Shown one piece after another: positions 1 through 64,000 of a stretch of DNA of 64,000 bases. The DNA lies in NCBI GenBank assembly GCA_025361645.1, contig JANYKI010000093.1, positions 1-64,000 on the forward strand, given 5' to 3'. A program made the position numbers and the translations under genes. The notes under the pieces were generated by a model. That model saw only the letters and a program-made list of their open reading frames with translations, searched no databases and had not been told where the DNA came from. The first letter of the stretch is position 1; each line of letters begins with the position of its first letter. The DNA is from Methanothrix sp. Its GTDB lineage: Archaea > Halobacteriota > Methanosarcinia > Methanotrichales > Methanotrichaceae.

Positions 1-1
1 C

Positions 2-643
2 TCCGGTCTCACCGGCGTGGAGGCCGCCTCTATTTTGGCAGAAAGCCTGGACGCCAGTATCTACATCATCGAGGCGCGTGAGCGCGTCCTACCCCAGTTC
101 TCCCCCCAGACATCGGTGCTGGTGGAAAAGGCGCTCTCCAAGAAGGGCGTGAACATCCTCACCTCTACCCAGGTGGCTGAGGTCAAAGAGGACTGCATCA
201 GTTTCACGGACGGCTCTTGCCTGGACTGCGACATGGCCATCTGGACGGCAGGAGTCAAGCCCTCTCCTTTCATCCAGGATCTGGACCTGCCCAAGAAGAA
301 CGGCTGGATACTGGTGGACCCCCACCTCAACGCCCAAGGGAATGTCTTTGCCATGGGCGACTGCGCCTGGGTGGAGATCGACGGCAAGCTGGCAACCAAG
401 ACCGGCCTGGAGGCGGAGCGACAGGCCAAATACCTGGCCCATCATTTCAGGAACCTGATTAAAGGGGCGGCTATCGAGAATTACTCGGTGCGGGCCAGCA
501 CGGACAGCCAGGTGGCGCTCATTTCCTTAGGTGCGGATTGCGCCGTGGGCGTGGTGGGAAAGACCTGCATCGGCGTGCCGACGCGGCTCATCTACTCGCT
601 GAAGAGCTGGATTGACAAGTCGTTTATAAAGAGGTTTAAATAA
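2..643 (+). CDS. NAD(P)/FAD-dependent pyridine nucleotide-disulphide oxidoreductase (NDH-2-like), C-terminal part; truncated by window start
   Basis: Frame is open to the left edge (SGLTGVEAAS...); contains FAMGDCAW (FAD-binding GD motif) and AIWTAGVKPSPF typical of NDH-2-like proteins. Confidence 0.85.
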   Translation, partial: SGLTGVEAASILAESLDASIYIIEARERVLPQFSPQTSVLVEKALSKKGVNILTSTQVAEVKEDCISFTDGSCLDCDMAIWTAGVKPSPFIQDLDLPKKNGWILVDPHLNAQGNVFAMGDCAWVEIDGKLATKTGLEAERQAKYLAHHFRNLIKGAAIENYSVRASTDSQVALISLGADCAVGVVGKTCIGVPTRLIYSLKSWIDKSFIKRFK

Positions 644-905
644 AATTTATCTTGAAGATGAGAGCGACTTCTGCCGTTGTGGGGCGGGCCCGAGTAGCTG
701 GTTTTGCCCCGCACTTCGGCTAAGAGACGCCCCTGGTAAGCCGCGCCAAGCTCAGGCACCTTTCTTCTTTTGCGGCTGCAACCCCTCCTGCGTCTTTTGC
801 CAGAACCTCGACACCTACATGCTCTATGCCTGGCTGAAAGGGCAGGCCTGGCGCGCACACTGGCAATGCTTTAATGCCAGGCGGCCCCCAATAATAGGTA
901 GATGA
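642..905 (+). pseudogene. Short open frame with radical-SAM CX3CX2C motif (CNPSCVFCQN); probable gene remnant
   Basis: Frame reads KIYLEDESDFCRCGAGPSSWFCPALRLRDAPGKPRQAQAPFFFCGCNPSCVFCQNLDTYMLYAWLKG...; no complete gene. Confidence 0.45.
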
Positions 906-1327
906 TTCCCTTCGAGTACCTGGAGCACACCGCCGACATAAAGTTTCGAGCCTACGGAAAAACGCCGGCAGAGATGCTCTCCAATGCCGCTGCCGCCCTC
1001 TTCAAATCCATGGTGGAACCTGCAACGATCGTCGTCAACGAGACCTGGAAGGTGGAGCTGAAGGCCTTTGATCTGGAGGATCTGGCCTACCAATGGCTCT
1101 GTGAGATTGTCTTCCTATTCGAGACGGAGTCGGCAGTCTTCGCCACCTTTTCCGTCAATCTAGAGCAAGATGGGACTGAATCTATGCGGCTTTTGGCAGA
1201 GATTGGCGGGGAGAGGATTGACCTTCAGAGACATTCCTTCGAGAATGAGGTCAAGGCCATCACCCGGCACAAGTTTGGCATCAAGAAGAATGAGGTGTGG
1301 TGCATTCAGGTTATTTTGGACGTGTGA
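902..1327 (+). CDS. Archease (RtcB ligase activator)
   Basis: MIPFEYLEHTADIKFRAYGKTPAEMLSNAAAALF is the archease N-terminus; directly upstream of rtcB. Confidence 0.95.
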   Translation: MIPFEYLEHTADIKFRAYGKTPAEMLSNAAAALFKSMVEPATIVVNETWKVELKAFDLEDLAYQWLCEIVFLFETESAVFATFSVNLEQDGTESMRLLAEIGGERIDLQRHSFENEVKAITRHKFGIKKNEVWCIQVILDV

Positions 1328-1329
1328 TT

Positions 1330-2757
1330 ATGGCAGAGATCAGCAAGATCAATGATAATACTTACGAGGTGCCCATCGGCTACCGACCAGGCATGCGCGT
1401 GCCTGGGCGAATTTTTGTCTCCGCGGCATTGCGGGATATGGTGGAGTCGGGAACAATCGATCAGGTGGCCAACGTTGCCAACCTGCCCGGCATTGTCAAC
1501 TACTCCATGGCCATGCCCGATGCCCATCTGGGCTACGGTTTTCCCATCGGCGGCGTGGCTGCCTTTCGCGAGGAGGATGGCATCATAAGCCCAGGAGGAG
1601 TCGGCTTTGATATCAACTGCGGCGTGCGACTGCTACGCACCGATCTGCAGGCAACGAGCGTGCAGCCGCGTATCAATACCCTCATCGATGCTCTCTTCGA
1701 GGCCATCCCCTCCGGCCTGGGAGCCACGGGCCGGCTGCATGTCAGCGACCAGCAACTGACCGATGTTTTCATCAACGGCTCCAAATGGGCAGTGGAGGAG
1801 GGCTACGGCGTTGAGGCCGACCTGTCCCACTGCGAAGAGAGCGGACACATGCCGGGAGCCGATCCGGCCCAGGTGAGCGTGAGAGCGCATAAGCGCGGCC
1901 GGCCCCAGCTGGGAACACTCGGCAGCGGCAACCACTTCCTGGAGATACAGAGGGTGGAGGAGATCTATGATGAGCCAGTAGCCAAAAAATTCGGCCTTTT
2001 CAAGGGTCAGATTACAGTCATGATCCACTGCGGCTCGCGAGGAGCCGGCCATCAGATCTGCACCGATCATCTGGAGGTCCTATCCCGGGCCGTGAAAAAG
2101 TACAACATCGACATTCCCGACAAGCAACTGGCCTGCGCGCCCCTGGGCTCGCCAGAGGCCGACAATTACTTCGGAGCAATGGTCTGTGCCGCCAACTACG
2201 CCTGGGCCAACCGGCATATCATCGCCCACTGGACGCGAGAGGTCTTCGAGAGATACTTCCCCGGCTCAAAGCTCGATCTGGTCTATGACGTGGCCCACAA
2301 CGTGGCCAAGATCGAGGAGCATGAGGTAGAAGGCAAACGCGAACGGCTTTATGTGCATCGCAAAGGGGCCACACGGGCCTTCGGCCCCAGCAGAAGCGAT
2401 GTGCTACAGGCCTACGCAGGCGTGGGCCAGCCCGTGCTCATACCGGGCAGCATGGGAACCTCCTCTTACGTTCTCTGTGGCAACGACCGGGCCCTGGACC
2501 TCACCTTCGGCTCCGCCTGCCACGGTGCGGGCCGGGTCATGAGCCGCAGCCAGGCTCTCAAGTTGTTCACCGGCCAGAATGTGAAAGCCGCCCTGAACAG
2601 AGACGGCATCGTGGTCAAAGCCACCAGCCCCAGCATGCTGGCCGAGGAGGCTCCCCAGGTCTACAAGCCATCTGGGGATGTGGTGGACGTGGTGCATAAT
2701 CTGGGCATCGCCACCAAGGTGGCCCGACTGGTGCCGCTGGGGGTATCAAAGGGATAA
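1330..2757 (+). CDS. rtcB: RNA-splicing ligase RtcB
   Basis: PDAHLGYGFPIGGVAAF, GGVGFDINCGVRLLRT, GTLGSGNHFLEIQ, HCGSRGAGHQ, YDVAHNVAKIEEH; no intein. Start placed at ATG 1330 (MAEISKIN). Confidence 0.97.
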   Translation: MAEISKINDNTYEVPIGYRPGMRVPGRIFVSAALRDMVESGTIDQVANVANLPGIVNYSMAMPDAHLGYGFPIGGVAAFREEDGIISPGGVGFDINCGVRLLRTDLQATSVQPRINTLIDALFEAIPSGLGATGRLHVSDQQLTDVFINGSKWAVEEGYGVEADLSHCEESGHMPGADPAQVSVRAHKRGRPQLGTLGSGNHFLEIQRVEEIYDEPVAKKFGLFKGQITVMIHCGSRGAGHQICTDHLEVLSRAVKKYNIDIPDKQLACAPLGSPEADNYFGAMVCAANYAWANRHIIAHWTREVFERYFPGSKLDLVYDVAHNVAKIEEHEVEGKRERLYVHRKGATRAFGPSRSDVLQAYAGVGQPVLIPGSMGTSSYVLCGNDRALDLTFGSACHGAGRVMSRSQALKLFTGQNVKAALNRDGIVVKATSPSMLAEEAPQVYKPSGDVVDVVHNLGIATKVARLVPLGVSKG

Positions 2758-2770
2758 GAGGATAGAATCG

Positions 2771-3538
2771 ATGAACCTATGCGTCGTCCTGGTGGAGCCC
2801 CTTTACGAGGGCAATGTGGGCTCCGTGGCCCGAGCCATGAAGAACTTCGGCTTTCACGAGCTGGTGCTGGTCAATCCCTGCAAGATCGAGGACTTTGGAT
2901 CGGCCATGGCGTCGCACGCCAGAGATATTCTGCAAATGGCCCGCACCTATGCCGGCCTGCCGGAGGCCCTGCAAGGATGCAACCTGGTGGTGGGCACTAC
3001 GGGAAAGAGGCTGGATGAGGCGCAGCATCACCTGCGTCTGCATCTACGCGTGCCCTGCTTCACCCCGGCAGAGCTGGCTGGCAAGTTGCAGGGAAAAGAG
3101 GGAACCGTGGCGCTGCTCCTGGGCAGAGAGGACTGCGGCTTGAATTCCGAGGAGCTGGCCCTCTGCGACATGCTGGTCTCCATTCCCACCAGTAGCGAGT
3201 ATCCGGTCATGAACCTCTCCCATTCCGCTGCCGTGCTCTTCTACGAGCTATCTCAAACCGATAACGTAGACGGCAACAAAGTGGAGATGGCCAGCGGGGA
3301 GAGTCTGGCCCTGCTGCAAGAGAAGACAAGATCGCTCCTCGCTGAGGTCAGTTACCCCGTTCACAAGGTAGAGTTTACCCTGCTCATGCTGCGGCGCATC
3401 TTTGGCAGGGCGGAGTTGACACAGAGAGAGGCGCGCACCCTGCTCGGTTTGATAAAGAGAATCCGCTGGCGGATAGCAAGCTGCAAAGAGCCGGAAATGC
3501 AGAGCGATGATGAAAATGAAAAAAATGAAAAGAAATAA
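2771..3538 (+). CDS. SpoU/TrmJ-family RNA (cytidine/uridine-2'-O-)-methyltransferase
   Basis: MNLCVVLVEPLYEGNVGSVARAMKNFGF, LLLGREDCGLNSEEL, IPTSSEYPVMNLSHSAAV are SPOUT TrmJ motifs. Confidence 0.9.
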   Translation: MNLCVVLVEPLYEGNVGSVARAMKNFGFHELVLVNPCKIEDFGSAMASHARDILQMARTYAGLPEALQGCNLVVGTTGKRLDEAQHHLRLHLRVPCFTPAELAGKLQGKEGTVALLLGREDCGLNSEELALCDMLVSIPTSSEYPVMNLSHSAAVLFYELSQTDNVDGNKVEMASGESLALLQEKTRSLLAEVSYPVHKVEFTLLMLRRIFGRAELTQREARTLLGLIKRIRWRIASCKEPEMQSDDENEKNEKK

Positions 3539-3539
3539 C

Positions 3540-4031
3540 TCATCGTCTGCAACAGCCGCCCCTTCCCCCCTCCAGGGTCTCGGCGGTCTTCATGGCGGCC
3601 GCAGCCTCTTTTATCCGGCCCAGGCAGTGCAAGGCTAGCGCCGTATTATACCAGGCTCCGGAAAAATAAGCATCCTCGGCGATGGCCGCCTCAAAGCAGC
3701 GTAGTGCCTCAGTATATTTCTTCTGCTGGGCCAGCACCATGCCCTTGTTGCTCAGAGCATGCTTATGCGTTGGTGTGAGCTTAAGGACCTCTTCGAAGCA
3801 CTGCAGAGCCTCAGGGAAACGTTCCAGGCTGGCCAGGATCAAGCCCTTGTTGTTCCAGGCATCAATCAGGGTCTTGTCGATGCCAAGAGCTTGATCGTAT
3901 GCTTTGATCGCCTCTTCCCCCTGCCCGCTATTGCATAGCTCATTTCCTTTCTCCAGCCAAAAGCCGGAAGACTGCGTTTCACTGGCGGATGGGATCATGA
4001 GCACGGAAAAAGCCTGAATTGGAGAGAACAT
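3540..4031 (-). CDS. TPR-repeat protein
   Basis: Tandem TPR motifs (AIKAYDQALGIDKTLIDAWNNKGLILASLERFPEALQCFEEVLKLTP...). Confidence 0.85.
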   Translation of the reverse strand: MFSPIQAFSVLMIPSASETQSSGFWLEKGNELCNSGQGEEAIKAYDQALGIDKTLIDAWNNKGLILASLERFPEALQCFEEVLKLTPTHKHALSNKGMVLAQQKKYTEALRCFEAAIAEDAYFSGAWYNTALALHCLGRIKEAAAAMKTAETLEGGRGGCCRR

Positions 4032-4085
4032 AAACTGGTGGATTGTCTCCTATGGCAAAAAGGTTTCGACGAAAAGAAAATATCT

Positions 4086-4871
4086 CTAGTCCTGCCTCTT
4101 CGCCCTCTTGAAGGCGTCCTCCACTGCATCGCGGATGATGTAGCCGCCCTTGTGCAGCACGGTGTCGCCAAGCTCCGTGTCCCGCTCCATCGATCCTGTG
4201 CAGGGGTAAGCATGATGCGCCTCGGAGATCCTCTCTCGGATGTCGGGCTGATCCGGCTCCAGGCCCAGGAGACGCTTGGCCACAAACCAGGTGGAGCCGC
4301 AGGGCGCTGTGCGCAGCACACTGGCTGCCAGGATGTGGTCTTTTCCCGCCCGGCTCTTTTGCACCGTCACATCGATTAAGGGATCGCCAATGCCGGCCTC
4401 CGTGAGAAAGGCATAAATGTTCGGCTTGGCCGGATCTGGAACCAGGGCGCAAAAGGGCTTGGCAAAGGCCGCCTCCATCCCGAGCTCCTTAGCCTTCTCC
4501 TCCAGTTGCGTTCTCTGGCCCAACGGAAGATCGCGAGGCGACTCCGAGCCGCCCACAATGCCCTTCACACCCGCCTCCTTCAGTTTGGGAAGCAGGCCGA
4601 AGAGAATGTCGGGATGAACATTGATGACGAGAGCAATGTCTGCGGCAGGGATGTTCTGGGGCAGCAGTGGTTCCACATCATCAATGAAGTCCCCCAGGGA
4701 TGCGGGATCGGGCATCTCCACCAGGGAGACTATGTTCTGGGCATAGCCCGGCCGGACATTCCTGCACTGGGTGCAGGCATCGGCACAGGAGATGCAAAAG
4801 CCCGAATAGTTGATGAGATTGCCCACAACCCTCTCGCCAAATTCGCCATTGTAGAATACTAGCAGTTTCAA
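4086..4871 (-). CDS. DUF166 family protein of methanogens
   Basis: MKLLVFYNGEFGERVVGNLINYSGFCISCADACTQCR...; archaeal DUF166-type N-terminus with clustered Cys. Confidence 0.75.
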   Translation of the reverse strand: MKLLVFYNGEFGERVVGNLINYSGFCISCADACTQCRNVRPGYAQNIVSLVEMPDPASLGDFIDDVEPLLPQNIPAADIALVINVHPDILFGLLPKLKEAGVKGIVGGSESPRDLPLGQRTQLEEKAKELGMEAAFAKPFCALVPDPAKPNIYAFLTEAGIGDPLIDVTVQKSRAGKDHILAASVLRTAPCGSTWFVAKRLLGLEPDQPDIRERISEAHHAYPCTGSMERDTELGDTVLHKGGYIIRDAVEDAFKRAKRQD

Positions 4872-5042
4872 GCCTTCACCACACTATCAATAAAAGCATG
4901 CACGCCTTTTCTTTAGTTGCAGCCATTATCTGGATATCAAGGTATTTAGACTTGAGCGTTTCTGCAAAGATACCATTGACAGGCAAATAGTGCGTTCTGG
5001 CTATTGTTTTTAAAAAAAAGAAAAAATAGAAAATAAAGTATT

Positions 5043-6050
5043 TCAGGTCGTCTTTGCTTGGCAAGCTGCAGCCATGTGGCGCGCCGCATAGAGTATAGCA
5101 GCAAAGCCCAGGCTCATGGAGATCAATGAGATCAGACCTCCCACCAACGGCAGCCAGCAGAGCACATTGAGGATTACAAATCCGATTATGAAGTAGACCA
5201 GATCGCTCTGTTTCTTATTAGCCCGCTCGCCAATCCACTTGCCCAGGCTGAAGGAGACGAAGGTTCCGCTCAGCATGAGGGCTGCGAAGAATAGCAACAT
5301 TGAGATCAAGGCAATGGGCAGGCCCACAACCGTTACCGCCACCAGCAGCAAGGCAATAAATGAGGCAATGATCATGACGAAACCCAGCAAGGTCTTGAGC
5401 AGGGTCGAGCTTCTCACCTCGCCATCCACTGCCTGGATGATGCCGGGCAGGTACTTAACCAAAATCAATCCCAAAATGAAGTAGCCCAGCATGGCCAGCA
5501 GGCTGAAGATGTTAAAGCCCATATCATTGTCCGCTCTCTTCTCAGACTGATCTTCTACCTTGTAGAAATTCACCTTTCCAGCCGAGCCGGTGTTATTGAA
5601 TTGATTGGCGCTGACGGTGAGGGTGCCGTTGACTTGTCCCGCGTTAACCACCTGGCCGCCGCCGATGAGAGCATCTCTTTCCACCGTATTACCGGGAAGG
5701 ATGTTCACCTGGCCGCCCGCGGCCACCAGATTGGTGCCGATGTTGCCGCCCAGGTTGACATTTCCGCCCGCAGCTACAACCTTTCCCCCCACGTTCGCGT
5801 TGACATAAACCTGGCCACCGGCAGCGATGACATCCCCCTTCACCGGGGCATTGATGTTCACCGTGCCGCCGGCAACTATGGCCGAGTCCACCGGGGCGTT
5901 GATGCTCACCATGTTGCCCGCAGCGATAATATCGTCGGCAATAGCCGTGTCTATGGTAATTGTATCACCAGAAAAAACCTGCAATGCCTGCCCTGGTGAG
6001 CAGAGCAGAACAAGAGTCATCAAAACGAGAATTGCTTTAATACACTTCAT
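5043..6050 (-). CDS. Bactofilin-like (polymer-forming repeat) membrane protein with signal peptide and C-terminal TM segments
   Basis: Hydrophobic leader, repeated VxINAPVxGDVIAAGGxVxV beta-repeat units, then about 4 hydrophobic helices. ORF spans 5043..6062; 6050 uses the internal Met (MKCIKAILVL). Confidence 0.7.
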   Translation of the reverse strand: MKCIKAILVLMTLVLLCSPGQALQVFSGDTITIDTAIADDIIAAGNMVSINAPVDSAIVAGGTVNINAPVKGDVIAAGGQVYVNANVGGKVVAAGGNVNLGGNIGTNLVAAGGQVNILPGNTVERDALIGGGQVVNAGQVNGTLTVSANQFNNTGSAGKVNFYKVEDQSEKRADNDMGFNIFSLLAMLGYFILGLILVKYLPGIIQAVDGEVRSSTLLKTLLGFVMIIASFIALLLVAVTVVGLPIALISMLLFFAALMLSGTFVSFSLGKWIGERANKKQSDLVYFIIGFVILNVLCWLPLVGGLISLISMSLGFAAILYAARHMAAACQAKTT

Positions 6051-6173
6051 CCCATTCACCATAATTAAATGGCACCTTATCCAATAAATAACCCATGTAT
6101 TTGATTTCCGAAAAGGTTTGCTGGTTCAAGTTCCAGTTTAAATACGATGAACAACTGATTTGCTGAGAATGAT

Positions 6174-6758
6174 TTGTATGGGGGGCATGGTTTGAAAATC
6201 GCGGTAGACATTGACGGGGTCCTGGCAGACCAAGTCAGTGCTGTTTTGAAGGAAATTGAAAAAGATTATGGACAGACGTATTGCAAGAGCGATATCAATC
6301 GTGCCCACTGGAGCTTTGCGGGAATAGAGATATGGACGGAAATAGCCCGGTTGTTGGCCGACCCCGAATACGTTATGAGAGTGCCGTTGATCGAGGGCTC
6401 TCAAAAAGCCATAAAGCAGCTTTGCAGGCATGATCTTCTTGTGGTAACGGCCAGACGGCCCAACGCCGAGGAGGCCACCAAAAGATGGCTGAACTGGCAC
6501 TTTCCCAGCCTGACAAAGTACTATCATGCCAGGACCGGCACCAAGCATAATATATCCTCCGACGTGCTGATCGACGACCTGGATATGAACATCGTAGAAT
6601 TTGTCAGAAGCGATCCCAATCGACGAGGAATTCTTTTCCTGCACCCCTGGAGCTTAAATGGTACGGATATTGAAGACTATTCAGATCAAGTATACTATTG
6701 CCCGCAATGGCAAAGTGCAGTGAAAGCTATTGATGATATTATGGGCGATCAACCTTGA
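6174..6758 (+). CDS. HAD-superfamily 5'-nucleotidase-like protein
   Basis: KIAVDIDGVLADQVSAVLKEIEKDYG (HAD motif I DxDGV), LLVVTARRPNAEEATKRW, DVLIDDLDMN. True start may be the internal TTG. Confidence 0.75.
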   Translation: MYGGHGLKIAVDIDGVLADQVSAVLKEIEKDYGQTYCKSDINRAHWSFAGIEIWTEIARLLADPEYVMRVPLIEGSQKAIKQLCRHDLLVVTARRPNAEEATKRWLNWHFPSLTKYYHARTGTKHNISSDVLIDDLDMNIVEFVRSDPNRRGILFLHPWSLNGTDIEDYSDQVYYCPQWQSAVKAIDDIMGDQP

Positions 6759-9328
6759 AAAAACTGCCTGAACTGCTCGCTCCCGCCGGCTCGCCCCAGG
6801 CCCTGGCCGCAGCCATCGCCGCGGGAGCCGATGCCGTTTATCTGAGCGGCAAGAGATTTGGGGCACGAAAATTTGCCGCAAACTTTGATGAGCCCGCCCT
6901 GGCTTTGGCTATAGACTACGCCCACCTCCGGAACGTAAAAGTCTATGTGACAGTCAACACTCTCATCAGAGAAAATGAGCTCTACGATGTGGCTCTGTAT
7001 CTTCTCCGCCTTTTCGAGATGGGGGTAGATGCCGTGCTGCTACAGGATCTGGGGCTAGGCCTGCTGGCATGCCGCATGGTGCCAGAGCTGGAGAGGCACG
7101 CCTCCACCCAGATGACCATCCATAACAAAGAGGGTGCTCTCTTTGCGACCCGCGCTGGATTTAGGAGAGCGGTCCTGGCCAGAGAGGTCGGGCTGGATGA
7201 GATCAAAACGATGGGGCAAGAGTTGGAGAATGAGAAAGATATAGCCACGCCGGGAATCGGCCTGGAGGTTTTCGTGCACGGCGCTCTATGCTACTCTTAC
7301 TCCGGGCAGTGCCTTCTCTCCTCGGCCATCGGCGGACGCAGCGGCAACCGGGGCATGTGCGCCCAGCCCTGTAGAAAGCCCTACGTGCTGCTCAGAGGAG
7401 AAAAAGACAGTTACGGCAGGCCGACCGGCCTGGCAGCCCAGCCGCAAAGAGAGCGCTTTCTCATATCCACCCGCGACCTTTGCGTTTACCGGCATCTGGA
7501 CAGGATCGTCCGCTCGCCGATAGAGTCCCTGAAGATTGAAGGGAGGATGAAGTCCCCGGAGTACGTTGCCATCGTAACCAGCATTTACAAAAGAGCCCTG
7601 CAGGCCATTGCCAAAGGCAAGTGGTCGCCGTCTTCTGAGGATGAAAGAGACCTGGCCTTGTCCTTCAACCGCGACTTCACGAAAGGCCACCTGCTGGGGG
7701 CCAGGGATGTCATGGGCCGGGAGATGTCGGACAACCGGGGCGTACTCATCGGCAGCGTGACCTCTTTCGATGTGCAGAGAGGCGAGGCGGCAGTAAGGCT
7801 CTCCGGCCCCTTTTGCCCTGAGAAGGGCGATGGTCTGGTCTTTCTGGCTCCTGGCCAGGAGATGGGCCTGGTGGTGCAAAAAGTGGTGCAAAAGGATGGC
7901 CTGCTGCGACTGATGACGCCGGAGAGGGTGCGCCCAGGCAGCAAAGTCTATCTGACGGGCAGCACCGCTCTGGCCAAAAAAGCGCAGGAGATCATCGCCT
8001 CCGACAAGATAGAGATCCCCCTGGATTTGACCATCACCTGGCAGGAGGGCACGCCTCTGCTAGAGGCCCGGCTGGAAGACGGCCGCATAGTTCAGGTCAA
8101 AGCCGCCTTCAGAATGGAAAAGGCCAAAAATCAGCCCACTTCCCGGCAGCAGATCGAATCGCAGATGCTGCGAACGGGTGGAACGCCCTTTGTCGTCCAA
8201 AAGATTGCCATGGACTACGCCGGGGATCTTTTCGCTCCCTTAGGTGCCTTAAACCAGGCTCGGCGTGATCTCTTGGAAAAGGTGCAAGAGGCCCTTTTGG
8301 AAAAGAGGCGCCCCACGAAGGAGAAGGTAGAGAGGGCGCGAGATATATTGAAAGAGCTGAACCTGTCTGCCTTTGCATCTCCTGCCTCTACTGGTCCTGC
8401 CTCCAATGCCCCGACCACATCTGTTGGTCGCATACCCTCACTGGCCGTCTATGCCGATAGCCTGGAGACCGTGAGGGGCGCCGTTCTGGGAGGATGCCAG
8501 CGGGTTTACTTTGAGCCCGTCCTGGGATGGGGGGAGAAAGACCGGACCCTAAAAGCCGAGAAGCTGATAGAAGAGGCAAAGGCCATCTGCGGAAAAGTGC
8601 CGCTGATCTGGAAGTGGCCCAAAATCACCGACGCCGATTTTTTCAAGTTCGCCAATCCCCTGCTGGCCAGAGCAAATATCGACGCGATTATGGTGGAGAA
8701 CGTGGGTGGCGTACAGGCCGTTATAGGGGCCGGCCCCAAGGTCCATCTTTATGGAGCCTCCGGCCTCAATGTCTGCAATCACCTGACCGTGCAGGCGCTA
8801 GCTCCGCCCTTAGAGCAACTCACTCTCTCTCCAGAGCTGTCCGCCCGGCAACTGGCCGATACCGTAGCCGTTGTGCGCCTTATCCCGGACGCGCCCCAGA
8901 TGGAGCTGATGGTGCAGGGTAGCCAGGAGGTTATGGTAGCCGAGGACTGTATGCCCCTTCCCGCCCAAGGAGAATATGATGCAAAAGAATTCTGGGGCCT
9001 GCAGGACATGAGACGCATCTTTCCCCTGCGCCTGGATGATGATCGGAGGACGCACATCTTTAACTCTGCCGAGACCTGCCTGCTCGACCAGATGCCCGAG
9101 ATATTCGCCATCGATCTAGATGGAGTGGCCGTAGACGCGCGAGGCCGGACGGGAGAGTACGCCCGCGAGATGACAAAGATTTACAAAAAGGCCATAGATC
9201 TGACCGAGAGGGGAGGCGGGACTCTCCGCCAGGATCTGGAAAGCCTGAAGGATTCCATCCGGCCCCTGGCCCTGGGGGGCATAACCCACGGCCACTTCCA
9301 AAAGGGGCTGAAGGATGAGATCACTTAG
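6755..9328 (+). CDS. Peptidase U32 family protein (long, about 857 aa)
   Basis: PELLAPAGSPQALAAAIAAGADAVYLSGKRFGARKFAANF..., VFVHGALCYSYSGQCLLSSAIGGRSGNRGMCAQPCRKPY, DLCVYRHLDRIVRSPIESLKIEGRMKSPEYVA. TTG start overlaps the upstream stop. Confidence 0.95.
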   Translation: MKKLPELLAPAGSPQALAAAIAAGADAVYLSGKRFGARKFAANFDEPALALAIDYAHLRNVKVYVTVNTLIRENELYDVALYLLRLFEMGVDAVLLQDLGLGLLACRMVPELERHASTQMTIHNKEGALFATRAGFRRAVLAREVGLDEIKTMGQELENEKDIATPGIGLEVFVHGALCYSYSGQCLLSSAIGGRSGNRGMCAQPCRKPYVLLRGEKDSYGRPTGLAAQPQRERFLISTRDLCVYRHLDRIVRSPIESLKIEGRMKSPEYVAIVTSIYKRALQAIAKGKWSPSSEDERDLALSFNRDFTKGHLLGARDVMGREMSDNRGVLIGSVTSFDVQRGEAAVRLSGPFCPEKGDGLVFLAPGQEMGLVVQKVVQKDGLLRLMTPERVRPGSKVYLTGSTALAKKAQEIIASDKIEIPLDLTITWQEGTPLLEARLEDGRIVQVKAAFRMEKAKNQPTSRQQIESQMLRTGGTPFVVQKIAMDYAGDLFAPLGALNQARRDLLEKVQEALLEKRRPTKEKVERARDILKELNLSAFASPASTGPASNAPTTSVGRIPSLAVYADSLETVRGAVLGGCQRVYFEPVLGWGEKDRTLKAEKLIEEAKAICGKVPLIWKWPKITDADFFKFANPLLARANIDAIMVENVGGVQAVIGAGPKVHLYGASGLNVCNHLTVQALAPPLEQLTLSPELSARQLADTVAVVRLIPDAPQMELMVQGSQEVMVAEDCMPLPAQGEYDAKEFWGLQDMRRIFPLRLDDDRRTHIFNSAETCLLDQMPEIFAIDLDGVAVDARGRTGEYAREMTKIYKKAIDLTERGGGTLRQDLESLKDSIRPLALGGITHGHFQKGLKDEIT

Positions 9329-9334
9329 GGCAGA

Positions 9335-9637
9335 TCAGAGGACATAATCCACTACTATCCGGCTCTCGCATACTTTGCCGACAAAGTTTGCCACCAAGAC
9401 GTGCTCGGCGTGCTTCTGGTAGCGGTAAAGGGCTTCTTTGCTCTCGAATTCTGAAACCAGGACCAGATCATAGGCCACGCCCGCCTCAATGAAGTTGATA
9501 CCCACCTCGAAGAACTTGATCTCCTCGATTTGGGCGGGAAGAGCTTCCAGCTTAGCCTTCAGCGCCTTGATATTTGCCGCCTTATCCCTGCCCTCTGCCC
9601 ATTCTTTGAGCTTGAACATAACGATATGCTTGATCAT
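9335..9637 (-). CDS. Dabb (stress-responsive A/B barrel) domain protein
   Basis: MIKHIVMFKLKEWAEG...KAKLEALPAQIEEIKFFEVGINF...YDLVLVSEFESKEALYRYQKHAEHV. Confidence 0.9.
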   Translation of the reverse strand: MIKHIVMFKLKEWAEGRDKAANIKALKAKLEALPAQIEEIKFFEVGINFIEAGVAYDLVLVSEFESKEALYRYQKHAEHVLVANFVGKVCESRIVVDYVL

Positions 9638-9756
9638 CCGCAAAAGCCTCCCTGCTACCAGGAACATTTCCTCTATTGCGGTCACATGCATAGTTTATAA
9701 CGATAATGGTTTTCCCGAAGGAGGGCGGAGATTGAGGGGACCAGGGACTCTGGCAG

Positions 9757-9800
9757 TCAACTACCACGCCCTAAAGGACGTGGCTTGCGGCTCCGTAAAA
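9757..9800 (-). repeat. IS200/IS605 (TnpB-type) terminal hairpin / omegaRNA-3'-end-like relic
   Basis: Minus strand: GCAAGCCACGTCCTTTAGGGCGTGGTAGTTGACT; hairpin 9764-9783 (arms 8/9 paired) followed by GTTGAC, as at right ends of tnpB elements. Confidence 0.55.
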
Positions 9801-9923
9801 AGTCGGGCTGCGATTGGTCGGTTGACATCAGACTTGTAAAGTCTTACCATGCTCACACATGGGCGGCCATAAAGACAACTCTACCCTCGGATGGGGCCTC
9901 CTTGGTCAACGAGGTGAAAAGTC

Positions 9924-10178
9924 CTATCTTTTTTGCGTCAAGCTCTGTCGTCCCAATTCGGTGAGATAGACTTTTGAGATGGCATTAGGAAGAGTCAAAC
10001 TCGACGGATAATCACTGGTCATAATGTCTACCTGCCCGGATTTCTTCAAAATCTTTAAACGATTTCCAAGTTCAGTTTCGTTAAGCTTTAGGAGCTCATT
10101 GACTTTGACGGGACTGACAAAAGACTTGGAGGAAATGCTATTGATAGCTCCAAGAATCTTCATATCTGTATCATCCAT
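9924..10178 (-). CDS. Small winged-helix DNA-binding protein
   Basis: MDDTDMKILGAINSISSKSFVSPVKVNELLKLNETELGNRLKILKKSGQVDIM...KVYLTELGRQSL. Confidence 0.6.
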   Translation of the reverse strand: MDDTDMKILGAINSISSKSFVSPVKVNELLKLNETELGNRLKILKKSGQVDIMTSDYPSSLTLPNAISKVYLTELGRQSLTQKR

Positions 10179-10945
10179 TTATTTCCCCACCATTGTTCTT
10201 TATTGTAAAAGATAGATGGCTGAGGCAATAAGGCTTGCCCACAATTGGGACAGGATAATGAATAAGGAGGGAGGCAAAAGTCAAGCGAATCGAGGTCTCA
10301 GGCAGGCCAGCGCCGAAAGCCACAGCGTCCTTATGAAGGAGCCAGTCAACGCAGTGATGACTTGACCCTGCCCGAAGCCCGACTAAAAGCCGGAAGGCGG
10401 CAGAGCACTGGAATTTGACACAGCGTCCGTTTTAAAGGAACCCGTTCTCATGGGGCCTCGTGCTCGCCTTCTGCCAATGGTTTGCGTCGCGCTCCTGTTT
10501 CCCGGTCGTGTATTAGCGTGAGAGATCCCGGCAGATTGCTAGGCCGTTTATGGCATGCAACTTTCAGCTGCCGGGTTCATTTTGCCTCACAGGCTCCATA
10601 GCCCGAATGCATTGCCACGAAGGCATGCATCTCCTGAAACAGAGCATTATCGGAATTGCGGTTAAGCCCACGACACGCCCGCCAACCCTTGCAGGACGCA
10701 ACAAACTATCTGTATGATCGTTATAGATATTTGTAGTTTGCGGCTGAGCCAGGGAAGGGATGAAAAGGAGACGAAGGCACATCCAAACAAGCACTTACCG
10801 TGCAAAAAGACCAGCCTGGCCTGGTGCTTGGGGTGTGTCGCGAACCTCCATTATCTCGCCCTGGTATTTCCTGCGACGACCAATGATGACTGGAGAGGCA
10901 AACCATTAATTAGCCATGAAATGTGTGAATATAAGGGTGAGTGAT

Positions 10946-11227
10946 ATGAAGAACTCGATAGTGTTAGGCTTAATATTCGTGTTATTGGCAGGCAGCTCTT
11001 TTGCCGTACCTTTGCAGCTAAGCGGGAACTCTGGCCGTGCCATTCTCGGCACAATTGATCTAAACAACAGCACCAACATGACCAACACCACCAATGAGAC
11101 ACAGCTATGGAGCTGGGGAAAGCTGCCCATAGGCCATTTTATTAATGCTTCCGGAAAGCTGGCGGCCAACCCCATCAATACAGATGGTTTAGTGATCGTG
11201 CCGCCACGTTCTGATGCAATGAGTTAA
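10946..11227 (+). CDS. Small secreted protein with clustered N-glycosylation sequons
   Basis: Signal peptide MKNSIVLGLIFVLLAGSSFA, then NNSTNMTNTTNET. Confidence 0.55.
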   Translation: MKNSIVLGLIFVLLAGSSFAVPLQLSGNSGRAILGTIDLNNSTNMTNTTNETQLWSWGKLPIGHFINASGKLAANPINTDGLVIVPPRSDAMS

Positions 11228-11237
11228 AAAAGTGTAG

Positions 11238-11311
11238 CGGACCCGCCGGGATTCGAACCCGGGTCCGAGGCTCCGGAGGCCTCTATTCTATCCAGACTAT
11301 ACTACGAGTCC
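11238..11311 (-). tRNA. tRNA-Arg (anticodon CCG)
   Basis: Reverse strand: GGACTCG TA ... GAGGC CTCCGGA GCCTC ... CCGGG TTCGAAT CCCGG CGGGTCC G; acceptor, anticodon and T stems pair. Confidence 0.93.
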
Positions 11312-11384
11312 ATTATGAGTAAAATTTTAGAATATATAAGTTAGCGGGCCCTTCAACCCACGGAAGCAGCCCCTAACTAATGAT

Positions 11385-11693
11385 TTAGCTTTCCAGCACA
11401 ATCTCAATATTTACATTCTTTGGGACCTGAATCCTCATGAGTTGGCGAAGCGCCCTCTCATCAGCATCCAGATCGATGAGCCTCTTGTGCACTCTCATTT
11501 CCCAGTGATCCCAGGTGGCAGTTCCTTCGCCGTCAGGACTCTTCCTGCAGGGAACCACCATCTTTTTGGTGGGCAGCGGGATGGGTCCCGCCATGTGAAC
11601 GCCTGTTCTCTGAGCAATCCCCTTTACCTGGCTGCATATATCGTCCAGCATCAAGGGATTAGTGCCGGAAAGTCGAATTCTTGCCTTCTGCAT
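11385..11693 (-). CDS. rpsJ: 30S ribosomal protein uS10
   Basis: [44 protein letters not shown]...; adjacent to EF-1alpha. Confidence 0.97.
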
Positions 11694-11714
11694 GTTTTAC
11701 ACCAAAAAATTAAT

Positions 11715-12989
11715 TTAGCGTGGTACCACGCTGATGCACATGCCGGCTGCGACGGTCGTGCCCATATCTCGAATGGCGAACCTTCCCAGTTGAGGAATCT
11801 CCTTCACCGGTTCGATGACCATGGGCTTGGAGGGAGTAACCATGATGATGGCCGCATCTCCAGCCTTGATGAAGGCAGGATTCTCTTCCTTGACCGCGCC
11901 GGACCTTGGGTCCAGCTTGGCCAGAATAGCAGTGAGGGTGCACGCGATCTGCGCTGTATGGCAGTGGAACACCGGGGTGTATCCCGCCGATATGGCGCTG
12001 GGGTGCTGCAACACTACGATCTGGGCCTTGAACTCCTTGGCCACGGTCGGGGGCTTAGCTACCGATCCGCAAACGTCGCCGCGACGAATGTCGTTCTTAG
12101 CGACACCGCGCACGTTCCATCCGATGTTGTCGCCGGGGAATGCCTCGACAACTTCCTCGTGATGCATCTCAATGGACTTGACCTCGCCAGTAGCTCCGGC
12201 GGGCTCGAAGATGATCTTGTCGTTCTTTCTCATGACGCCCGTCTCGACACGGCCTACTGGCACTGTGCCCACACCAGAGATTGTGTAGACATCCTGCACC
12301 GGTACGCGCAGGGGCAAATTGGTCGGCTTCGCGGGCACCTTGAGGTTGTTCAGGGCTTCCAGAAGGGTTGGGCCCTTGTACCACTTCAGGTTGTCACTGG
12401 GCTTGGAAAGGTTGTCTCCCATCAGGCCGGATATGGGCACGAAGGGTATATCCTCCACCTTGAATCCAACCATCTTGAGCAGCTTGCCTACCTCTTCCTT
12501 GACCTCGTTGAATCTCTTCTCGTCGAAGGGTGGGGTGGTGGCATCGATCTTGTTCATGCCCACGACAAGCTGGCTGACTCCCAGTGTCCTGGAAAGGAAG
12601 ACGTGTTCCTTGGTCTGAGCCATGACGCCGTCCGGGACGGCCACGATCAGCACCGCGGCATCAGCCTGGCTGGCGCCGGTGATCATGTTCTTTACGAAGT
12701 CCCTGTGACCGGGGCAATCCACCACGGTAAAGTAGAACTTGGCGGTATCGAAGCGATGATGGGCGATATCAATGGTAACGCCCCTCTCGCGCTCTTCCTT
12801 CAGGCTATCCATGACCCAGGCGAACTCGAAGGTCGCCTTTCCCTTGGATGCTGCTTCTTTCCTGTACTCATCAATGACGTGAGCATCTACAGCTCCCGTC
12901 TCGAACATCAATCTGCCTACGGTCGTCGACTTGCCGTGGTCGACGTGTCCAATGAATGCGAGATTGAGATGTGGCTTTGCTTCTGCCAT
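11715..12989 (-). CDS. tuf: Translation elongation factor EF-1 alpha
   Basis: [54 protein letters not shown]. Confidence 0.98.
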
Positions 12990-13054
12990 AATTCATTTCC
13001 TCCAACTGGCACTATCAATATTTTTCAGTATTTCATCTTTTCTAGAGGTCGCGC

Positions 13055-15250
13055 TCAAACGACCTTCAGGTAATCGGAAGGTTTGGGCATCTCAGGTTTC
13101 AGGCCCTTTCTGGTCCGAATCTGCTTGACGGTATCTTGCAGCAAATTGGCAGGCAAGGGCTCAAAGCCGGCGAACTCCGAGGACCAGAGTGCTCTTCCTT
13201 CGGTGGCCGACCTTATGGCCCCGGAGAATCCGAACATCTGAGCCACAGGCATCTTGGATTTAAGGATAATCATATCGCCCTGGCTGTCCATGTTCAGGAT
13301 AACGCCTCTCCTTCCCTGGATCTCAGACATAGCTCCACCCATTTGATCCTGAGGCACCTGTATATAGACATTCTGGAAGGGCTCCAATAAAACCGGATCC
13401 GCCATAAGTATTCCAGCCTGCACGGCTTGCCTGACCGCAGGAATGACCTGAGCGGGGCCGCGGTGCACGGCGTCCTCATGCAGCTTTACATCTACGATCT
13501 TGGCTTTTATACCCTGCGCGGGTTCCCTGCAGATGGGGCCGTTCTTCAGAGCCTCCTCGAAGCCCTCTAAGATGAGCTCCATGGTCTCTCTCAGGTACTG
13601 AATGCCCTTGGTCATGTTGAGGAGGACATTGGTGCCAAAGTATCCGACAATGCTCTTCGCCTCCTCTTTTCCCATGCCGTTATCGAGGAGAACCTTCCTA
13701 CGCTCGACCTCTTCCATCTTCATGCTGATCTTGCCCTCTTTCAAGGACTCGATCACGCCCGGTTCCAGGGGCTCAAACTCGATGTAGAAGCGGTTGTGGT
13801 GGTTAGGAGACTTGCCTTCCACAGGTCCTGCTCTGCCGCCGATGGACTCACGATATACGACTATGGGCGGAGAGGTCTTAAGCTCCACACCGCGATCGCG
13901 CTGCAGCCTGGTCACAGTGACATCCAGATGCAGTTCGCCCATGCCGGCCAGGAGGTGCTCGCCGGTCTCCTCGTTGATGGTGACCTGCAGGGTTGGGTCC
14001 TCTTTGGCGATCTGCCTTAAGACCTCTACAACCTTTGGCAGGTCGCGGGTGTTCTTGGCCTCGACGGCTACGGTCATGACCGGTTCGGAGACGTGCTTGA
14101 TCTGCTCGAAGGGCGACATGTTCTGTTCCGAAGAGATGGTAGAGCCCACAATGGCGTCCCGAAGACCAGTCACGGCAGCAATGTTTCCGGCTGGTATCTC
14201 CTCTACCTCAACTCTCTCCGCACCCATGACGATGCCCGTCTGCTGAATACGATTGGTATCGACCACGCCGGATACATACAGCTCCATGCCTCGACGCAGG
14301 GTTCCGGAAAAGAGCCTGCCCGTGGCAACTTCGCCTGCATGCGGGTCGATCTTCAACTTGTTGATCATGAAAGCGACGGGACCTTTTGGGTCGCAGGTAG
14401 CCATGGCTTTTCCCACCGCGCTATCCCAATCGCCATGCCAGATGACCTTGACCCTCTCCTTTTGGGCTGCAATGGGGCTGGGAAGGAACTTGACGATCAT
14501 ATCGTTTACAGCGATATAAAGTGGAACCTTCTCGGCCAGCTCCTTCATCTTTCCTGCCCGGCAGTATTCGACGACCTGCTCAAAGCCGATGCCTGTCTTC
14601 TTCATCTCGGGCACGCTGATGGCCCAATTATAGAGAGCCGAACCAAAGGCGATATTTCCCCGAGCAGCATCCAGCTTCCAGCCGGCTTTATATTTCTCTT
14701 CATCCATTCCTTGGATGAGCTTGTTGACATTGTCAATGACCTTGCCCAGGCGCATGGCCATATCTTTCGGCTCAACTTTCAGCTCATTGATCATGCGGTC
14801 CACTTTATTGACGAACAGGACCGGCCTGACACCCTCCTTGAGAGCCTGCCGCAGCACGGTCTCCGTCTGAGGCATGGCGCCTTCAACAGCATCCACTACA
14901 ACCACTGCGCCGTCAACCGCCCGCATAGCCCGAGTAACGTCGCCTCCAAAGTCCACGTGGCCGGGAGTATCAATCATGTTGATGAGATATTCCTTGCCAT
15001 CTATCTCGTGAACCATGGATACATTGGCCGCATCGATAGTAATTCCGCGCGCCTGCTCCAGGGGATCGAAATCCATGAAGAGCTGCTTGCCTGCCAGGTC
15101 CATGGAGATCATGCCTGCGCCTCCCAGAAGGTTATCAGAAAGGGTTGTCTTGCCGTGGTCAATATGTGCTACGATTCCGATGTTCCGGATAAACTCAGGC
15201 TTGTCCATCAGAGTCGTTACACGTTCTGCTATTTTCTTCCTCTTGCCCAT
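13055..15250 (-). CDS. fusA: Translation elongation factor EF-2
   Basis: [72 protein letters not shown]; start set at [10 protein letters not shown]. Confidence 0.98.
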
Positions 15251-15430
15251 AATACGCCTCGCGAAGTTTAAGATAAAGGTTAAATCCAGACTAGGACTCA
15301 GATTCCTCGGACTCAATCTATTTAAGCCTTCGGCCATCTCAGGGCGGTTTCAAAATCGAATTTGGCGCGAAATTATAATTATGGATAAAGCTTAAATCGC
15401 GGCGAGAAAAGCAGATCAACGGTTTTTACG

Positions 15431-16825
15431 ATGGCGCGCTTGGTAATGAAGTTTGGTGGTGTTTCCGTTGCTGACGGAAACAGACTGCGGCATGTAGGAG
15501 ATCTGGTCTTACATTTTAGCCGCGACAATGAGATCGTTTTGGTTACTTCCGCCCTGCAAGGCGTCACTGACGACCTTTTGGCCTGTGCCAAAAAAGCAGC
15601 AAAGGAGGGAAATGTCTCAGAAGTGATCGATTTCATGGAGAAGCTCACGGATAGGCACAATCAGGCCATAACTGATGCCATAAAAGATCCTCAAATCGCC
15701 AAAGAGGTCAGTGAGACGATATCTAACAAGCTGTCTGAGCTCGAGAAAGCCTACATCGGCATCTGCTACCTGGGTGAGCTTACTGCACGCTCTTTGGATT
15801 ATATATCCAGCTATGGCGAGCAACTGGCGGCACCCATTCTGGCCGGAGTCTTGAGAGATATGGGCATACCCTCTTTGCACTATACCGGCTCAGAGGCCGG
15901 AATCATCACAGACAGCAACTATGGCGACTGCAGGCCCCTGGAAAAGACCTACAATTTGATTCCCCAAAGGCTCTTGCCGCTCAAAGGCGTTCCCGTGGTC
16001 ACCGGCTTCATCGCCAAAGACGAAAAGGGCACGATTACCACCTTAGGGCGGGGCGGCTCGGATCTGTCCGCTTCGCTCATCGGGGCGGCTATTGATGCCG
16101 ATGAGATCTGGTTTTGGAAGGAGACATACGGCATCATGACTACCGACCCCAAGATCGTGCCCGAGGCCAGGTCCATTCCCTCGATATCTTACCGGGAGGC
16201 AATGGAGCTGTCCAACTTCGGGGCCAAGGTCTTGCACCCCCGCTCCATTGAGCCTGCCATCCGAAAGGGCATCCCAGTGCGCGTCAAATGCACCTTCGAT
16301 CCCGATATCCCAGGCACTCTGATTGTGCATGAAGATGTACCCAAAGCAGATGTGATAAAGGCAGTGACGCTGCACAAGAATGTGGCCCTGCTCAACATTT
16401 CCGGCGCAGGCATGATTGGAACGCTGGGCGTCGCTGCCCGCGCTTTTTCTGCTCTCGCCAAGGCAGGCATCAATATCGTCATGATCAGCCAGGGATCGTC
16501 GGAAGTCAATATCTCCATGATCATTGAGGAGCGGCAGGTGGAGAAAGCAGAGGATGCCCTAAGAGCAGAGTTTCCCAGAGATCTGGTCAAGGATATCTCG
16601 CACGATCATGATGTCTCTGCCGTGGCAGTAGTTGGCGCAGGAATGGCAGGCACACCGGGCGTTGCCGCGCGCGTCTTCAAGGCCATGGGCGCGGCCAAGA
16701 TAAATGTGGTCATGATCAGCCAGGCATCGGGTCAGCTTAACATCTCATTCGTTGTCGCCTCCAAGGACGCCGAGCAGGCGGTAAGAGAGCTGCACCGTGA
16801 GTTTGGCCTGGGAGGAGAAACATGA
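15431..16825 (+). CDS. Aspartate kinase
   Basis: MARLVMKFGGVSVADGNRLRHVGDLV, TLGRGGSDLSASLIGAAIDADEIWFWKE, two C-terminal ACT domains. Confidence 0.95.
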   Translation: MARLVMKFGGVSVADGNRLRHVGDLVLHFSRDNEIVLVTSALQGVTDDLLACAKKAAKEGNVSEVIDFMEKLTDRHNQAITDAIKDPQIAKEVSETISNKLSELEKAYIGICYLGELTARSLDYISSYGEQLAAPILAGVLRDMGIPSLHYTGSEAGIITDSNYGDCRPLEKTYNLIPQRLLPLKGVPVVTGFIAKDEKGTITTLGRGGSDLSASLIGAAIDADEIWFWKETYGIMTTDPKIVPEARSIPSISYREAMELSNFGAKVLHPRSIEPAIRKGIPVRVKCTFDPDIPGTLIVHEDVPKADVIKAVTLHKNVALLNISGAGMIGTLGVAARAFSALAKAGINIVMISQGSSEVNISMIIEERQVEKAEDALRAEFPRDLVKDISHDHDVSAVAVVGAGMAGTPGVAARVFKAMGAAKINVVMISQASGQLNISFVVASKDAEQAVRELHREFGLGGET

Positions 16826-17817
16826 AGGGGCTGACGTACAGAGAGGCGGGCGTGGATATTCACCAGGAGAATAGATCCATTGATGCCATGAAGGCCGTGC
16901 TGACGACGAAACGCAAAGGCTTCGGAGCGCCCATGACCGAGATCGGCCACTACGCCGGACTCCTGGATATGGGCAGCTTTGCCCTGGCCATGACTACGGA
17001 TGGTGTGGGTTCCAAGGTCCTCATTGCCAATGCTATTTCCAAGTGGGATACGATCGGCATCGATTGCATCGCCATGAATGTCAACGACCTTTATGCCATC
17101 GGGGCCGAGCCCATCGCCTTTGTGGACTATCTGGCCGTAGAGAAGGTGGATCCTGAGCGTGCGGGGCAAATTGCGGTGGGCCTTCAGAAAGGCGCCGAGA
17201 TCTCCAATATGACCATCGTGGGAGGGGAGACTGCATCCCTCCCGGAGATCATCCGGGGCTTCGACCTGGCAGGCACCGCCATCGGCGTCGTGGACAAGGA
17301 CAAGGTGATCACGGGCGAGAAGATCCAACTGGGTGATGCTCTGGTGGGCGTGCCCAGCAGCGGCCTGCACAGCAACGGCTATACTTTGGCCCGGCGCATC
17401 ATAGCCGAGTCCAAGTACACCTACTTCGACCGGATGCCCGGCGGGAAAAATACCATTGGAGAGGAGCTGCTCACACCCACCCGGATCTATCCCGAGATCG
17501 TGAAACTGGTGCAGGAGTGCGATGTGCATGGCCTCGCCCACATCACCGGCTCGGGCCTTCTCAAGCTGCGCCGAATCTCAGCGCTGGGCTTTGAGATCAC
17601 CGATCCCCTGGAGCCGCAATCCATCTTCCGCTTCCTGCAGGAGCTGGGCAATGTGGATGAAAGCGAGATGTACCGCACATTCAACATGGGCATGGGCTTC
17701 CTGGTCGTAGTAGCCGAAAACGAGGCCCAAAAGGCCTGCCGTATCATGGGGCCGGGCGCAAAGGTAATCGGATCGATTGTAAAAGAGGGAATAAAAGCAG
17801 GCAGCATGACCTTCTAG
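16822..17817 (+). CDS. purM: Phosphoribosylformylglycinamidine cyclo-ligase (AIR synthase)
   Basis: MTEIGHYAGLLDMGSFALAMTTDGVGSKVLIA, CIAMNVNDLYAIGAEPIAFVDYLAVEK, GGETASLPEII, VPSSGLHSNGYTLAR. Confidence 0.97.
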   Translation: MKGLTYREAGVDIHQENRSIDAMKAVLTTKRKGFGAPMTEIGHYAGLLDMGSFALAMTTDGVGSKVLIANAISKWDTIGIDCIAMNVNDLYAIGAEPIAFVDYLAVEKVDPERAGQIAVGLQKGAEISNMTIVGGETASLPEIIRGFDLAGTAIGVVDKDKVITGEKIQLGDALVGVPSSGLHSNGYTLARRIIAESKYTYFDRMPGGKNTIGEELLTPTRIYPEIVKLVQECDVHGLAHITGSGLLKLRRISALGFEITDPLEPQSIFRFLQELGNVDESEMYRTFNMGMGFLVVVAENEAQKACRIMGPGAKVIGSIVKEGIKAGSMTF

Positions 17818-18584
17818 GCCGGCTGCTTTTTTTCGCCGAACATCTCTTCTAATTTGGTCTTAATCTTTCGTATGGATTCTATGGCCGGACAGTTTACATC
17901 GATGGGCGGCTTGCCTGCCAGGTCTGCTTCTACCAGGCATTTGTCAAAGGGAATGGTCCCCAGGACCGGTATGCCCATCAAGGCCAGCTTCTCGGCCACG
18001 GGACCGGGGTCGTCGGCCTTGTTTATGACGGCAAAGTACCTGGTAATGCCGATCTCCTTGCCCAGATGCATTATCCTCTCCACGGTCTCAATGGATCTCA
18101 TGCCTGGTTCTACCACGGCGATCATGGCATCGACCCCGCGAGCTGTGGCCCTGCCTAAGTGCTCGATGCCAGCTTCCATGTCCATGATCACCAGATCCTT
18201 TTCCCGAACGATGACGTGCCTGATGAGCGCTTTCACAAACGCATTGGCGGGACACATGCAGCCTGAGCCGCCGGAATCGATGGTACCCATGACCACTAAC
18301 TTGACATTGTCGGGCCCAGTGCAGCCGCACATGTCCACCACGTCATCGACCTTGGGATTCATCTTGAACATGCCGCCGGGCATGCCCGCCCGCTCCTCAA
18401 CTAAGTCTTTGTGCTCGGTGACGGGCTTGGGCAAATTAGGGATGCCCAGAGCTGAGCCCAGGTTCATGCTCGGGTCCGCGTCAATAGCTAGAACATTGTA
18501 GCCGTCGCGGGCAAAGAGACGGGCTAAGGTGCTGGCCAGGGTGGTCTTGCCCACACCTCCTTTTCCTGATATTGCAATCTTCAT
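17814..18584 (-). CDS. cooC: CO dehydrogenase maturation ATPase CooC-like
   Basis: MKIAISGKGGVGKTTLASTLARLFARDGYNVLAIDADPSMNLGSALG; CGCTGPDN and GSGCMCPANAF Cys motifs. Confidence 0.85.
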   Translation of the reverse strand: MKIAISGKGGVGKTTLASTLARLFARDGYNVLAIDADPSMNLGSALGIPNLPKPVTEHKDLVEERAGMPGGMFKMNPKVDDVVDMCGCTGPDNVKLVVMGTIDSGGSGCMCPANAFVKALIRHVIVREKDLVIMDMEAGIEHLGRATARGVDAMIAVVEPGMRSIETVERIMHLGKEIGITRYFAVINKADDPGPVAEKLALMGIPVLGTIPFDKCLVEADLAGKPPIDVNCPAIESIRKIKTKLEEMFGEKKQPA

Positions 18585-18671
18585 TTGAGGAACCTCGTGA
18601 GAATGATTAAGTCCATTTCTAACATGTACGTTTATATTGATTCTGCATGATAACAGTAGCGGGACGCTGCA

Positions 18672-20441
18672 ATGATTAAGAGCATTAAACTTGACCAGGA
18701 GAGGATTGCCGCAGCCATTGCCGACGACCTTTTGCTCTCCAGCAATGCCGTTACAGTTCTCAAGAAGAGATATCTACGTCGCGACGAGCGCGGGGCTGTC
18801 GCTGAGACCTCCAAAGAGATGTTCGAGCGCGTGGCCGCTCATGTCTCGCGGGCCGAGATTAAGTATGGGGGCGACGCAAAAATTTGCCGCAGCAAATTTT
18901 TGACGATGATGTGTAGCCTGGAATTTCTGCCCAACTCCCCCACGCTCATGAACGCGGGGCTCCCATTGGGCCAGTTGTCCGCCTGCTTCGTCCTGCCCGT
19001 GGAAGACTCGCTCTCCGCCATCTTCGAGGCTCTCAAGAGCATGGCCCTTATTCATCAGAGCGGGGGAGGCACGGGCTTCTCCTTCTCCCGGCTGCGGCCT
19101 AAAAATGATGTGGTGCGCGCGACGGGCGGCGTGGCCAGCGGCCCGGTATCCTTCATGCGCATCTTCGACACGGCCACGGATGTGATCAAGCAGGGAGGCC
19201 GCCGCCGGGGCGCCAACATAGCTACGCTACGCGTCGATCACCCGGACATCCTGGGATTCATCCAGGCCAAAGAAAAACCGGGGTTTTTGGAGAACTTCAA
19301 CATCTCTGTGGCGGCAACCGATGAATTCATGCGCAGGGCGCGGCAGGGCTGCGATATGGATCTGATCAATCCGCGAACCGGCCAGGTCGCGGGACATATC
19401 AATGCCGCAGAGACAATGGACTGCATCGCTAACTCTGCCTGGCGAGGTGGTGATCCGGGCATGATCTTCATAGACAGGATCAATGCCGCTCACCCTTTGC
19501 CCAGCCTGATTGAGAGCACCAATCCCTGCGGCGAGCAGCCCCTGCTGTCCTACGAGTCCTGCAACCTGGGGTCCATCAATCTCGCCAAGCTGGTGGAGAG
19601 AGGTGAGATGAACTGGGAACGGCTTATGGAGCTGGTCTCATTGGCCGTGCGCTTCCTGGACGATGTCATCGAGATGAACTGCTATCCTTTGCAGCAAATC
19701 GAAGAGACCACCTTGCAGTCGCGAAAGATCGGTCTCGGGGTGATGGGCTTTGCCGAGATGCTCATCCGGATGAATATCTCCTACAACTCCCAGGAAGCCG
19801 TGCGCGTAGCGGAAGGGATCATGAAATTCATCGCGGAGCGGGCCAGGGAGCAGTCGGCCCGATTGGGCGAAGAGCGCGGCTCTTTTCCGCTCTTTGAAGA
19901 GTCCAAACTCAAGAATTGGAGCGCCATGAGAAACGCCACGGTGACTACCATCGCACCCACAGGCACCATCAGCATCATCGCGGGGACCTCCAGCGGCATC
20001 GAGCCCCTCTTTGCGCTGGCCTTTGTGCGCCGGGTGCTGGAGGGGGCGCGCCTTTTGGAAGTCTCGCCCCTCTTTGAGGACGCAGCAGTGGCGCGCGGCA
20101 TCTATACTCCAGAGCTGAGAGCGGAGCTGGCCAGAAAAGGCTCGGCTGCGGATATAGCGGGAGTGCCCCAGGATCTGAAAGACCTGTTCGTCACGGCTCT
20201 GGACATCCCACCACAGCAACATGTACGCATTCAGGCCGCCTTCCAGAAGTATACGGACAACGCCGTCTCCAAGACGGTCAACCTGCCGGAGAGCGCCACG
20301 GTGGACGATGTCCTGAAGGTTTACAATCTGGCCTACGACCTGGGCTGCAAGGGCGTCACCGTCTTTCGCTACGGCTGCCGTTGCCAGGTGCTCTACCTGG
20401 GCAACGGAGAGACGGTGCCGGGGTGCAAGTACTGCGGGTGA
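18672..20441 (+). CDS. nrdJ: Adenosylcobalamin-dependent (class II) ribonucleoside-diphosphate reductase
   Basis: SLEFLPNSPTLMNAGLPLGQLSACFVLPVEDS, HQSGGGTGFSFSRLRPKND, STNPCGEQPLLSYESCNLGSINL, TGTISIIAGTSSGIEPLFA, C-terminal CxxC. Confidence 0.96.
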   Translation: MIKSIKLDQERIAAAIADDLLLSSNAVTVLKKRYLRRDERGAVAETSKEMFERVAAHVSRAEIKYGGDAKICRSKFLTMMCSLEFLPNSPTLMNAGLPLGQLSACFVLPVEDSLSAIFEALKSMALIHQSGGGTGFSFSRLRPKNDVVRATGGVASGPVSFMRIFDTATDVIKQGGRRRGANIATLRVDHPDILGFIQAKEKPGFLENFNISVAATDEFMRRARQGCDMDLINPRTGQVAGHINAAETMDCIANSAWRGGDPGMIFIDRINAAHPLPSLIESTNPCGEQPLLSYESCNLGSINLAKLVERGEMNWERLMELVSLAVRFLDDVIEMNCYPLQQIEETTLQSRKIGLGVMGFAEMLIRMNISYNSQEAVRVAEGIMKFIAERAREQSARLGEERGSFPLFEESKLKNWSAMRNATVTTIAPTGTISIIAGTSSGIEPLFALAFVRRVLEGARLLEVSPLFEDAAVARGIYTPELRAELARKGSAADIAGVPQDLKDLFVTALDIPPQQHVRIQAAFQKYTDNAVSKTVNLPESATVDDVLKVYNLAYDLGCKGVTVFRYGCRCQVLYLGNGETVPGCKYCG

Positions 20442-20622
20442 TGCTCATCCGACAAATTGATCTGCAAAGAATTGCCATTGGATGGAAAGGAGGAAAGGGC
20501 CCAAGGCTGCAAAAGGTAAAGGAGGGAGATTGTATCGAAAAGCCGCCCCAGGCCACGAGCCATCAGCAAACCAATTACCCCTTATTAACTGTGTCGGTTG
20601 AAGCTACCTTAGCGCTAGCTGA

Positions 20623-21168
<546 letters not shown>

Positions 21169-21194
21169 ATATGATAATGATAGGTGAAATAGAA

Positions 21195-21530
21195 ATGAAG
21201 CTGAAGGTTATTTTTGTATTGCTGCTCGTGCTGTTTCTGTTCAGCGTAGCGGCTATAGATGCCAAGTCGAGTGGAAGAAGTGGAGGAAAATCGAGCGGTT
21301 TCTCCAGCAAAAGCGTATCCTCAACAGGGTCACATTCCATTACAGGGGATGCTGCCAAGGTCGTTGGAATCTCAAGCCTCGGCATGGCTGCCAAGAGCAC
21401 CAAGAAGAAGACTCATCTCGATTTCGAAAACGAGACAGAGAACGAGACGGCACAGCAATCGCCGGGCATGGGTGTGCTGCCCGCCTTTCTGGCTATTAGC
21501 ATGATCCTGCTGGCCTGGCGAAAGAGATAA
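21195..21530 (+). CDS. Short Ser-rich secreted protein with C-terminal TM/archaeosortase-like sorting tail
   Basis: N-terminal signal MKLKVIFVLLLVLFLFSVAAIDA; C-terminus NETENETAQQSPGMGVLPAFLAISMILLAWRKR (PG..., hydrophobic helix, basic tail). Confidence 0.6.
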   Translation: MKLKVIFVLLLVLFLFSVAAIDAKSSGRSGGKSSGFSSKSVSSTGSHSITGDAAKVVGISSLGMAAKSTKKKTHLDFENETENETAQQSPGMGVLPAFLAISMILLAWRKR

Positions 21531-21543
21531 TATTTAAACTTGA

Positions 21544-21593
21544 AAAAATAATACCACTCAGGCGGTCGCGGCAGCCTGAGTGGTATTATTTTT
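21544..21593. terminator. Perfect 20-bp inverted repeat (bidirectional terminator candidate)
   Basis: AAAAATAATACCACTCAGGC - 10 nt loop - GCCTGAGTGGTATTATTTTT between/overlapping the 3' ends of two convergent genes. Confidence 0.8.
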
Positions 21594-22508
21594 ATTCATC
21601 GTCTCATTGCCGTCCGGGACAACGGGAACTGCTTCTTTGGATGCTATTAGACCCATGGGAAAGAGCGGGGCATTTTTTGCCTCGGCTGGAAGCTTGATAT
21701 TTACGCTTTCATTAAAATCCTCAAAGAGCATGGAGACTTTAGCATTTATTCTCATTTCCAGGGCTCCAGATTCGTTGGCAGGCAGGCCTAAAGACTGGGG
21801 GGTCATTGTGAAGACCTCAGTTACATCCGTCTTCTTGAGAAGGTGAGTATCTTTGGTGATCCAGTAGTTAACGTCCATTCTCATATTGCGGAAGAGTTCA
21901 GTGTAGTTCATGCCGGGCATAGGCACAAGAGATGGCACCTCTCCGGCGAGCTGATTGGCCACGGTACTCATATCCATCTCCGCCCGAACCATGTAGCAGT
22001 CCACTCCATCCACCATCTCCGAGCCGATCAGGGAGAGGCGAGACTGGTTGAACATCTTGAGCTGCTGGGTCACTGTGTTCTGCGCTGACCAGGCATCAGC
22101 CACGCCGGGCATCTTCATGGCCGTCCAGTTTCCATCGACCTTGAGGTAGAGGGTGTCGTTGATAAGATACTCCTCCAGAGCAATGGCGCTGGTGTTGTCC
22201 TCATCGTCCTTTGCATAAGTGAGTGAGGCCGTGGACAACTTTAGAGCATGATCAGTCATGTTGGCCATGCCGTAGCCGAAAGAGCGTGTGTAGAGTTTCT
22301 GGGAATCGCCCGCTGAGAGGTTTACCAGATCTATTTTCTGCTCCATCTCCATGGAAAAGCGGTAGGATTCAAGACTAGCCGAGGAGTCGATCACCAGAGC
22401 CTGTAAAGCTGAGGTCATCAATTCATCGAGAGTGGTGCGGTTCGTCTGGCCGAGCGCTGCAAAGCTGCAGAGCAGCAGAGCCAGAACCAAAAGTATAAGA
22501 TATCTCAT
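21558..22508 (-). CDS. Secreted LppX/LolA-fold-like protein, sequon-rich
   Basis: Signal peptide; SLESYRFSMEMEQKI..., NDTLYLKVDGNWTAM, domain logic as in the lipoprotein at 40978..41940. Confidence 0.6.
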   Translation of the reverse strand: MRYLILLVLALLLCSFAALGQTNRTTLDELMTSALQALVIDSSASLESYRFSMEMEQKIDLVNLSAGDSQKLYTRSFGYGMANMTDHALKLSTASLTYAKDDEDNTSAIALEEYLINDTLYLKVDGNWTAMKMPGVADAWSAQNTVTQQLKMFNQSRLSLIGSEMVDGVDCYMVRAEMDMSTVANQLAGEVPSLVPMPGMNYTELFRNMRMDVNYWITKDTHLLKKTDVTEVFTMTPQSLGLPANESGALEMRINAKVSMLFEDFNESVNIKLPAEAKNAPLFPMGLIASKEAVPVVPDGNETMNKNNTTQAAATA

Positions 22509-22693
22509 GGCCTGAAAGATAGGGGGTCGAGGTAAATAATTTTTGCTCTTTTTTTCTTTTTTCGGAAAATCGCCTCAGTTATGCGACATGGTGCAGTGGA
22601 AATAACAAATAGGATACTGATCAAGAAATCCATCAGATTAAAGTATATCATAATCTATTGTATTATGATCGGAAAAACCGTAGGAAGATCTAA

Positions 22694-25517
<2,824 letters not shown>

Positions 25518-25583
25518 CAGGTTACTCAAATAGTGGAAACGGACTGACAGCTCCGATGGATCGTGATGCAATATTTGGCTCCA

Positions 25584-25617
25584 CGTTTCTCACGCGAAGG
25601 CGCGAAGCCGCGAAGTC
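25584..25617. repeat. GCGAAG-rich short intergenic repeat
   Basis: CGTTTCTCACGCGAAGGCGCGAAGCCGCGAAGTC: tandem-like CGCGAAGG/CGCGAAGC/CGCGAAGT units. Confidence 0.5.
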
Positions 25618-25621
25618 CCGA

Positions 25622-26254
25622 TTAAGCTATTTTGCCAAGAGACGTAAGGAACAGCACAAAGAAGATCCATCCCAGCAGCCTGAGAATCACGACCACGTAT
25701 CTCGATCTGCCCAGGGGGCTGAACTCCTGGGGAACAGAGGAGATGATGCTGCTTGCGCCAGAGGTGAAGTAGGTAGCACTGAGCAGGAGTGCCTCCCAGA
25801 AAGAGACCTCGCATGCTCGTGGCGGGCTATCTTTGCCGCGAATGGCGCGCCGTCTTCTTCCGGACGGCTCCGGGCCTTTTGATCTGCTGATGCTCTTCGT
25901 GACGAAGAAGAAGACACCGCCCAGAAAGATGAAGAGCACAGACCATCCCAGGGGCCTCACAGGGCGCAGACCGTAGCCGTTGGTTGCCCAGGCAAGAAGG
26001 TCGAAGAACCAGCTATCGACTTTGCCCTGGCGTAGCAGCTCCCACAGGTGTTTGCAGCGATAAGAGTAGTAGCACTCGCTGGCGTCGTCGGTGAAGCCCA
26101 GCTTCTTGAAGTTCTCGATCAGAAGGTAGTAGGCGGTGTCGTCGTAGGCCAGGTCGTGGATGCTCGACCAGCGAATGTTGTTGAGTTTGTCATACTTGGT
26201 TTGGTAGAGGGAGATTGAACCGTTGATCCATGCACCATCAAAAAATGCCTCGCC
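25622..26254 (-). pseudogene. C-terminal half of a disrupted pentapeptide-repeat/membrane protein
   Basis: Reverse frame EAFFDGAWINGSISLYQTKYDKLNNIRWSSIHDLAYDDTAYYLLIENFKKLGFTDDASECYYSYRCKHLWELLRQGKVDSWFFDLLAWATNGYGLRPVRPLGWSVLFIFLGGVFFFVTKS...; no start of its own, 5' side abuts the IS. Confidence 0.75.
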
Positions 26255-26264
26255 AGATCAAACT

Positions 26265-26315
26265 GCGTGCGGCCACCCCACCCTAAAGGGATGGGGTATG
26301 CTTCGGGCCGCACGC
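26265..26315. repeat. IS terminal hairpin (10-bp perfect outer arms GCGTGCGGCC/GGCCGCACGC with inner CCCTAAAGGG stem)
   Basis: Direct reading of the inverted repeat downstream of tnpA. Confidence 0.85.
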
Positions 26316-26334
26316 ACGCCCGGTTAGCTGGAGA

Positions 26335-26799
26335 TCAGAAATCATCGAGCCTTCTTTGCCCAGATCCCTTTGATCTGCAAAATTGCGACTCTGTTTTTGG
26401 TTTCCTCTGAGATTCCTTAATATAGTGCTTTATTGTGTCAGCAGTCACATTTCCGACGGATCGAAAGAATTTGCCACTTGACCACAAGCTTCCGCCCCAA
26501 TATCTTTTTTTCAATTCGGGATGAAGCTTGAACATCCTATATGAACTGCCTCCTTTCAAAAATTGAACGACTCTTGATAGAGAAGAGCTCGGGTGGAATT
26601 CCAGGAACAAGTGAACATGATCGTCTACAATTTCCATTGCATGAATTTTATAGCCTTGCTCCATACAAATATTGTTGAGAATTAGCTCGCAATCCTTTTT
26701 AACTCGCTTATCATAGAATATCTTGTATCGATACTTTGGCACCAGTACGATGTGGTAGGTAATTTGACCATAGCCATGGCTAAAACTACGCAATTCCAA
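26335..26799 (-). CDS. tnpA: IS200/IS605-family Y1 (HUH) transposase TnpA
   Basis: HIVLVPKYRYKIFYDKRVKKDCELILNNICMEQGYKIHAMEIVDDHVHLFLEF (HUH), DTIKHYIKES (catalytic Tyr helix). Confidence 0.95.
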   Translation of the reverse strand: MELRSFSHGYGQITYHIVLVPKYRYKIFYDKRVKKDCELILNNICMEQGYKIHAMEIVDDHVHLFLEFHPSSSLSRVVQFLKGGSSYRMFKLHPELKKRYWGGSLWSSGKFFRSVGNVTADTIKHYIKESQRKPKTESQFCRSKGSGQRRLDDF

Positions 26800-26813
26800 C
26801 GCTTATCACATCC

Positions 26814-26845
26814 TAGCCATAGGTGGGTGGCACCACCTGTGGCTA
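26814..26845. repeat. Hairpin in the tnpA leader (12/13-bp arms, 6-nt loop)
   Basis: TAGCCATAGGTGG-GTGGCA-CCACCTGTGGCTA immediately upstream of the tnpA start. Confidence 0.8.
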
Positions 26846-26925
26846 AAGTGCCAAATACAATTTCATTTTAAAAGAAGCAGCGGTTGATCGATATGAGTTA
26901 ACGCAAAAAACGGCGAGGGTTCACT

Positions 26926-28203
26926 TCATCCCCAACCTGAAGGTTGGGGTATTCGTGACCCTCCGCACTCCCGATGTAATAACCGACTGCTGTTAAAAGA
27001 TACATCAAAAAAATTTGAACATTCGAAATAGGCCTCTTTATGGAACTGACTTTCCCAGAATCGGACATCTTGTCCAAACTGGACATGCTTAAATATCGCT
27101 GATTGGTTGAACTTGGCCAGCCAAAAAACGGCGATGCTATTGAATGTAGCATCATTGAATTTTGCAGTCAGGTTAAACTGCGTCTCGATAAAGCTCGCAG
27201 TCTTGTTGAATTGAGCCTTATCGAAAAAAGCATCATGATAAAAAATTGCCTTGGAAAAATACGCATTCTCGAAATAGGCTCCGGAGAAATGCGCACCACG
27301 GCAGAATATGGCATTGGAGAAAACTGCATTCTCACGGAAATGAGCCCCTGAGAAATATACGTCTCCAAAGAAATGCACTGAGGAGAAAATCGCTTTCTGT
27401 TTAAATTTAGCCCCTAAAAAATTAGCATCGTAGTTGAAACGAGCTCCTGAGAAATCAGCTATGTCGTCAAAAGATATACCTGAAAAATCAGCGGTTTTAT
27501 TAAAATTAGCCATTAAAAATGAAACATATAGATCAAACTTTCCCCCAGAGAAATCTGCATTTCGATCGAATCTTGATCCCAAGAAACACGCATACTGATC
27601 AAATTCTGCCAAACTGAATTTGGCATCGTTTTCAAAATGAGACCCGCAGAAGCCTGCGGTTTGATTGAATCTAGTTCCGGTAAAGTTCACTGGTTTTTCA
27701 AATCGTGTGTTTATAAAATTTGCACCTTCTTTTAAGAAAGTATAGTTGAGATCCATAAATCCTCGCACAGTAGAATTAGTGATTTCTATTGTGTGCGAGA
27801 GAAGCTGCACCTCCTCCGCCTTATTTAAAAAAAATTTCTCGTACAAACTTATTTCAATTCGCACTTTCGGCAGCTTTAGCCCACTTATATTCAGATCCCC
27901 AATAATGGTAACACGATCGTACTCCACCGGCTCCCCCAGCTCGATCTTCTTGAGTATCTCCTCTGCCTGCACCACGCGAGAAGGCTCAGCCTGCGCTGCT
28001 AGCACCAGAAACAAAAGTAAAATCAGAGATAGAACCAGAATCCGCCCGCGCCTTCTTGCCACCATCGCATCTCCCTCACGCTTTGCAAGATAATAGCGGT
28101 AGTAATAGATGATATCTCTGCTGGCAGGGCGTTGAAAAAGAGGAATATTCCGATCTACTCTACCTTCTTGAACAGCGATCCCTTTACGCCGCAGACCGGG
28201 CAC
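26926..28203 (-). pseudogene. N-terminal half of pentapeptide-repeat membrane protein; reading frame runs into the IS (tail HRECGGSRIPQPSGWG is IS-derived)
   Basis: Long run of A/F-x-F pentapeptides (ADFSGGKFDLYVSFLMANFNKTADFSG...); abrupt end at SFNSSRLL|HREC where the IS palindrome begins. Confidence 0.8.
26930..26949. repeat. IS end palindrome CCCCAACCTGAAGGTTGGGG
   Basis: 9-bp perfect arms. Confidence 0.85.
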
Positions 28204-28652
28204 TTCTCCGGGGCCTCGCGCTCCACTGTCATGCCGCAGACCGGGCAGACGAAGTAGGGATAGCTCTCCTTCTTGGTCTCCAGATTCTCCAGCATATCAT
28301 GATAGAGCCGGGCGTGGTACTCTTCCACGGCATTGGCATAATTGAAGCTCCTCTCTGCGTCCCTGGCACCTTCGGCCTTGGCGGCGGCGATCATCTCCGG
28401 GTACATCTCCTTGAACTCGTGCGTTTCGCCTGCTATCGCCTCGCGCAGGTTCTCCTTGCTGGTCTTGATGGCTTTCAAAGCGCGCAGGTGGTTGGCAGCG
28501 TGCACCGCCTCCGCCTCGGCGGCAGCCCGAAAGAGCTTGGCGGCCTGGGGAAAGCCTTCTTTATCGGCCTGGGCGGCAAAAGCGGTATATTTCCTGTTCG
28601 CCTGCGACTCTCCGGAAAAAGCCTCCATCAAGAAATCTTCTGTCTTGGTCAT
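28155..28652 (-). CDS. Rubrerythrin
   Basis: EAFSGESQANRKYTAFAAQADKEGFPQAAKLFRAAAEAEAVHAANHL; C-terminal rubredoxin-like CPVCGMTVEREAPEKCPVCG. Confidence 0.96.
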   Translation of the reverse strand: MTKTEDFLMEAFSGESQANRKYTAFAAQADKEGFPQAAKLFRAAAEAEAVHAANHLRALKAIKTSKENLREAIAGETHEFKEMYPEMIAAAKAEGARDAERSFNYANAVEEYHARLYHDMLENLETKKESYPYFVCPVCGMTVEREAPEKCPVCGVKGSLFKKVE

Positions 28653-28752
28653 TTTTAATCACACCATGCTAACTTGGCAGACAAATAAGTTAAGACTTTT
28701 GTCCCCCGGCCCGATCTGTCATCTATAAATTCTCAGAGGTGGAAAGACTGCC

Positions 28753-29742
28753 TTGCAAATGAGCGAGAGAATCATAGAGGTCAAGGATCTCGAATACAAA
28801 TACGGCGACTTCAAAGCCGTTGACGGCGTCTGCTTCTTCGTGCGAGAAGGCGAGATCTTCTCCTTCCTGGGGCCCAACGGGGCAGGAAAGAGCACGGTCA
28901 TCAATATTCTCACCACACTTCTGCCCGTACAAAAGGGCAGCGTCACCATTGCCGGATACGACCTGGCCAAAGAGCCGCAAGAGGTGCGCCGCTCCATCGG
29001 CATCGTCTTTCAGGATGAGACGTTGGATCGCGACCTCACCGTCTGGGAGACCCTGGAGCTGCACGGCCGCATCTATTCCATGCCTAAATTGGAACGAAAA
29101 GAGAGAATTGACGAGATCATTAAGCTGGTGGAGCTGGAGGAGAAGAGGAATGTGCGCACCCGCTTTCTCTCCGGCGGCATGAAGCGCAGGCTGGAGATTG
29201 GCCGGGGGCTGATGACCCGCCCCAAGGTGCTCTTCCTGGATGAGCCCACTATCGGCCTGGACACGCAGACCAGGCGCCGTCTGTGGGACTACATCAAAAA
29301 GGTCAACGATTCCGGGACGACCATCTTTCTTACCACCCACTACATGGATGAAGCAGACCAGGTCAGCAACTGGATAGATATCCTGGACCACGGAAAGATC
29401 ATCGCTTCCGGCGATCCGACCAAGCTCAAAGATGCCCTGGGAAATGATATGATCTACCTGGACACCAGCGACAACGCCGCGACGGAAGAAATGCTGCGGG
29501 GCATGAAGGCCGTTCGGAACGTCAAGGCCGCAGCCGCAGGCCTGGCCGTCACCATAAACGCGGACGGTACACGCTGCCTTCCCATCATCATGAACCGGCT
29601 GCGGGAAAGGGGCATCGATATCGTCAGCGTCAACCTGAAAAAGCCCACCTTGGATGACGTCTTCGTGCACTACACGGGAAGAGATATCAGAGAGGCGGGG
29701 GCGGGGAAGCTGCCCCGCATTCAGCCCAAAGGAGGCCGGTGA
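28753..29742 (+). CDS. ABC transporter ATP-binding protein (DrrA-like)
   Basis: FLGPNGAGKSTVINIL, FLSGGMKRRLEIGRGLMTRPKVLFLDEPTIGLD. Confidence 0.95.
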   Translation: MQMSERIIEVKDLEYKYGDFKAVDGVCFFVREGEIFSFLGPNGAGKSTVINILTTLLPVQKGSVTIAGYDLAKEPQEVRRSIGIVFQDETLDRDLTVWETLELHGRIYSMPKLERKERIDEIIKLVELEEKRNVRTRFLSGGMKRRLEIGRGLMTRPKVLFLDEPTIGLDTQTRRRLWDYIKKVNDSGTTIFLTTHYMDEADQVSNWIDILDHGKIIASGDPTKLKDALGNDMIYLDTSDNAATEEMLRGMKAVRNVKAAAAGLAVTINADGTRCLPIIMNRLRERGIDIVSVNLKKPTLDDVFVHYTGRDIREAGAGKLPRIQPKGGR

Positions 29743-30581
29743 AAATGAGCTGGGAATTTTTGACAATCTACTGGCGCGATATGCTCCGCTTCGTTCGCTT
29801 TAGAATTGCTCTCGTCGTCTCTCTCATCCAGCCGGCTCTGTGGATGGCACTTTACGGGGCAGCCATGTCCAGCAACTTCTCGCGGCTAAGCTCGGGTATG
29901 ACCGTGCCCGAGGGCGCAGTCGCTGTCTCCTACCTGACCTTCATGGGGGCAGGAGTGATTGCTCTGACCACTCTATTTACCAGCCTCTTTGGCGGCATCA
30001 CTCTGCTATTCGACAAGAACTGGGGGCTGATGAGAGAGCTGTTGGCCAGCCCCATGCCCCGCAACCACATCATCCTGGGCGTCGGCCTGTCCGGAGTTAC
30101 CAAGTCCTTCATCCAGGTGATGGTCATCATGGGCTTTGGCCTTCTCATCGGGGTGCGCTTCTTTCCCGGCTACACCTTGCTGGAGACGGCAGGTGCCATT
30201 TTGGGAGTGCTGCTATTTGTGGGCGTCTTTTCCTTAGGATTTCTCTTCCTCTCCTCGGCCATATCCATGAGCATGGACACCCCGGAGGGACTACAGGCCG
30301 TCATCACCCTTCTCACCCTGCCCCTGTTCTTCGCCAGCAATGCCCTCTACCCCATTGATGCTTTCCCGGGAGTGATGAGAACGCTCGCCCAGTTCAATCC
30401 GCTTACCCATCTGGTGAACGGGGTGCGCTACTTTGCAGTAGGAAGGGACTTTTATGCCATCGGCATTCATTACGTTTACAACAGCTCCGACATCATGCTC
30501 TCCTTTCTGGCGCTGACGGGCTTTGCCGCGGTTATGTTCCTGGTGGCCTGGCGGGTTTTCAAGAATGCAGTAGTCACCTGA
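29739..30581 (+). CDS. ABC-2 type transporter permease
   Basis: Six hydrophobic segments; 4-bp overlap with the ATPase gene; NALYPIDAFPGVMRTLAQFNPLTHLVNGVRY. Confidence 0.92.
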   Translation: MKMSWEFLTIYWRDMLRFVRFRIALVVSLIQPALWMALYGAAMSSNFSRLSSGMTVPEGAVAVSYLTFMGAGVIALTTLFTSLFGGITLLFDKNWGLMRELLASPMPRNHIILGVGLSGVTKSFIQVMVIMGFGLLIGVRFFPGYTLLETAGAILGVLLFVGVFSLGFLFLSSAISMSMDTPEGLQAVITLLTLPLFFASNALYPIDAFPGVMRTLAQFNPLTHLVNGVRYFAVGRDFYAIGIHYVYNSSDIMLSFLALTGFAAVMFLVAWRVFKNAVVT

Positions 30582-30618
30582 ATTGCAATTATCATGATAA
30601 GTTAATGGAGGAAACGAT

Positions 30619-31281
30619 ATGAAGGTCTTAGGAATTTGCGCCAGCCCGCGGGGCTCCAAGAGCACGACCCTGCGACTGGTTCAGGCCGTCCTGGACGGGG
30701 CGAAGGCATCTGGTGCAGAGGTGGAAATGGTGGACGTCTGTGAGCTGGACATCAAGTTCTGCAACGCCTGCCAGGTATGCTTCAAGGAAGGCAAGTGCGT
30801 GCACAAAGACGACTTCCAGGGTCTTTACGACAAAATCCTGGCTGCGGACGGCCTGGTCTGGGGTTCGCCCAACTACTTCGACACAGTCACCGCCCAGATG
30901 AAGACGCTCATCGACCGCATGGCGGACGCCATTCACTGCCAGATTCTCAGGGGCAAGTACTGCGTCAGCGTGGCCAGCGGCGGCAACAACTACGATCAGG
31001 TCACCACCTACCTGGACGGCCTGATGATCCACTTCGGAGCCTTTGTCACAGGAAACGTGGGAGCGACCATGTCCCAGGGGCCGGCGGCTCTAGAGGGCGC
31101 GGAGAAGAAGGCCGTCGTGCTCGGCAAATCTCTAGCAGAAGATATCAGGACCAAGCGCGACTATATCGAGCAAAGGGAGATGCAAGAGGAGATCCGGGAG
31201 TACTTCAAGCGCCTGGTGAAGATGAACAAAGAGAACTGGAAGTACGAGTACGAGTTCTGGAATAAGCTCAATTGGAAATAA
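30619..31281 (+). CDS. Flavodoxin-fold NADPH-dependent FMN reductase / iron-sulfur flavoprotein family
   Basis: MKVLGICASPRGSKSTTLRLVQAVLDGA...CNACQVCFKEGKCVHKDDFQGLYDKILAADGLVWGSPNYFDTVTAQMKTLIDR. Confidence 0.9.
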   Translation: MKVLGICASPRGSKSTTLRLVQAVLDGAKASGAEVEMVDVCELDIKFCNACQVCFKEGKCVHKDDFQGLYDKILAADGLVWGSPNYFDTVTAQMKTLIDRMADAIHCQILRGKYCVSVASGGNNYDQVTTYLDGLMIHFGAFVTGNVGATMSQGPAALEGAEKKAVVLGKSLAEDIRTKRDYIEQREMQEEIREYFKRLVKMNKENWKYEYEFWNKLNWK

Positions 31282-31293
31282 GGAGATGCATTT

Positions 31294-31908
31294 ATGTTGA
31301 CACTGGAAGAGGGCCGCCAGGCCGTCCATCTGGCCAGGCAGGCTTTGACCGGCTACATTGAGACGAAAAAGATCATCGAGCCCCAGGATCTGCCGCCTGT
31401 ATTCGAAGAGAAGCGGGGCGTCTTTGTGACCCTGCACGAGGACGGCGACCTGCGTGGCTGCATCGGCTATCCTCAGCCCGTCATGGCGCTTGGCAAAGCG
31501 ATCGTGGACTCGGCCATCAATGCTGGCTCTCGCGATCCGCGCTTTCCCGGCGTGCGCCCGGGCGAGCTCGGGCGAATCGAATTGGAGGTAACCATCCTCA
31601 CCAGGCCCAAAGTCTACACCGCTCCCAAAAAAGAGCTGCCCGAGCTGGTGCTGGTGGGCCGGGACGGTCTGATCGTGACCAAAGGTCCTTATTCCGGCCT
31701 GCTCCTGCCCCAGGTGGCCCCGGAGTGGGGCTTCGACTCACGAGAGTTCCTCTCCCAGACCTGCGTCAAGGCGGGGCTGCCCCCCGACGCCTGGCTGGAT
31801 GAGGACACACAGGTGCAGCACTTCGAGGCGCAGATCTTCGCCGAGGTGGCGCCGGATAGAGAGGTCTTCGAGAAGAGCTTCCCGGAGAGCGGATGCGGGA
31901 CGGTATAG
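31294..31908 (+). CDS. AMMECR1-domain protein
   Basis: FVTLHEDGDLRGCIGYPQPVMALGKAIVDSAINAGSRDPRFPGVRPGELGRIELEVTILT. Confidence 0.95.
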   Translation: MLTLEEGRQAVHLARQALTGYIETKKIIEPQDLPPVFEEKRGVFVTLHEDGDLRGCIGYPQPVMALGKAIVDSAINAGSRDPRFPGVRPGELGRIELEVTILTRPKVYTAPKKELPELVLVGRDGLIVTKGPYSGLLLPQVAPEWGFDSREFLSQTCVKAGLPPDAWLDEDTQVQHFEAQIFAEVAPDREVFEKSFPESGCGTV

Positions 31909-31922
31909 GGGGATAGCTTATA

Positions 31923-32009
31923 GGATCGAAGATCACGCGAAGCGATCTGACGCAGATTCAAGATTTGATTGATGCAGGAGTCTATCTCAACGCATCGGAC
32001 TTCAGATGA
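31923..32009 (+). pseudogene. Remnant resembling a ribbon-helix-helix (CopG/ParD-like) N-terminus
   Basis: GSKITRSDLTQIQDLIDAGVYLNASDFR* in frame, no start codon, truncated. Confidence 0.35.
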
Positions 32010-32537
32010 GATATCTCAGGATCTGGAGCTTGGATTTTGACCTGGTGCGTCGCATTACTGCCGAGCTGAAGAAAGAGGGCCGTCTGGAGGCCGTTTGATG
32101 GATTGCTACGAAGAGGGCGATGCATTGCACGGTGCAAAGATCTACGCCGAGGCTCGAAAGATGCAGGGGCCGGTGGTTATGGCCATGCAGCACTCTTCCG
32201 CCAGCTCAGGCAGAAGACGGGGATGAATCTTCTTTCCACCCGGCTTTGACGGCGTCATCCTGCGGATTGCTGCGATATCGGCGGTCGATGTTCACCCACA
32301 GAGTGCGGGTGGCGTATCAGAGCAAATCTGCTTAAACGATTAGCGAATGGATATTATATTCAGTTAATTTGCCAATTATTTTCTAAATAACCAATTTATT
32401 GCCGAATATTTTTCAGGATTTGCAAAAGCGTTTGCAGCAAAGTCCCAGCGCTCTTCCACCCTTTTTTGGGGTACTTTTGGATTAAATTAATATACCGAAT
32501 CAGAGAGGCTTATTCATATCCACGAAGGAGGAAAAAT

Positions 32538-32804
32538 ATGGCTGAGATGAGAAATTTCGCCCTGCGCGACGCTGAGGGAAATGAGATTGGAGTTTTTACA
32601 GGAAAATCACCCAGACAGGCCGCCCTAAAGGCAGCCAACCGGGGCTTCACCGAGATCAAGCTGCGCGAACGCGGTACCAAGAAGGTGCATGTGTTTACAG
32701 GAGAGAGAGTGCAGGTGGACAAGCCCGCGGGTGCACCGGCCTGGATGCCTGACAAGATTTGGAAGCCAAAGGTAAAGAAGGTCGGCATCGAGAAGCTGGA
32801 ATAG
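32538..32804 (+). CDS. Methanogen chromosomal protein MC1
   Basis: MAEMRNFALRDAEGNEIGVFTGKSPRQAALKAANRGFTEIKLRERGTKKVHVFTGERVQVDKPAGAPAWMPDKIWKPKVKKVGIEKLE; preceded by GGAGG RBS. Confidence 0.95.
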   Translation: MAEMRNFALRDAEGNEIGVFTGKSPRQAALKAANRGFTEIKLRERGTKKVHVFTGERVQVDKPAGAPAWMPDKIWKPKVKKVGIEKLE

Positions 32805-32840
32805 GCGAAATTAGGTATCTGAAGCCTAAAGAAATGGGAT

Positions 32841-32864
32841 GATGAGGCCCGGATCGGCCTCATC
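32841..32864. terminator. Inverted repeat GATGAGGCC-CGGATC-GGCCTCATC between convergent genes
   Basis: 9-bp perfect arms downstream of MC1 and of the opposite-strand gene. Confidence 0.6.
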
Positions 32865-32891
32865 ACCGCATCCTTGCCCAATAGCGGGAAA

Positions 32892-34106
32892 TTATCCCAT
32901 CCGGGCTTTTTTCGCGTCCGTACCAGGCTTAAAGGCACAATTAGTTTCAAAATACTTCCAGTCGCTGCCGGTCCAGGGTTCATCTGGATCATTAGGATCA
33001 TGAGGATAGGCATCGTTGTTGGCCTGTATGCGCCAGTAGTAATCGGGATCGTCATCCGGCAGGGATCCCAATGAACCTGAGCATCTGGATCCTTTTGTCA
33101 CCATATCAGCCTCAAAATCCTCCTCCATCACGGGTACGTCAATGTTGTTTTGGTAGTGGATCAGCTCCAGATGGTACGTTGTGGCTGCTGTGGCTGCGGT
33201 CCAGGTAAAGATTGGTGTGTCTGTGGAGATGAGGCCACGAGGAGATAGAGGGGTCGATTTGCCCGGAGGCCTGACCAGGTATCTGAAGCTCTTGTAATAG
33301 CTCCAAGGCCCTTCTCCCTTGCAATTAATGGTCTGAATCCACCACCTGTAGTAGATTCCCGGCACGAGATCCTGCCCGAGATCGGGCGCAATGGAGCAGA
33401 GCTTTTCGGTGTCAGAGAACACATCTTCTACATTAAGATAGTCACTCATAAAGATGGGCTCATTTTGATGATTCGCTTCGGCCACTTTGAGGCGATACTG
33501 AGTGCACCCGGTCACGGGCATCCATACAAAAGTCGGTTTCAAGCTGCCAATGGTGTCTTTGGGAGAGACAAGCGTCGCCCTGCCTGGGAAGGAGGAAGAT
33601 GTGCAGACGGTAAATTCCATCGGATCGCTCTCTATGTCGTCGCCGCAGTTCGAGCACAGGATGCGCCAGGTATAGTCTCCGGGGTCCAGGCTTTCGGACG
33701 GTGTCACATAGTATCCATTCATATCCGATAAGACGTCCGAGGCCTCATAACATTGCTTGAGCACGACATCGTCCTGATCGTCCCTTACTTCCAGACAGTA
33801 GAACATGCAGTTACCATCGTCCTCCCATCGGTAGGTGAGCTTGCCGGTATTCTTGATTCCTTTTGGCTCTTTCAGGACGGGGGCTTCAAGCACCTGGCGA
33901 ACCGATGCATTTGCTAAAACCGTTTCCTGGGCCGCATCATCTAAGCCCGGTGAACTGGAAGCGTTGGCACTGCAGTTCGTGCAGTTCTCTTGTTCACCCA
34001 TTTTCAATGGTGTCTGGGCGACACATGATGCCGCCAATAGCAGCATTAGCATCCCTGCCATTGCCACGATTGCCAGCTTCTTTTGCCGTGATTCTCGTTT
34101 AATCAT
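32892..34106 (-). CDS. Secreted protein with repeated beta-sandwich (FN3-like) modules
   Basis: Signal peptide; repeated pattern LKEPKGIKNTGKLTYRWEDDGNC.Y.LEVRD..., LVSPKDTIGSLKPTFVWMPVTGCTQYRLKVAE, LSPRGLISTDTPIFTWTAATAATTYHLELIH. Confidence 0.7.
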   Translation of the reverse strand: MIKRESRQKKLAIVAMAGMLMLLLAASCVAQTPLKMGEQENCTNCSANASSSPGLDDAAQETVLANASVRQVLEAPVLKEPKGIKNTGKLTYRWEDDGNCMFYCLEVRDDQDDVVLKQCYEASDVLSDMNGYYVTPSESLDPGDYTWRILCSNCGDDIESDPMEFTVCTSSSFPGRATLVSPKDTIGSLKPTFVWMPVTGCTQYRLKVAEANHQNEPIFMSDYLNVEDVFSDTEKLCSIAPDLGQDLVPGIYYRWWIQTINCKGEGPWSYYKSFRYLVRPPGKSTPLSPRGLISTDTPIFTWTAATAATTYHLELIHYQNNIDVPVMEEDFEADMVTKGSRCSGSLGSLPDDDPDYYWRIQANNDAYPHDPNDPDEPWTGSDWKYFETNCAFKPGTDAKKARMG

Positions 34107-34355
34107 GAGACCATCTCTTTTATTGTGAAGTAATTTGTAGACAAGTTATATATATTTTTTTCTTAAAGAATTGAATTTCATTGAAATGGATACACTAAAA
34201 GACGAGCCAAGCCACTAAGAAATAATATCAGTAAAACAATTTTATTTTTACTGACAGAGTCGCAAAAATCGCTAAAAATTATCCGGAATAGCTCATAAGA
34301 AATAAGAAATTAAAAAGCGGAACAAAAGGCTGCAAAAAAAGGGCAGCCTGTGCCT

Positions 34356-35660
34356 CTAGGGCACCAGCCGCCTTCGGTCGCGCGGGAAGAGTACCGCATC
34401 GCGAATATTCTCCAATTTAAGCATGGTCATAACCAACCGGGAGAGGCCCAGCCCCCAGCCGGCATGAGGCGGCATGCCGTAGCGGAAGGCATTGAGGTAG
34501 AACTCGAATCCATCCGGGTCCAAGCCTTTCCCTTTTATGCGCTCGACAAGCTGGCTATAGTCGTGCACTCTTTGCGCTCCACTGGCCAGCTCCATGCGCG
34601 GATGCATGAGGTCAAAACCCCGGCAAACCTCGGGCCGGTCCTCATAAGGCAAGGTGTAGTAGGGCTTTATGGAGGATGGCCAGTCGGTGAGGAAGTAGTG
34701 CTCGCCGATAGTTTCACCAAGGAACCTCTCCGTCTCTGTATCCAGATCATCACCCCACTGCATCTTGACGCCAGCCTTCTCTGCCGCCAGCTCCAGCGCC
34801 TCGGAATAGGTGATTCTCTTAAAGGGAAGCTTGGGGACTTGCAGGTCCAGGCCCAATACCTCTAACTGGTAGCGGCAGTTCTCGGCCACATATCTGTAGG
34901 CTCCCGCCACCGCCTCTTCTAAAATCTCCATAACGTCCTTGTCATCGACAAAGCTAAACTCAATATCGATGGAGATGGCCTCATTGAGGTGACGACGGGT
35001 GTCATGCTCCTCTGCCCGGAAGATGGGACCGATCTCAAAAACCCGGTCCATACCCGCACTCATGAGCATCTGTTTGTAGAGCTGTGGACTCTGGTTCAGG
35101 AAAGCCTCCTTCTCGAAGTAGCTGATGGGGAAGAGATCTGTTCCTCCTTCAGTGGCCGCAGCCACAATCTTTGGAGTGAAGACTTCTGTTACCCCTTTTT
35201 GGTAAAAGTAGCTTCTCAGGCTCTGCAAAACTGCACTCTCGATCTCGAAAGCAGCCAGAACAGAGGGCCTTCTGATGTCCATGAACCTGGCATCAAGGCG
35301 TGTGTCCAGCTCGCACTCCACCTTCTCCGTGGGGTCCAGGGGCAAAGGCACCTGGGCTGCATTCAACACCTGAATTTCTGTGGGAAGGATCTCGTATCCG
35401 CGAGGAGCTTTCGCCTCTGCTTTGACATTTCCTCGCACCATTACCACACTCTCCCTGCTGATGGAGCGCGCGCTCTTGAACATCTCTTTTCCCAGCAGCT
35501 TCTTGACCAAAGTCACCTGAGCCAGTCCTTTTCTGTCCCGCAGTACCAGGAAGGCTATGCCCCCCAGGTCGCGCATCTCGTGGGCGAAGCCGGTTAAAAT
35601 AACCTCTTTGCCATCCAATTCTGCGTCAATATCGCCGGAATAATGAGTTCTAAGGATCAA
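34356..35660 (-). CDS. aspS: Aspartyl-tRNA synthetase (archaeal type)
   Basis: [82 protein letters not shown]. Confidence 0.97.
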
Positions 35661-35780
35661 GTCGTCTCACGTCAGCGAGATTGGATTCATGATATAAAAA
35701 CCGTCTGGATAAGATAAAGACAAATAAGATGAGTGACTACATTTTTTAAGAGATTCCCTGAGCCGCACAAAGCCTGGTGA

Positions 35781-36461
35781 ATGGATTTGAATTTGATAAG
35801 GATGCCTACAGGAATTCCAGGTCTGGATAACATGATTGAAGGCGGTCTTCCCAGACCCTCTATCACTCTTTTAGCGGGCGATGCTGGAGCGGGTAAGACC
35901 ACTTTTTGCACTCAGTTTCTCTGCAAGGGTGCGGACCAGGGCGAGCACGGCCTATGCCTGCTGACCTTCGGCGGTCCGCCGGATCTGCTATTCAATTACG
36001 CCTCCAGTTATGAATTTGTCAAGAGTACCTATTTCGGCAAGGAGATCTGCTACCTGGAGATGGAAGAGATGGTGGAAAAAGCATGCCGATCGCAGGACTT
36101 TTTGGATATGCTGGAGAGGGAGATCGATACATTCCATCCGGCTCGAATCGTCATTGAAAACCTGTCCGTTCTGGAAGACGTTCTCAAAGACGAATACTGG
36201 CGTTTTCTTTTTAAGCTGTCTCATCTTATCAAGGCAAAAACGGTGGTGGCACTGGTGGCGGAGGATACACAGCCAGGTACCACCTATCCCGCACAGATAG
36301 CGCAAGTTGCCGATGGAATAATCCTGCTACAAAATGAAGAGATAAATTTCGCAAGGAGAAGGTCCATTGAGATTGTCAAGATGTGCAGCACATCTCATCA
36401 TTCGGGAAAGCATGCAGTAGATATATCTGTCAAAGGATTAGTTGTTTATCCAGGTTTGTAG
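35781..36461 (+). CDS. RAD55/KaiC-like RecA-superfamily ATPase
   Basis: RMPTGIPGLDNMIEGGLPRPSITLLAGDAGAGKTTFCTQFL (Walker A), ARIVIENLSVLEDV. Confidence 0.88.
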   Translation: MDLNLIRMPTGIPGLDNMIEGGLPRPSITLLAGDAGAGKTTFCTQFLCKGADQGEHGLCLLTFGGPPDLLFNYASSYEFVKSTYFGKEICYLEMEEMVEKACRSQDFLDMLEREIDTFHPARIVIENLSVLEDVLKDEYWRFLFKLSHLIKAKTVVALVAEDTQPGTTYPAQIAQVADGIILLQNEEINFARRRSIEIVKMCSTSHHSGKHAVDISVKGLVVYPGL

Positions 36462-36463
36462 AT

Positions 36464-36673
36464 ATGGCACGATCCTTGCAAGGTCTCCTGGGCCAGAAGG
36501 AATTCTGGATTTTTCTCTTCATCTTAGGGTGGGTGCTGCTCAACTGGCCTTTAATTGAACTGACGAGCGGCTACGTTATATTGGGCACGCCGGCCATATT
36601 GGTTTATATTGCCTCGATCTGGCTATTTTTCATCCTGGCTCTGTATCTCTTCGATCGGGGGAATTTTGATTGA
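36464..36673 (+). CDS. Small two-TM membrane protein translationally coupled to the downstream SLC5 protein
   Basis: MARSLQGLLGQKEFWIFLFILGWVLLNWPLIELTSGYVILGTPAILVYIASIWLFFILALYLFDRGNFD; stop overlaps downstream start (TTGA). Confidence 0.75.
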   Translation: MARSLQGLLGQKEFWIFLFILGWVLLNWPLIELTSGYVILGTPAILVYIASIWLFFILALYLFDRGNFD

Positions 36674-39600
36674 TTGGACAGAATGTCGCCTTGGTGGTAA
36701 TGGTCCTTTACCTGCTGCTGCTCTTTGGCATCGCCCGGTATGCCGACCGCCAAAAACGCTTAGGAAAGAGCATCGTGGCCAATCCCTATGTTTATGCTCT
36801 CTCTCTATGCGTATACGTCTCGGCATGGACCTTCTACGGCTCCATCGGAAGGGCGGCATCCACAGGTCTCGAGTTCTTGCCCATCTACCTGGGACCCGTC
36901 TTGGCCATGACAGTTGGCTGGATAATAATCCGAAAAATGATTCGTGTCTCAAAAGAACACCGGCTCACATCCATTAGTGATTTTATCAGCTTCCGCTATG
37001 GGCGAAGCTACGCCATAGGTGCCGTGGTGGCAGCATTGAGCCTGATCATGGTAACACCTTATGTGGCATTGCAGCTCATTGCCATCTCCACATCTCTCGA
37101 TATATTGAGCGGCTCGAACATCATATTCCTAGGCTTTAATGTGGAAAGCAAGCTGGTAGTGGCCGTTCTCCTGGGGACCTTTGCCGTAATATTCGGGGCA
37201 CGCCATCTCGATCCTATGGAGCGCCATGAGGGCCTTATCGCTGTGGTGGCCTTTGAATCACTGGTGAAGATCGTGGCCTTTCTTCTCGTGGGACTCTATG
37301 TCACCTATGGCGTCTTTTCAGGATACGGAGATATTATGAGCCGGACGATCGACCTGGCCTCAAACAACCAGACATACGAGACACTCATGGATGTAGAGCC
37401 GACGCTCTGGTTCACCTTGACTTTAGTATCCTTCTTTGCCATTCTTTTTTTGCCCAGGCAGTTTCATGTCATGGTGGTGGAAAACTCCGATGAGTTGCAT
37501 CTCAAGAAGGCCATGTGGCTCTTTCCCCTCTATCTTTTATTAATCAATATATTCGTTCCCGCCATCGCCTGGGGCGGGGTGCTCCTGAATACTCCGGGTC
37601 TGAAGGATGCCTTCGTAATAACCATACCTTACACAATGGGCTTGGATGCTCTCTCACTCTTCGTGTTCATAGGAGGCACTTCAGCAGCCACGGCCATGAT
37701 CCTGGTTGAATCCGTTGCCGTGGGCACAATGCTGCTCAACGATCTGGAGATGCCTTATATTTTGAGCCATATAAAGACGGATAAAAACCTGGCCAATATG
37801 CTTCTCAATACCAGAAGGCTGAACATACTTCTGGTCGTGCTCTTAGGATATCTCTACTCGCGTGCTGTGGCTTACCAGACACTGGCAGATATTGGAGTCG
37901 TCTCTTTTCTGGCGGCCAGTCAATTGGCTCCTGCCGTCTTGGGTGGCCTATACTGGAAGAAAGGCAACAGGAAAGGGGCCATGTCTGGCCTCATGTCAGG
38001 CTTTTTGCTCTGGGCCTACACCGCCCTCATTCCCACGGTTGCGAAAGGGAATGTCTGGCTGGTAGATTTAGTCCGGGATGGACCGTTCGGCATAGCCGCT
38101 CTTAGGCCCACCAATCTCTTCGGGCTTGATCTGGACATCTGGACCAACTCCGTATTCTGGACACTTCTCGTCAACTGCAGCCTGTATGTCCTCGTATCTT
38201 TGGCAAGCAAGCCCAGTTTGGATGAAGAGAGCAATGCGAATTGCTTCGTGGATGCCTTCCTGCAAGATAGAGCGCCCCACGACCAGGAGAAGGGAGCGAT
38301 ACACCAGGGGACGGTTGAGGAGCTGGAGGCAACGCTGGCGCACTATATCGGTGAGACGCCGGCCAGGATAGAGGTCGATGCCTACCTTGAGCTTCTCGGC
38401 ACCAGCCGGGAGAAGATCGAGGCCGGACAGCTTCGGATGCTATGGGGCCAATTTGAGAAGACGCTTACCGGTTTTGTGGGATCCTCGGCCACCAGGATGA
38501 TTGTGGAAGATCAGGTAACTGTGAAGCCGGTGATGGAAGCTGTCAAGGAAACCCTTCCAGCATATGATTTAGTGCGAGGAAAGATCTATGTCGTGCCTGA
38601 GATTGCCTATGAGGTCTTCACCGATCAGATCACCCATGGCATGGAGGGGCTGTGCATTACGCATGATGCCCCGGAGGAGGTGAGGCGACGCTGGGGCTTT
38701 AAAGAGACGCCCATCATAAAACTCTCCGATGAGAAAGGAAGCGATCGCTACATCTCGCCCAGAAATCTGCCACTCCTCTATGTGACCATAAAGTCATTCG
38801 TTGAGTCCAGCAAGAACAGCATCATTCTCATAGACAGCATCGAGCAGCTCATTAAAGAGAATGAGGGCAAAATCCCGCAAAGGGAGATACTGGACTATGT
38901 CTACCAGATGGAGCTTTTGGGCCATAAGTCACATTTGATACTGGCGGAAAGGCCAGATTTTGTCCATACGAGCATAACTATGAGCATAAATGAGGTCAAA
39001 GAGCTGCTTTTCTCATTAGGCCCCCTTTCCACCTATCTCTTCCGGGCCTTCTCCGATGCCATGCTCTCAAAGCTCGCCGATGACGTGAGAAGAGAGGCAG
39101 TTATGCAGGCCAATGAGCTAGTAGCCTCCGGGGAATTCTTTGAGACAGGCAAGCTGATGACGCCGCTTTCAGATGATTCCGTTGCCGCCTGCGAGCCGGA
39201 TATGAAAGGCGCTCTGCAGTCCAGTATATCTCTTGATATCCGCATGGACCAGGTGTTGACCCGGCGAAGCTTCTTTGTGGCAGTGAGAAGACTGGCCAGG
39301 ATCATTAAGACACACGATCCTGCCTTCGACCTCACGGCGACACTGGCAGAGCTCATGAAGAGCTATGGACGAAGTCCCTATGAGATCTCCCTCATTCCTG
39401 GGACCACCTACATTATTGCCGAGGAAAAACCACAAAAGAGCCTGGAGCTCTTCAGCGAACTGGTGAGTCACGGCATGGAAGGGCTGTGCTTGAGCCGCTA
39501 CAATCCAAAAACCCTTAATGAAAGGTATAATGTGCCGGAAGATGCAGTTATATGGCTTACGCAAAAGAGTGAGCCAGGATATAGGACAGTGGACCCGACG

Positions 39601-39849
39601 AACTTCCCCCGGCTCTCCAGTATGATCTCCGATTTCCTGGGCCGGGCCAGCTATCCCATCATCTTGCTGGAAGGAATGGGATATCTCATCACCCAGAGCA
39701 ACTACGAAACTGTGCTCCGGTTTGTCCAGTCCCAGAGAGATGAGATCGCCCTGAAGAACGCTATAATGCTGGTGCATATCGATCCACTTTCCCTGGACAC
39801 AAAGGAGCTGCATCGTTTGGGAAGCGAAATGGAGACCTTTAATAGTTAG
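36670..39849 (+). CDS. SLC5/SSF transporter-like sensor (CbrA-type N-terminus) fused to STAC-like linker and two DUF835-like domains
   Basis: YALSLCVYVSAWTFYGSIGRAASTGLEFLPIYLGP... and RLTSISDFISFRYG are CbrA/PutP-HK-like; C-terminal repeats LVRGKIYVVPE...DQITHGMEGLCITHDAPEEVRRRWGFKETPIIKLSD and LIPGTTYIIAEE...ELVSHGMEGLCLSRYNPKTLNERYNVPEDAVIWLTQK. Confidence 0.85.
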   Translation: MIGQNVALVVMVLYLLLLFGIARYADRQKRLGKSIVANPYVYALSLCVYVSAWTFYGSIGRAASTGLEFLPIYLGPVLAMTVGWIIIRKMIRVSKEHRLTSISDFISFRYGRSYAIGAVVAALSLIMVTPYVALQLIAISTSLDILSGSNIIFLGFNVESKLVVAVLLGTFAVIFGARHLDPMERHEGLIAVVAFESLVKIVAFLLVGLYVTYGVFSGYGDIMSRTIDLASNNQTYETLMDVEPTLWFTLTLVSFFAILFLPRQFHVMVVENSDELHLKKAMWLFPLYLLLINIFVPAIAWGGVLLNTPGLKDAFVITIPYTMGLDALSLFVFIGGTSAATAMILVESVAVGTMLLNDLEMPYILSHIKTDKNLANMLLNTRRLNILLVVLLGYLYSRAVAYQTLADIGVVSFLAASQLAPAVLGGLYWKKGNRKGAMSGLMSGFLLWAYTALIPTVAKGNVWLVDLVRDGPFGIAALRPTNLFGLDLDIWTNSVFWTLLVNCSLYVLVSLASKPSLDEESNANCFVDAFLQDRAPHDQEKGAIHQGTVEELEATLAHYIGETPARIEVDAYLELLGTSREKIEAGQLRMLWGQFEKTLTGFVGSSATRMIVEDQVTVKPVMEAVKETLPAYDLVRGKIYVVPEIAYEVFTDQITHGMEGLCITHDAPEEVRRRWGFKETPIIKLSDEKGSDRYISPRNLPLLYVTIKSFVESSKNSIILIDSIEQLIKENEGKIPQREILDYVYQMELLGHKSHLILAERPDFVHTSITMSINEVKELLFSLGPLSTYLFRAFSDAMLSKLADDVRREAVMQANELVASGEFFETGKLMTPLSDDSVAACEPDMKGALQSSISLDIRMDQVLTRRSFFVAVRRLARIIKTHDPAFDLTATLAELMKSYGRSPYEISLIPGTTYIIAEEKPQKSLELFSELVSHGMEGLCLSRYNPKTLNERYNVPEDAVIWLTQKSEPGYRTVDPTNFPRLSSMISDFLGRASYPIILLEGMGYLITQSNYETVLRFVQSQRDEIALKNAIMLVHIDPLSLDTKELHRLGSEMETFNS

Positions 39850-39868
39850 CTAGCCCTAATTTGATGCT

Positions 39869-40111
39869 ATGAGCGATGCAGGACTTATATTATTATTCAT
39901 AGTCATAGTCTTTGGCGCATTCTTGATCATGAGATCCCTCAAGAATTTCGTGGTTAATGCCATAATGGGGCTGGTGATACTCATTCTTGCCAATGCCGTA
40001 GCGAGTCTGGATATTGGCTATAGCTGGCTGGTGATCTTGATCTGCGGTATCGGCGGAGTTCTGGGCGCATTCCTGGTGATACTGCTCCATTTCCTGGGCT
40101 TTGGGATCTAA
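39869..40111 (+). CDS. BofA-like (pro-sigmaK processing inhibitor family) small membrane protein
   Basis: MSDAGLILLFIVIVFGAFLIMRSLKNFVVNAIMGLVILILANAVASLDIGYSWLVILICGIGGVLGAFLVILLHFLGFGI. Confidence 0.65.
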   Translation: MSDAGLILLFIVIVFGAFLIMRSLKNFVVNAIMGLVILILANAVASLDIGYSWLVILICGIGGVLGAFLVILLHFLGFGI

Positions 40112-40365
40112 AGAGAATCCAATTTTTCATTTATTGTAGAATTAATATCATTAAGATTTTGCAGCAGCTCATTCCCGGAAGACGTGGTCTTGTATAGCCG
40201 TTCTTCTTTTACCAGATACCCGTGCGAAGTTAACCATTCAAGGTAAAATCCGGCATTTTTAAAATTAAGGTTTACCTGGTAGACTATTTTGGTCTTGCTT
40301 GAGCCATCCGTTTTGCAGATATTGAGAATACAGCCAAGTATCTCCGGCTTATTTCTTCGCGTCAT
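40108..40365 (-). CDS. Archaeal winged-helix transcriptional regulator (HTH_45-like)
   Basis: MTRRNKPEILGCILNICKTDGSSKTKIVYQVNLNFKNAGFYLEWLTSHGYLVKEE..YKTTSSGNELLQNL. Confidence 0.75.
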   Translation of the reverse strand: MTRRNKPEILGCILNICKTDGSSKTKIVYQVNLNFKNAGFYLEWLTSHGYLVKEERLYKTTSSGNELLQNLNDINSTINEKLDSL

Positions 40366-40506
40366 CTCCTATTTCCCCGCTTTTTGTCGGCATCCATATA
40401 CTATATTATATTAGATACTGATAAAACTTTCGTAACTTTAATATCATGTATTTTTCGGCGAAAAAATATATATAATTATAAGAATGATTGTTACAAAAAA
40501 AAGGGA

Positions 40507-40962
40507 TTATCCGCACACAATGGATGCAATCATCGTATCCAGTTCTTCTGCATCCCTCTCCAGCAGTCCGTCTCCCTGGCTCTTGAGCTTTGCCAGATCC
40601 CGGCGCAAGGGTCCCAGGCGTAAGTGCGCGTTTTGTCCCTCGGCATGGCATGCCAGTTGCCGCAGCCTCTCCAGCCTCTGCCTCATGGCATCCGGCCTTT
40701 GCAGCAATTCCGACAGCCCTTGCAGGGCCTTGACGACGCTTTTGCCGCGCGCTGTTAGCTCCAGGTAATTGATCCTTCCCTCTGGTCGCGACTTGATCAA
40801 ACCCTGCGCTTCCAGCTCACGAAAGATGTTGCAGGTATGGGGAAAGGTAGAGTCTATGCGCTTGGCGACCAGAGCGGCGTAGGCGTGCTCGATCTCACCC
40901 ACGGCCATTATTGCTAAAACGGGCTTTTCCCGGAGGAAAAGCCGCTCTAGTGGTTCACGCAT
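40507..40962 (-). CDS. MarR/PadR-like winged-helix regulator
   Basis: HAYAALVAKRIDSTFPHTCNIFRELEAQGLIKSRPEGRINYLELTARGKSVVKAL. Confidence 0.7.
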   Translation of the reverse strand: MREPLERLFLREKPVLAIMAVGEIEHAYAALVAKRIDSTFPHTCNIFRELEAQGLIKSRPEGRINYLELTARGKSVVKALQGLSELLQRPDAMRQRLERLRQLACHAEGQNAHLRLGPLRRDLAKLKSQGDGLLERDAEELDTMIASIVCG

Positions 40963-40977
40963 GCATTCTCAAACTTT

Positions 40978-41940
40978 TCAGGCCTGCACGGCTGCGTTTG
41001 CTTGGACCTGGTTGGGAGTGATGACCGGGGCGGAAAGGGCCAGCTCCGGCGGGGTTATGTCAGTCGGCTTGTCAAAGTCATAATACAGATCAGTCGTCTC
41101 TATGCTGACCGATATTTCTCCCAGCCGAATCGATTGATTGAACATCTTCATCTGGCCCGTATTGGAATCCATGGCACCTATGATCTCCGGCGTCATGGAA
41201 AAGCTCATGATGCTACGGTATTTCACAGGCAAGTAAGACTTCTTGGAGATCCAGACCGTCTTTTCTATCTTGCCCGTCTCATTCAGCTCGGTTCTGTTGA
41301 CAGAGGGCAAATACATGGGATACTGAGTCACCTTAGCTGCTATGGCAAAAGCGGCATTTTGGAGATTAATGTTATCCCCACTCCCGGTTACAATCTTCAA
41401 TTTGTAGGCATCCTCGCCACTGATAGCCTCCATGCCGAGATCCTCCGTAATGGAAAGATTAAACGTCTTTGCTATGGATTTTACCTGATTATTTTTATCC
41501 GGGCCCCAAACCTCTTGCATAGACCGCGGGTCCACAAGATGAGTCCAATTGCCACTCTCATCATTTACATAGGTTGAGTTTCCTATCTGGTAAACATCGG
41601 CACTTGTGGTGCTGGTGTTCGCAGGCTGGCCGGACATCTCCATCTGGTTCTTGGTCGAGCCACTGGCATGAGCCGCTAAGCTAGACATGTTTACAACGGC
41701 AACCGTCTCAGCGTTTTCCGTGACTGTAGTTGACTTCTCATTAGTTGCATTGGCCCCAGAATTGAGCTTTAGCGTCTGAGTCACAGAACTCTTGATGCTG
41801 TAACTGGTCAGGTTTTCGGCTGTTGCAATGGATAGAGTCTTGAGCTCTGCTGCACTCTTATCCGTAACACTCGGACCTTTCTCCGTGCAACCAGATATGG
41901 CCACGGCAATCAACATAAGTACTAGTAATAATCTCTTCAT
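40978..41940 (-). CDS. Lipoprotein (LppX/LolA-fold-like), paralog-like to 21558..22508
   Basis: Lipobox MKRLLLVLMLIAVAISGCTEKG; NLTSYSIKSSVTQTLKLNSG..., GNSTYVNDESGNWTHL. Confidence 0.7.
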   Translation of the reverse strand: MKRLLLVLMLIAVAISGCTEKGPSVTDKSAAELKTLSIATAENLTSYSIKSSVTQTLKLNSGANATNEKSTTVTENAETVAVVNMSSLAAHASGSTKNQMEMSGQPANTSTTSADVYQIGNSTYVNDESGNWTHLVDPRSMQEVWGPDKNNQVKSIAKTFNLSITEDLGMEAISGEDAYKLKIVTGSGDNINLQNAAFAIAAKVTQYPMYLPSVNRTELNETGKIEKTVWISKKSYLPVKYRSIMSFSMTPEIIGAMDSNTGQMKMFNQSIRLGEISVSIETTDLYYDFDKPTDITPPELALSAPVITPNQVQANAAVQA

Positions 41941-41970
41941 ATTTTAAGCTCCAATCTTCGTCATTCAAGC

Positions 41971-42891
41971 CTAATTTGGCACGGTAGGCAAAAACTTTTC
42001 GCCTGTGATCATCTCGAATAGTTTGATGTAGATCCTGCTCGTCTCTTGCACTACAACAGGAGGCAGGGCAGGGATTGGCGGCTCATTTTGGCCGGCGTCT
42101 CGGGCTTTATAGAGCTGATCTTTATAGCCCGTCTGGCGATAGTACTGGCGCACATACTCCTTGGATAGGTCCACGAACTCACCCTGCTCATAGCAAGCCT
42201 TGTCCCAGAAGCGATCCTCATCTGCGGTTCCGTAGACATCGATCACCATGATCTGTCTTCCATCGTCAAAGGCCAGCTCCTTTTTGCCGTCCACGTGAAT
42301 CAGGCCTCGCGAGGCAACGCTCTTGCCGATGTCCTCATCGATCTTGAGCACAACTTCCCTGGCATCCTCATATTCCTGAGAGGAAAGGCCGGAGATGTGC
42401 AGGGCTTCTGCTTTTTCCAGCAGGCGATCGGTCTTCTCTAGCTTTGTGGAGACCTCCAGGAAGGGCTCGGGAAGAATCTCGCCGTAGATGACCTTGTGAC
42501 CGGTTGGAAAGCCCAGGGACTGTGCCGAGACCTTGCCCTCTTCTACACGATCGTAAAGGGACCCGGCCACATACCAGCGGCAGATCCACTCCAGAGGAAT
42601 GAGGTAGTTCTTGGACTGGGCTGTAATCTGCTGCGGCTGGAGTATGTCTACCTTTTTGCAGAGCATACCTGCGGGGGCCTGGTACTCCAAAAAGTGGGTC
42701 TTGATGCCCATTCTGGCCGCTCTCTCAAACCAATAAACGCCCTCACGACTGAGGGTTTCGCCCTTAAAGGGAATCAGGCTGGGAATAACCTTGTCGAAGA
42801 CAGAGATGTTGTCTGTAAAGAGAAACTCAAGTCGGTCCCCTAGGTCATAGGCCTCTTTGACCTTGCCCTTTATCAAAAGCTTGCGCTGCAT
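41971..42891 (-). CDS. purC: Phosphoribosylaminoimidazole-succinocarboxamide synthase
   Basis: LLIKGKVKEAYDLGDRLEFLFTDNISVFDKVIPSLIPFKGETLSREGVYWFE, ICRWYVAGSLYDRV. Confidence 0.94.
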   Translation of the reverse strand: MQRKLLIKGKVKEAYDLGDRLEFLFTDNISVFDKVIPSLIPFKGETLSREGVYWFERAARMGIKTHFLEYQAPAGMLCKKVDILQPQQITAQSKNYLIPLEWICRWYVAGSLYDRVEEGKVSAQSLGFPTGHKVIYGEILPEPFLEVSTKLEKTDRLLEKAEALHISGLSSQEYEDAREVVLKIDEDIGKSVASRGLIHVDGKKELAFDDGRQIMVIDVYGTADEDRFWDKACYEQGEFVDLSKEYVRQYYRQTGYKDQLYKARDAGQNEPPIPALPPVVVQETSRIYIKLFEMITGEKFLPTVPN

Positions 42892-42961
42892 CGGAGCCTA
42901 TCTGGCCGGGAAAGATGATAACACTTTTGGTTTTGAAGCAAAAAAGGAAGATAAGAGAGGT

Positions 42962-44611
42962 CTATTCCTCTCCGCCCATACCACCCATGCCTGGTGGCAT
43001 GCCGCCCATACCGCCGGGCATACCGCCCGATCCGCCGGACTTGGAGGCGATGACATCGTCTATCCGGAGAATCATGACTGCGGCCTCAGTGGCACTGTTG
43101 ATGGCCTGGGTCTTGACCCGCAGAGGTTCGACAACGCCAAGCTTCAGCATGTCCACTGGCTCGCCGGTGTCCATGTCCAGGCCGGCGCTCTTGATGCCCT
43201 TCTCATGCTGGCTTCTCAGAGACACCAGGGAATCGATCTGATCCAGACCGGCGTTCTCGGCCAAGGTCTTGGGAATGACTTCCATGGAGTCCGCGAAGGC
43301 CTCAATGGCCAGCTGCTCGCGACCGCCCACGGTTGCCGCGTACTCGCGCAGGCGCAGCGCCAGCTCGACCTCAGGGGCACCGCCGCCGGGCACAATCTGT
43401 TTGTCTTCTACGACTACGCCCACAACGCGCAGTGCATCTTCCATGGCCCGGCTGAGCTCATCGACCACGTGTTCGGTTCCGCCTCGTAGGATGATGGATA
43501 CGGACTTGGGGTTCTCGCACTCTACTACGAAGGTCATCTTCTCGTCGCCAATCTTCCTCTCCTCGACAATGCCCGCTTTGCCCAGGTCGTTCTTGGTCAG
43601 ATCGTGGATGCTGGTGACAACTCTTCCGCCTGTAGCGCGGCCCAGCTTCTCCATATCGCTCTTCTTGACGCGGCGAACCGTGTAGATGCCGGCCTTGGCC
43701 AGGAAGTGCTGGGCCAGGTCATCGATGCCCTTTTGGCAGAAGACGACGTTAGCGCCGGTGGCCATGATGTCATCCACCATGCCCTTGAGCATGGTCTCTT
43801 CCTGGTCCAGGAAGGCCTGCAGTTGATCGGGCGAGGTGATCTCTATCTTGGCATCGACCTCGGTCTTCTCGATCTCGATGGCAGCATTAAGCAGCGCGAT
43901 CTTTGCGCCCGTGACCTTCTTGGGCATGTTGGGATGCAGCCGGTCCTTGTCGATGACCATGCCGTGTACCAGCTCGGAATCGGTAATTCCGCCGCCCACC
44001 TTCTTCTCCACGGTGATGTTGTCGGTGTCAACAGACCCGTCCTCATCCACTACGGCCTTGACAGCCTCAACGGCCAGGTTAGCCAGCTCGCCTCGAGCTG
44101 TGCCCGAGCCCTTGCCGGTCATGGCGGTGATGGCGATCTTCGTTAAAAACTCAGTATCCTTAACAGAGACATCCACGGCAATGGTCTTCAGAATTTCCAG
44201 GGACTTGTCTGCAGCAGCCCTGTAGCCGGCAGCGATAACCGTGGGATGAATCTCCTGATCCAGCAGAGCCTCGGCCTGCTTGAGCAGTTCCCCAGCAAGC
44301 ACCACGGCGGTAGTGGTTCCGTCTCCAACCTCAGCATCCTGGGTCTTGGCAATCTCCACCATCATCTTGGCGGCGGGGTGCTCGATGTCCATCTCTTTAA
44401 GAATGGTAACCCCATCGTTGGTTATTACTACGTCGCCCAGAGTGTCGACCAGCATCTTGTCCATGCCCTTGGGGCCGAGTGTGGTTCTAACGGCTCCTGC
44501 CACGGCCTTGGCGGCCATGATGTTCGACCTCTGTGCTTCCCGGCCAGCCGTTCTTTGGCTGCCTTCCTTGAGAATAACTACTTGCGCTCCACCAAATTGT
44601 CCTGCTGCCAT
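42962..44611 (-). CDS. Thermosome (group II chaperonin) subunit
   Basis: [70 protein letters not shown]-terminal GGM-rich tail. Confidence 0.98.
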
Positions 44612-44780
44612 TTAATACCTCCAATTGCGATTTAGATCAAATTAAGGCATCGGATGTTTGAACGTCTATATGAAGGTTGCGAGAAGAGGTTCTGTTTGTG
44701 TAGTCCCGAAACCTTTGACTTTATAAACCCATCAAAAGGGCATCTGGATTGGCACACCAGCAAATGCAATGCTCACCAGA

Positions 44781-44795
44781 AAGCACTTATCTATT
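44781..44795. repeat. Target-site duplication copy 1 (AAGCACTTATCTATT)
   Basis: Identical 15-mer at 45867-45881. Confidence 0.9.
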
Positions 44796-45866
44796 TGTAG
44801 AGTCCCGAATGTTTGGCATTTATATACCACGCGATTCTTTTTAAATTTACCTTGTAGCATTAAAATCCCGCTCCATTCTCGAAAGGAATAAGTTTAGCTT
44901 GCATTCATCAGGTAATCTCGACCAAAATGCATCTTCAGGTGTCTGAAGATAGTGTTTTTCATCGAGGCTCTCGTGGTAGCGTGTCGAGTTATACCAATTC
45001 AAGAATTTGTCAAAATCATTGAACAATTTCCGACTCTTCTCGTAGGTATGATACCATTTTTCGATTTTCCCATTGGTCTGGGGATGCTTGACTCTGGCCA
45101 GAATATGTTTGATTTCATTTTTCGCCAAGAATGCATCGAAAGCACACTCAGATTCCCCATTTTTATCCGTCTTGTTTGCGAAGAATTGTGTGCCATGATC
45201 GGTGATGACCTCTCGGATCCTCCGGATCTCGCCGTAGTCCTCCAGCGCCTTTCTCACCAGGCCGATGCTAGCTTCACCAGTTGCCGCAGGAAATTCTCCG
45301 CCCGCTAGAATAAATCGCGAACTATCGTCGAGGACAACACAGACCTCTTTGCCATTGATCCGGCTCGTGTGCCAATCAAGACGAACTGCCGTGAGGCTGT
45401 GTTTTCGTTCATATCTGATCCAGGGCTTCCTGCGTTTCTTCTTTTTTTTGTTCTCAATTGCCAAGCCATTTTCAAGAAGAACCTGGTGGATGGCGTTGTG
45501 CGGTATATGCCTGCCATATTTGTGCTCGATTATCTTTTCAAGGCGTCTTGCTCCGGAATTTTGCTCTTTGTGGATTTCTAGAATAATGCGTGTATCTGCT
45601 TCGTCGAGATTTGTCTTTGGACGTCCAAATTTCTTTGGTGCCAATGGCTCCTTGTTTATCATCCAGTGTCCCCAGACGCGATTTACTGTTCGGATACTAA
45701 CCTTCATCTCTGCGGCAATGATTCTGGAGCTGATGTTATTGGTTTTTGATTGGATTATATACTTGACCTTGGCAGGAGTCAGCTTTAAAACTTTGTTTCG
45801 TCTGCCTTTGCCCATACCATGTCGAAGTGTATCTGTATATAAATGCCAAGCTTTTAGGACTCTACA
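44796..45866 (-). mobile_element. IS481-like insertion sequence, 1071 bp, complete
   Basis: TIRs TGTAGAGTCCCGAATGTTTGGCATTTATATAC (44796-44827) and its imperfect complement (45835-45866), flanked by the 15-bp direct repeat. Confidence 0.93.
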
Positions 45867-45872
45867 AAGCAC
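44847..45872 (-). CDS. IS481-like DDE (rve) transposase; functional start lies inside the element (e.g. MGKGRRNKVLKLTPAKV)
   Basis: HTH then RLDWHTSRINGKEVCVVLDDSSRFILAGGEF, ITDHGTQFFANK, HPQTNGKIEKWYHTYE (DDE integrase core). Confidence 0.92.
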   Translation of the reverse strand: MLCRVLKAWHLYTDTLRHGMGKGRRNKVLKLTPAKVKYIIQSKTNNISSRIIAAEMKVSIRTVNRVWGHWMINKEPLAPKKFGRPKTNLDEADTRIILEIHKEQNSGARRLEKIIEHKYGRHIPHNAIHQVLLENGLAIENKKKKKRRKPWIRYERKHSLTAVRLDWHTSRINGKEVCVVLDDSSRFILAGGEFPAATGEASIGLVRKALEDYGEIRRIREVITDHGTQFFANKTDKNGESECAFDAFLAKNEIKHILARVKHPQTNGKIEKWYHTYEKSRKLFNDFDKFLNWYNSTRYHESLDEKHYLQTPEDAFWSRLPDECKLNLFLSRMERDFNATR

Positions 45873-45881
45873 TTATCTATT
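45867..45881. repeat. Target-site duplication copy 2
   Basis: AAGCACTTATCTATT, identical to 44781-44795. Confidence 0.9.
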
Positions 45882-45950
45882 AAAAATCCTTAAATAGTAA
45901 TAATGTCCAAATTAATGACAATTGCAAAAAAATATTTGGTGGTTATTGGC

Positions 45951-46382
45951 ATGAAAAGAGTTTTGGTATGCATTATTTTATCACTACTATGGATATGTGT
46001 TGACTCTGTAAGCGCAGACACAATCTCTGCCCAGATAGACTCGTTCGATTTTCCCTCTGGAGACTGGTACCGAGGGTCCAATCAGGGTGGCGTCAATGCC
46101 TGGATAAAAAATACTGGTGATGTAGGCCATCTATTTTGGGTCTCCTACGAAGTGATGGATAGAAGCGGCCAGTGGTACAGTGCGCCTCCAGAGCCGGTAT
46201 ATGCGGAACCTGGCAGCAGCACATATTTTGTTGACCCGGTTTGGCATATTCCTGATGATGCCCAGCTGGGCAGCTACCAAGCGGATTTATATTTATATAG
46301 CTATTATGATAGTAACACGGGGGAGCTGTCCGAACAGCTGGATCAAGTTGACCAGGCAGGTGCATTTAGTGTTGTGGGATGA
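45951..46382 (+). CDS. Secreted hypothetical protein
   Basis: Signal peptide MKRVLVCIILSLLWICVDSVSA followed by a beta-rich domain. Confidence 0.6.
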   Translation: MKRVLVCIILSLLWICVDSVSADTISAQIDSFDFPSGDWYRGSNQGGVNAWIKNTGDVGHLFWVSYEVMDRSGQWYSAPPEPVYAEPGSSTYFVDPVWHIPDDAQLGSYQADLYLYSYYDSNTGELSEQLDQVDQAGAFSVVG

Positions 46383-46671
46383 AGCGGTAGAGTCAAGGCT
46401 AATAAAATTTGGGCCGCGTGGTGCGCCGCCATAGTTTCACTTTTTAACGCAAATTATTTTCGAGCGATGACGGCGAGACGAAGTGCTATGCAAATCAGAA
46501 TCTATCGAGCAATTACGGGACGTAAACAGGTAGCAACCGGGCGTTATGAATTGTTATGAACTTTTCTTAAACAAATTTAAATAGAAAATATACCGAATAT
46601 ACATTAAAGATTAAATCCTTATGGTGGATTCAGGTTGAATGCATCTAATGACGCTTTAAGGAGAATAAAAC

Positions 46672-46938
46672 GTGTTTAATACTGAAAGGAAGAATGAAAT
46701 GGGAGAAGCTGAGGTAGCGATATGCCCTCTGTGCGATTTACGGGTAGAATTTATAGGTGCTCCGATGGTTAGGTGTTATTCGACAGGAGAAACGTACGAA
46801 CCAGTGAAAATTAGATGGACTCAGAAATCAAAGATCCCGAAAGAAACCGGCTACGATGTGGAGAATATAAGGGGAAATGACAAGGTGCAAGATTTCTTGC
46901 CTAATGCACATCTGCAGGTAGATGAGATCGAAGCGTGA
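46672..46938 (+). CDS. Small CxxC-containing hypothetical protein
   Basis: MGEAEVAICPLCDLRVEFIGAPMVRCYSTGETYEPVKIRW...; weak. Confidence 0.45.
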   Translation: MFNTERKNEMGEAEVAICPLCDLRVEFIGAPMVRCYSTGETYEPVKIRWTQKSKIPKETGYDVENIRGNDKVQDFLPNAHLQVDEIEA

Positions 46939-47011
46939 ATCCTTGTTGGATGCAACCTCTTTTTCAGAGGAACATATAATTTAGAAAAAAGATTTATTTA
47001 TACAGAAGCGT

Positions 47012-47134
47012 TTACTCGCAGGTATCGAGCAGACTCTTCTTCTTGCCGCCTCTCTTGTCACCGAGTTTGATGGGCTCAACTTTTGCTTCCGGCTCTTCTT
47101 TCTTCTCTACTACCTTTTTTTCGTGGTGTGTCAT
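47012..47134 (-). CDS. 40-aa highly charged small protein (not in ORF track)
   Basis: MTHHEKKVVEKKEEPEAKVEPIKLGDKRGGKKKSLLDTCE*; GAGG-type RBS just upstream on the minus strand. Confidence 0.5.
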   Translation of the reverse strand: MTHHEKKVVEKKEEPEAKVEPIKLGDKRGGKKKSLLDTCE

Positions 47135-47242
47135 TTTGCTAGCCTCATTTTATTCTTGCAACTGATCTTAATTATAACTTCCGGTGGACAATATTAGAAA
47201 AACCACAATGTGCAATATGGCGCCGGAAAAATAAAAATTTGT

Positions 47243-48403
47243 TCAGAGGCTCTTCTGGTCGATAATGCAGGTGGGATCCTCCGCCAATATGTCTCCATGA
47301 TAGTAGTAGGCCTTCTGGCGGCATCCTCCGCACAGATCCAGGTATTCGCAACTTCCGCAGGCGCCTTTAAGGTTGGACTTGATACCCCGCAGCGCCAGTA
47401 GCTCCGCACAAGGGTGATCGATCCAGATATCCCGGAAGGAGCGCTCCCGTACATTGCCCACCACCACCTGGGGCATGAAGTGGCAGGGATGCACATCCCC
47501 TCGCTGATTGATGTTGGCCACCTTCACTCCCGTGGAGCAGCCGCCCGCATTGGTCAGCAACTTATGCACGCTCTCGCGCCGGGGATCGTCCTTTAATAGC
47601 TCCAGCAGATAGGCTCCATCCATGGGCGAGTCCGTGGTCAGAATCTCAATGTTCTCGCCTTTCAGCTCCTCGGCCGCTTCGGCCAGCAGGCGGATAACGC
47701 TGCGCCGCTGCTCGGGCGTGACGTCCCTGTCGGCCATGCCCGCCCCCCGGCCTGTGGGAACAAGATGGTAGAGACAGAATCGGGGGATGTTCTCCTGCAC
47801 TGCCAGGCTTAACAGAGCCGGAACATCCTGCCAGTTGTCACGGGTGAGCGTGAGGCGCAGCCCCGTCTTCAGGCCGGCGTCGCGGGCGTTCTTCAGTCCC
47901 TGCAAGGCCCGGGCATGCGCCCCATTCACGCCCCGAAAGGCGTCGTGGCTCTGCGCAGAAGCGGAGTCCAGGCTCACCCCTACGTATCTGATCTGGGCCT
48001 CCGCCAGAATCCTGGCCACCTCCGGGGTAATCAGGGTTCCATTGGTGGAGATGACTGTGCGTAGGCCCACCTCGCGGGCGTGGAAGGCCAGTGCATAGAA
48101 ATTGCGACTGAGAAGAGGCTCGCCGCCCGTGAAGATGAGGATGGGCACCTTCATCTCGGCCAGTTCATCCACCAGATGTATGCCCTCTTCCAGAGACATT
48201 TCCTCTCGCGCCTCATGGCCGGCATCCATGTAGCAGTGCTGGCAGGCCAGGTTGCAATGCTGGGTTAAATTCCACATCACGACGGGTTTGGACTGGGCCG
48301 AGAACCTGAGCAAATCAGGCGGCAGATTCTGGCATGACTCGGAAGCGCGCAGCGCCTCCCAAACAGTGGCCTGATCCGCCAGGGCTTTGGAAAATATTAT
48401 CAT
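47243..48403 (-). CDS. Radical SAM/SPASM protein of alternative heme biosynthesis (AhbC/AhbD/NirJ family)
   Basis: VVMWNLTQHCNLACQHCYMDAG, ILIFTGGEPLL, C-terminal SPASM Cys (CGSCEYLDLCGGCRQKAYY); clustered with hemL-hemC-cobA/hemD. Confidence 0.88.
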   Translation of the reverse strand: MIIFSKALADQATVWEALRASESCQNLPPDLLRFSAQSKPVVMWNLTQHCNLACQHCYMDAGHEAREEMSLEEGIHLVDELAEMKVPILIFTGGEPLLSRNFYALAFHAREVGLRTVISTNGTLITPEVARILAEAQIRYVGVSLDSASAQSHDAFRGVNGAHARALQGLKNARDAGLKTGLRLTLTRDNWQDVPALLSLAVQENIPRFCLYHLVPTGRGAGMADRDVTPEQRRSVIRLLAEAAEELKGENIEILTTDSPMDGAYLLELLKDDPRRESVHKLLTNAGGCSTGVKVANINQRGDVHPCHFMPQVVVGNVRERSFRDIWIDHPCAELLALRGIKSNLKGACGSCEYLDLCGGCRQKAYYYHGDILAEDPTCIIDQKSL

Positions 48404-49864
48404 TTATCCTGTCTTCTCCTGCAAAACGGCAAGCATAGCCTCAAAGGTAAATTTGTCCGGCATCACGTCCACTTCTACGCCAAGCCTTGTCAGCTCTTCT
48501 GCGGTGGGCTTGCCGATGACAGCGACTATGCCGGCGGCGAGAGCCAGACGTAGCTGTTTTTCCAGGCCCATCGCTCTGGCTCTTTCGATCAGATAGCGAG
48601 CTGTAGAGGAGCTGGTGAAGGCAAAAATGTCCACGCTTCTCGCCCTCTTTATCAGTTCGTCCAGGCGGGTGTCCCCGGAGGGCACAACCTCGTAAAGGGC
48701 AATGTCATCCACAAAGAGGCCCGCCGCCCTCAATCCCTCCGAGAGGTACAAGCTACCCTGCGCGCTGCGCAGGAAGATTATGCTCCGGCATTTTCCCTGC
48801 AGCATCTTCTCCATTCCTGCCGAGCTGTACTCCTCCGGCACCAGTGCCGTCAATCCCTGCTTGGCCAATGCCAGGGCGGTCTTGGGCCCAATGGCCACGA
48901 TCATCTTTTCCGATAATGCCTTGCCAATGGCGGGGCTTTGTAGTGCCATCTTCACACCATTGGCGCTGGTAAAAGCCACGCATTCAGCTCTTCTCAGCCG
49001 CTCCAGCAGATCTTCGGGCAAAGGCTTTTCCGCCAGAGTAATGGCCGGAGCCTGGATCGGTGCGAAGCCATAGCTCTCAGCCAGGTCCGCCGACTCCTTC
49101 TGCTGGGCAGCGGGCCGGAGAATAGCGATCTTCTTTTGCCCCAGCTTCTTCGCCAGCAAGACCACCTCGCCTACTACCAGTATGGCCGGCGACTCGATCC
49201 TTGCCTCTTTAGCCTTTTCGACTATACCGGCCAGCGTTGCTGAGATCATCCTTTGCTCCGGCCAGCCTCCCTTTTCAACCATGGCCGCCGGAGTTTGGGG
49301 CGATTTTCCGGCTTTTATCAGGGCCGTCACATTCTGCTCCAGGTGGGAGACGCCCATCAGGACAACTAGAGTTCCGCCCAGGGCGGCAATGGCCGCCCAG
49401 TCCAGTGGCGTCTCTTTTCCTGGTTCCTCGTGGCCGGTCACAATGATCAGCGAAGAGGCCACACCCCGGTGGGTTACGGGAATTCCGGCCAGCTCGGGAG
49501 CGGCAATGGAGGAGGTAACGCCTGGCACAACCTCAAAGGGTATGCCTTTTTCCTGCAAGGCCAGCGCCTCCTCTCCGCCCCGGCCAAAGAGGTAGGGATC
49601 GCCGCCCTTTAGCCGCACCACGATGTTTCCAGCTTCCGCTTTCTCGATGAGAAGCTGGTTGATGCCCTCCTGAGTCAGCTTGTGTCTGCCCGCATTTTTA
49701 CCCACGTCTATCAATTCCGCTTTAACCCCTTCCAGCATCCTGGGGTCAAGCAGCCGGTCGAATAGGACCACATCTGCAAGGCCAAGCAGCCTTTTCGCCT
49801 TCAAGGTCATGAGCTCGGGATCACCAGGGCCAGCTCCCACCAGATAAACCTTACCGCGTGCCAA
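48404..49864 (-). CDS. Fused uroporphyrinogen-III C-methyltransferase (CobA) / uroporphyrinogen-III synthase (HemD)
   Basis: GKVYLVGAGPGDPELMTLKAKRLLGLADVVLFDRL, VVRLKGGDPYLFGRGGEEA; C-terminal HemD domain (CVAFTSANGVKMAL, DIFAFTSSSTARYLI). Confidence 0.94.
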   Translation of the reverse strand: MARGKVYLVGAGPGDPELMTLKAKRLLGLADVVLFDRLLDPRMLEGVKAELIDVGKNAGRHKLTQEGINQLLIEKAEAGNIVVRLKGGDPYLFGRGGEEALALQEKGIPFEVVPGVTSSIAAPELAGIPVTHRGVASSLIIVTGHEEPGKETPLDWAAIAALGGTLVVLMGVSHLEQNVTALIKAGKSPQTPAAMVEKGGWPEQRMISATLAGIVEKAKEARIESPAILVVGEVVLLAKKLGQKKIAILRPAAQQKESADLAESYGFAPIQAPAITLAEKPLPEDLLERLRRAECVAFTSANGVKMALQSPAIGKALSEKMIVAIGPKTALALAKQGLTALVPEEYSSAGMEKMLQGKCRSIIFLRSAQGSLYLSEGLRAAGLFVDDIALYEVVPSGDTRLDELIKRARSVDIFAFTSSSTARYLIERARAMGLEKQLRLALAAGIVAVIGKPTAEELTRLGVEVDVMPDKFTFEAMLAVLQEKTG

Positions 49865-50768
49865 ATTCCTTCACCGCCTCGTCTACCAGCTCTCTTCCAC
49901 CATTCTTCATGAGCCTAATCCCCATATCTTCTGCCCCGACCAGGGGATCTTCATGCAATGAGATTTTTTCATCCAATCGCACAAACCTCTTGCCGTCCAA
50001 GGAGAGCACCTCAGCCAGGACACGTGCCTGGCCGTTGGAAACAATGGCGTGCACTGCCATAGGCACCACGCAGCCGCCTCCCACCGTCTCCAGGATCTTG
50101 CGCTCGATCATGGTCTCGGTTCTGCTGTGCGCATCATCCAGTGATCGGGAATAAAATTCGGCCTTCGATCCCTTCCTGGCTACGACTATTATCGTTCCCT
50201 GGTTGGCGGAGGGAACGAACCTCTCTCCATCCAGCGGCACATAATCCCTCTCCAGCCCCATCCTCTCGAGACCAGCCTTGGCCAGGACTATGGCATCGTA
50301 GTCCCCCTCATCCAGTTTGCGCATTCTAGTTTGCAGATTTCCTCGCAAGTTTGTTATCTTCAGATCGGGCCTGGCCCGGCGTAGCTGCGCCGTGCGCCGC
50401 ATGCTGGAGGTGCCTACGGTTGCCCCCTCTTTTAGCTCTTCTAAACATTTCGTCGAGCCGTCCCTGCAGAGCATTATATCATAGGGCGAATCGCGTTTCA
50501 AGATCGCGGCGATCGTCAGCTCTTCCGGCCTTTTTGTGGGCAGGTCCTTCATGCTGTGCACGGCTAAATCGATCTCGCCGCTGAGCATGCGTTCGTCAAT
50601 CTCTGCCACGAAGACGCCAAAGCCGGTGAGCTGGTGCAAAGGCTTGTCCAGGAAGACATCCCCGCTAGTCTTGACTAAGATCAGCTCCGTTTCTATGCTC
50701 AGGGATTGAAGCTTATCTTGCACAATCTGGGTCTGGCGAAGTGCCAGAGGGCTACCCCGGCTCCCCAC
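49851..50768 (-). CDS. hemC: Porphobilinogen deaminase
   Basis: GSRGSPLALRQTQIVQDKL, DLAVHSMKDLPT, GTSSMRRTAQLRRARPDLKITNLRGNLQTRMRKLDEGDYDAIVLAKAGLERM. Confidence 0.96.
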   Translation of the reverse strand: MGSRGSPLALRQTQIVQDKLQSLSIETELILVKTSGDVFLDKPLHQLTGFGVFVAEIDERMLSGEIDLAVHSMKDLPTKRPEELTIAAILKRDSPYDIMLCRDGSTKCLEELKEGATVGTSSMRRTAQLRRARPDLKITNLRGNLQTRMRKLDEGDYDAIVLAKAGLERMGLERDYVPLDGERFVPSANQGTIIVVARKGSKAEFYSRSLDDAHSRTETMIERKILETVGGGCVVPMAVHAIVSNGQARVLAEVLSLDGKRFVRLDEKISLHEDPLVGAEDMGIRLMKNGGRELVDEAVKEFGTR

Positions 50769-50770
50769 GA

Positions 50771-52039
50771 TCAGCTTTTCAGACAGGACTTAATCGCCTC
50801 CAGAGTGGTTTGTATGACTTCTGGGCTATGGGCTGCCGATATGAAATCAGTTTCATACTGGCTGGGGGTAAGGAAAATGCCGGCATCGAGCATGCGACGG
50901 AAAAAGGCTAGATAGCCAGCCTTGTCGCATTTCAGGGCCTGGGTATAATTATGAGGCTCTTCTCCAAAGAATATCTTGAACATGGAGGCGATGCCCACCA
51001 CGCTGTAGCCCAGCCGCAGGTCGTCCACAATCTCTTGCAGCCCCTTCCTCATCTGCATTCCAGTGTCATTGAGCCTCTCCAGAACATTTTCCTTCTCCAT
51101 GATGTCCAGGGTGGCCATGCCGGCGGCTAAAGAGACTGGACTGCCGTTGAAGGTTCCTGCCTGGTAGATGCCGCCGCCGGGCGCCACCTGCTCCATTAGA
51201 TCGCGCCGGCCGCCAAAGATGCCCACGGGAAAGCCCCCCCCGATGATCTTGCCTAAAGTGGTGAGATCAGGCTTTATGCCAAAGTGCTCTTGTGCACCGC
51301 CCAGGGATAGCCGGAAGCCGGTTATGACCTCGTCGAAGATGAGAAGCACATCATGCTCCTCTGTAAGTCGTCGCACGCCCTCCAGGTAACCCGGCTCCGG
51401 CAGCACCGGACCGATGTTGCCCAAGACGGGCTCCATGATCAGGCAGGCCATCTGGCAGGGATTGCTCCGGAGTACGCTCTCCAGGGCCTCCAGATCATTG
51501 TAGGGCACCTGCAAAGTGTTTTTGGCCGTGTCCATAGGCACGCCCCGTGAATCGGGAATGCCCAAAGTCGTAGCTCCCGAGCCGGCCTTCACCAGGACGC
51601 TGTCATGTGCCCCGTGAAAGCCGCCTTCTATCTTGATGATTTTATCCCGGCCTGTAGCGCCGCGCGCCACGCGAATGGCTGCCATGGTGGCCTCCGTGCC
51701 GGAGCTGACGAACCTCGCCATTTCCATGCTGGGATAAAGCCGGGTGATTCTCTCTGCGGCGGTAACCTCCAGTTGGGAGGGGGTTCCATAAAGCCAGCCA
51801 CGGCTCATCTGATCAGTCACAGCCCGTACAATGGCAGGATGGCGGTGGCCCAGGATCATGGGTCCGTATGCTAAGCAGTAATCGATGAACCTGTTGTCAT
51901 CGGCATCCCATAGATAGGGGCCATCTGCTCGGGCCGTGTAAAAGGGGCAGGGTGAGATGGCGCGCACGGGGCTGGATACGCCGCCGGGCATCAGCTTTTT
52001 GGCGCAATCAAAGAGACGGATGGAAGAATTAAGATGCAT
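50771..52039 (-). CDS. hemL: Glutamate-1-semialdehyde 2,1-aminomutase
   Basis: [87 protein letters not shown]. Confidence 0.97.
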
Positions 52040-52251
52040 GAGAAGAGCTACCCTGCGGGGCAGATTAATCAAACTTGCGAGCCGTTCATGCTGCTACTAT
52101 TATTATTTACGAAAAGTATATATAATATCAACTACAATCCTAACTATATTAGTATTATAAGTGTGTAATAAGAATTAATGCGGCTAAAGAGGCGAGTTGG
52201 TCCGGTGGCGTAGTAATAAAATAATATATATGTTAGAAGGGATGGCACGAG

Positions 52252-53463
52252 TTAGGGGTTTGCTGCCTGCCACCCCGCCTCTTCCACTTTTTTGATGACC
52301 ATGCGTAGCGGCTGATTTGTCTCGTCAGCTATTCTCTTGCAGTCTTCATACTCGGGCTTGACGCTTAGAAGTTCGCCATCCATGCGGCTCACCTTCACCT
52401 GAACGGAGTAGATATGGTCGCATATCTCCACCGGCACATTTCTTTGTTCTCGCTCCGCTACCAGGCGGTGAATGCTGGGAAAAACACGCACGCCCAGGGA
52501 GCCCGTCTCCCGGATCATAACTTTAGCCAGCAATTCCGTATCCTCTGCCCTGGCAATGGCCCTGATCACAAATCCGGCACGTCCTTTCTTCATCAGGGCA
52601 GGCAGAACGGAGACGTCCAAAGCTCCGGCCTGCATAAGCCGCTCTATCAAATGGCCCAGTACCTCGCCCGTCACATCGTCCACATTGGTCTCCAGCTGCA
52701 CAATGCGGTTCCCCTGCGGTCCGTGATTTGGCCTTGCCTCCGTCCGGGGGGCAGGGAGCGTTTTTGCAGCTATGGCCCGCAGCACATTGGGTAGGGTCAG
52801 CTCCTTTTTACCTGCGCCGTAGCCCACCTTCTCTGCCCGGATGAGTGGGAAGTCCGGCACAAATTCATCGACCAGAGTTGCCAGCAGGGCTGCGCCCGTT
52901 GGCGTTAGCAGCTCCTCTTCTACCGGCCCCCCTTTCCAGGGTATTTCATGAGATCGCAAGATCTCCAGTGCCGCCGGCCCGGGTATGGCAAGCAGGCCGT
53001 GCGCCGACTGCACATAGCCTCCACCCACAGATACCGGCCGGGAAAAAACGTGCTCTGCAGCCAGGCTTTGCAGCGCGGCAGAGGATCCGGCGATGTCGGC
53101 CAGCGCATCCAGGGCGCCTATCTCATGAAACCGAACCTGTTCCTCGGCCACGCCGTGCACCCGACCCTCTGCCTCGGCCAGGGTGTCCAAAGTGACAAGG
53201 GCATCTTCCAGGGCTTTTCCTCTCAGGCTGGAGCCCTGCAGAATGGATTTGGCCTCGTCCATGGATTGGTATCTTCGGTTCGAGATCACATGGGCCCGGC
53301 AGGCCATGATGTGGCTCTTTTCCTGGCGGGAGACTTCAAGACGGCAGCCCACGGACTCTACGGCCCGGCGGACAGCATCGACATCCGCCCCAAGGTCCAG
53401 GAGAGAGGCCATGATCATGTCTCCGGAGGCTCCAGCGCTTGGGTCGAAGAGGAGGACTTTCAT
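52252..53463 (-). CDS. larC: Nickel-pincer cofactor biosynthesis protein LarC family (DUF111)
   Basis: MKVLLFDPSAGASGDMIMASLLDLGAD, VRFHEIGALDALADIAGSSAAL, LETNVDDVTGEVLGHLIERLMQAGALDVSVLPALMKKGR. Confidence 0.94.
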   Translation of the reverse strand: MKVLLFDPSAGASGDMIMASLLDLGADVDAVRRAVESVGCRLEVSRQEKSHIMACRAHVISNRRYQSMDEAKSILQGSSLRGKALEDALVTLDTLAEAEGRVHGVAEEQVRFHEIGALDALADIAGSSAALQSLAAEHVFSRPVSVGGGYVQSAHGLLAIPGPAALEILRSHEIPWKGGPVEEELLTPTGAALLATLVDEFVPDFPLIRAEKVGYGAGKKELTLPNVLRAIAAKTLPAPRTEARPNHGPQGNRIVQLETNVDDVTGEVLGHLIERLMQAGALDVSVLPALMKKGRAGFVIRAIARAEDTELLAKVMIRETGSLGVRVFPSIHRLVAEREQRNVPVEICDHIYSVQVKVSRMDGELLSVKPEYEDCKRIADETNQPLRMVIKKVEEAGWQAANP

Positions 53464-53524
53464 AGCTCGCATTATCTTGCTATGCCGTTAAAAACAAATT
53501 GGTCCTGAATATCTATTTGCGATC

Positions 53525-55126
53525 TCATTTCTTCCAGAACTCCGGTAACAGCAGCACCAGTGCCGTCACTATCTCCAATCGCCCGATCCACATGCAAAAG
53601 AAGAGCAACATCTTGCCGGCAGGATGGACCTCTGCGAAGCTGAATGTCGGCCCTACCATGCCAAAGCCCGGCCCCACGTTGCCAAGTGTCGTGGCAACCG
53701 CAGAGAGGATGGTCTCGATGGTCATGCGCGGTTCATTGTAGGAGATAATGGCCAAAAGCAGCGATGCCATGGCGAAGATAAAGATATACGTGGCCACAAA
53801 TATATTGCTGGGCCGGAGAATTTCATCCTTTACCGGGACACCGCCAAGCTTCAGAGGAATGACGGCTTTTGGGTGAAGGACATGGAGCAGCTCCCGGTAT
53901 CCGCTCTTTAATACTAATAATATTCTTACAACCTTTATAGCTCCCCCGGTAGATCCTGCGCAGGCACCGATGATCATAAGCGATAGCAGCGTGTACTTGG
54001 CCGCTGCCGTCCACTTATCGAAGTTGTCTGTGGCAAAGCCGGTGGTGGTCATGATGGTGACCACCTGGAAGCCGGCCAACTGGATCTTTCTAAAGATATC
54101 GCCCTCCAATCCGCCCCAGAGGACGATAATTATCGTCGTCGCCAGCACGATCAAGGTATAGAATCTGAACTCGGCATCCTTGAACAGGGCCTTTCGATCG
54201 GAGTTTAGCACCTTGTAGTGCAGGGCGAAGTTGGCCCCGGCTAAGAAACAGAACAGAGTGATGATGGCATCAATGATCCAGCTCTTGTAGGCCATGATGC
54301 TCTGGCCCTGCGGTGAGAAGCCACCCGTGGCCATGGAGGCAAAGGTATTGCAAAAAGAGTCGAAGAGGGGCATTTTTGCCAGGTAGAGAAGCACGATCTC
54401 AGCTACTGTCAGGAGGATATAAACCACCCAGAGCAGTTGGGCGGTCTGTTTAATGCGCGGCGTGAGAGCATCCTTATCCGGGCCGGGCACCTCTGCCCGG
54501 TAGAGCTGGCGTCCCGCCACGCCCAGGCGAGGCAGTATGGCCACGAATAATAGTATTATCCCCATTCCGCCCAGCCACTGAGCAAAGGACCTCCAGAAGA
54601 GAAGGCCCATATAGGTCTTGTCAGGTCTGCTGCTGATCTGGGGCAATGTGCTGTTGGCCGTCAGGCTCCCTAAGCCCTGCTCCAGGTGGTGCGCCAGGCT
54701 GCCGTTGGCCAGAGTCGAATTGATGATCCAGTACCCTTGGGCATTTGACTCTGTGAGTATGGAGGAGCCTGTAGTGGTAAAGGCGGACATGGACTCAAAA
54801 AGGCCGTCGATGAGGCTGATTCCCAGGAAGACGTAAGGCAGTGCACCGAAGAAGGCCGCACCCAGCCACCCCAAAGAGACAAGGGCAAAGCCCTCTTTGA
54901 GGCCCGGTTCCTCCTTGGTGGAGAGCCTTCCTAAAATTATTCCTGTGGCGAGAGTAAGAAGAGAGGTTAAGGCAAAGGCGATGACGCCTCCTGTCTCTCC
55001 ATAATAGGCGGCAACGGCCCCCGGAACCAGCAGCAATACTGCCAAAATTTTAAGAAGCGACGCAAATAGCCGAAGAAATACCCTGATTCTCATCGAATAA
55101 TAACACCCCAGGAGACCTGAGGGCAT
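53525..55126 (-). CDS. trkH: TrkH-family potassium uptake membrane subunit
   Basis: LFESMSAFTTTGSSIL, LFWRSFAQWLGGMGIILLFVAILP, FASMATGGFSPQGQS, GACAGSTGGAIKVVRILL. Confidence 0.95.
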   Translation of the reverse strand: MPSGLLGCYYSMRIRVFLRLFASLLKILAVLLLVPGAVAAYYGETGGVIAFALTSLLTLATGIILGRLSTKEEPGLKEGFALVSLGWLGAAFFGALPYVFLGISLIDGLFESMSAFTTTGSSILTESNAQGYWIINSTLANGSLAHHLEQGLGSLTANSTLPQISSRPDKTYMGLLFWRSFAQWLGGMGIILLFVAILPRLGVAGRQLYRAEVPGPDKDALTPRIKQTAQLLWVVYILLTVAEIVLLYLAKMPLFDSFCNTFASMATGGFSPQGQSIMAYKSWIIDAIITLFCFLAGANFALHYKVLNSDRKALFKDAEFRFYTLIVLATTIIIVLWGGLEGDIFRKIQLAGFQVVTIMTTTGFATDNFDKWTAAAKYTLLSLMIIGACAGSTGGAIKVVRILLVLKSGYRELLHVLHPKAVIPLKLGGVPVKDEILRPSNIFVATYIFIFAMASLLLAIISYNEPRMTIETILSAVATTLGNVGPGFGMVGPTFSFAEVHPAGKMLLFFCMWIGRLEIVTALVLLLPEFWKK

Positions 55127-55186
55127 CCTCCTTTTGTCGGCAACTCTTCTTTCTCCCTGCTATAAAAAATATGTGCCTGGATTGAA

Positions 55187-56506
55187 TCAGGATACGAAGA
55201 GCTTCTTTACCTTGGAGACGACCTCCGGCATAGACATCACAAAGACGCGGTCTCCTTCCTTGACCTTGAAGTCGTCATCTGGCATCATAGGTTTTCCATC
55301 TCTCAAGATCATGCCCACCATGGAGTCCTTGGGCAGCTCTTTGGAGACGCTCTTTCCTATGATTTTGGCTCCGGCCTTGGCTATGAAATCCACCAGCTCC
55401 ATTCTCTCGTCGCTGAGAGTGATCACCTCTTCTCCTCCGCTCACCCTCTGCAGCACGGCATCAGCAGTTACCTGCCCTGGGCTGACTGCTCTGTCCACTC
55501 CCACCAGCTCGAAGAGCTTTATGTAATCATACCTGTTTACCCGGGAGAGGATTTTTTTTGCACCCAGTTGCTTGGCGAGCAAAGAGCAGAGCAGGTTCTT
55601 TTCATCCAGGCCGGTGACAGCGAAGACCACATCCATATATTCAGTACCCTCCTCTTTCAAGAGCGAGATATCAGTTCCGTCTCCATTGAGGATCATTGTA
55701 CTGGAGAGCTTGTCTGCAATCTCTATGCATCGCTCTGTATTTACTTCGATCAGTTTCACATCCAGTCCCATCTTCTCCAGCCGGTTCGCCAGGTAAAATC
55801 CAACCATTCCACCTCCGACGATCAGGGCCTTATGTGGTGAGGACTCTTCGTGAAGCATTCTTCTCAGTTCGGGAAGGGATTTAGGGTCGCAAAGGAGGAA
55901 AAGGTGATCATTGGACATGATCAGATCTCCTTCTAAAGGAATGCTGATATCTCCTTTTCTGTTTATGGCCATGATTTTGCAGCCATCCGGAAGGTTGACC
56001 TTGACCTCACCCACCGGCCCTTGCAGAGGCATTTCCTCGGTGACTTTGAACTCGATCAGCTCGACCTTGCCCCCTGCCAGCTCCCTATCCAGGAGCATGG
56101 ATGGAAAATAAAGAGATCTTGCCATATCCTCAGCCATGGCCAGCTCCGGACAGATCATGTAGCTTATGCCTATCTCTTTTCGATCCTGGACCGGCTGATC
56201 AATATACTCTGGATTGCTGACTCTGGCAATAGTCTGGCGCACGCCGAGGTGGCTGGCTATGATGCAGGTGATCACATTCGCCTCATCGTTGCCGGTCACA
56301 GCTACTACTATATCCGCTTTCTTGATGCCGGCCATAATGAGCAGACGGGCATTGGCGGAATTGCCTTGCAAGACCTTCACGTCCATGTTCTGCAGCCTGG
56401 CACAGGCAGCCGGGTCCTTGTCTATGACGGTTACATCATGATCCGCGTAAAGCTCGCTGGCTATGAGAAAACCTACCTCGCCAGCTCCGGTAATCAAGAT
56501 ACGCAT
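55187..56506 (-). CDS. trkA: Trk potassium uptake NAD-binding protein TrkA (duplicated RCK)
   Basis: MRILITGAGEVGFLIASELYADHDVTVIDKDPAACARL; second Rossmann ALIVGGGMVGFYLANRLEKMGLDVKLIEVN. Confidence 0.96.
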   Translation of the reverse strand: MRILITGAGEVGFLIASELYADHDVTVIDKDPAACARLQNMDVKVLQGNSANARLLIMAGIKKADIVVAVTGNDEANVITCIIASHLGVRQTIARVSNPEYIDQPVQDRKEIGISYMICPELAMAEDMARSLYFPSMLLDRELAGGKVELIEFKVTEEMPLQGPVGEVKVNLPDGCKIMAINRKGDISIPLEGDLIMSNDHLFLLCDPKSLPELRRMLHEESSPHKALIVGGGMVGFYLANRLEKMGLDVKLIEVNTERCIEIADKLSSTMILNGDGTDISLLKEEGTEYMDVVFAVTGLDEKNLLCSLLAKQLGAKKILSRVNRYDYIKLFELVGVDRAVSPGQVTADAVLQRVSGGEEVITLSDERMELVDFIAKAGAKIIGKSVSKELPKDSMVGMILRDGKPMMPDDDFKVKEGDRVFVMSMPEVVSKVKKLFVS

Positions 56507-56507
56507 G

Positions 56508-58070
56508 TTATTTCCTCCACAGTTCTGGAATAAATAATAAGAATATGGGCATCAGCTCCAGTCGGCCGATGTACATGGCAAAGAAGCCGATCATTTTGCC
56601 GGCATTCGACATTTGCGACCAATCAAAGGTGATAATGCCAAAGCCCGGACCCACGCCTCCCATGCAGGAAGCTATTCCTGCGGCCACGACTTGCAGATCC
56701 ACTCGTGGGTCGCCGGACGAGACCATGGCTAGGACCAGAGATAGAGCCAGCCAGATTGCCAGGTAGAAGAAGGAGTAGAAGAGCATGGGCCGAAGAACCT
56801 CTTCCTGAACTCGAGCCTCTCCCAGGCGGACTGACATCACGGCATGGGGATGAATCATATGGCGAAGTTCGTTGTAAGCATACTTGCAGCCCACAAGAAG
56901 CCGTCCCACTTTGATGCCTCCGGCAGTCGAGCCGATGCAGCCTCCGATGAGCATGACCATGATCAAAGCCAGCTTTGCCGCTGTGGACCATTTATCGTAA
57001 TCCAGCGAATTGACAAAGCCGCACGTTCCCATGAATGATATGACCTGGAAGGATGCAAACCGGAAGCGTTCTGCCAGCCCCCCATCTATCCCGCCAAAGA
57101 AGAGCAGGACTGTGGTGGCGAACGCCAGGATAATGATCATGAACCGAAACTCTTCATCTTTAAACCAGGCCAGCCGGTCTGAGGTGAGAGCTTTGTAGTG
57201 CAGCGTGAAGCTGGACATGCCAAGGACGATAAAGAGGGCGACAATTGCTTCGATGATGGGGCTGTTGTAGGCGACGAGGCTTGATGCCTGGGGAGAGAAG
57301 CCGCCCGTAGCCAGGGTCGAAAATGCTGTGCAGACCGCATCGTAAAAAGGCATGCCAGCTGCGTAAAGCAGTATTATCTGCAGGCCATTGAAGAGCAGAT
57401 AAACCTTCCAGAGGATCCTGGCCGTGGCCGTGGCCCGCGGCGTGATTGTCTCCTTGGATGGCCCTACCGTCTCAGCCCGAAAAAGCTGTCGACCGGCGAC
57501 GCGCAGTTGGGGAAAGATGGCCACCACCATCAAAATTATGCCCAGACCTCCGATGAGCTGCTGGAAAGAGCGCCAGAAGAGCAGGCCATAAAATGTCTGG
57601 CTATTTATGGCCTGGAAGGCGATATTGAAGCCCGCCATGTCACCGGTTACTCCATTAATAAGAGCGGTGCAGATACTATTATTGACCAGAGTGGAATTGA
57701 CAATGTAGTACCCCTGGGCGTTTGACTCTACAAGAATCGTAGCTCCGGTTGCCGAGAAGCCTGATATGGATTCAAATAGAGCATCGACTGGCCCCAGGCC
57801 CTGAAATACAAAGGGCAAAGCTCCGAAGAAAGTAGCAGAGAGCCATCCCAAGGAGACGGCGGCGAAGGCCTCTTTATTGCCTATATCTCCTTTTGTCCCC
57901 AGCCGACTGAGGATGATGCCCGTGCCTATGGAAAGCAGGGAGGTCAGAGCAAAGGCGGCAATCCCACTGGTTTCATGGTAGTAAGCCGAGACCAATCCCG
58001 GCACTAAGAGCAACAACCCCATGATCTTCAGCACGGTGCCGATAACATCAAAGACTATTCTGAGCTTCAT
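56508..58070 (-). CDS. trkH: Second TrkH-family potassium uptake membrane subunit
   Basis: LFESISGFSATGATIL, LFWRSFQQLIGGLGIILMVVAIFPQL, FSTLATGGFSPQASS, GGCIGSTAGGIKVGRLL. Confidence 0.95.
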   Translation of the reverse strand: MKLRIVFDVIGTVLKIMGLLLLVPGLVSAYYHETSGIAAFALTSLLSIGTGIILSRLGTKGDIGNKEAFAAVSLGWLSATFFGALPFVFQGLGPVDALFESISGFSATGATILVESNAQGYYIVNSTLVNNSICTALINGVTGDMAGFNIAFQAINSQTFYGLLFWRSFQQLIGGLGIILMVVAIFPQLRVAGRQLFRAETVGPSKETITPRATATARILWKVYLLFNGLQIILLYAAGMPFYDAVCTAFSTLATGGFSPQASSLVAYNSPIIEAIVALFIVLGMSSFTLHYKALTSDRLAWFKDEEFRFMIIILAFATTVLLFFGGIDGGLAERFRFASFQVISFMGTCGFVNSLDYDKWSTAAKLALIMVMLIGGCIGSTAGGIKVGRLLVGCKYAYNELRHMIHPHAVMSVRLGEARVQEEVLRPMLFYSFFYLAIWLALSLVLAMVSSGDPRVDLQVVAAGIASCMGGVGPGFGIITFDWSQMSNAGKMIGFFAMYIGRLELMPIFLLFIPELWRK

Positions 58071-58311
58071 TCTCCCTCACGCTATTCAAGCCCAGGGTTC
58101 AAGCTTTAAGAGCGTAGAACTAGGTTCGAGCATATCGGAATTGATACACCATATTCCTGTAGAGAAAAAAGATCCCTCTAGCGGATCATAGCAGCATCCT
58201 ACGACATCCATCCTGGCGAAAGCTGTAGTCACACATCCCTCCAGTGTGCAATTGATTCCATCTGAAGCTCGCCGTAGTAGCGATCTTAGGATATAAAAGT
58301 TTCCGTTTAAT

Positions 58312-60291
58312 TTATATTGTATCTTTGTGCACGACGAATTCGTGGCTCCGATCTAAAGCCAAGGCCAGGATGTTCGTGAATGCTTCCAGCAACCTCTTCT
58401 GCTCAGGCAGCAAGAGCTGTTCCGCCTTGCCCAGTCCCACCCCCAGCACTCCAATGGTGACTTCTTTGGTCTTGAGTGGCAGGTAAAAGAGCGTCGCTGA
58501 GGAAAGAGTCTGTGTGCCGTGTCCTGCTTCCTGGCCGTGTCTGAGGACCCAGGTGGCCACACCCAACTTGCGCTCATCAAATATCAGGTGTTCTCCCATC
58601 TTGGCCCGTTCTTTCAGCCGTCCGGTTTCATCGGGCAGCAGGATCATCACATCACACTCGAAGGCCTGTGCAATCTCTCGGGCGGCAGAGCTTAAAAGCT
58701 CCTCCCCGTTCCCGGCAGCCATGAGGTTGCGACTGAAGGAATAAAGATTGGAGACAAAACGCTCCCTTTGACGGGCGCCCTCTCCCTGCCATTTCACCAG
58801 ATCCGCCAGAAAGCTGGTTATTATTCCTACTATGACGAATACGATGAACATGGGAAGATAGCGCAGATCTTCAACTGCCAATGTCATACTGGGAGGCACG
58901 AAGAAGAAATCCAGGGCGACTACGGCCATGACTGATGTAATCAGACCTGAGCGCCTGCCCCAGGTCATTCCGCTGTAGATCACAGGCAAAAGCAGGATCA
59001 TAGCGATGTTGATGAGGCCCAGCTGGCTTTGTAGCAGCCAGCAAAAGACGACCGTTGCCGCTACGATTAAGAGGCTGCCGGAGAGCTGCCGCCAGTTCAT
59101 GTCGCCTGCAAGCGACGGGGCCTCTTGTTTAGCCGGATCGGCCTCTGCGCCGCCGATGACGAGTACATGGATCTGTCCGCTCCGTTTTATAATCTCGTTT
59201 ACCACTGATCCTCTCCACCATCGGTTCCACGAACGGCGACGCGGCAGTCCGACGACGATTACCGTGATATTACGCTCTCTGGAGAAGGCGATGACCTCCT
59301 CAGCGATATTCTGTGCGCTCAGAATCTGAACCTTTGCCCCCAGCTCCCTTGCCAGTGTCAAGTTATGCGCCAGTTGATTCCGAGCGATCTGTGTGGATGA
59401 GGTCTCTTCTGGAGATTCTACATAAACCGCGAACCACTCGCCATCTTGGTCGGCAGCCATGCGCTGCCCTATGCGTACCAGTCGCTCGGAGAAGGCACTG
59501 GCGGTGATGCAGACCAACAACCTCGATCCGGCCGGCCAGGGGCCCAGGATGCCGTGTCTCTCCATGTAGGAGCGCATGTCCTCATCCACCATGCGGGCAG
59601 CATATCTCAGAGCTATCTCTCGCAGTCCCAGCAGGTTGCCTTTGCGGAAAAAGCGCTGCACGGCTTGCTCTGCCTGGGAGGGCACGTACACCTTGCCATC
59701 CTTAAACCGCTGCAGCAGATCCTCAGGAGTCAGGTCTACTACTTCGATCTCATCTGCCTTCTCTAGTATCCTGTCCGGCAGAGTCTCTCGAACCCTCACG
59801 CCCGTGATCTGAAATATGATATCGTTGAGGCTCTCAATATGCTGGATGTTCAGGGTTGTGTAGACGCTGATGCCCGCATCCAGCAGTTCTTCTACATCCT
59901 GGTAGCGCTTGGCATGACGAAGGTTGGGTGCATTAGTATGAGCCAGCTCATCCACAAGGGCGATAGCCGGATGGCGTGCCAGGACGCCATCCAGATCCAT
60001 CTCCTGGGTCTCCAGTCCGCCTCGATCGAGGCGGCAGCGAGGAATCTCCTCCAGTCCCTCCAGCAGGACCGCGGTCTCAGGCCGTCCATGTGTCTCCACC
60101 AGTGCGACAACGACATCCACACAGCTCTTTTTTAGTTGCTGCGCCTCATCGAGCATTTGATAGGTCTTGCCGACGCCTGCCGCCGCGCCAAGGATGATCT
60201 TGAGATGTCCACGGCTGCTGCTGGCCACGCTTTCCTCATGCTGAATCCGCTCTAATAATTGATCCGGATCCGGACGGCAATCCTTCTCCAT
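58312..60291 (-). CDS. kdpD: KdpD-like protein: KdpD domain + USP + DUF4118 TM bundle + GAF, lacking HisKA/HATPase
   Basis: RGHLKIILGAAAGVGKTYQMLDEAQQL, GRPETAVLLEGLEEIPR, ALVDELAHTNAPNLRHAKRYQDVEELLDAGISVYTTLNIQHIESLND; ends after GAF at ALDRSHEFVVHKDTI. Confidence 0.93.
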   Translation of the reverse strand: MEKDCRPDPDQLLERIQHEESVASSSRGHLKIILGAAAGVGKTYQMLDEAQQLKKSCVDVVVALVETHGRPETAVLLEGLEEIPRCRLDRGGLETQEMDLDGVLARHPAIALVDELAHTNAPNLRHAKRYQDVEELLDAGISVYTTLNIQHIESLNDIIFQITGVRVRETLPDRILEKADEIEVVDLTPEDLLQRFKDGKVYVPSQAEQAVQRFFRKGNLLGLREIALRYAARMVDEDMRSYMERHGILGPWPAGSRLLVCITASAFSERLVRIGQRMAADQDGEWFAVYVESPEETSSTQIARNQLAHNLTLARELGAKVQILSAQNIAEEVIAFSRERNITVIVVGLPRRRSWNRWWRGSVVNEIIKRSGQIHVLVIGGAEADPAKQEAPSLAGDMNWRQLSGSLLIVAATVVFCWLLQSQLGLINIAMILLLPVIYSGMTWGRRSGLITSVMAVVALDFFFVPPSMTLAVEDLRYLPMFIVFVIVGIITSFLADLVKWQGEGARQRERFVSNLYSFSRNLMAAGNGEELLSSAAREIAQAFECDVMILLPDETGRLKERAKMGEHLIFDERKLGVATWVLRHGQEAGHGTQTLSSATLFYLPLKTKEVTIGVLGVGLGKAEQLLLPEQKRLLEAFTNILALALDRSHEFVVHKDTI

Positions 60292-60294
60292 TGT

Positions 60295-60888
60295 CTAACT
60301 CTCCCTCTTCGCCTCATCCAGGGCCAGGTTAAGCCTGAGCACGTTCACCCTCTCCTGCCCCAGTATGCCTAGCATGGCAGGCTCAACATTCTTATCGACC
60401 AGCGCCTGCACCGTAGAATGCTTAAGGCCTCTCGCTCCGGCCACGCGCGCCACCTGTTCTATTGCTCCCTGCCGACTTATGTGCGGGTCCAGGCCGCTGC
60501 CTGAGGTCAGGACCAGATCCGCGGGCACGCTCTGATCAGTCGACAGCCTATTCTCGCGTCGGACTTGATCTATCCTTTGGCTCACCTCTTTCATAAGCCT
60601 GGCACTGGTTGGCCCGAGGTTGCTGGCACCTGAGCCGTTGGCGCTGTAATTGACATAAGAAGGCCGTCCATGGAAATAGCCAGGGCTCTGGAAAGTCTGG
60701 CCGATGAGCTCTGAGCCCACGATTCTGCCGTCAACGACAATCAGGCTTCCCTCGGCCTTGGCCGGCATGGTAGTCTGGACTATACCGGTTATGAACAGAG
60801 GATAGGCAAGACCGGTGAGCAGAGTGAAGGCCATAAACAGAATCACTGCAGGCCGTATTTCTTTTGCAAATTCGAACATCTTCCTCAC
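60295..60888 (-). CDS. kdpC: Potassium-transporting ATPase subunit KdpC
   Basis: [64 protein letters not shown]. Confidence 0.97.
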
Positions 60889-62936
60889 TCCAAATGCAGG
60901 AAAATAACCAGCATATCGATCAGCTTGATGCCGATGAAAGGCACGACCAGTCCGCCCAGGCCATAGAATAGCAAATTGCGTCGCAGCAGCTGTGAGGCGG
61001 TCGTGGGTGTGTAGCGCACACCCCGCAGTGATAGTGGTATCAAGAGCGGGATGATGATGGCATTGAAGATAATCGCAGAAAGCACCGCGCTGCTCGGCGT
61101 AGCCAGATGCATGACGTTCAGCGCACTCAGCATGGGATACTCGGCCGCAAATATGGCGGGGATGATGGCGAAATACTTGGAGACATCATTGGCCACGCTA
61201 AAAGTGGTCAGCGCCCCTCTGGTGATCAATATCTGTTTGCCTATCTCCACTATATCCAGCAGCTTGGCAGGATTGGAGTCCAGATCCACCATGTTGGCTG
61301 CCTCCCTGGCGGCCTGTGTTCCTGCATTCATGGCCACGGCCACATCGGCCTGGGCCAGAGCCGGAGCATCGTTGGTGCCGTCTCCAATCATTGCCACCAG
61401 GTGCCCTTCCCTCTGATATTTTCGAATGGCCTCCAGCTTGACCTCGGGACGGGCCTGGCCGATGAAGTCATCGATTCCAGCCTCCGCGGCGATGGCTGCA
61501 GCGGTCATGGGATTGTCTCCCGTGATCATGACGGAGCGAATGCCAACCAATCGTAGGCGAGATAGGCGCTCCTTGATATTCTCCTTGAGTACATCCTTCA
61601 GACGGACGGCCCCCAAAATCCTCGCGCCATCGGCGACCACCAGAGGTGTGCCGCCATCTCTCGCAATGCTGTCAACTGCAGCTCTGATGCTCTCAGGCAT
61701 TGCGCCGCCCTTATTTTTCACATATTCCTCAATGGCGTCATGGGCACCTTTGCGAATCTCCCCCCCGCTCCAGTCTATTCCGCTCATGCGCGTCTCGGCG
61801 CTAAAGGGGATGAATGAGGAGCCCTCCGGCGCCCGGATATCTCTGCCGCGGATGCCCAGAGTCTCCTTGCACAGATCCACTATGCTGCGCCCTTCCGGCG
61901 TCACGTCCGCAAGTGAGGAGTACATTGCTGCATAAGCCAGCTCTTCTTTCGTCACTCCCTCGGCTGGCAGGAACTGTGTGGCCATCCTGTTTCCCAGGGT
62001 GATGGTGCCGGTCTTGTCCATGAGTACCACATCCACGTCGCCCGAGGCCTCCACTGCCCTGCCGCTCATGGCGATGACGTTATGAGAAAGCAGCCGGTCC
62101 ATGCCGGCGATGCCGATGGCGGGCAGCAGGCCGCCGATAGTGGTAGGCATCAGGCAGACCAGCAGTGCTACTAACACGGGCACGGGAACGATGATACCCA
62201 TGTACCCGGCAAAGACATCCAGGGTGATTACCACCACCATGAACAGCCCGGTGAGACCTATGAGCAATATCTCCAGGGCCTGCTCATTGGGTGTCTTCTG
62301 GCGCTTGGCGCTCTCCACCATTCCTATCATCTGGTCCAGGAAGGTCTTGCCCGGGTCCGCAGTGATGAGGATCTTGATCTTCCCGGAGAGTACTTTGGTT
62401 CCGCCAGTGACGCCACACAGGTCGCCTCCAGCCTCACGAACGACTGGTGCCGATTCGCCCGTGATGGCTGATTCGTCCACCAGTGCGACCCCCTCCACGA
62501 TCTCGCCGTCGCTGGGGATGGTCTCGCCGTCCTTTGCCAGGACAAGATCGCCTTTGACAAGCAGCAGGGCCGATACCTGCTCTATGCTGCCATTGGCCAA
62601 CAATCTTTGGGCTATGGCCTCGCTCTTCGCCTGGCGAAGGGTCTCAGCCTGAGCCCGGCCCCGCCCTTCCGCCAGAGCCTCAGCAAAGTTGGCGAAGAGT
62701 ATGGTAAACCACAGCCAGAGGCTGATCTGGCCGTCGAATCCCGCATTCCCGCCTGAGATCAAATCGCGCGCTGTGATCAGAGTAGTCAGGATGGCGCCTA
62801 TCTCCACGGCGAGCATCACCGGGCTACGCCAGAGGCGGCGCGGGTCCAGCTTGGGGATGGAATCTAAAATGGCCTTCTTTATCTGGGAAGTCTGCCATAA
62901 ATCGGACTTATTGATGTGCATATTATCCCACCTCAA
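60885..62936 (-). CDS. kdpB: Potassium-transporting ATPase ATP-binding subunit KdpB
   Basis: [86 protein letters not shown]. Confidence 0.98.
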
Positions 62937-64000
62937 AAGGTCCTGCCCGCCTGCATCATCAGGTGCTCGAGTATGGGCCCTAGCACAAAGACGGGGAAGA
63001 AGGTCAGGGCCCCGACTATGATGACCGTGCCGACCAGCATGATCACAAAGAGCGGACTGGCGACCGGGAAGGTAGCCGTGCTGGCGGGCACTATTCTCTT
63101 TGCCGCCAGGGAGCCGGCTATGGCCAGCGCCGGCAATATCGTGGCAAATCTGCCCACCAGCATCGCCAGAGCCAGGGTCAGGTTGTAGAAGGTGGTGTTG
63201 GCATTCAGGCCGGCAAAGGCGGACCCGTTATTGCCGCAGGCCGAGGCGAAGGCATAGAGTATCTCAGTAAGTGCGTGCGGCCCGCCGTTGTTCAGACTAA
63301 AGAGGCCCTGGGGCAGTACTATGGCAAGACCAGCCAGCATCAGCAGAACAATGGAAGGAGCCAGCAAACCGATGACTGCCATTCTCATCTCGAAGGGCTC
63401 CAGTTTTTTGCCGAAGAGCTCAGGAGTGCGACCGATCATGAGGCCGGCTAAGAACATGGTCATGATGGCATAGAAGAAAATGCCTATCAGTCCCACCCCG
63501 ACTCCGCCGAAGATCACCTCGCCGATGACCATGTTGAAGAGCAGAACCAGGCCGGCTAGAGGCATCATGCTGTCGTGCATGCTGTTCACGGCTCCATCGG
63601 AGGTCACCGTTGTGGACTGGGCAAAGAGCACCGATGGCACTATGCCGAAGCGCACCTCTTTGCCTTCCATATTAACACCGCCCTCCACGCCCAGCTTCTC
63701 CAGCAGGGGGCTCCCCTGTCCTTCTGCCCAGAGGGCGAGTCCCAAACCCATCAGGTAGAGAATGAACATGGCTGCAAATATGGCCCAGCCCTGTCTGGGG
63801 TTATTGACCAATGCGCCAAAGGCGAAGGGGAGCGATGCCGCTATGAGCAGCATGGCCAACACCTGCAGGAAGTTGGTGAGGGGCGTGGGGTTCTCAAAAG
63901 GATGAGCGGAGTTGGCATTGAAGAAGCCGCCTCCGTTGGTTCCCAGGAGCTTAATGGCCTCCTGCGAAGCCACGGGCCCTATTGAGATGACCTGCTCACC
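62933..64000 (-). CDS. kdpA: Potassium-transporting ATPase subunit KdpA, C-terminal part (5' end beyond window)
   Basis: [39 protein letters not shown]; frame open to right edge. Confidence 0.97.

Follow-up and report, generated by a model that had tools for sequence, protein, structure and literature searches.

Four open reading frames of one strand follow one another in the window, the stretch of 64,000 nucleotides from Methanothrix sp. (contig JANYKI010000093.1) that was analysed here as a whole. The largest of them encodes a protein of 1059 amino acids in which a SLC5 transporter domain and a STAC linker are joined to two DUF835 domains. All four frames, together with the overlap between the second and the third, were found at the places given in a preliminary description of this DNA. 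The locus is flanked by an aspartyl-tRNA-synthetase-type gene on one side and by an opposite-strand gene for an Sso10a-type wHTH protein on the other.

Table. Genes and features of the locus, with positions in the window.
Feature	Position	Strand	Evidence or remark
KaiC-family RecA-like ATPase, 226 aa, accessory gene	35781-36461	+	Pfam KaiC, E 1.4e-36
Two-TM small subunit, 69 aa, putatively CbrX-like	36464-36673	+	Present in 37/37 loci; homologue beside bacterial SLC5-STAC genes
SLC5-STAC-2x DUF835 ORF, 1059 aa, TTG start	36670-39849	+	
TTGA overlap of 4 nt: TTG start of large gene, TGA stop of small gene	36670-36673	+	Direct reading
SLC5/SSF transporter domain, residues ~1-515	36670-38214	+	Match to 10ed_A; Pfam SSF
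Codon of Lys200 (Lys196 of CbrA, filling the Na2 site)	37267-37269	+	Residue mapping to CbrA
STAC four-helix linker, residues ~545-615	38302-38514	+	10ed_A alignment; AF2 helices; G604 invariant
First DUF835, predicted inactivated KaiC fold, residues ~631-759	38560-38946	+	Pfam PF05763 at 38605-38865; Foldseek
Helical connector, less conserved, residues ~760-900	38947-39369	+	AF2 secondary structure with low pLDDT; alignment
Second DUF835, most constrained part, residues ~911-1054	39400-39831	+	Pfam at 39424-39831; AF2; dN/dS
Small membrane protein of the BofA family, 80 aa, linked in most loci	39869-40111	+	Pfam BofA

The overlap itself is real and, as had been proposed earlier, it suggests that the 69-aa gene is translationally coupled to the large gene; overlaps of the TTGA type recur in most orthologues and in Paracoccus. 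The 80-aa product of the last gene, previously taken for a BofA-like small membrane protein, scores 34.7 bits with BofA (PF07441), above the gathering cut-off of 26.1 (E 2e-8). A BofA-like gene is present in 30 of 38 loci; it is missing from one genus and one further genome, and one locus runs into a contig end. Comparison of the orthologous loci revealed no response regulator or transcription factor that is constant in the neighbourhood of the large gene.

Among the PDB chains searched with phmmer, the 1059-aa protein had one convincing counterpart, the SLC5-STAC part of Pseudomonas CbrA solved by cryo-EM (10ed_A). The alignment spans residues 8-614 with E 1.9e-83 and 34% identity in aligned columns, and the STAC bundle is included in it; the match to Pfam SSF has an E value of 3.1e-7. 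The SLC5 core is thus akin to that of CbrA and not to a plain symporter, as suspected from its wording. The guess of a STAC linker behind it was equally sound: this region is helical in the AF2 model, and the glycine of the GPxxA-type STAC motif (G604) is invariant in 38/38 orthologues.

The ligand pocket was examined at nine positions of CbrA that line the histidine site or fill the Na2 site (PMC13022988). Seven of them (Y51, S53, W55, F71, Y75, F406 and K196) are kept in the window protein, the exceptions being A56T and F248S. The Na2-site lysine, which accompanies proton coupling in CbrA (PMC13022988), corresponds to K200 and is invariant in all 38 orthologues, in all 9 bacterial relatives and in CbrA. 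Both exceptions represent the state of most other bacterial SLC5-STAC proteins compared. Over the nine positions the archaeal proteins are identical to most bacterial SLC5-STAC sensors or differ from them by one Ser/Thr or Ala/Thr exchange, and they depart from CbrA at F248. Judged by these residues, the pocket is of the type seen in non-histidine bacterial SLC5-STAC relatives. CbrA transports histidine; as a ligand of the archaeal protein this amino acid is disfavoured by F248S and A56T, and these exchanges, with a pocket like that of the other bacterial sensors, indicate that the ligand is probably not histidine.

The small two-TM protein deserves attention as a second component of the system. 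In Pseudomonas, CbrX is encoded upstream of CbrA and is translationally coupled to it (PMC6591292); it co-purifies with CbrA and was seen by cryo-EM as a two-helix hairpin on the SLC5 domain (PMC13022988). The 69-aa protein agrees with CbrX in position, in approximate size and in apparent topology. Its gene accompanies the large gene in every one of the 37 Methanotrichales loci with upstream sequence, and in 34 of them the two overlap by 4 nt. On plasmids of Paracoccus, Cupriavidus and Azoarcus, the nearest bacterial SLC5-STAC genes have a small ORF at the same place, which in Paracoccus likewise overlaps the SLC5-STAC gene by 4 nt. A profile of the archaeal small proteins scored these bacterial ORFs with 35, 33, 23, 19.3 and 19.2 bits, against 19.1 bits for the top one of 10,000 shuffles (half of them preserving local hydrophobicity) and 6.6 bits for other TM segments; the two lowest scores only match the top shuffle, and the strength of the comparison lies in Cupriavidus, Azoarcus and one Paracoccus ORF. 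Profile-profile alignment of the archaeal and bacterial small proteins with hhalign gave a probability of 97% (E 4e-11), and N, P, P and W positions are common to all small proteins aligned, archaeal and bacterial. A small coupled ORF was not seen upstream of the sensor gene in four more distant hybrid-kinase loci examined, and the PDB search with the small protein did not return a CbrX chain. Pfam families, DUF3311 and Blr among them, were considered for the 69-aa protein, with no credible match. Because the small ORFs are homologous at archaeal and bacterial loci, we read the small TM gene and the SLC5-STAC gene as a module of two genes that would have been inherited together. The 69-aa protein may accordingly be viewed as a CbrX-like subunit that arrived with this module, its likeness to CbrX being one of position and topology.

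Behind the STAC linker, Pfam DUF835 (PF05763) matches the 1059-aa protein with E 4.1e-52 in two stretches, which score 129.7 and 54.6 bits at a gathering threshold of 33.1; hhalign finds the repeats homologous to each other with a probability of 99%. Both modules had been recognised beforehand, along with the lack of a kinase: at E<=1, neither HisKA nor HATPase was detected in the protein with Pfam or NCBIfam, nor PAS with Pfam. The AF2 model of the tail (residues 521-1059, 14 sequences) is of modest confidence, with pLDDT 66 and pTM 0.40. Its top Foldseek match is the full-length double-domain KaiC (3k0f_E, E 4.7e-6, 478 columns), with low TM-scores to KaiC of about 0.2, because the two domains are not reliably placed in the model. 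When modelled alone, the second DUF835 reached pLDDT 82.8 and pTM 0.81 and retrieved RAD51, FlaH/ArlH, RecA and KaiC with probabilities of ~1 and query-normalised TM-scores of about 0.45-0.58. A hidden or degenerate kinase in the tail was rejected, since no kinase profile matches and Foldseek returns KaiC/RecA folds. The P-loop is absent from the tail of the window protein, and in a single orthologue one chance motif occurs at the extreme C-terminus. Homology of DUF835 with the neighbouring KaiC could not be claimed from sequence profiles alone, their comparison being not significant; it is visible from the folds only. DUF835 has been labelled iKaiC and described as an output of response regulators (PMC5847659). 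The models thus identify DUF835 as a KaiC/RecA-fold domain devoid of the P-loop, and with this loss the predicted output of the large protein becomes two KaiC folds that have been inactivated.

Every segment of the large gene evolves with dN/dS of 0.05-0.3, and the DUF835 domains are under strong purifying selection; values for the second DUF835, which has many invariant positions, are 0.05-0.10. Constraint of this strength, together with the invariant columns, rules out a vestigial tail. DUF835 also serves as an output elsewhere, namely in a REC-PAS-PAS-DUF835 protein of Methanosarcinaceae. At two loci (L112:271-3082 and L110) this protein is followed by a conserved 380-aa protein without clear family, which is perhaps its partner.

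The ATPase encoded upstream matches Pfam KaiC with 126.4 bits. Its Walker A P-loop is found in 23 of 24 orthologues, and the 24th has an assembly N at this place; an apparent loss of the 5' part of the gene in L072 proved to be an assembly artefact, with N inside the gene. In the window clade the segment after strand 2 reads TFGGP and lacks the Glu pair expected there in KaiC; reduced ATP hydrolysis by the adjacent KaiC is possible. The gene adjoins the module in 24 of the 37 informative loci. On the protein tree, its 13 absences imply five changes or more, one of them between the window and a 98%-identical sister, and the genomes without adjacent KaiC contain no relocated orthologue, while a paralogue of about 30% identity remains. 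One such deletion can be followed in a 3.0-Mb two-contig Methanotrichales genome (L069), where a 19-codon 3' remnant of KaiC persists before the small TM gene. With at least five losses and no relocated orthologue, KaiC is an optional part and no obligatory partner. The constant core is therefore the small TM protein and the SLC5-STAC-DUF835 gene, not a four-gene system: of the gene order proposed in the preliminary description, the pair of small TM and large gene holds in 37/37 Methanotrichales loci, whereas KaiC is repeatedly lost and BofA is not universal. None of the three grounds for refutation named in that description (repeats unrelated to DUF835, a degenerate kinase, a neighbourhood conserved in no relative) was borne out. 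What links DUF835 to the ATPase is a common fold, and possibly co-assembly.

The KaiC paralogue (G000:C126:26030-26707 in the genome of the window) is kept in 16/16 genomes tested and could partner the DUF835 tandem in general; in L117 it is flanked by replication-factor-C-like and glycogen-synthase-like genes (named by eye). Additionally, we observed a cluster (L115:865-5897, G046:C1:54364-59396) that encodes a REC protein, a PAS histidine kinase, a DUF835 protein, a PadR regulator, a KaiC ATPase and two gas-vesicle proteins. It is an independent linkage of DUF835 with KaiC, and perhaps controls gas vesicles.

The large protein was detected at E<=1e-30 in 49 of 50 Methanotrichales genomes, and the 50th has a fragment; the named records that carry it belong to Methanothrix and relatives. 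A gene that is intact across the order, with the low dN/dS given above, is real and not a product of chance. The other 190 genomes of the class yielded separate DUF835 proteins only and no SLC5-STAC relative, and in a 397-genome sample of the phylum the SLC5-STAC query found matches in Methanotrichales only. A check of conservation across Methanotrichales and Methanosarcinales had been suggested; conservation extends throughout the former, but no SLC5-STAC relative was found in the other orders sampled. The same query on plasmids retrieved bacterial sensor proteins with up to 44% identity. The absence of SLC5-STAC relatives elsewhere in the class and phylum sample suggests an acquisition from bacteria, and one transfer into the ancestor of Methanotrichales, with exchange of the output, would be the simplest reading. 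That the SLC5-STAC front end is portable follows from Azoarcus, where it carries a GGDEF-EAL output.

We favour, with a probability of about 60%, a kinase-less transceptor in which SLC5-STAC and the small subunit are served by an iKaiC tandem as output. The proton-coupled SLC5 domain with its CbrX-like subunit would bind or transport an external solute, and the STAC bundle, docked beneath the transporter, would relay its conformational state to the cytoplasmic DUF835 tandem. Lacking P-loops, the tandem is presumably unable to turn over ATP and would offer active KaiC-family ATPases, or other partners, a surface for docking or regulation, one such ATPase being encoded directly upstream in many lineages. 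The module would most likely descend from a SLC5-STAC sensor of bacteria, small subunit included, the output of this sensor having been swapped for an archaeal signalling domain. With the kinase replaced by two P-loop-less KaiC-shaped domains, the protein probably informs the signalling network of the archaeal cell about a nutrient outside. Substrate sensing had been put forward before as the function and continues to appear the most likely one; the nearest bacterial relatives (42-44% identity) are sensors, their outputs being HisKA or GGDEF-EAL. A role in signalling is further supported by the occurrence of DUF835 on REC-PAS proteins and, at the gas-vesicle locus, beside KaiC and a histidine kinase. 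The repeated loss of KaiC means that any partner would not be fixed.

The main rival inverts the flow of information: the protein would serve primarily in transport, with uptake gated by the DUF835 tandem and the KaiC ATPase in response to the cell's energy or nucleotide state. Such regulation accords with the proposal, attributed to Korycinski 2015, that STAC regulates the flow through SLC5, with the transport of histidine by CbrA itself, with the conserved pocket and proton-coupling lysine and with the P-loop retained by KaiC. We nevertheless consider it unlikely, as the closest bacterial proteins are sensors, DUF835 follows REC-PAS as an output domain in other proteins and KaiC is dispensable. 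Still less probable is a scaffold, in which the DUF835 tandem would bind partners other than KaiC (the BofA-like protein, wHTH regulators) and localise them to the membrane. Frequent loss of KaiC and linkage of the BofA-like gene in most loci would suit this explanation, but BofA is missing from a whole genus and the wHTH neighbours recur in close relatives only. An ordinary symporter with a functionless fused tail is hardly credible: although the SSF match exists, few parts of the protein are as conserved as the second DUF835, and the SLC5 core is that of transceptors.

As to the substrate, a small carboxylate such as acetate appears preferable to histidine, and a narrower version of the favoured transceptor would measure acetate and adjust acetate uptake, activation or methanogenesis. 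Practically all Methanotrichales have the protein, none of the other orders sampled does, and these acetate specialists use ACS to activate their substrate (PMC7746861). Related kinases of the CrbS type control acs, and the nucleotidyltransferase-type protein of the Paracoccus operon resembles, by annotation, a member of the CrbS/R regulon (PMC5715377). Moreover, the bacterial group other than CbrA has an equal pocket. These points make acetate a candidate; the pocket letters, however, cannot separate it from pyruvate or other ligands, the large gene adjoins no acetate gene, and the restriction to one lineage could stem from a single transfer event alone, so that acetate specificity is a tentative proposal. 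More speculative, and in our estimate improbable as a whole, is an acetate transceptor of bacterial SLC5-STAC origin whose membrane-tethered double pseudo-KaiC samples active KaiC ATPases. If true, the outside supply of acetate and the inside ATP state would be read together by one protein, and a transporter-sensor would be wired without phosphorelay.

The component parts and the SLC5-STAC transceptor framework are already known, and the swapping of SLC5-STAC outputs is not unique, the Azoarcus GGDEF-EAL version being a bacterial precedent. A kinase-free iKaiC output with retained small subunit was not described in the papers covered; the earlier view of an undescribed system may therefore hold for this combination, but not for its parts or for the framework. 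Fusions of a true transporter with a signalling domain (transceptors) have been described almost exclusively with histidine kinases. Here the same transporter, linker and small subunit are combined with a presumably non-catalytic output; sensing is thereby separated from the kinase, which offers a natural test of the signal that STAC passes on. The widespread archaeal DUF835/iKaiC domains thereby gain a defined input, a membrane transporter, in a system conserved in essentially all Methanothrix and relatives, which are major methane producers.

Among known systems, CbrXA of Pseudomonas (SLC5-STAC-PAS-HisKA-HATPase with CbrX) shares with the window protein about 600 residues of SLC5/STAC at 34% identity, the Na2-site lysine and an upstream, translationally coupled two-TM small protein. 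It differs in that two DUF835 domains take the place of PAS and kinase in the window protein, in the A56T and F248S exchanges, and in that the window system is archaeal and has no response regulator partner. The highest identity found, 42-44% over 95%, is with the SLC5-STAC kinases on Paracoccus and Cupriavidus plasmids, which also possess a homologous coupled small ORF and identical or near-identical pocket positions, but use a HisKA-HATPase output and, in Paracoccus, have a response regulator in the operon. The Paracoccus operon (L100:3735-9052, L105, L109) comprises genes for a nucleotidyltransferase-type protein, the small TM ORF, the SLC5-STAC kinase, the response regulator and an exonuclease-domain protein. 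Azoarcus sp. KH32C resembles the archaeal system in its SLC5-STAC front, in the upstream small ORF and in the replacement of the kinase by another output, which is a c-di-GMP module (GGDEF-EAL) and not KaiC-like. On its plasmid (L101:3751-7141), a small ORF of the coupled type stands with the SLC5-STAC-GGDEF-EAL gene; the annotated start of the latter at 4199 is probably too late, the true one lying near 3950.

CrbS (MxtR) and RpuS kinases, which respond to acetate and pyruvate, have the SLC5-STAC front end in common with the window protein, and a relative on Sinorhizobium meliloti pSymB, CrbS-like by arrangement, shows nearly the same pocket letters. These are hybrid kinases with REC, and no coupled small ORF was seen in the four hybrid-type loci. 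The closest other DUF835 domains, at about 30% identity, belong to the REC-PAS-DUF835 proteins of Methanosarcinaceae, which are cytosolic response regulators with a single DUF835 and no transporter. Finally, the double-domain clock protein KaiC, the top Foldseek match of the tail, has tandem RecA-like folds as well; the tail of the window protein differs from it by the missing P-loop, by its long helical connector and by being anchored in the membrane.
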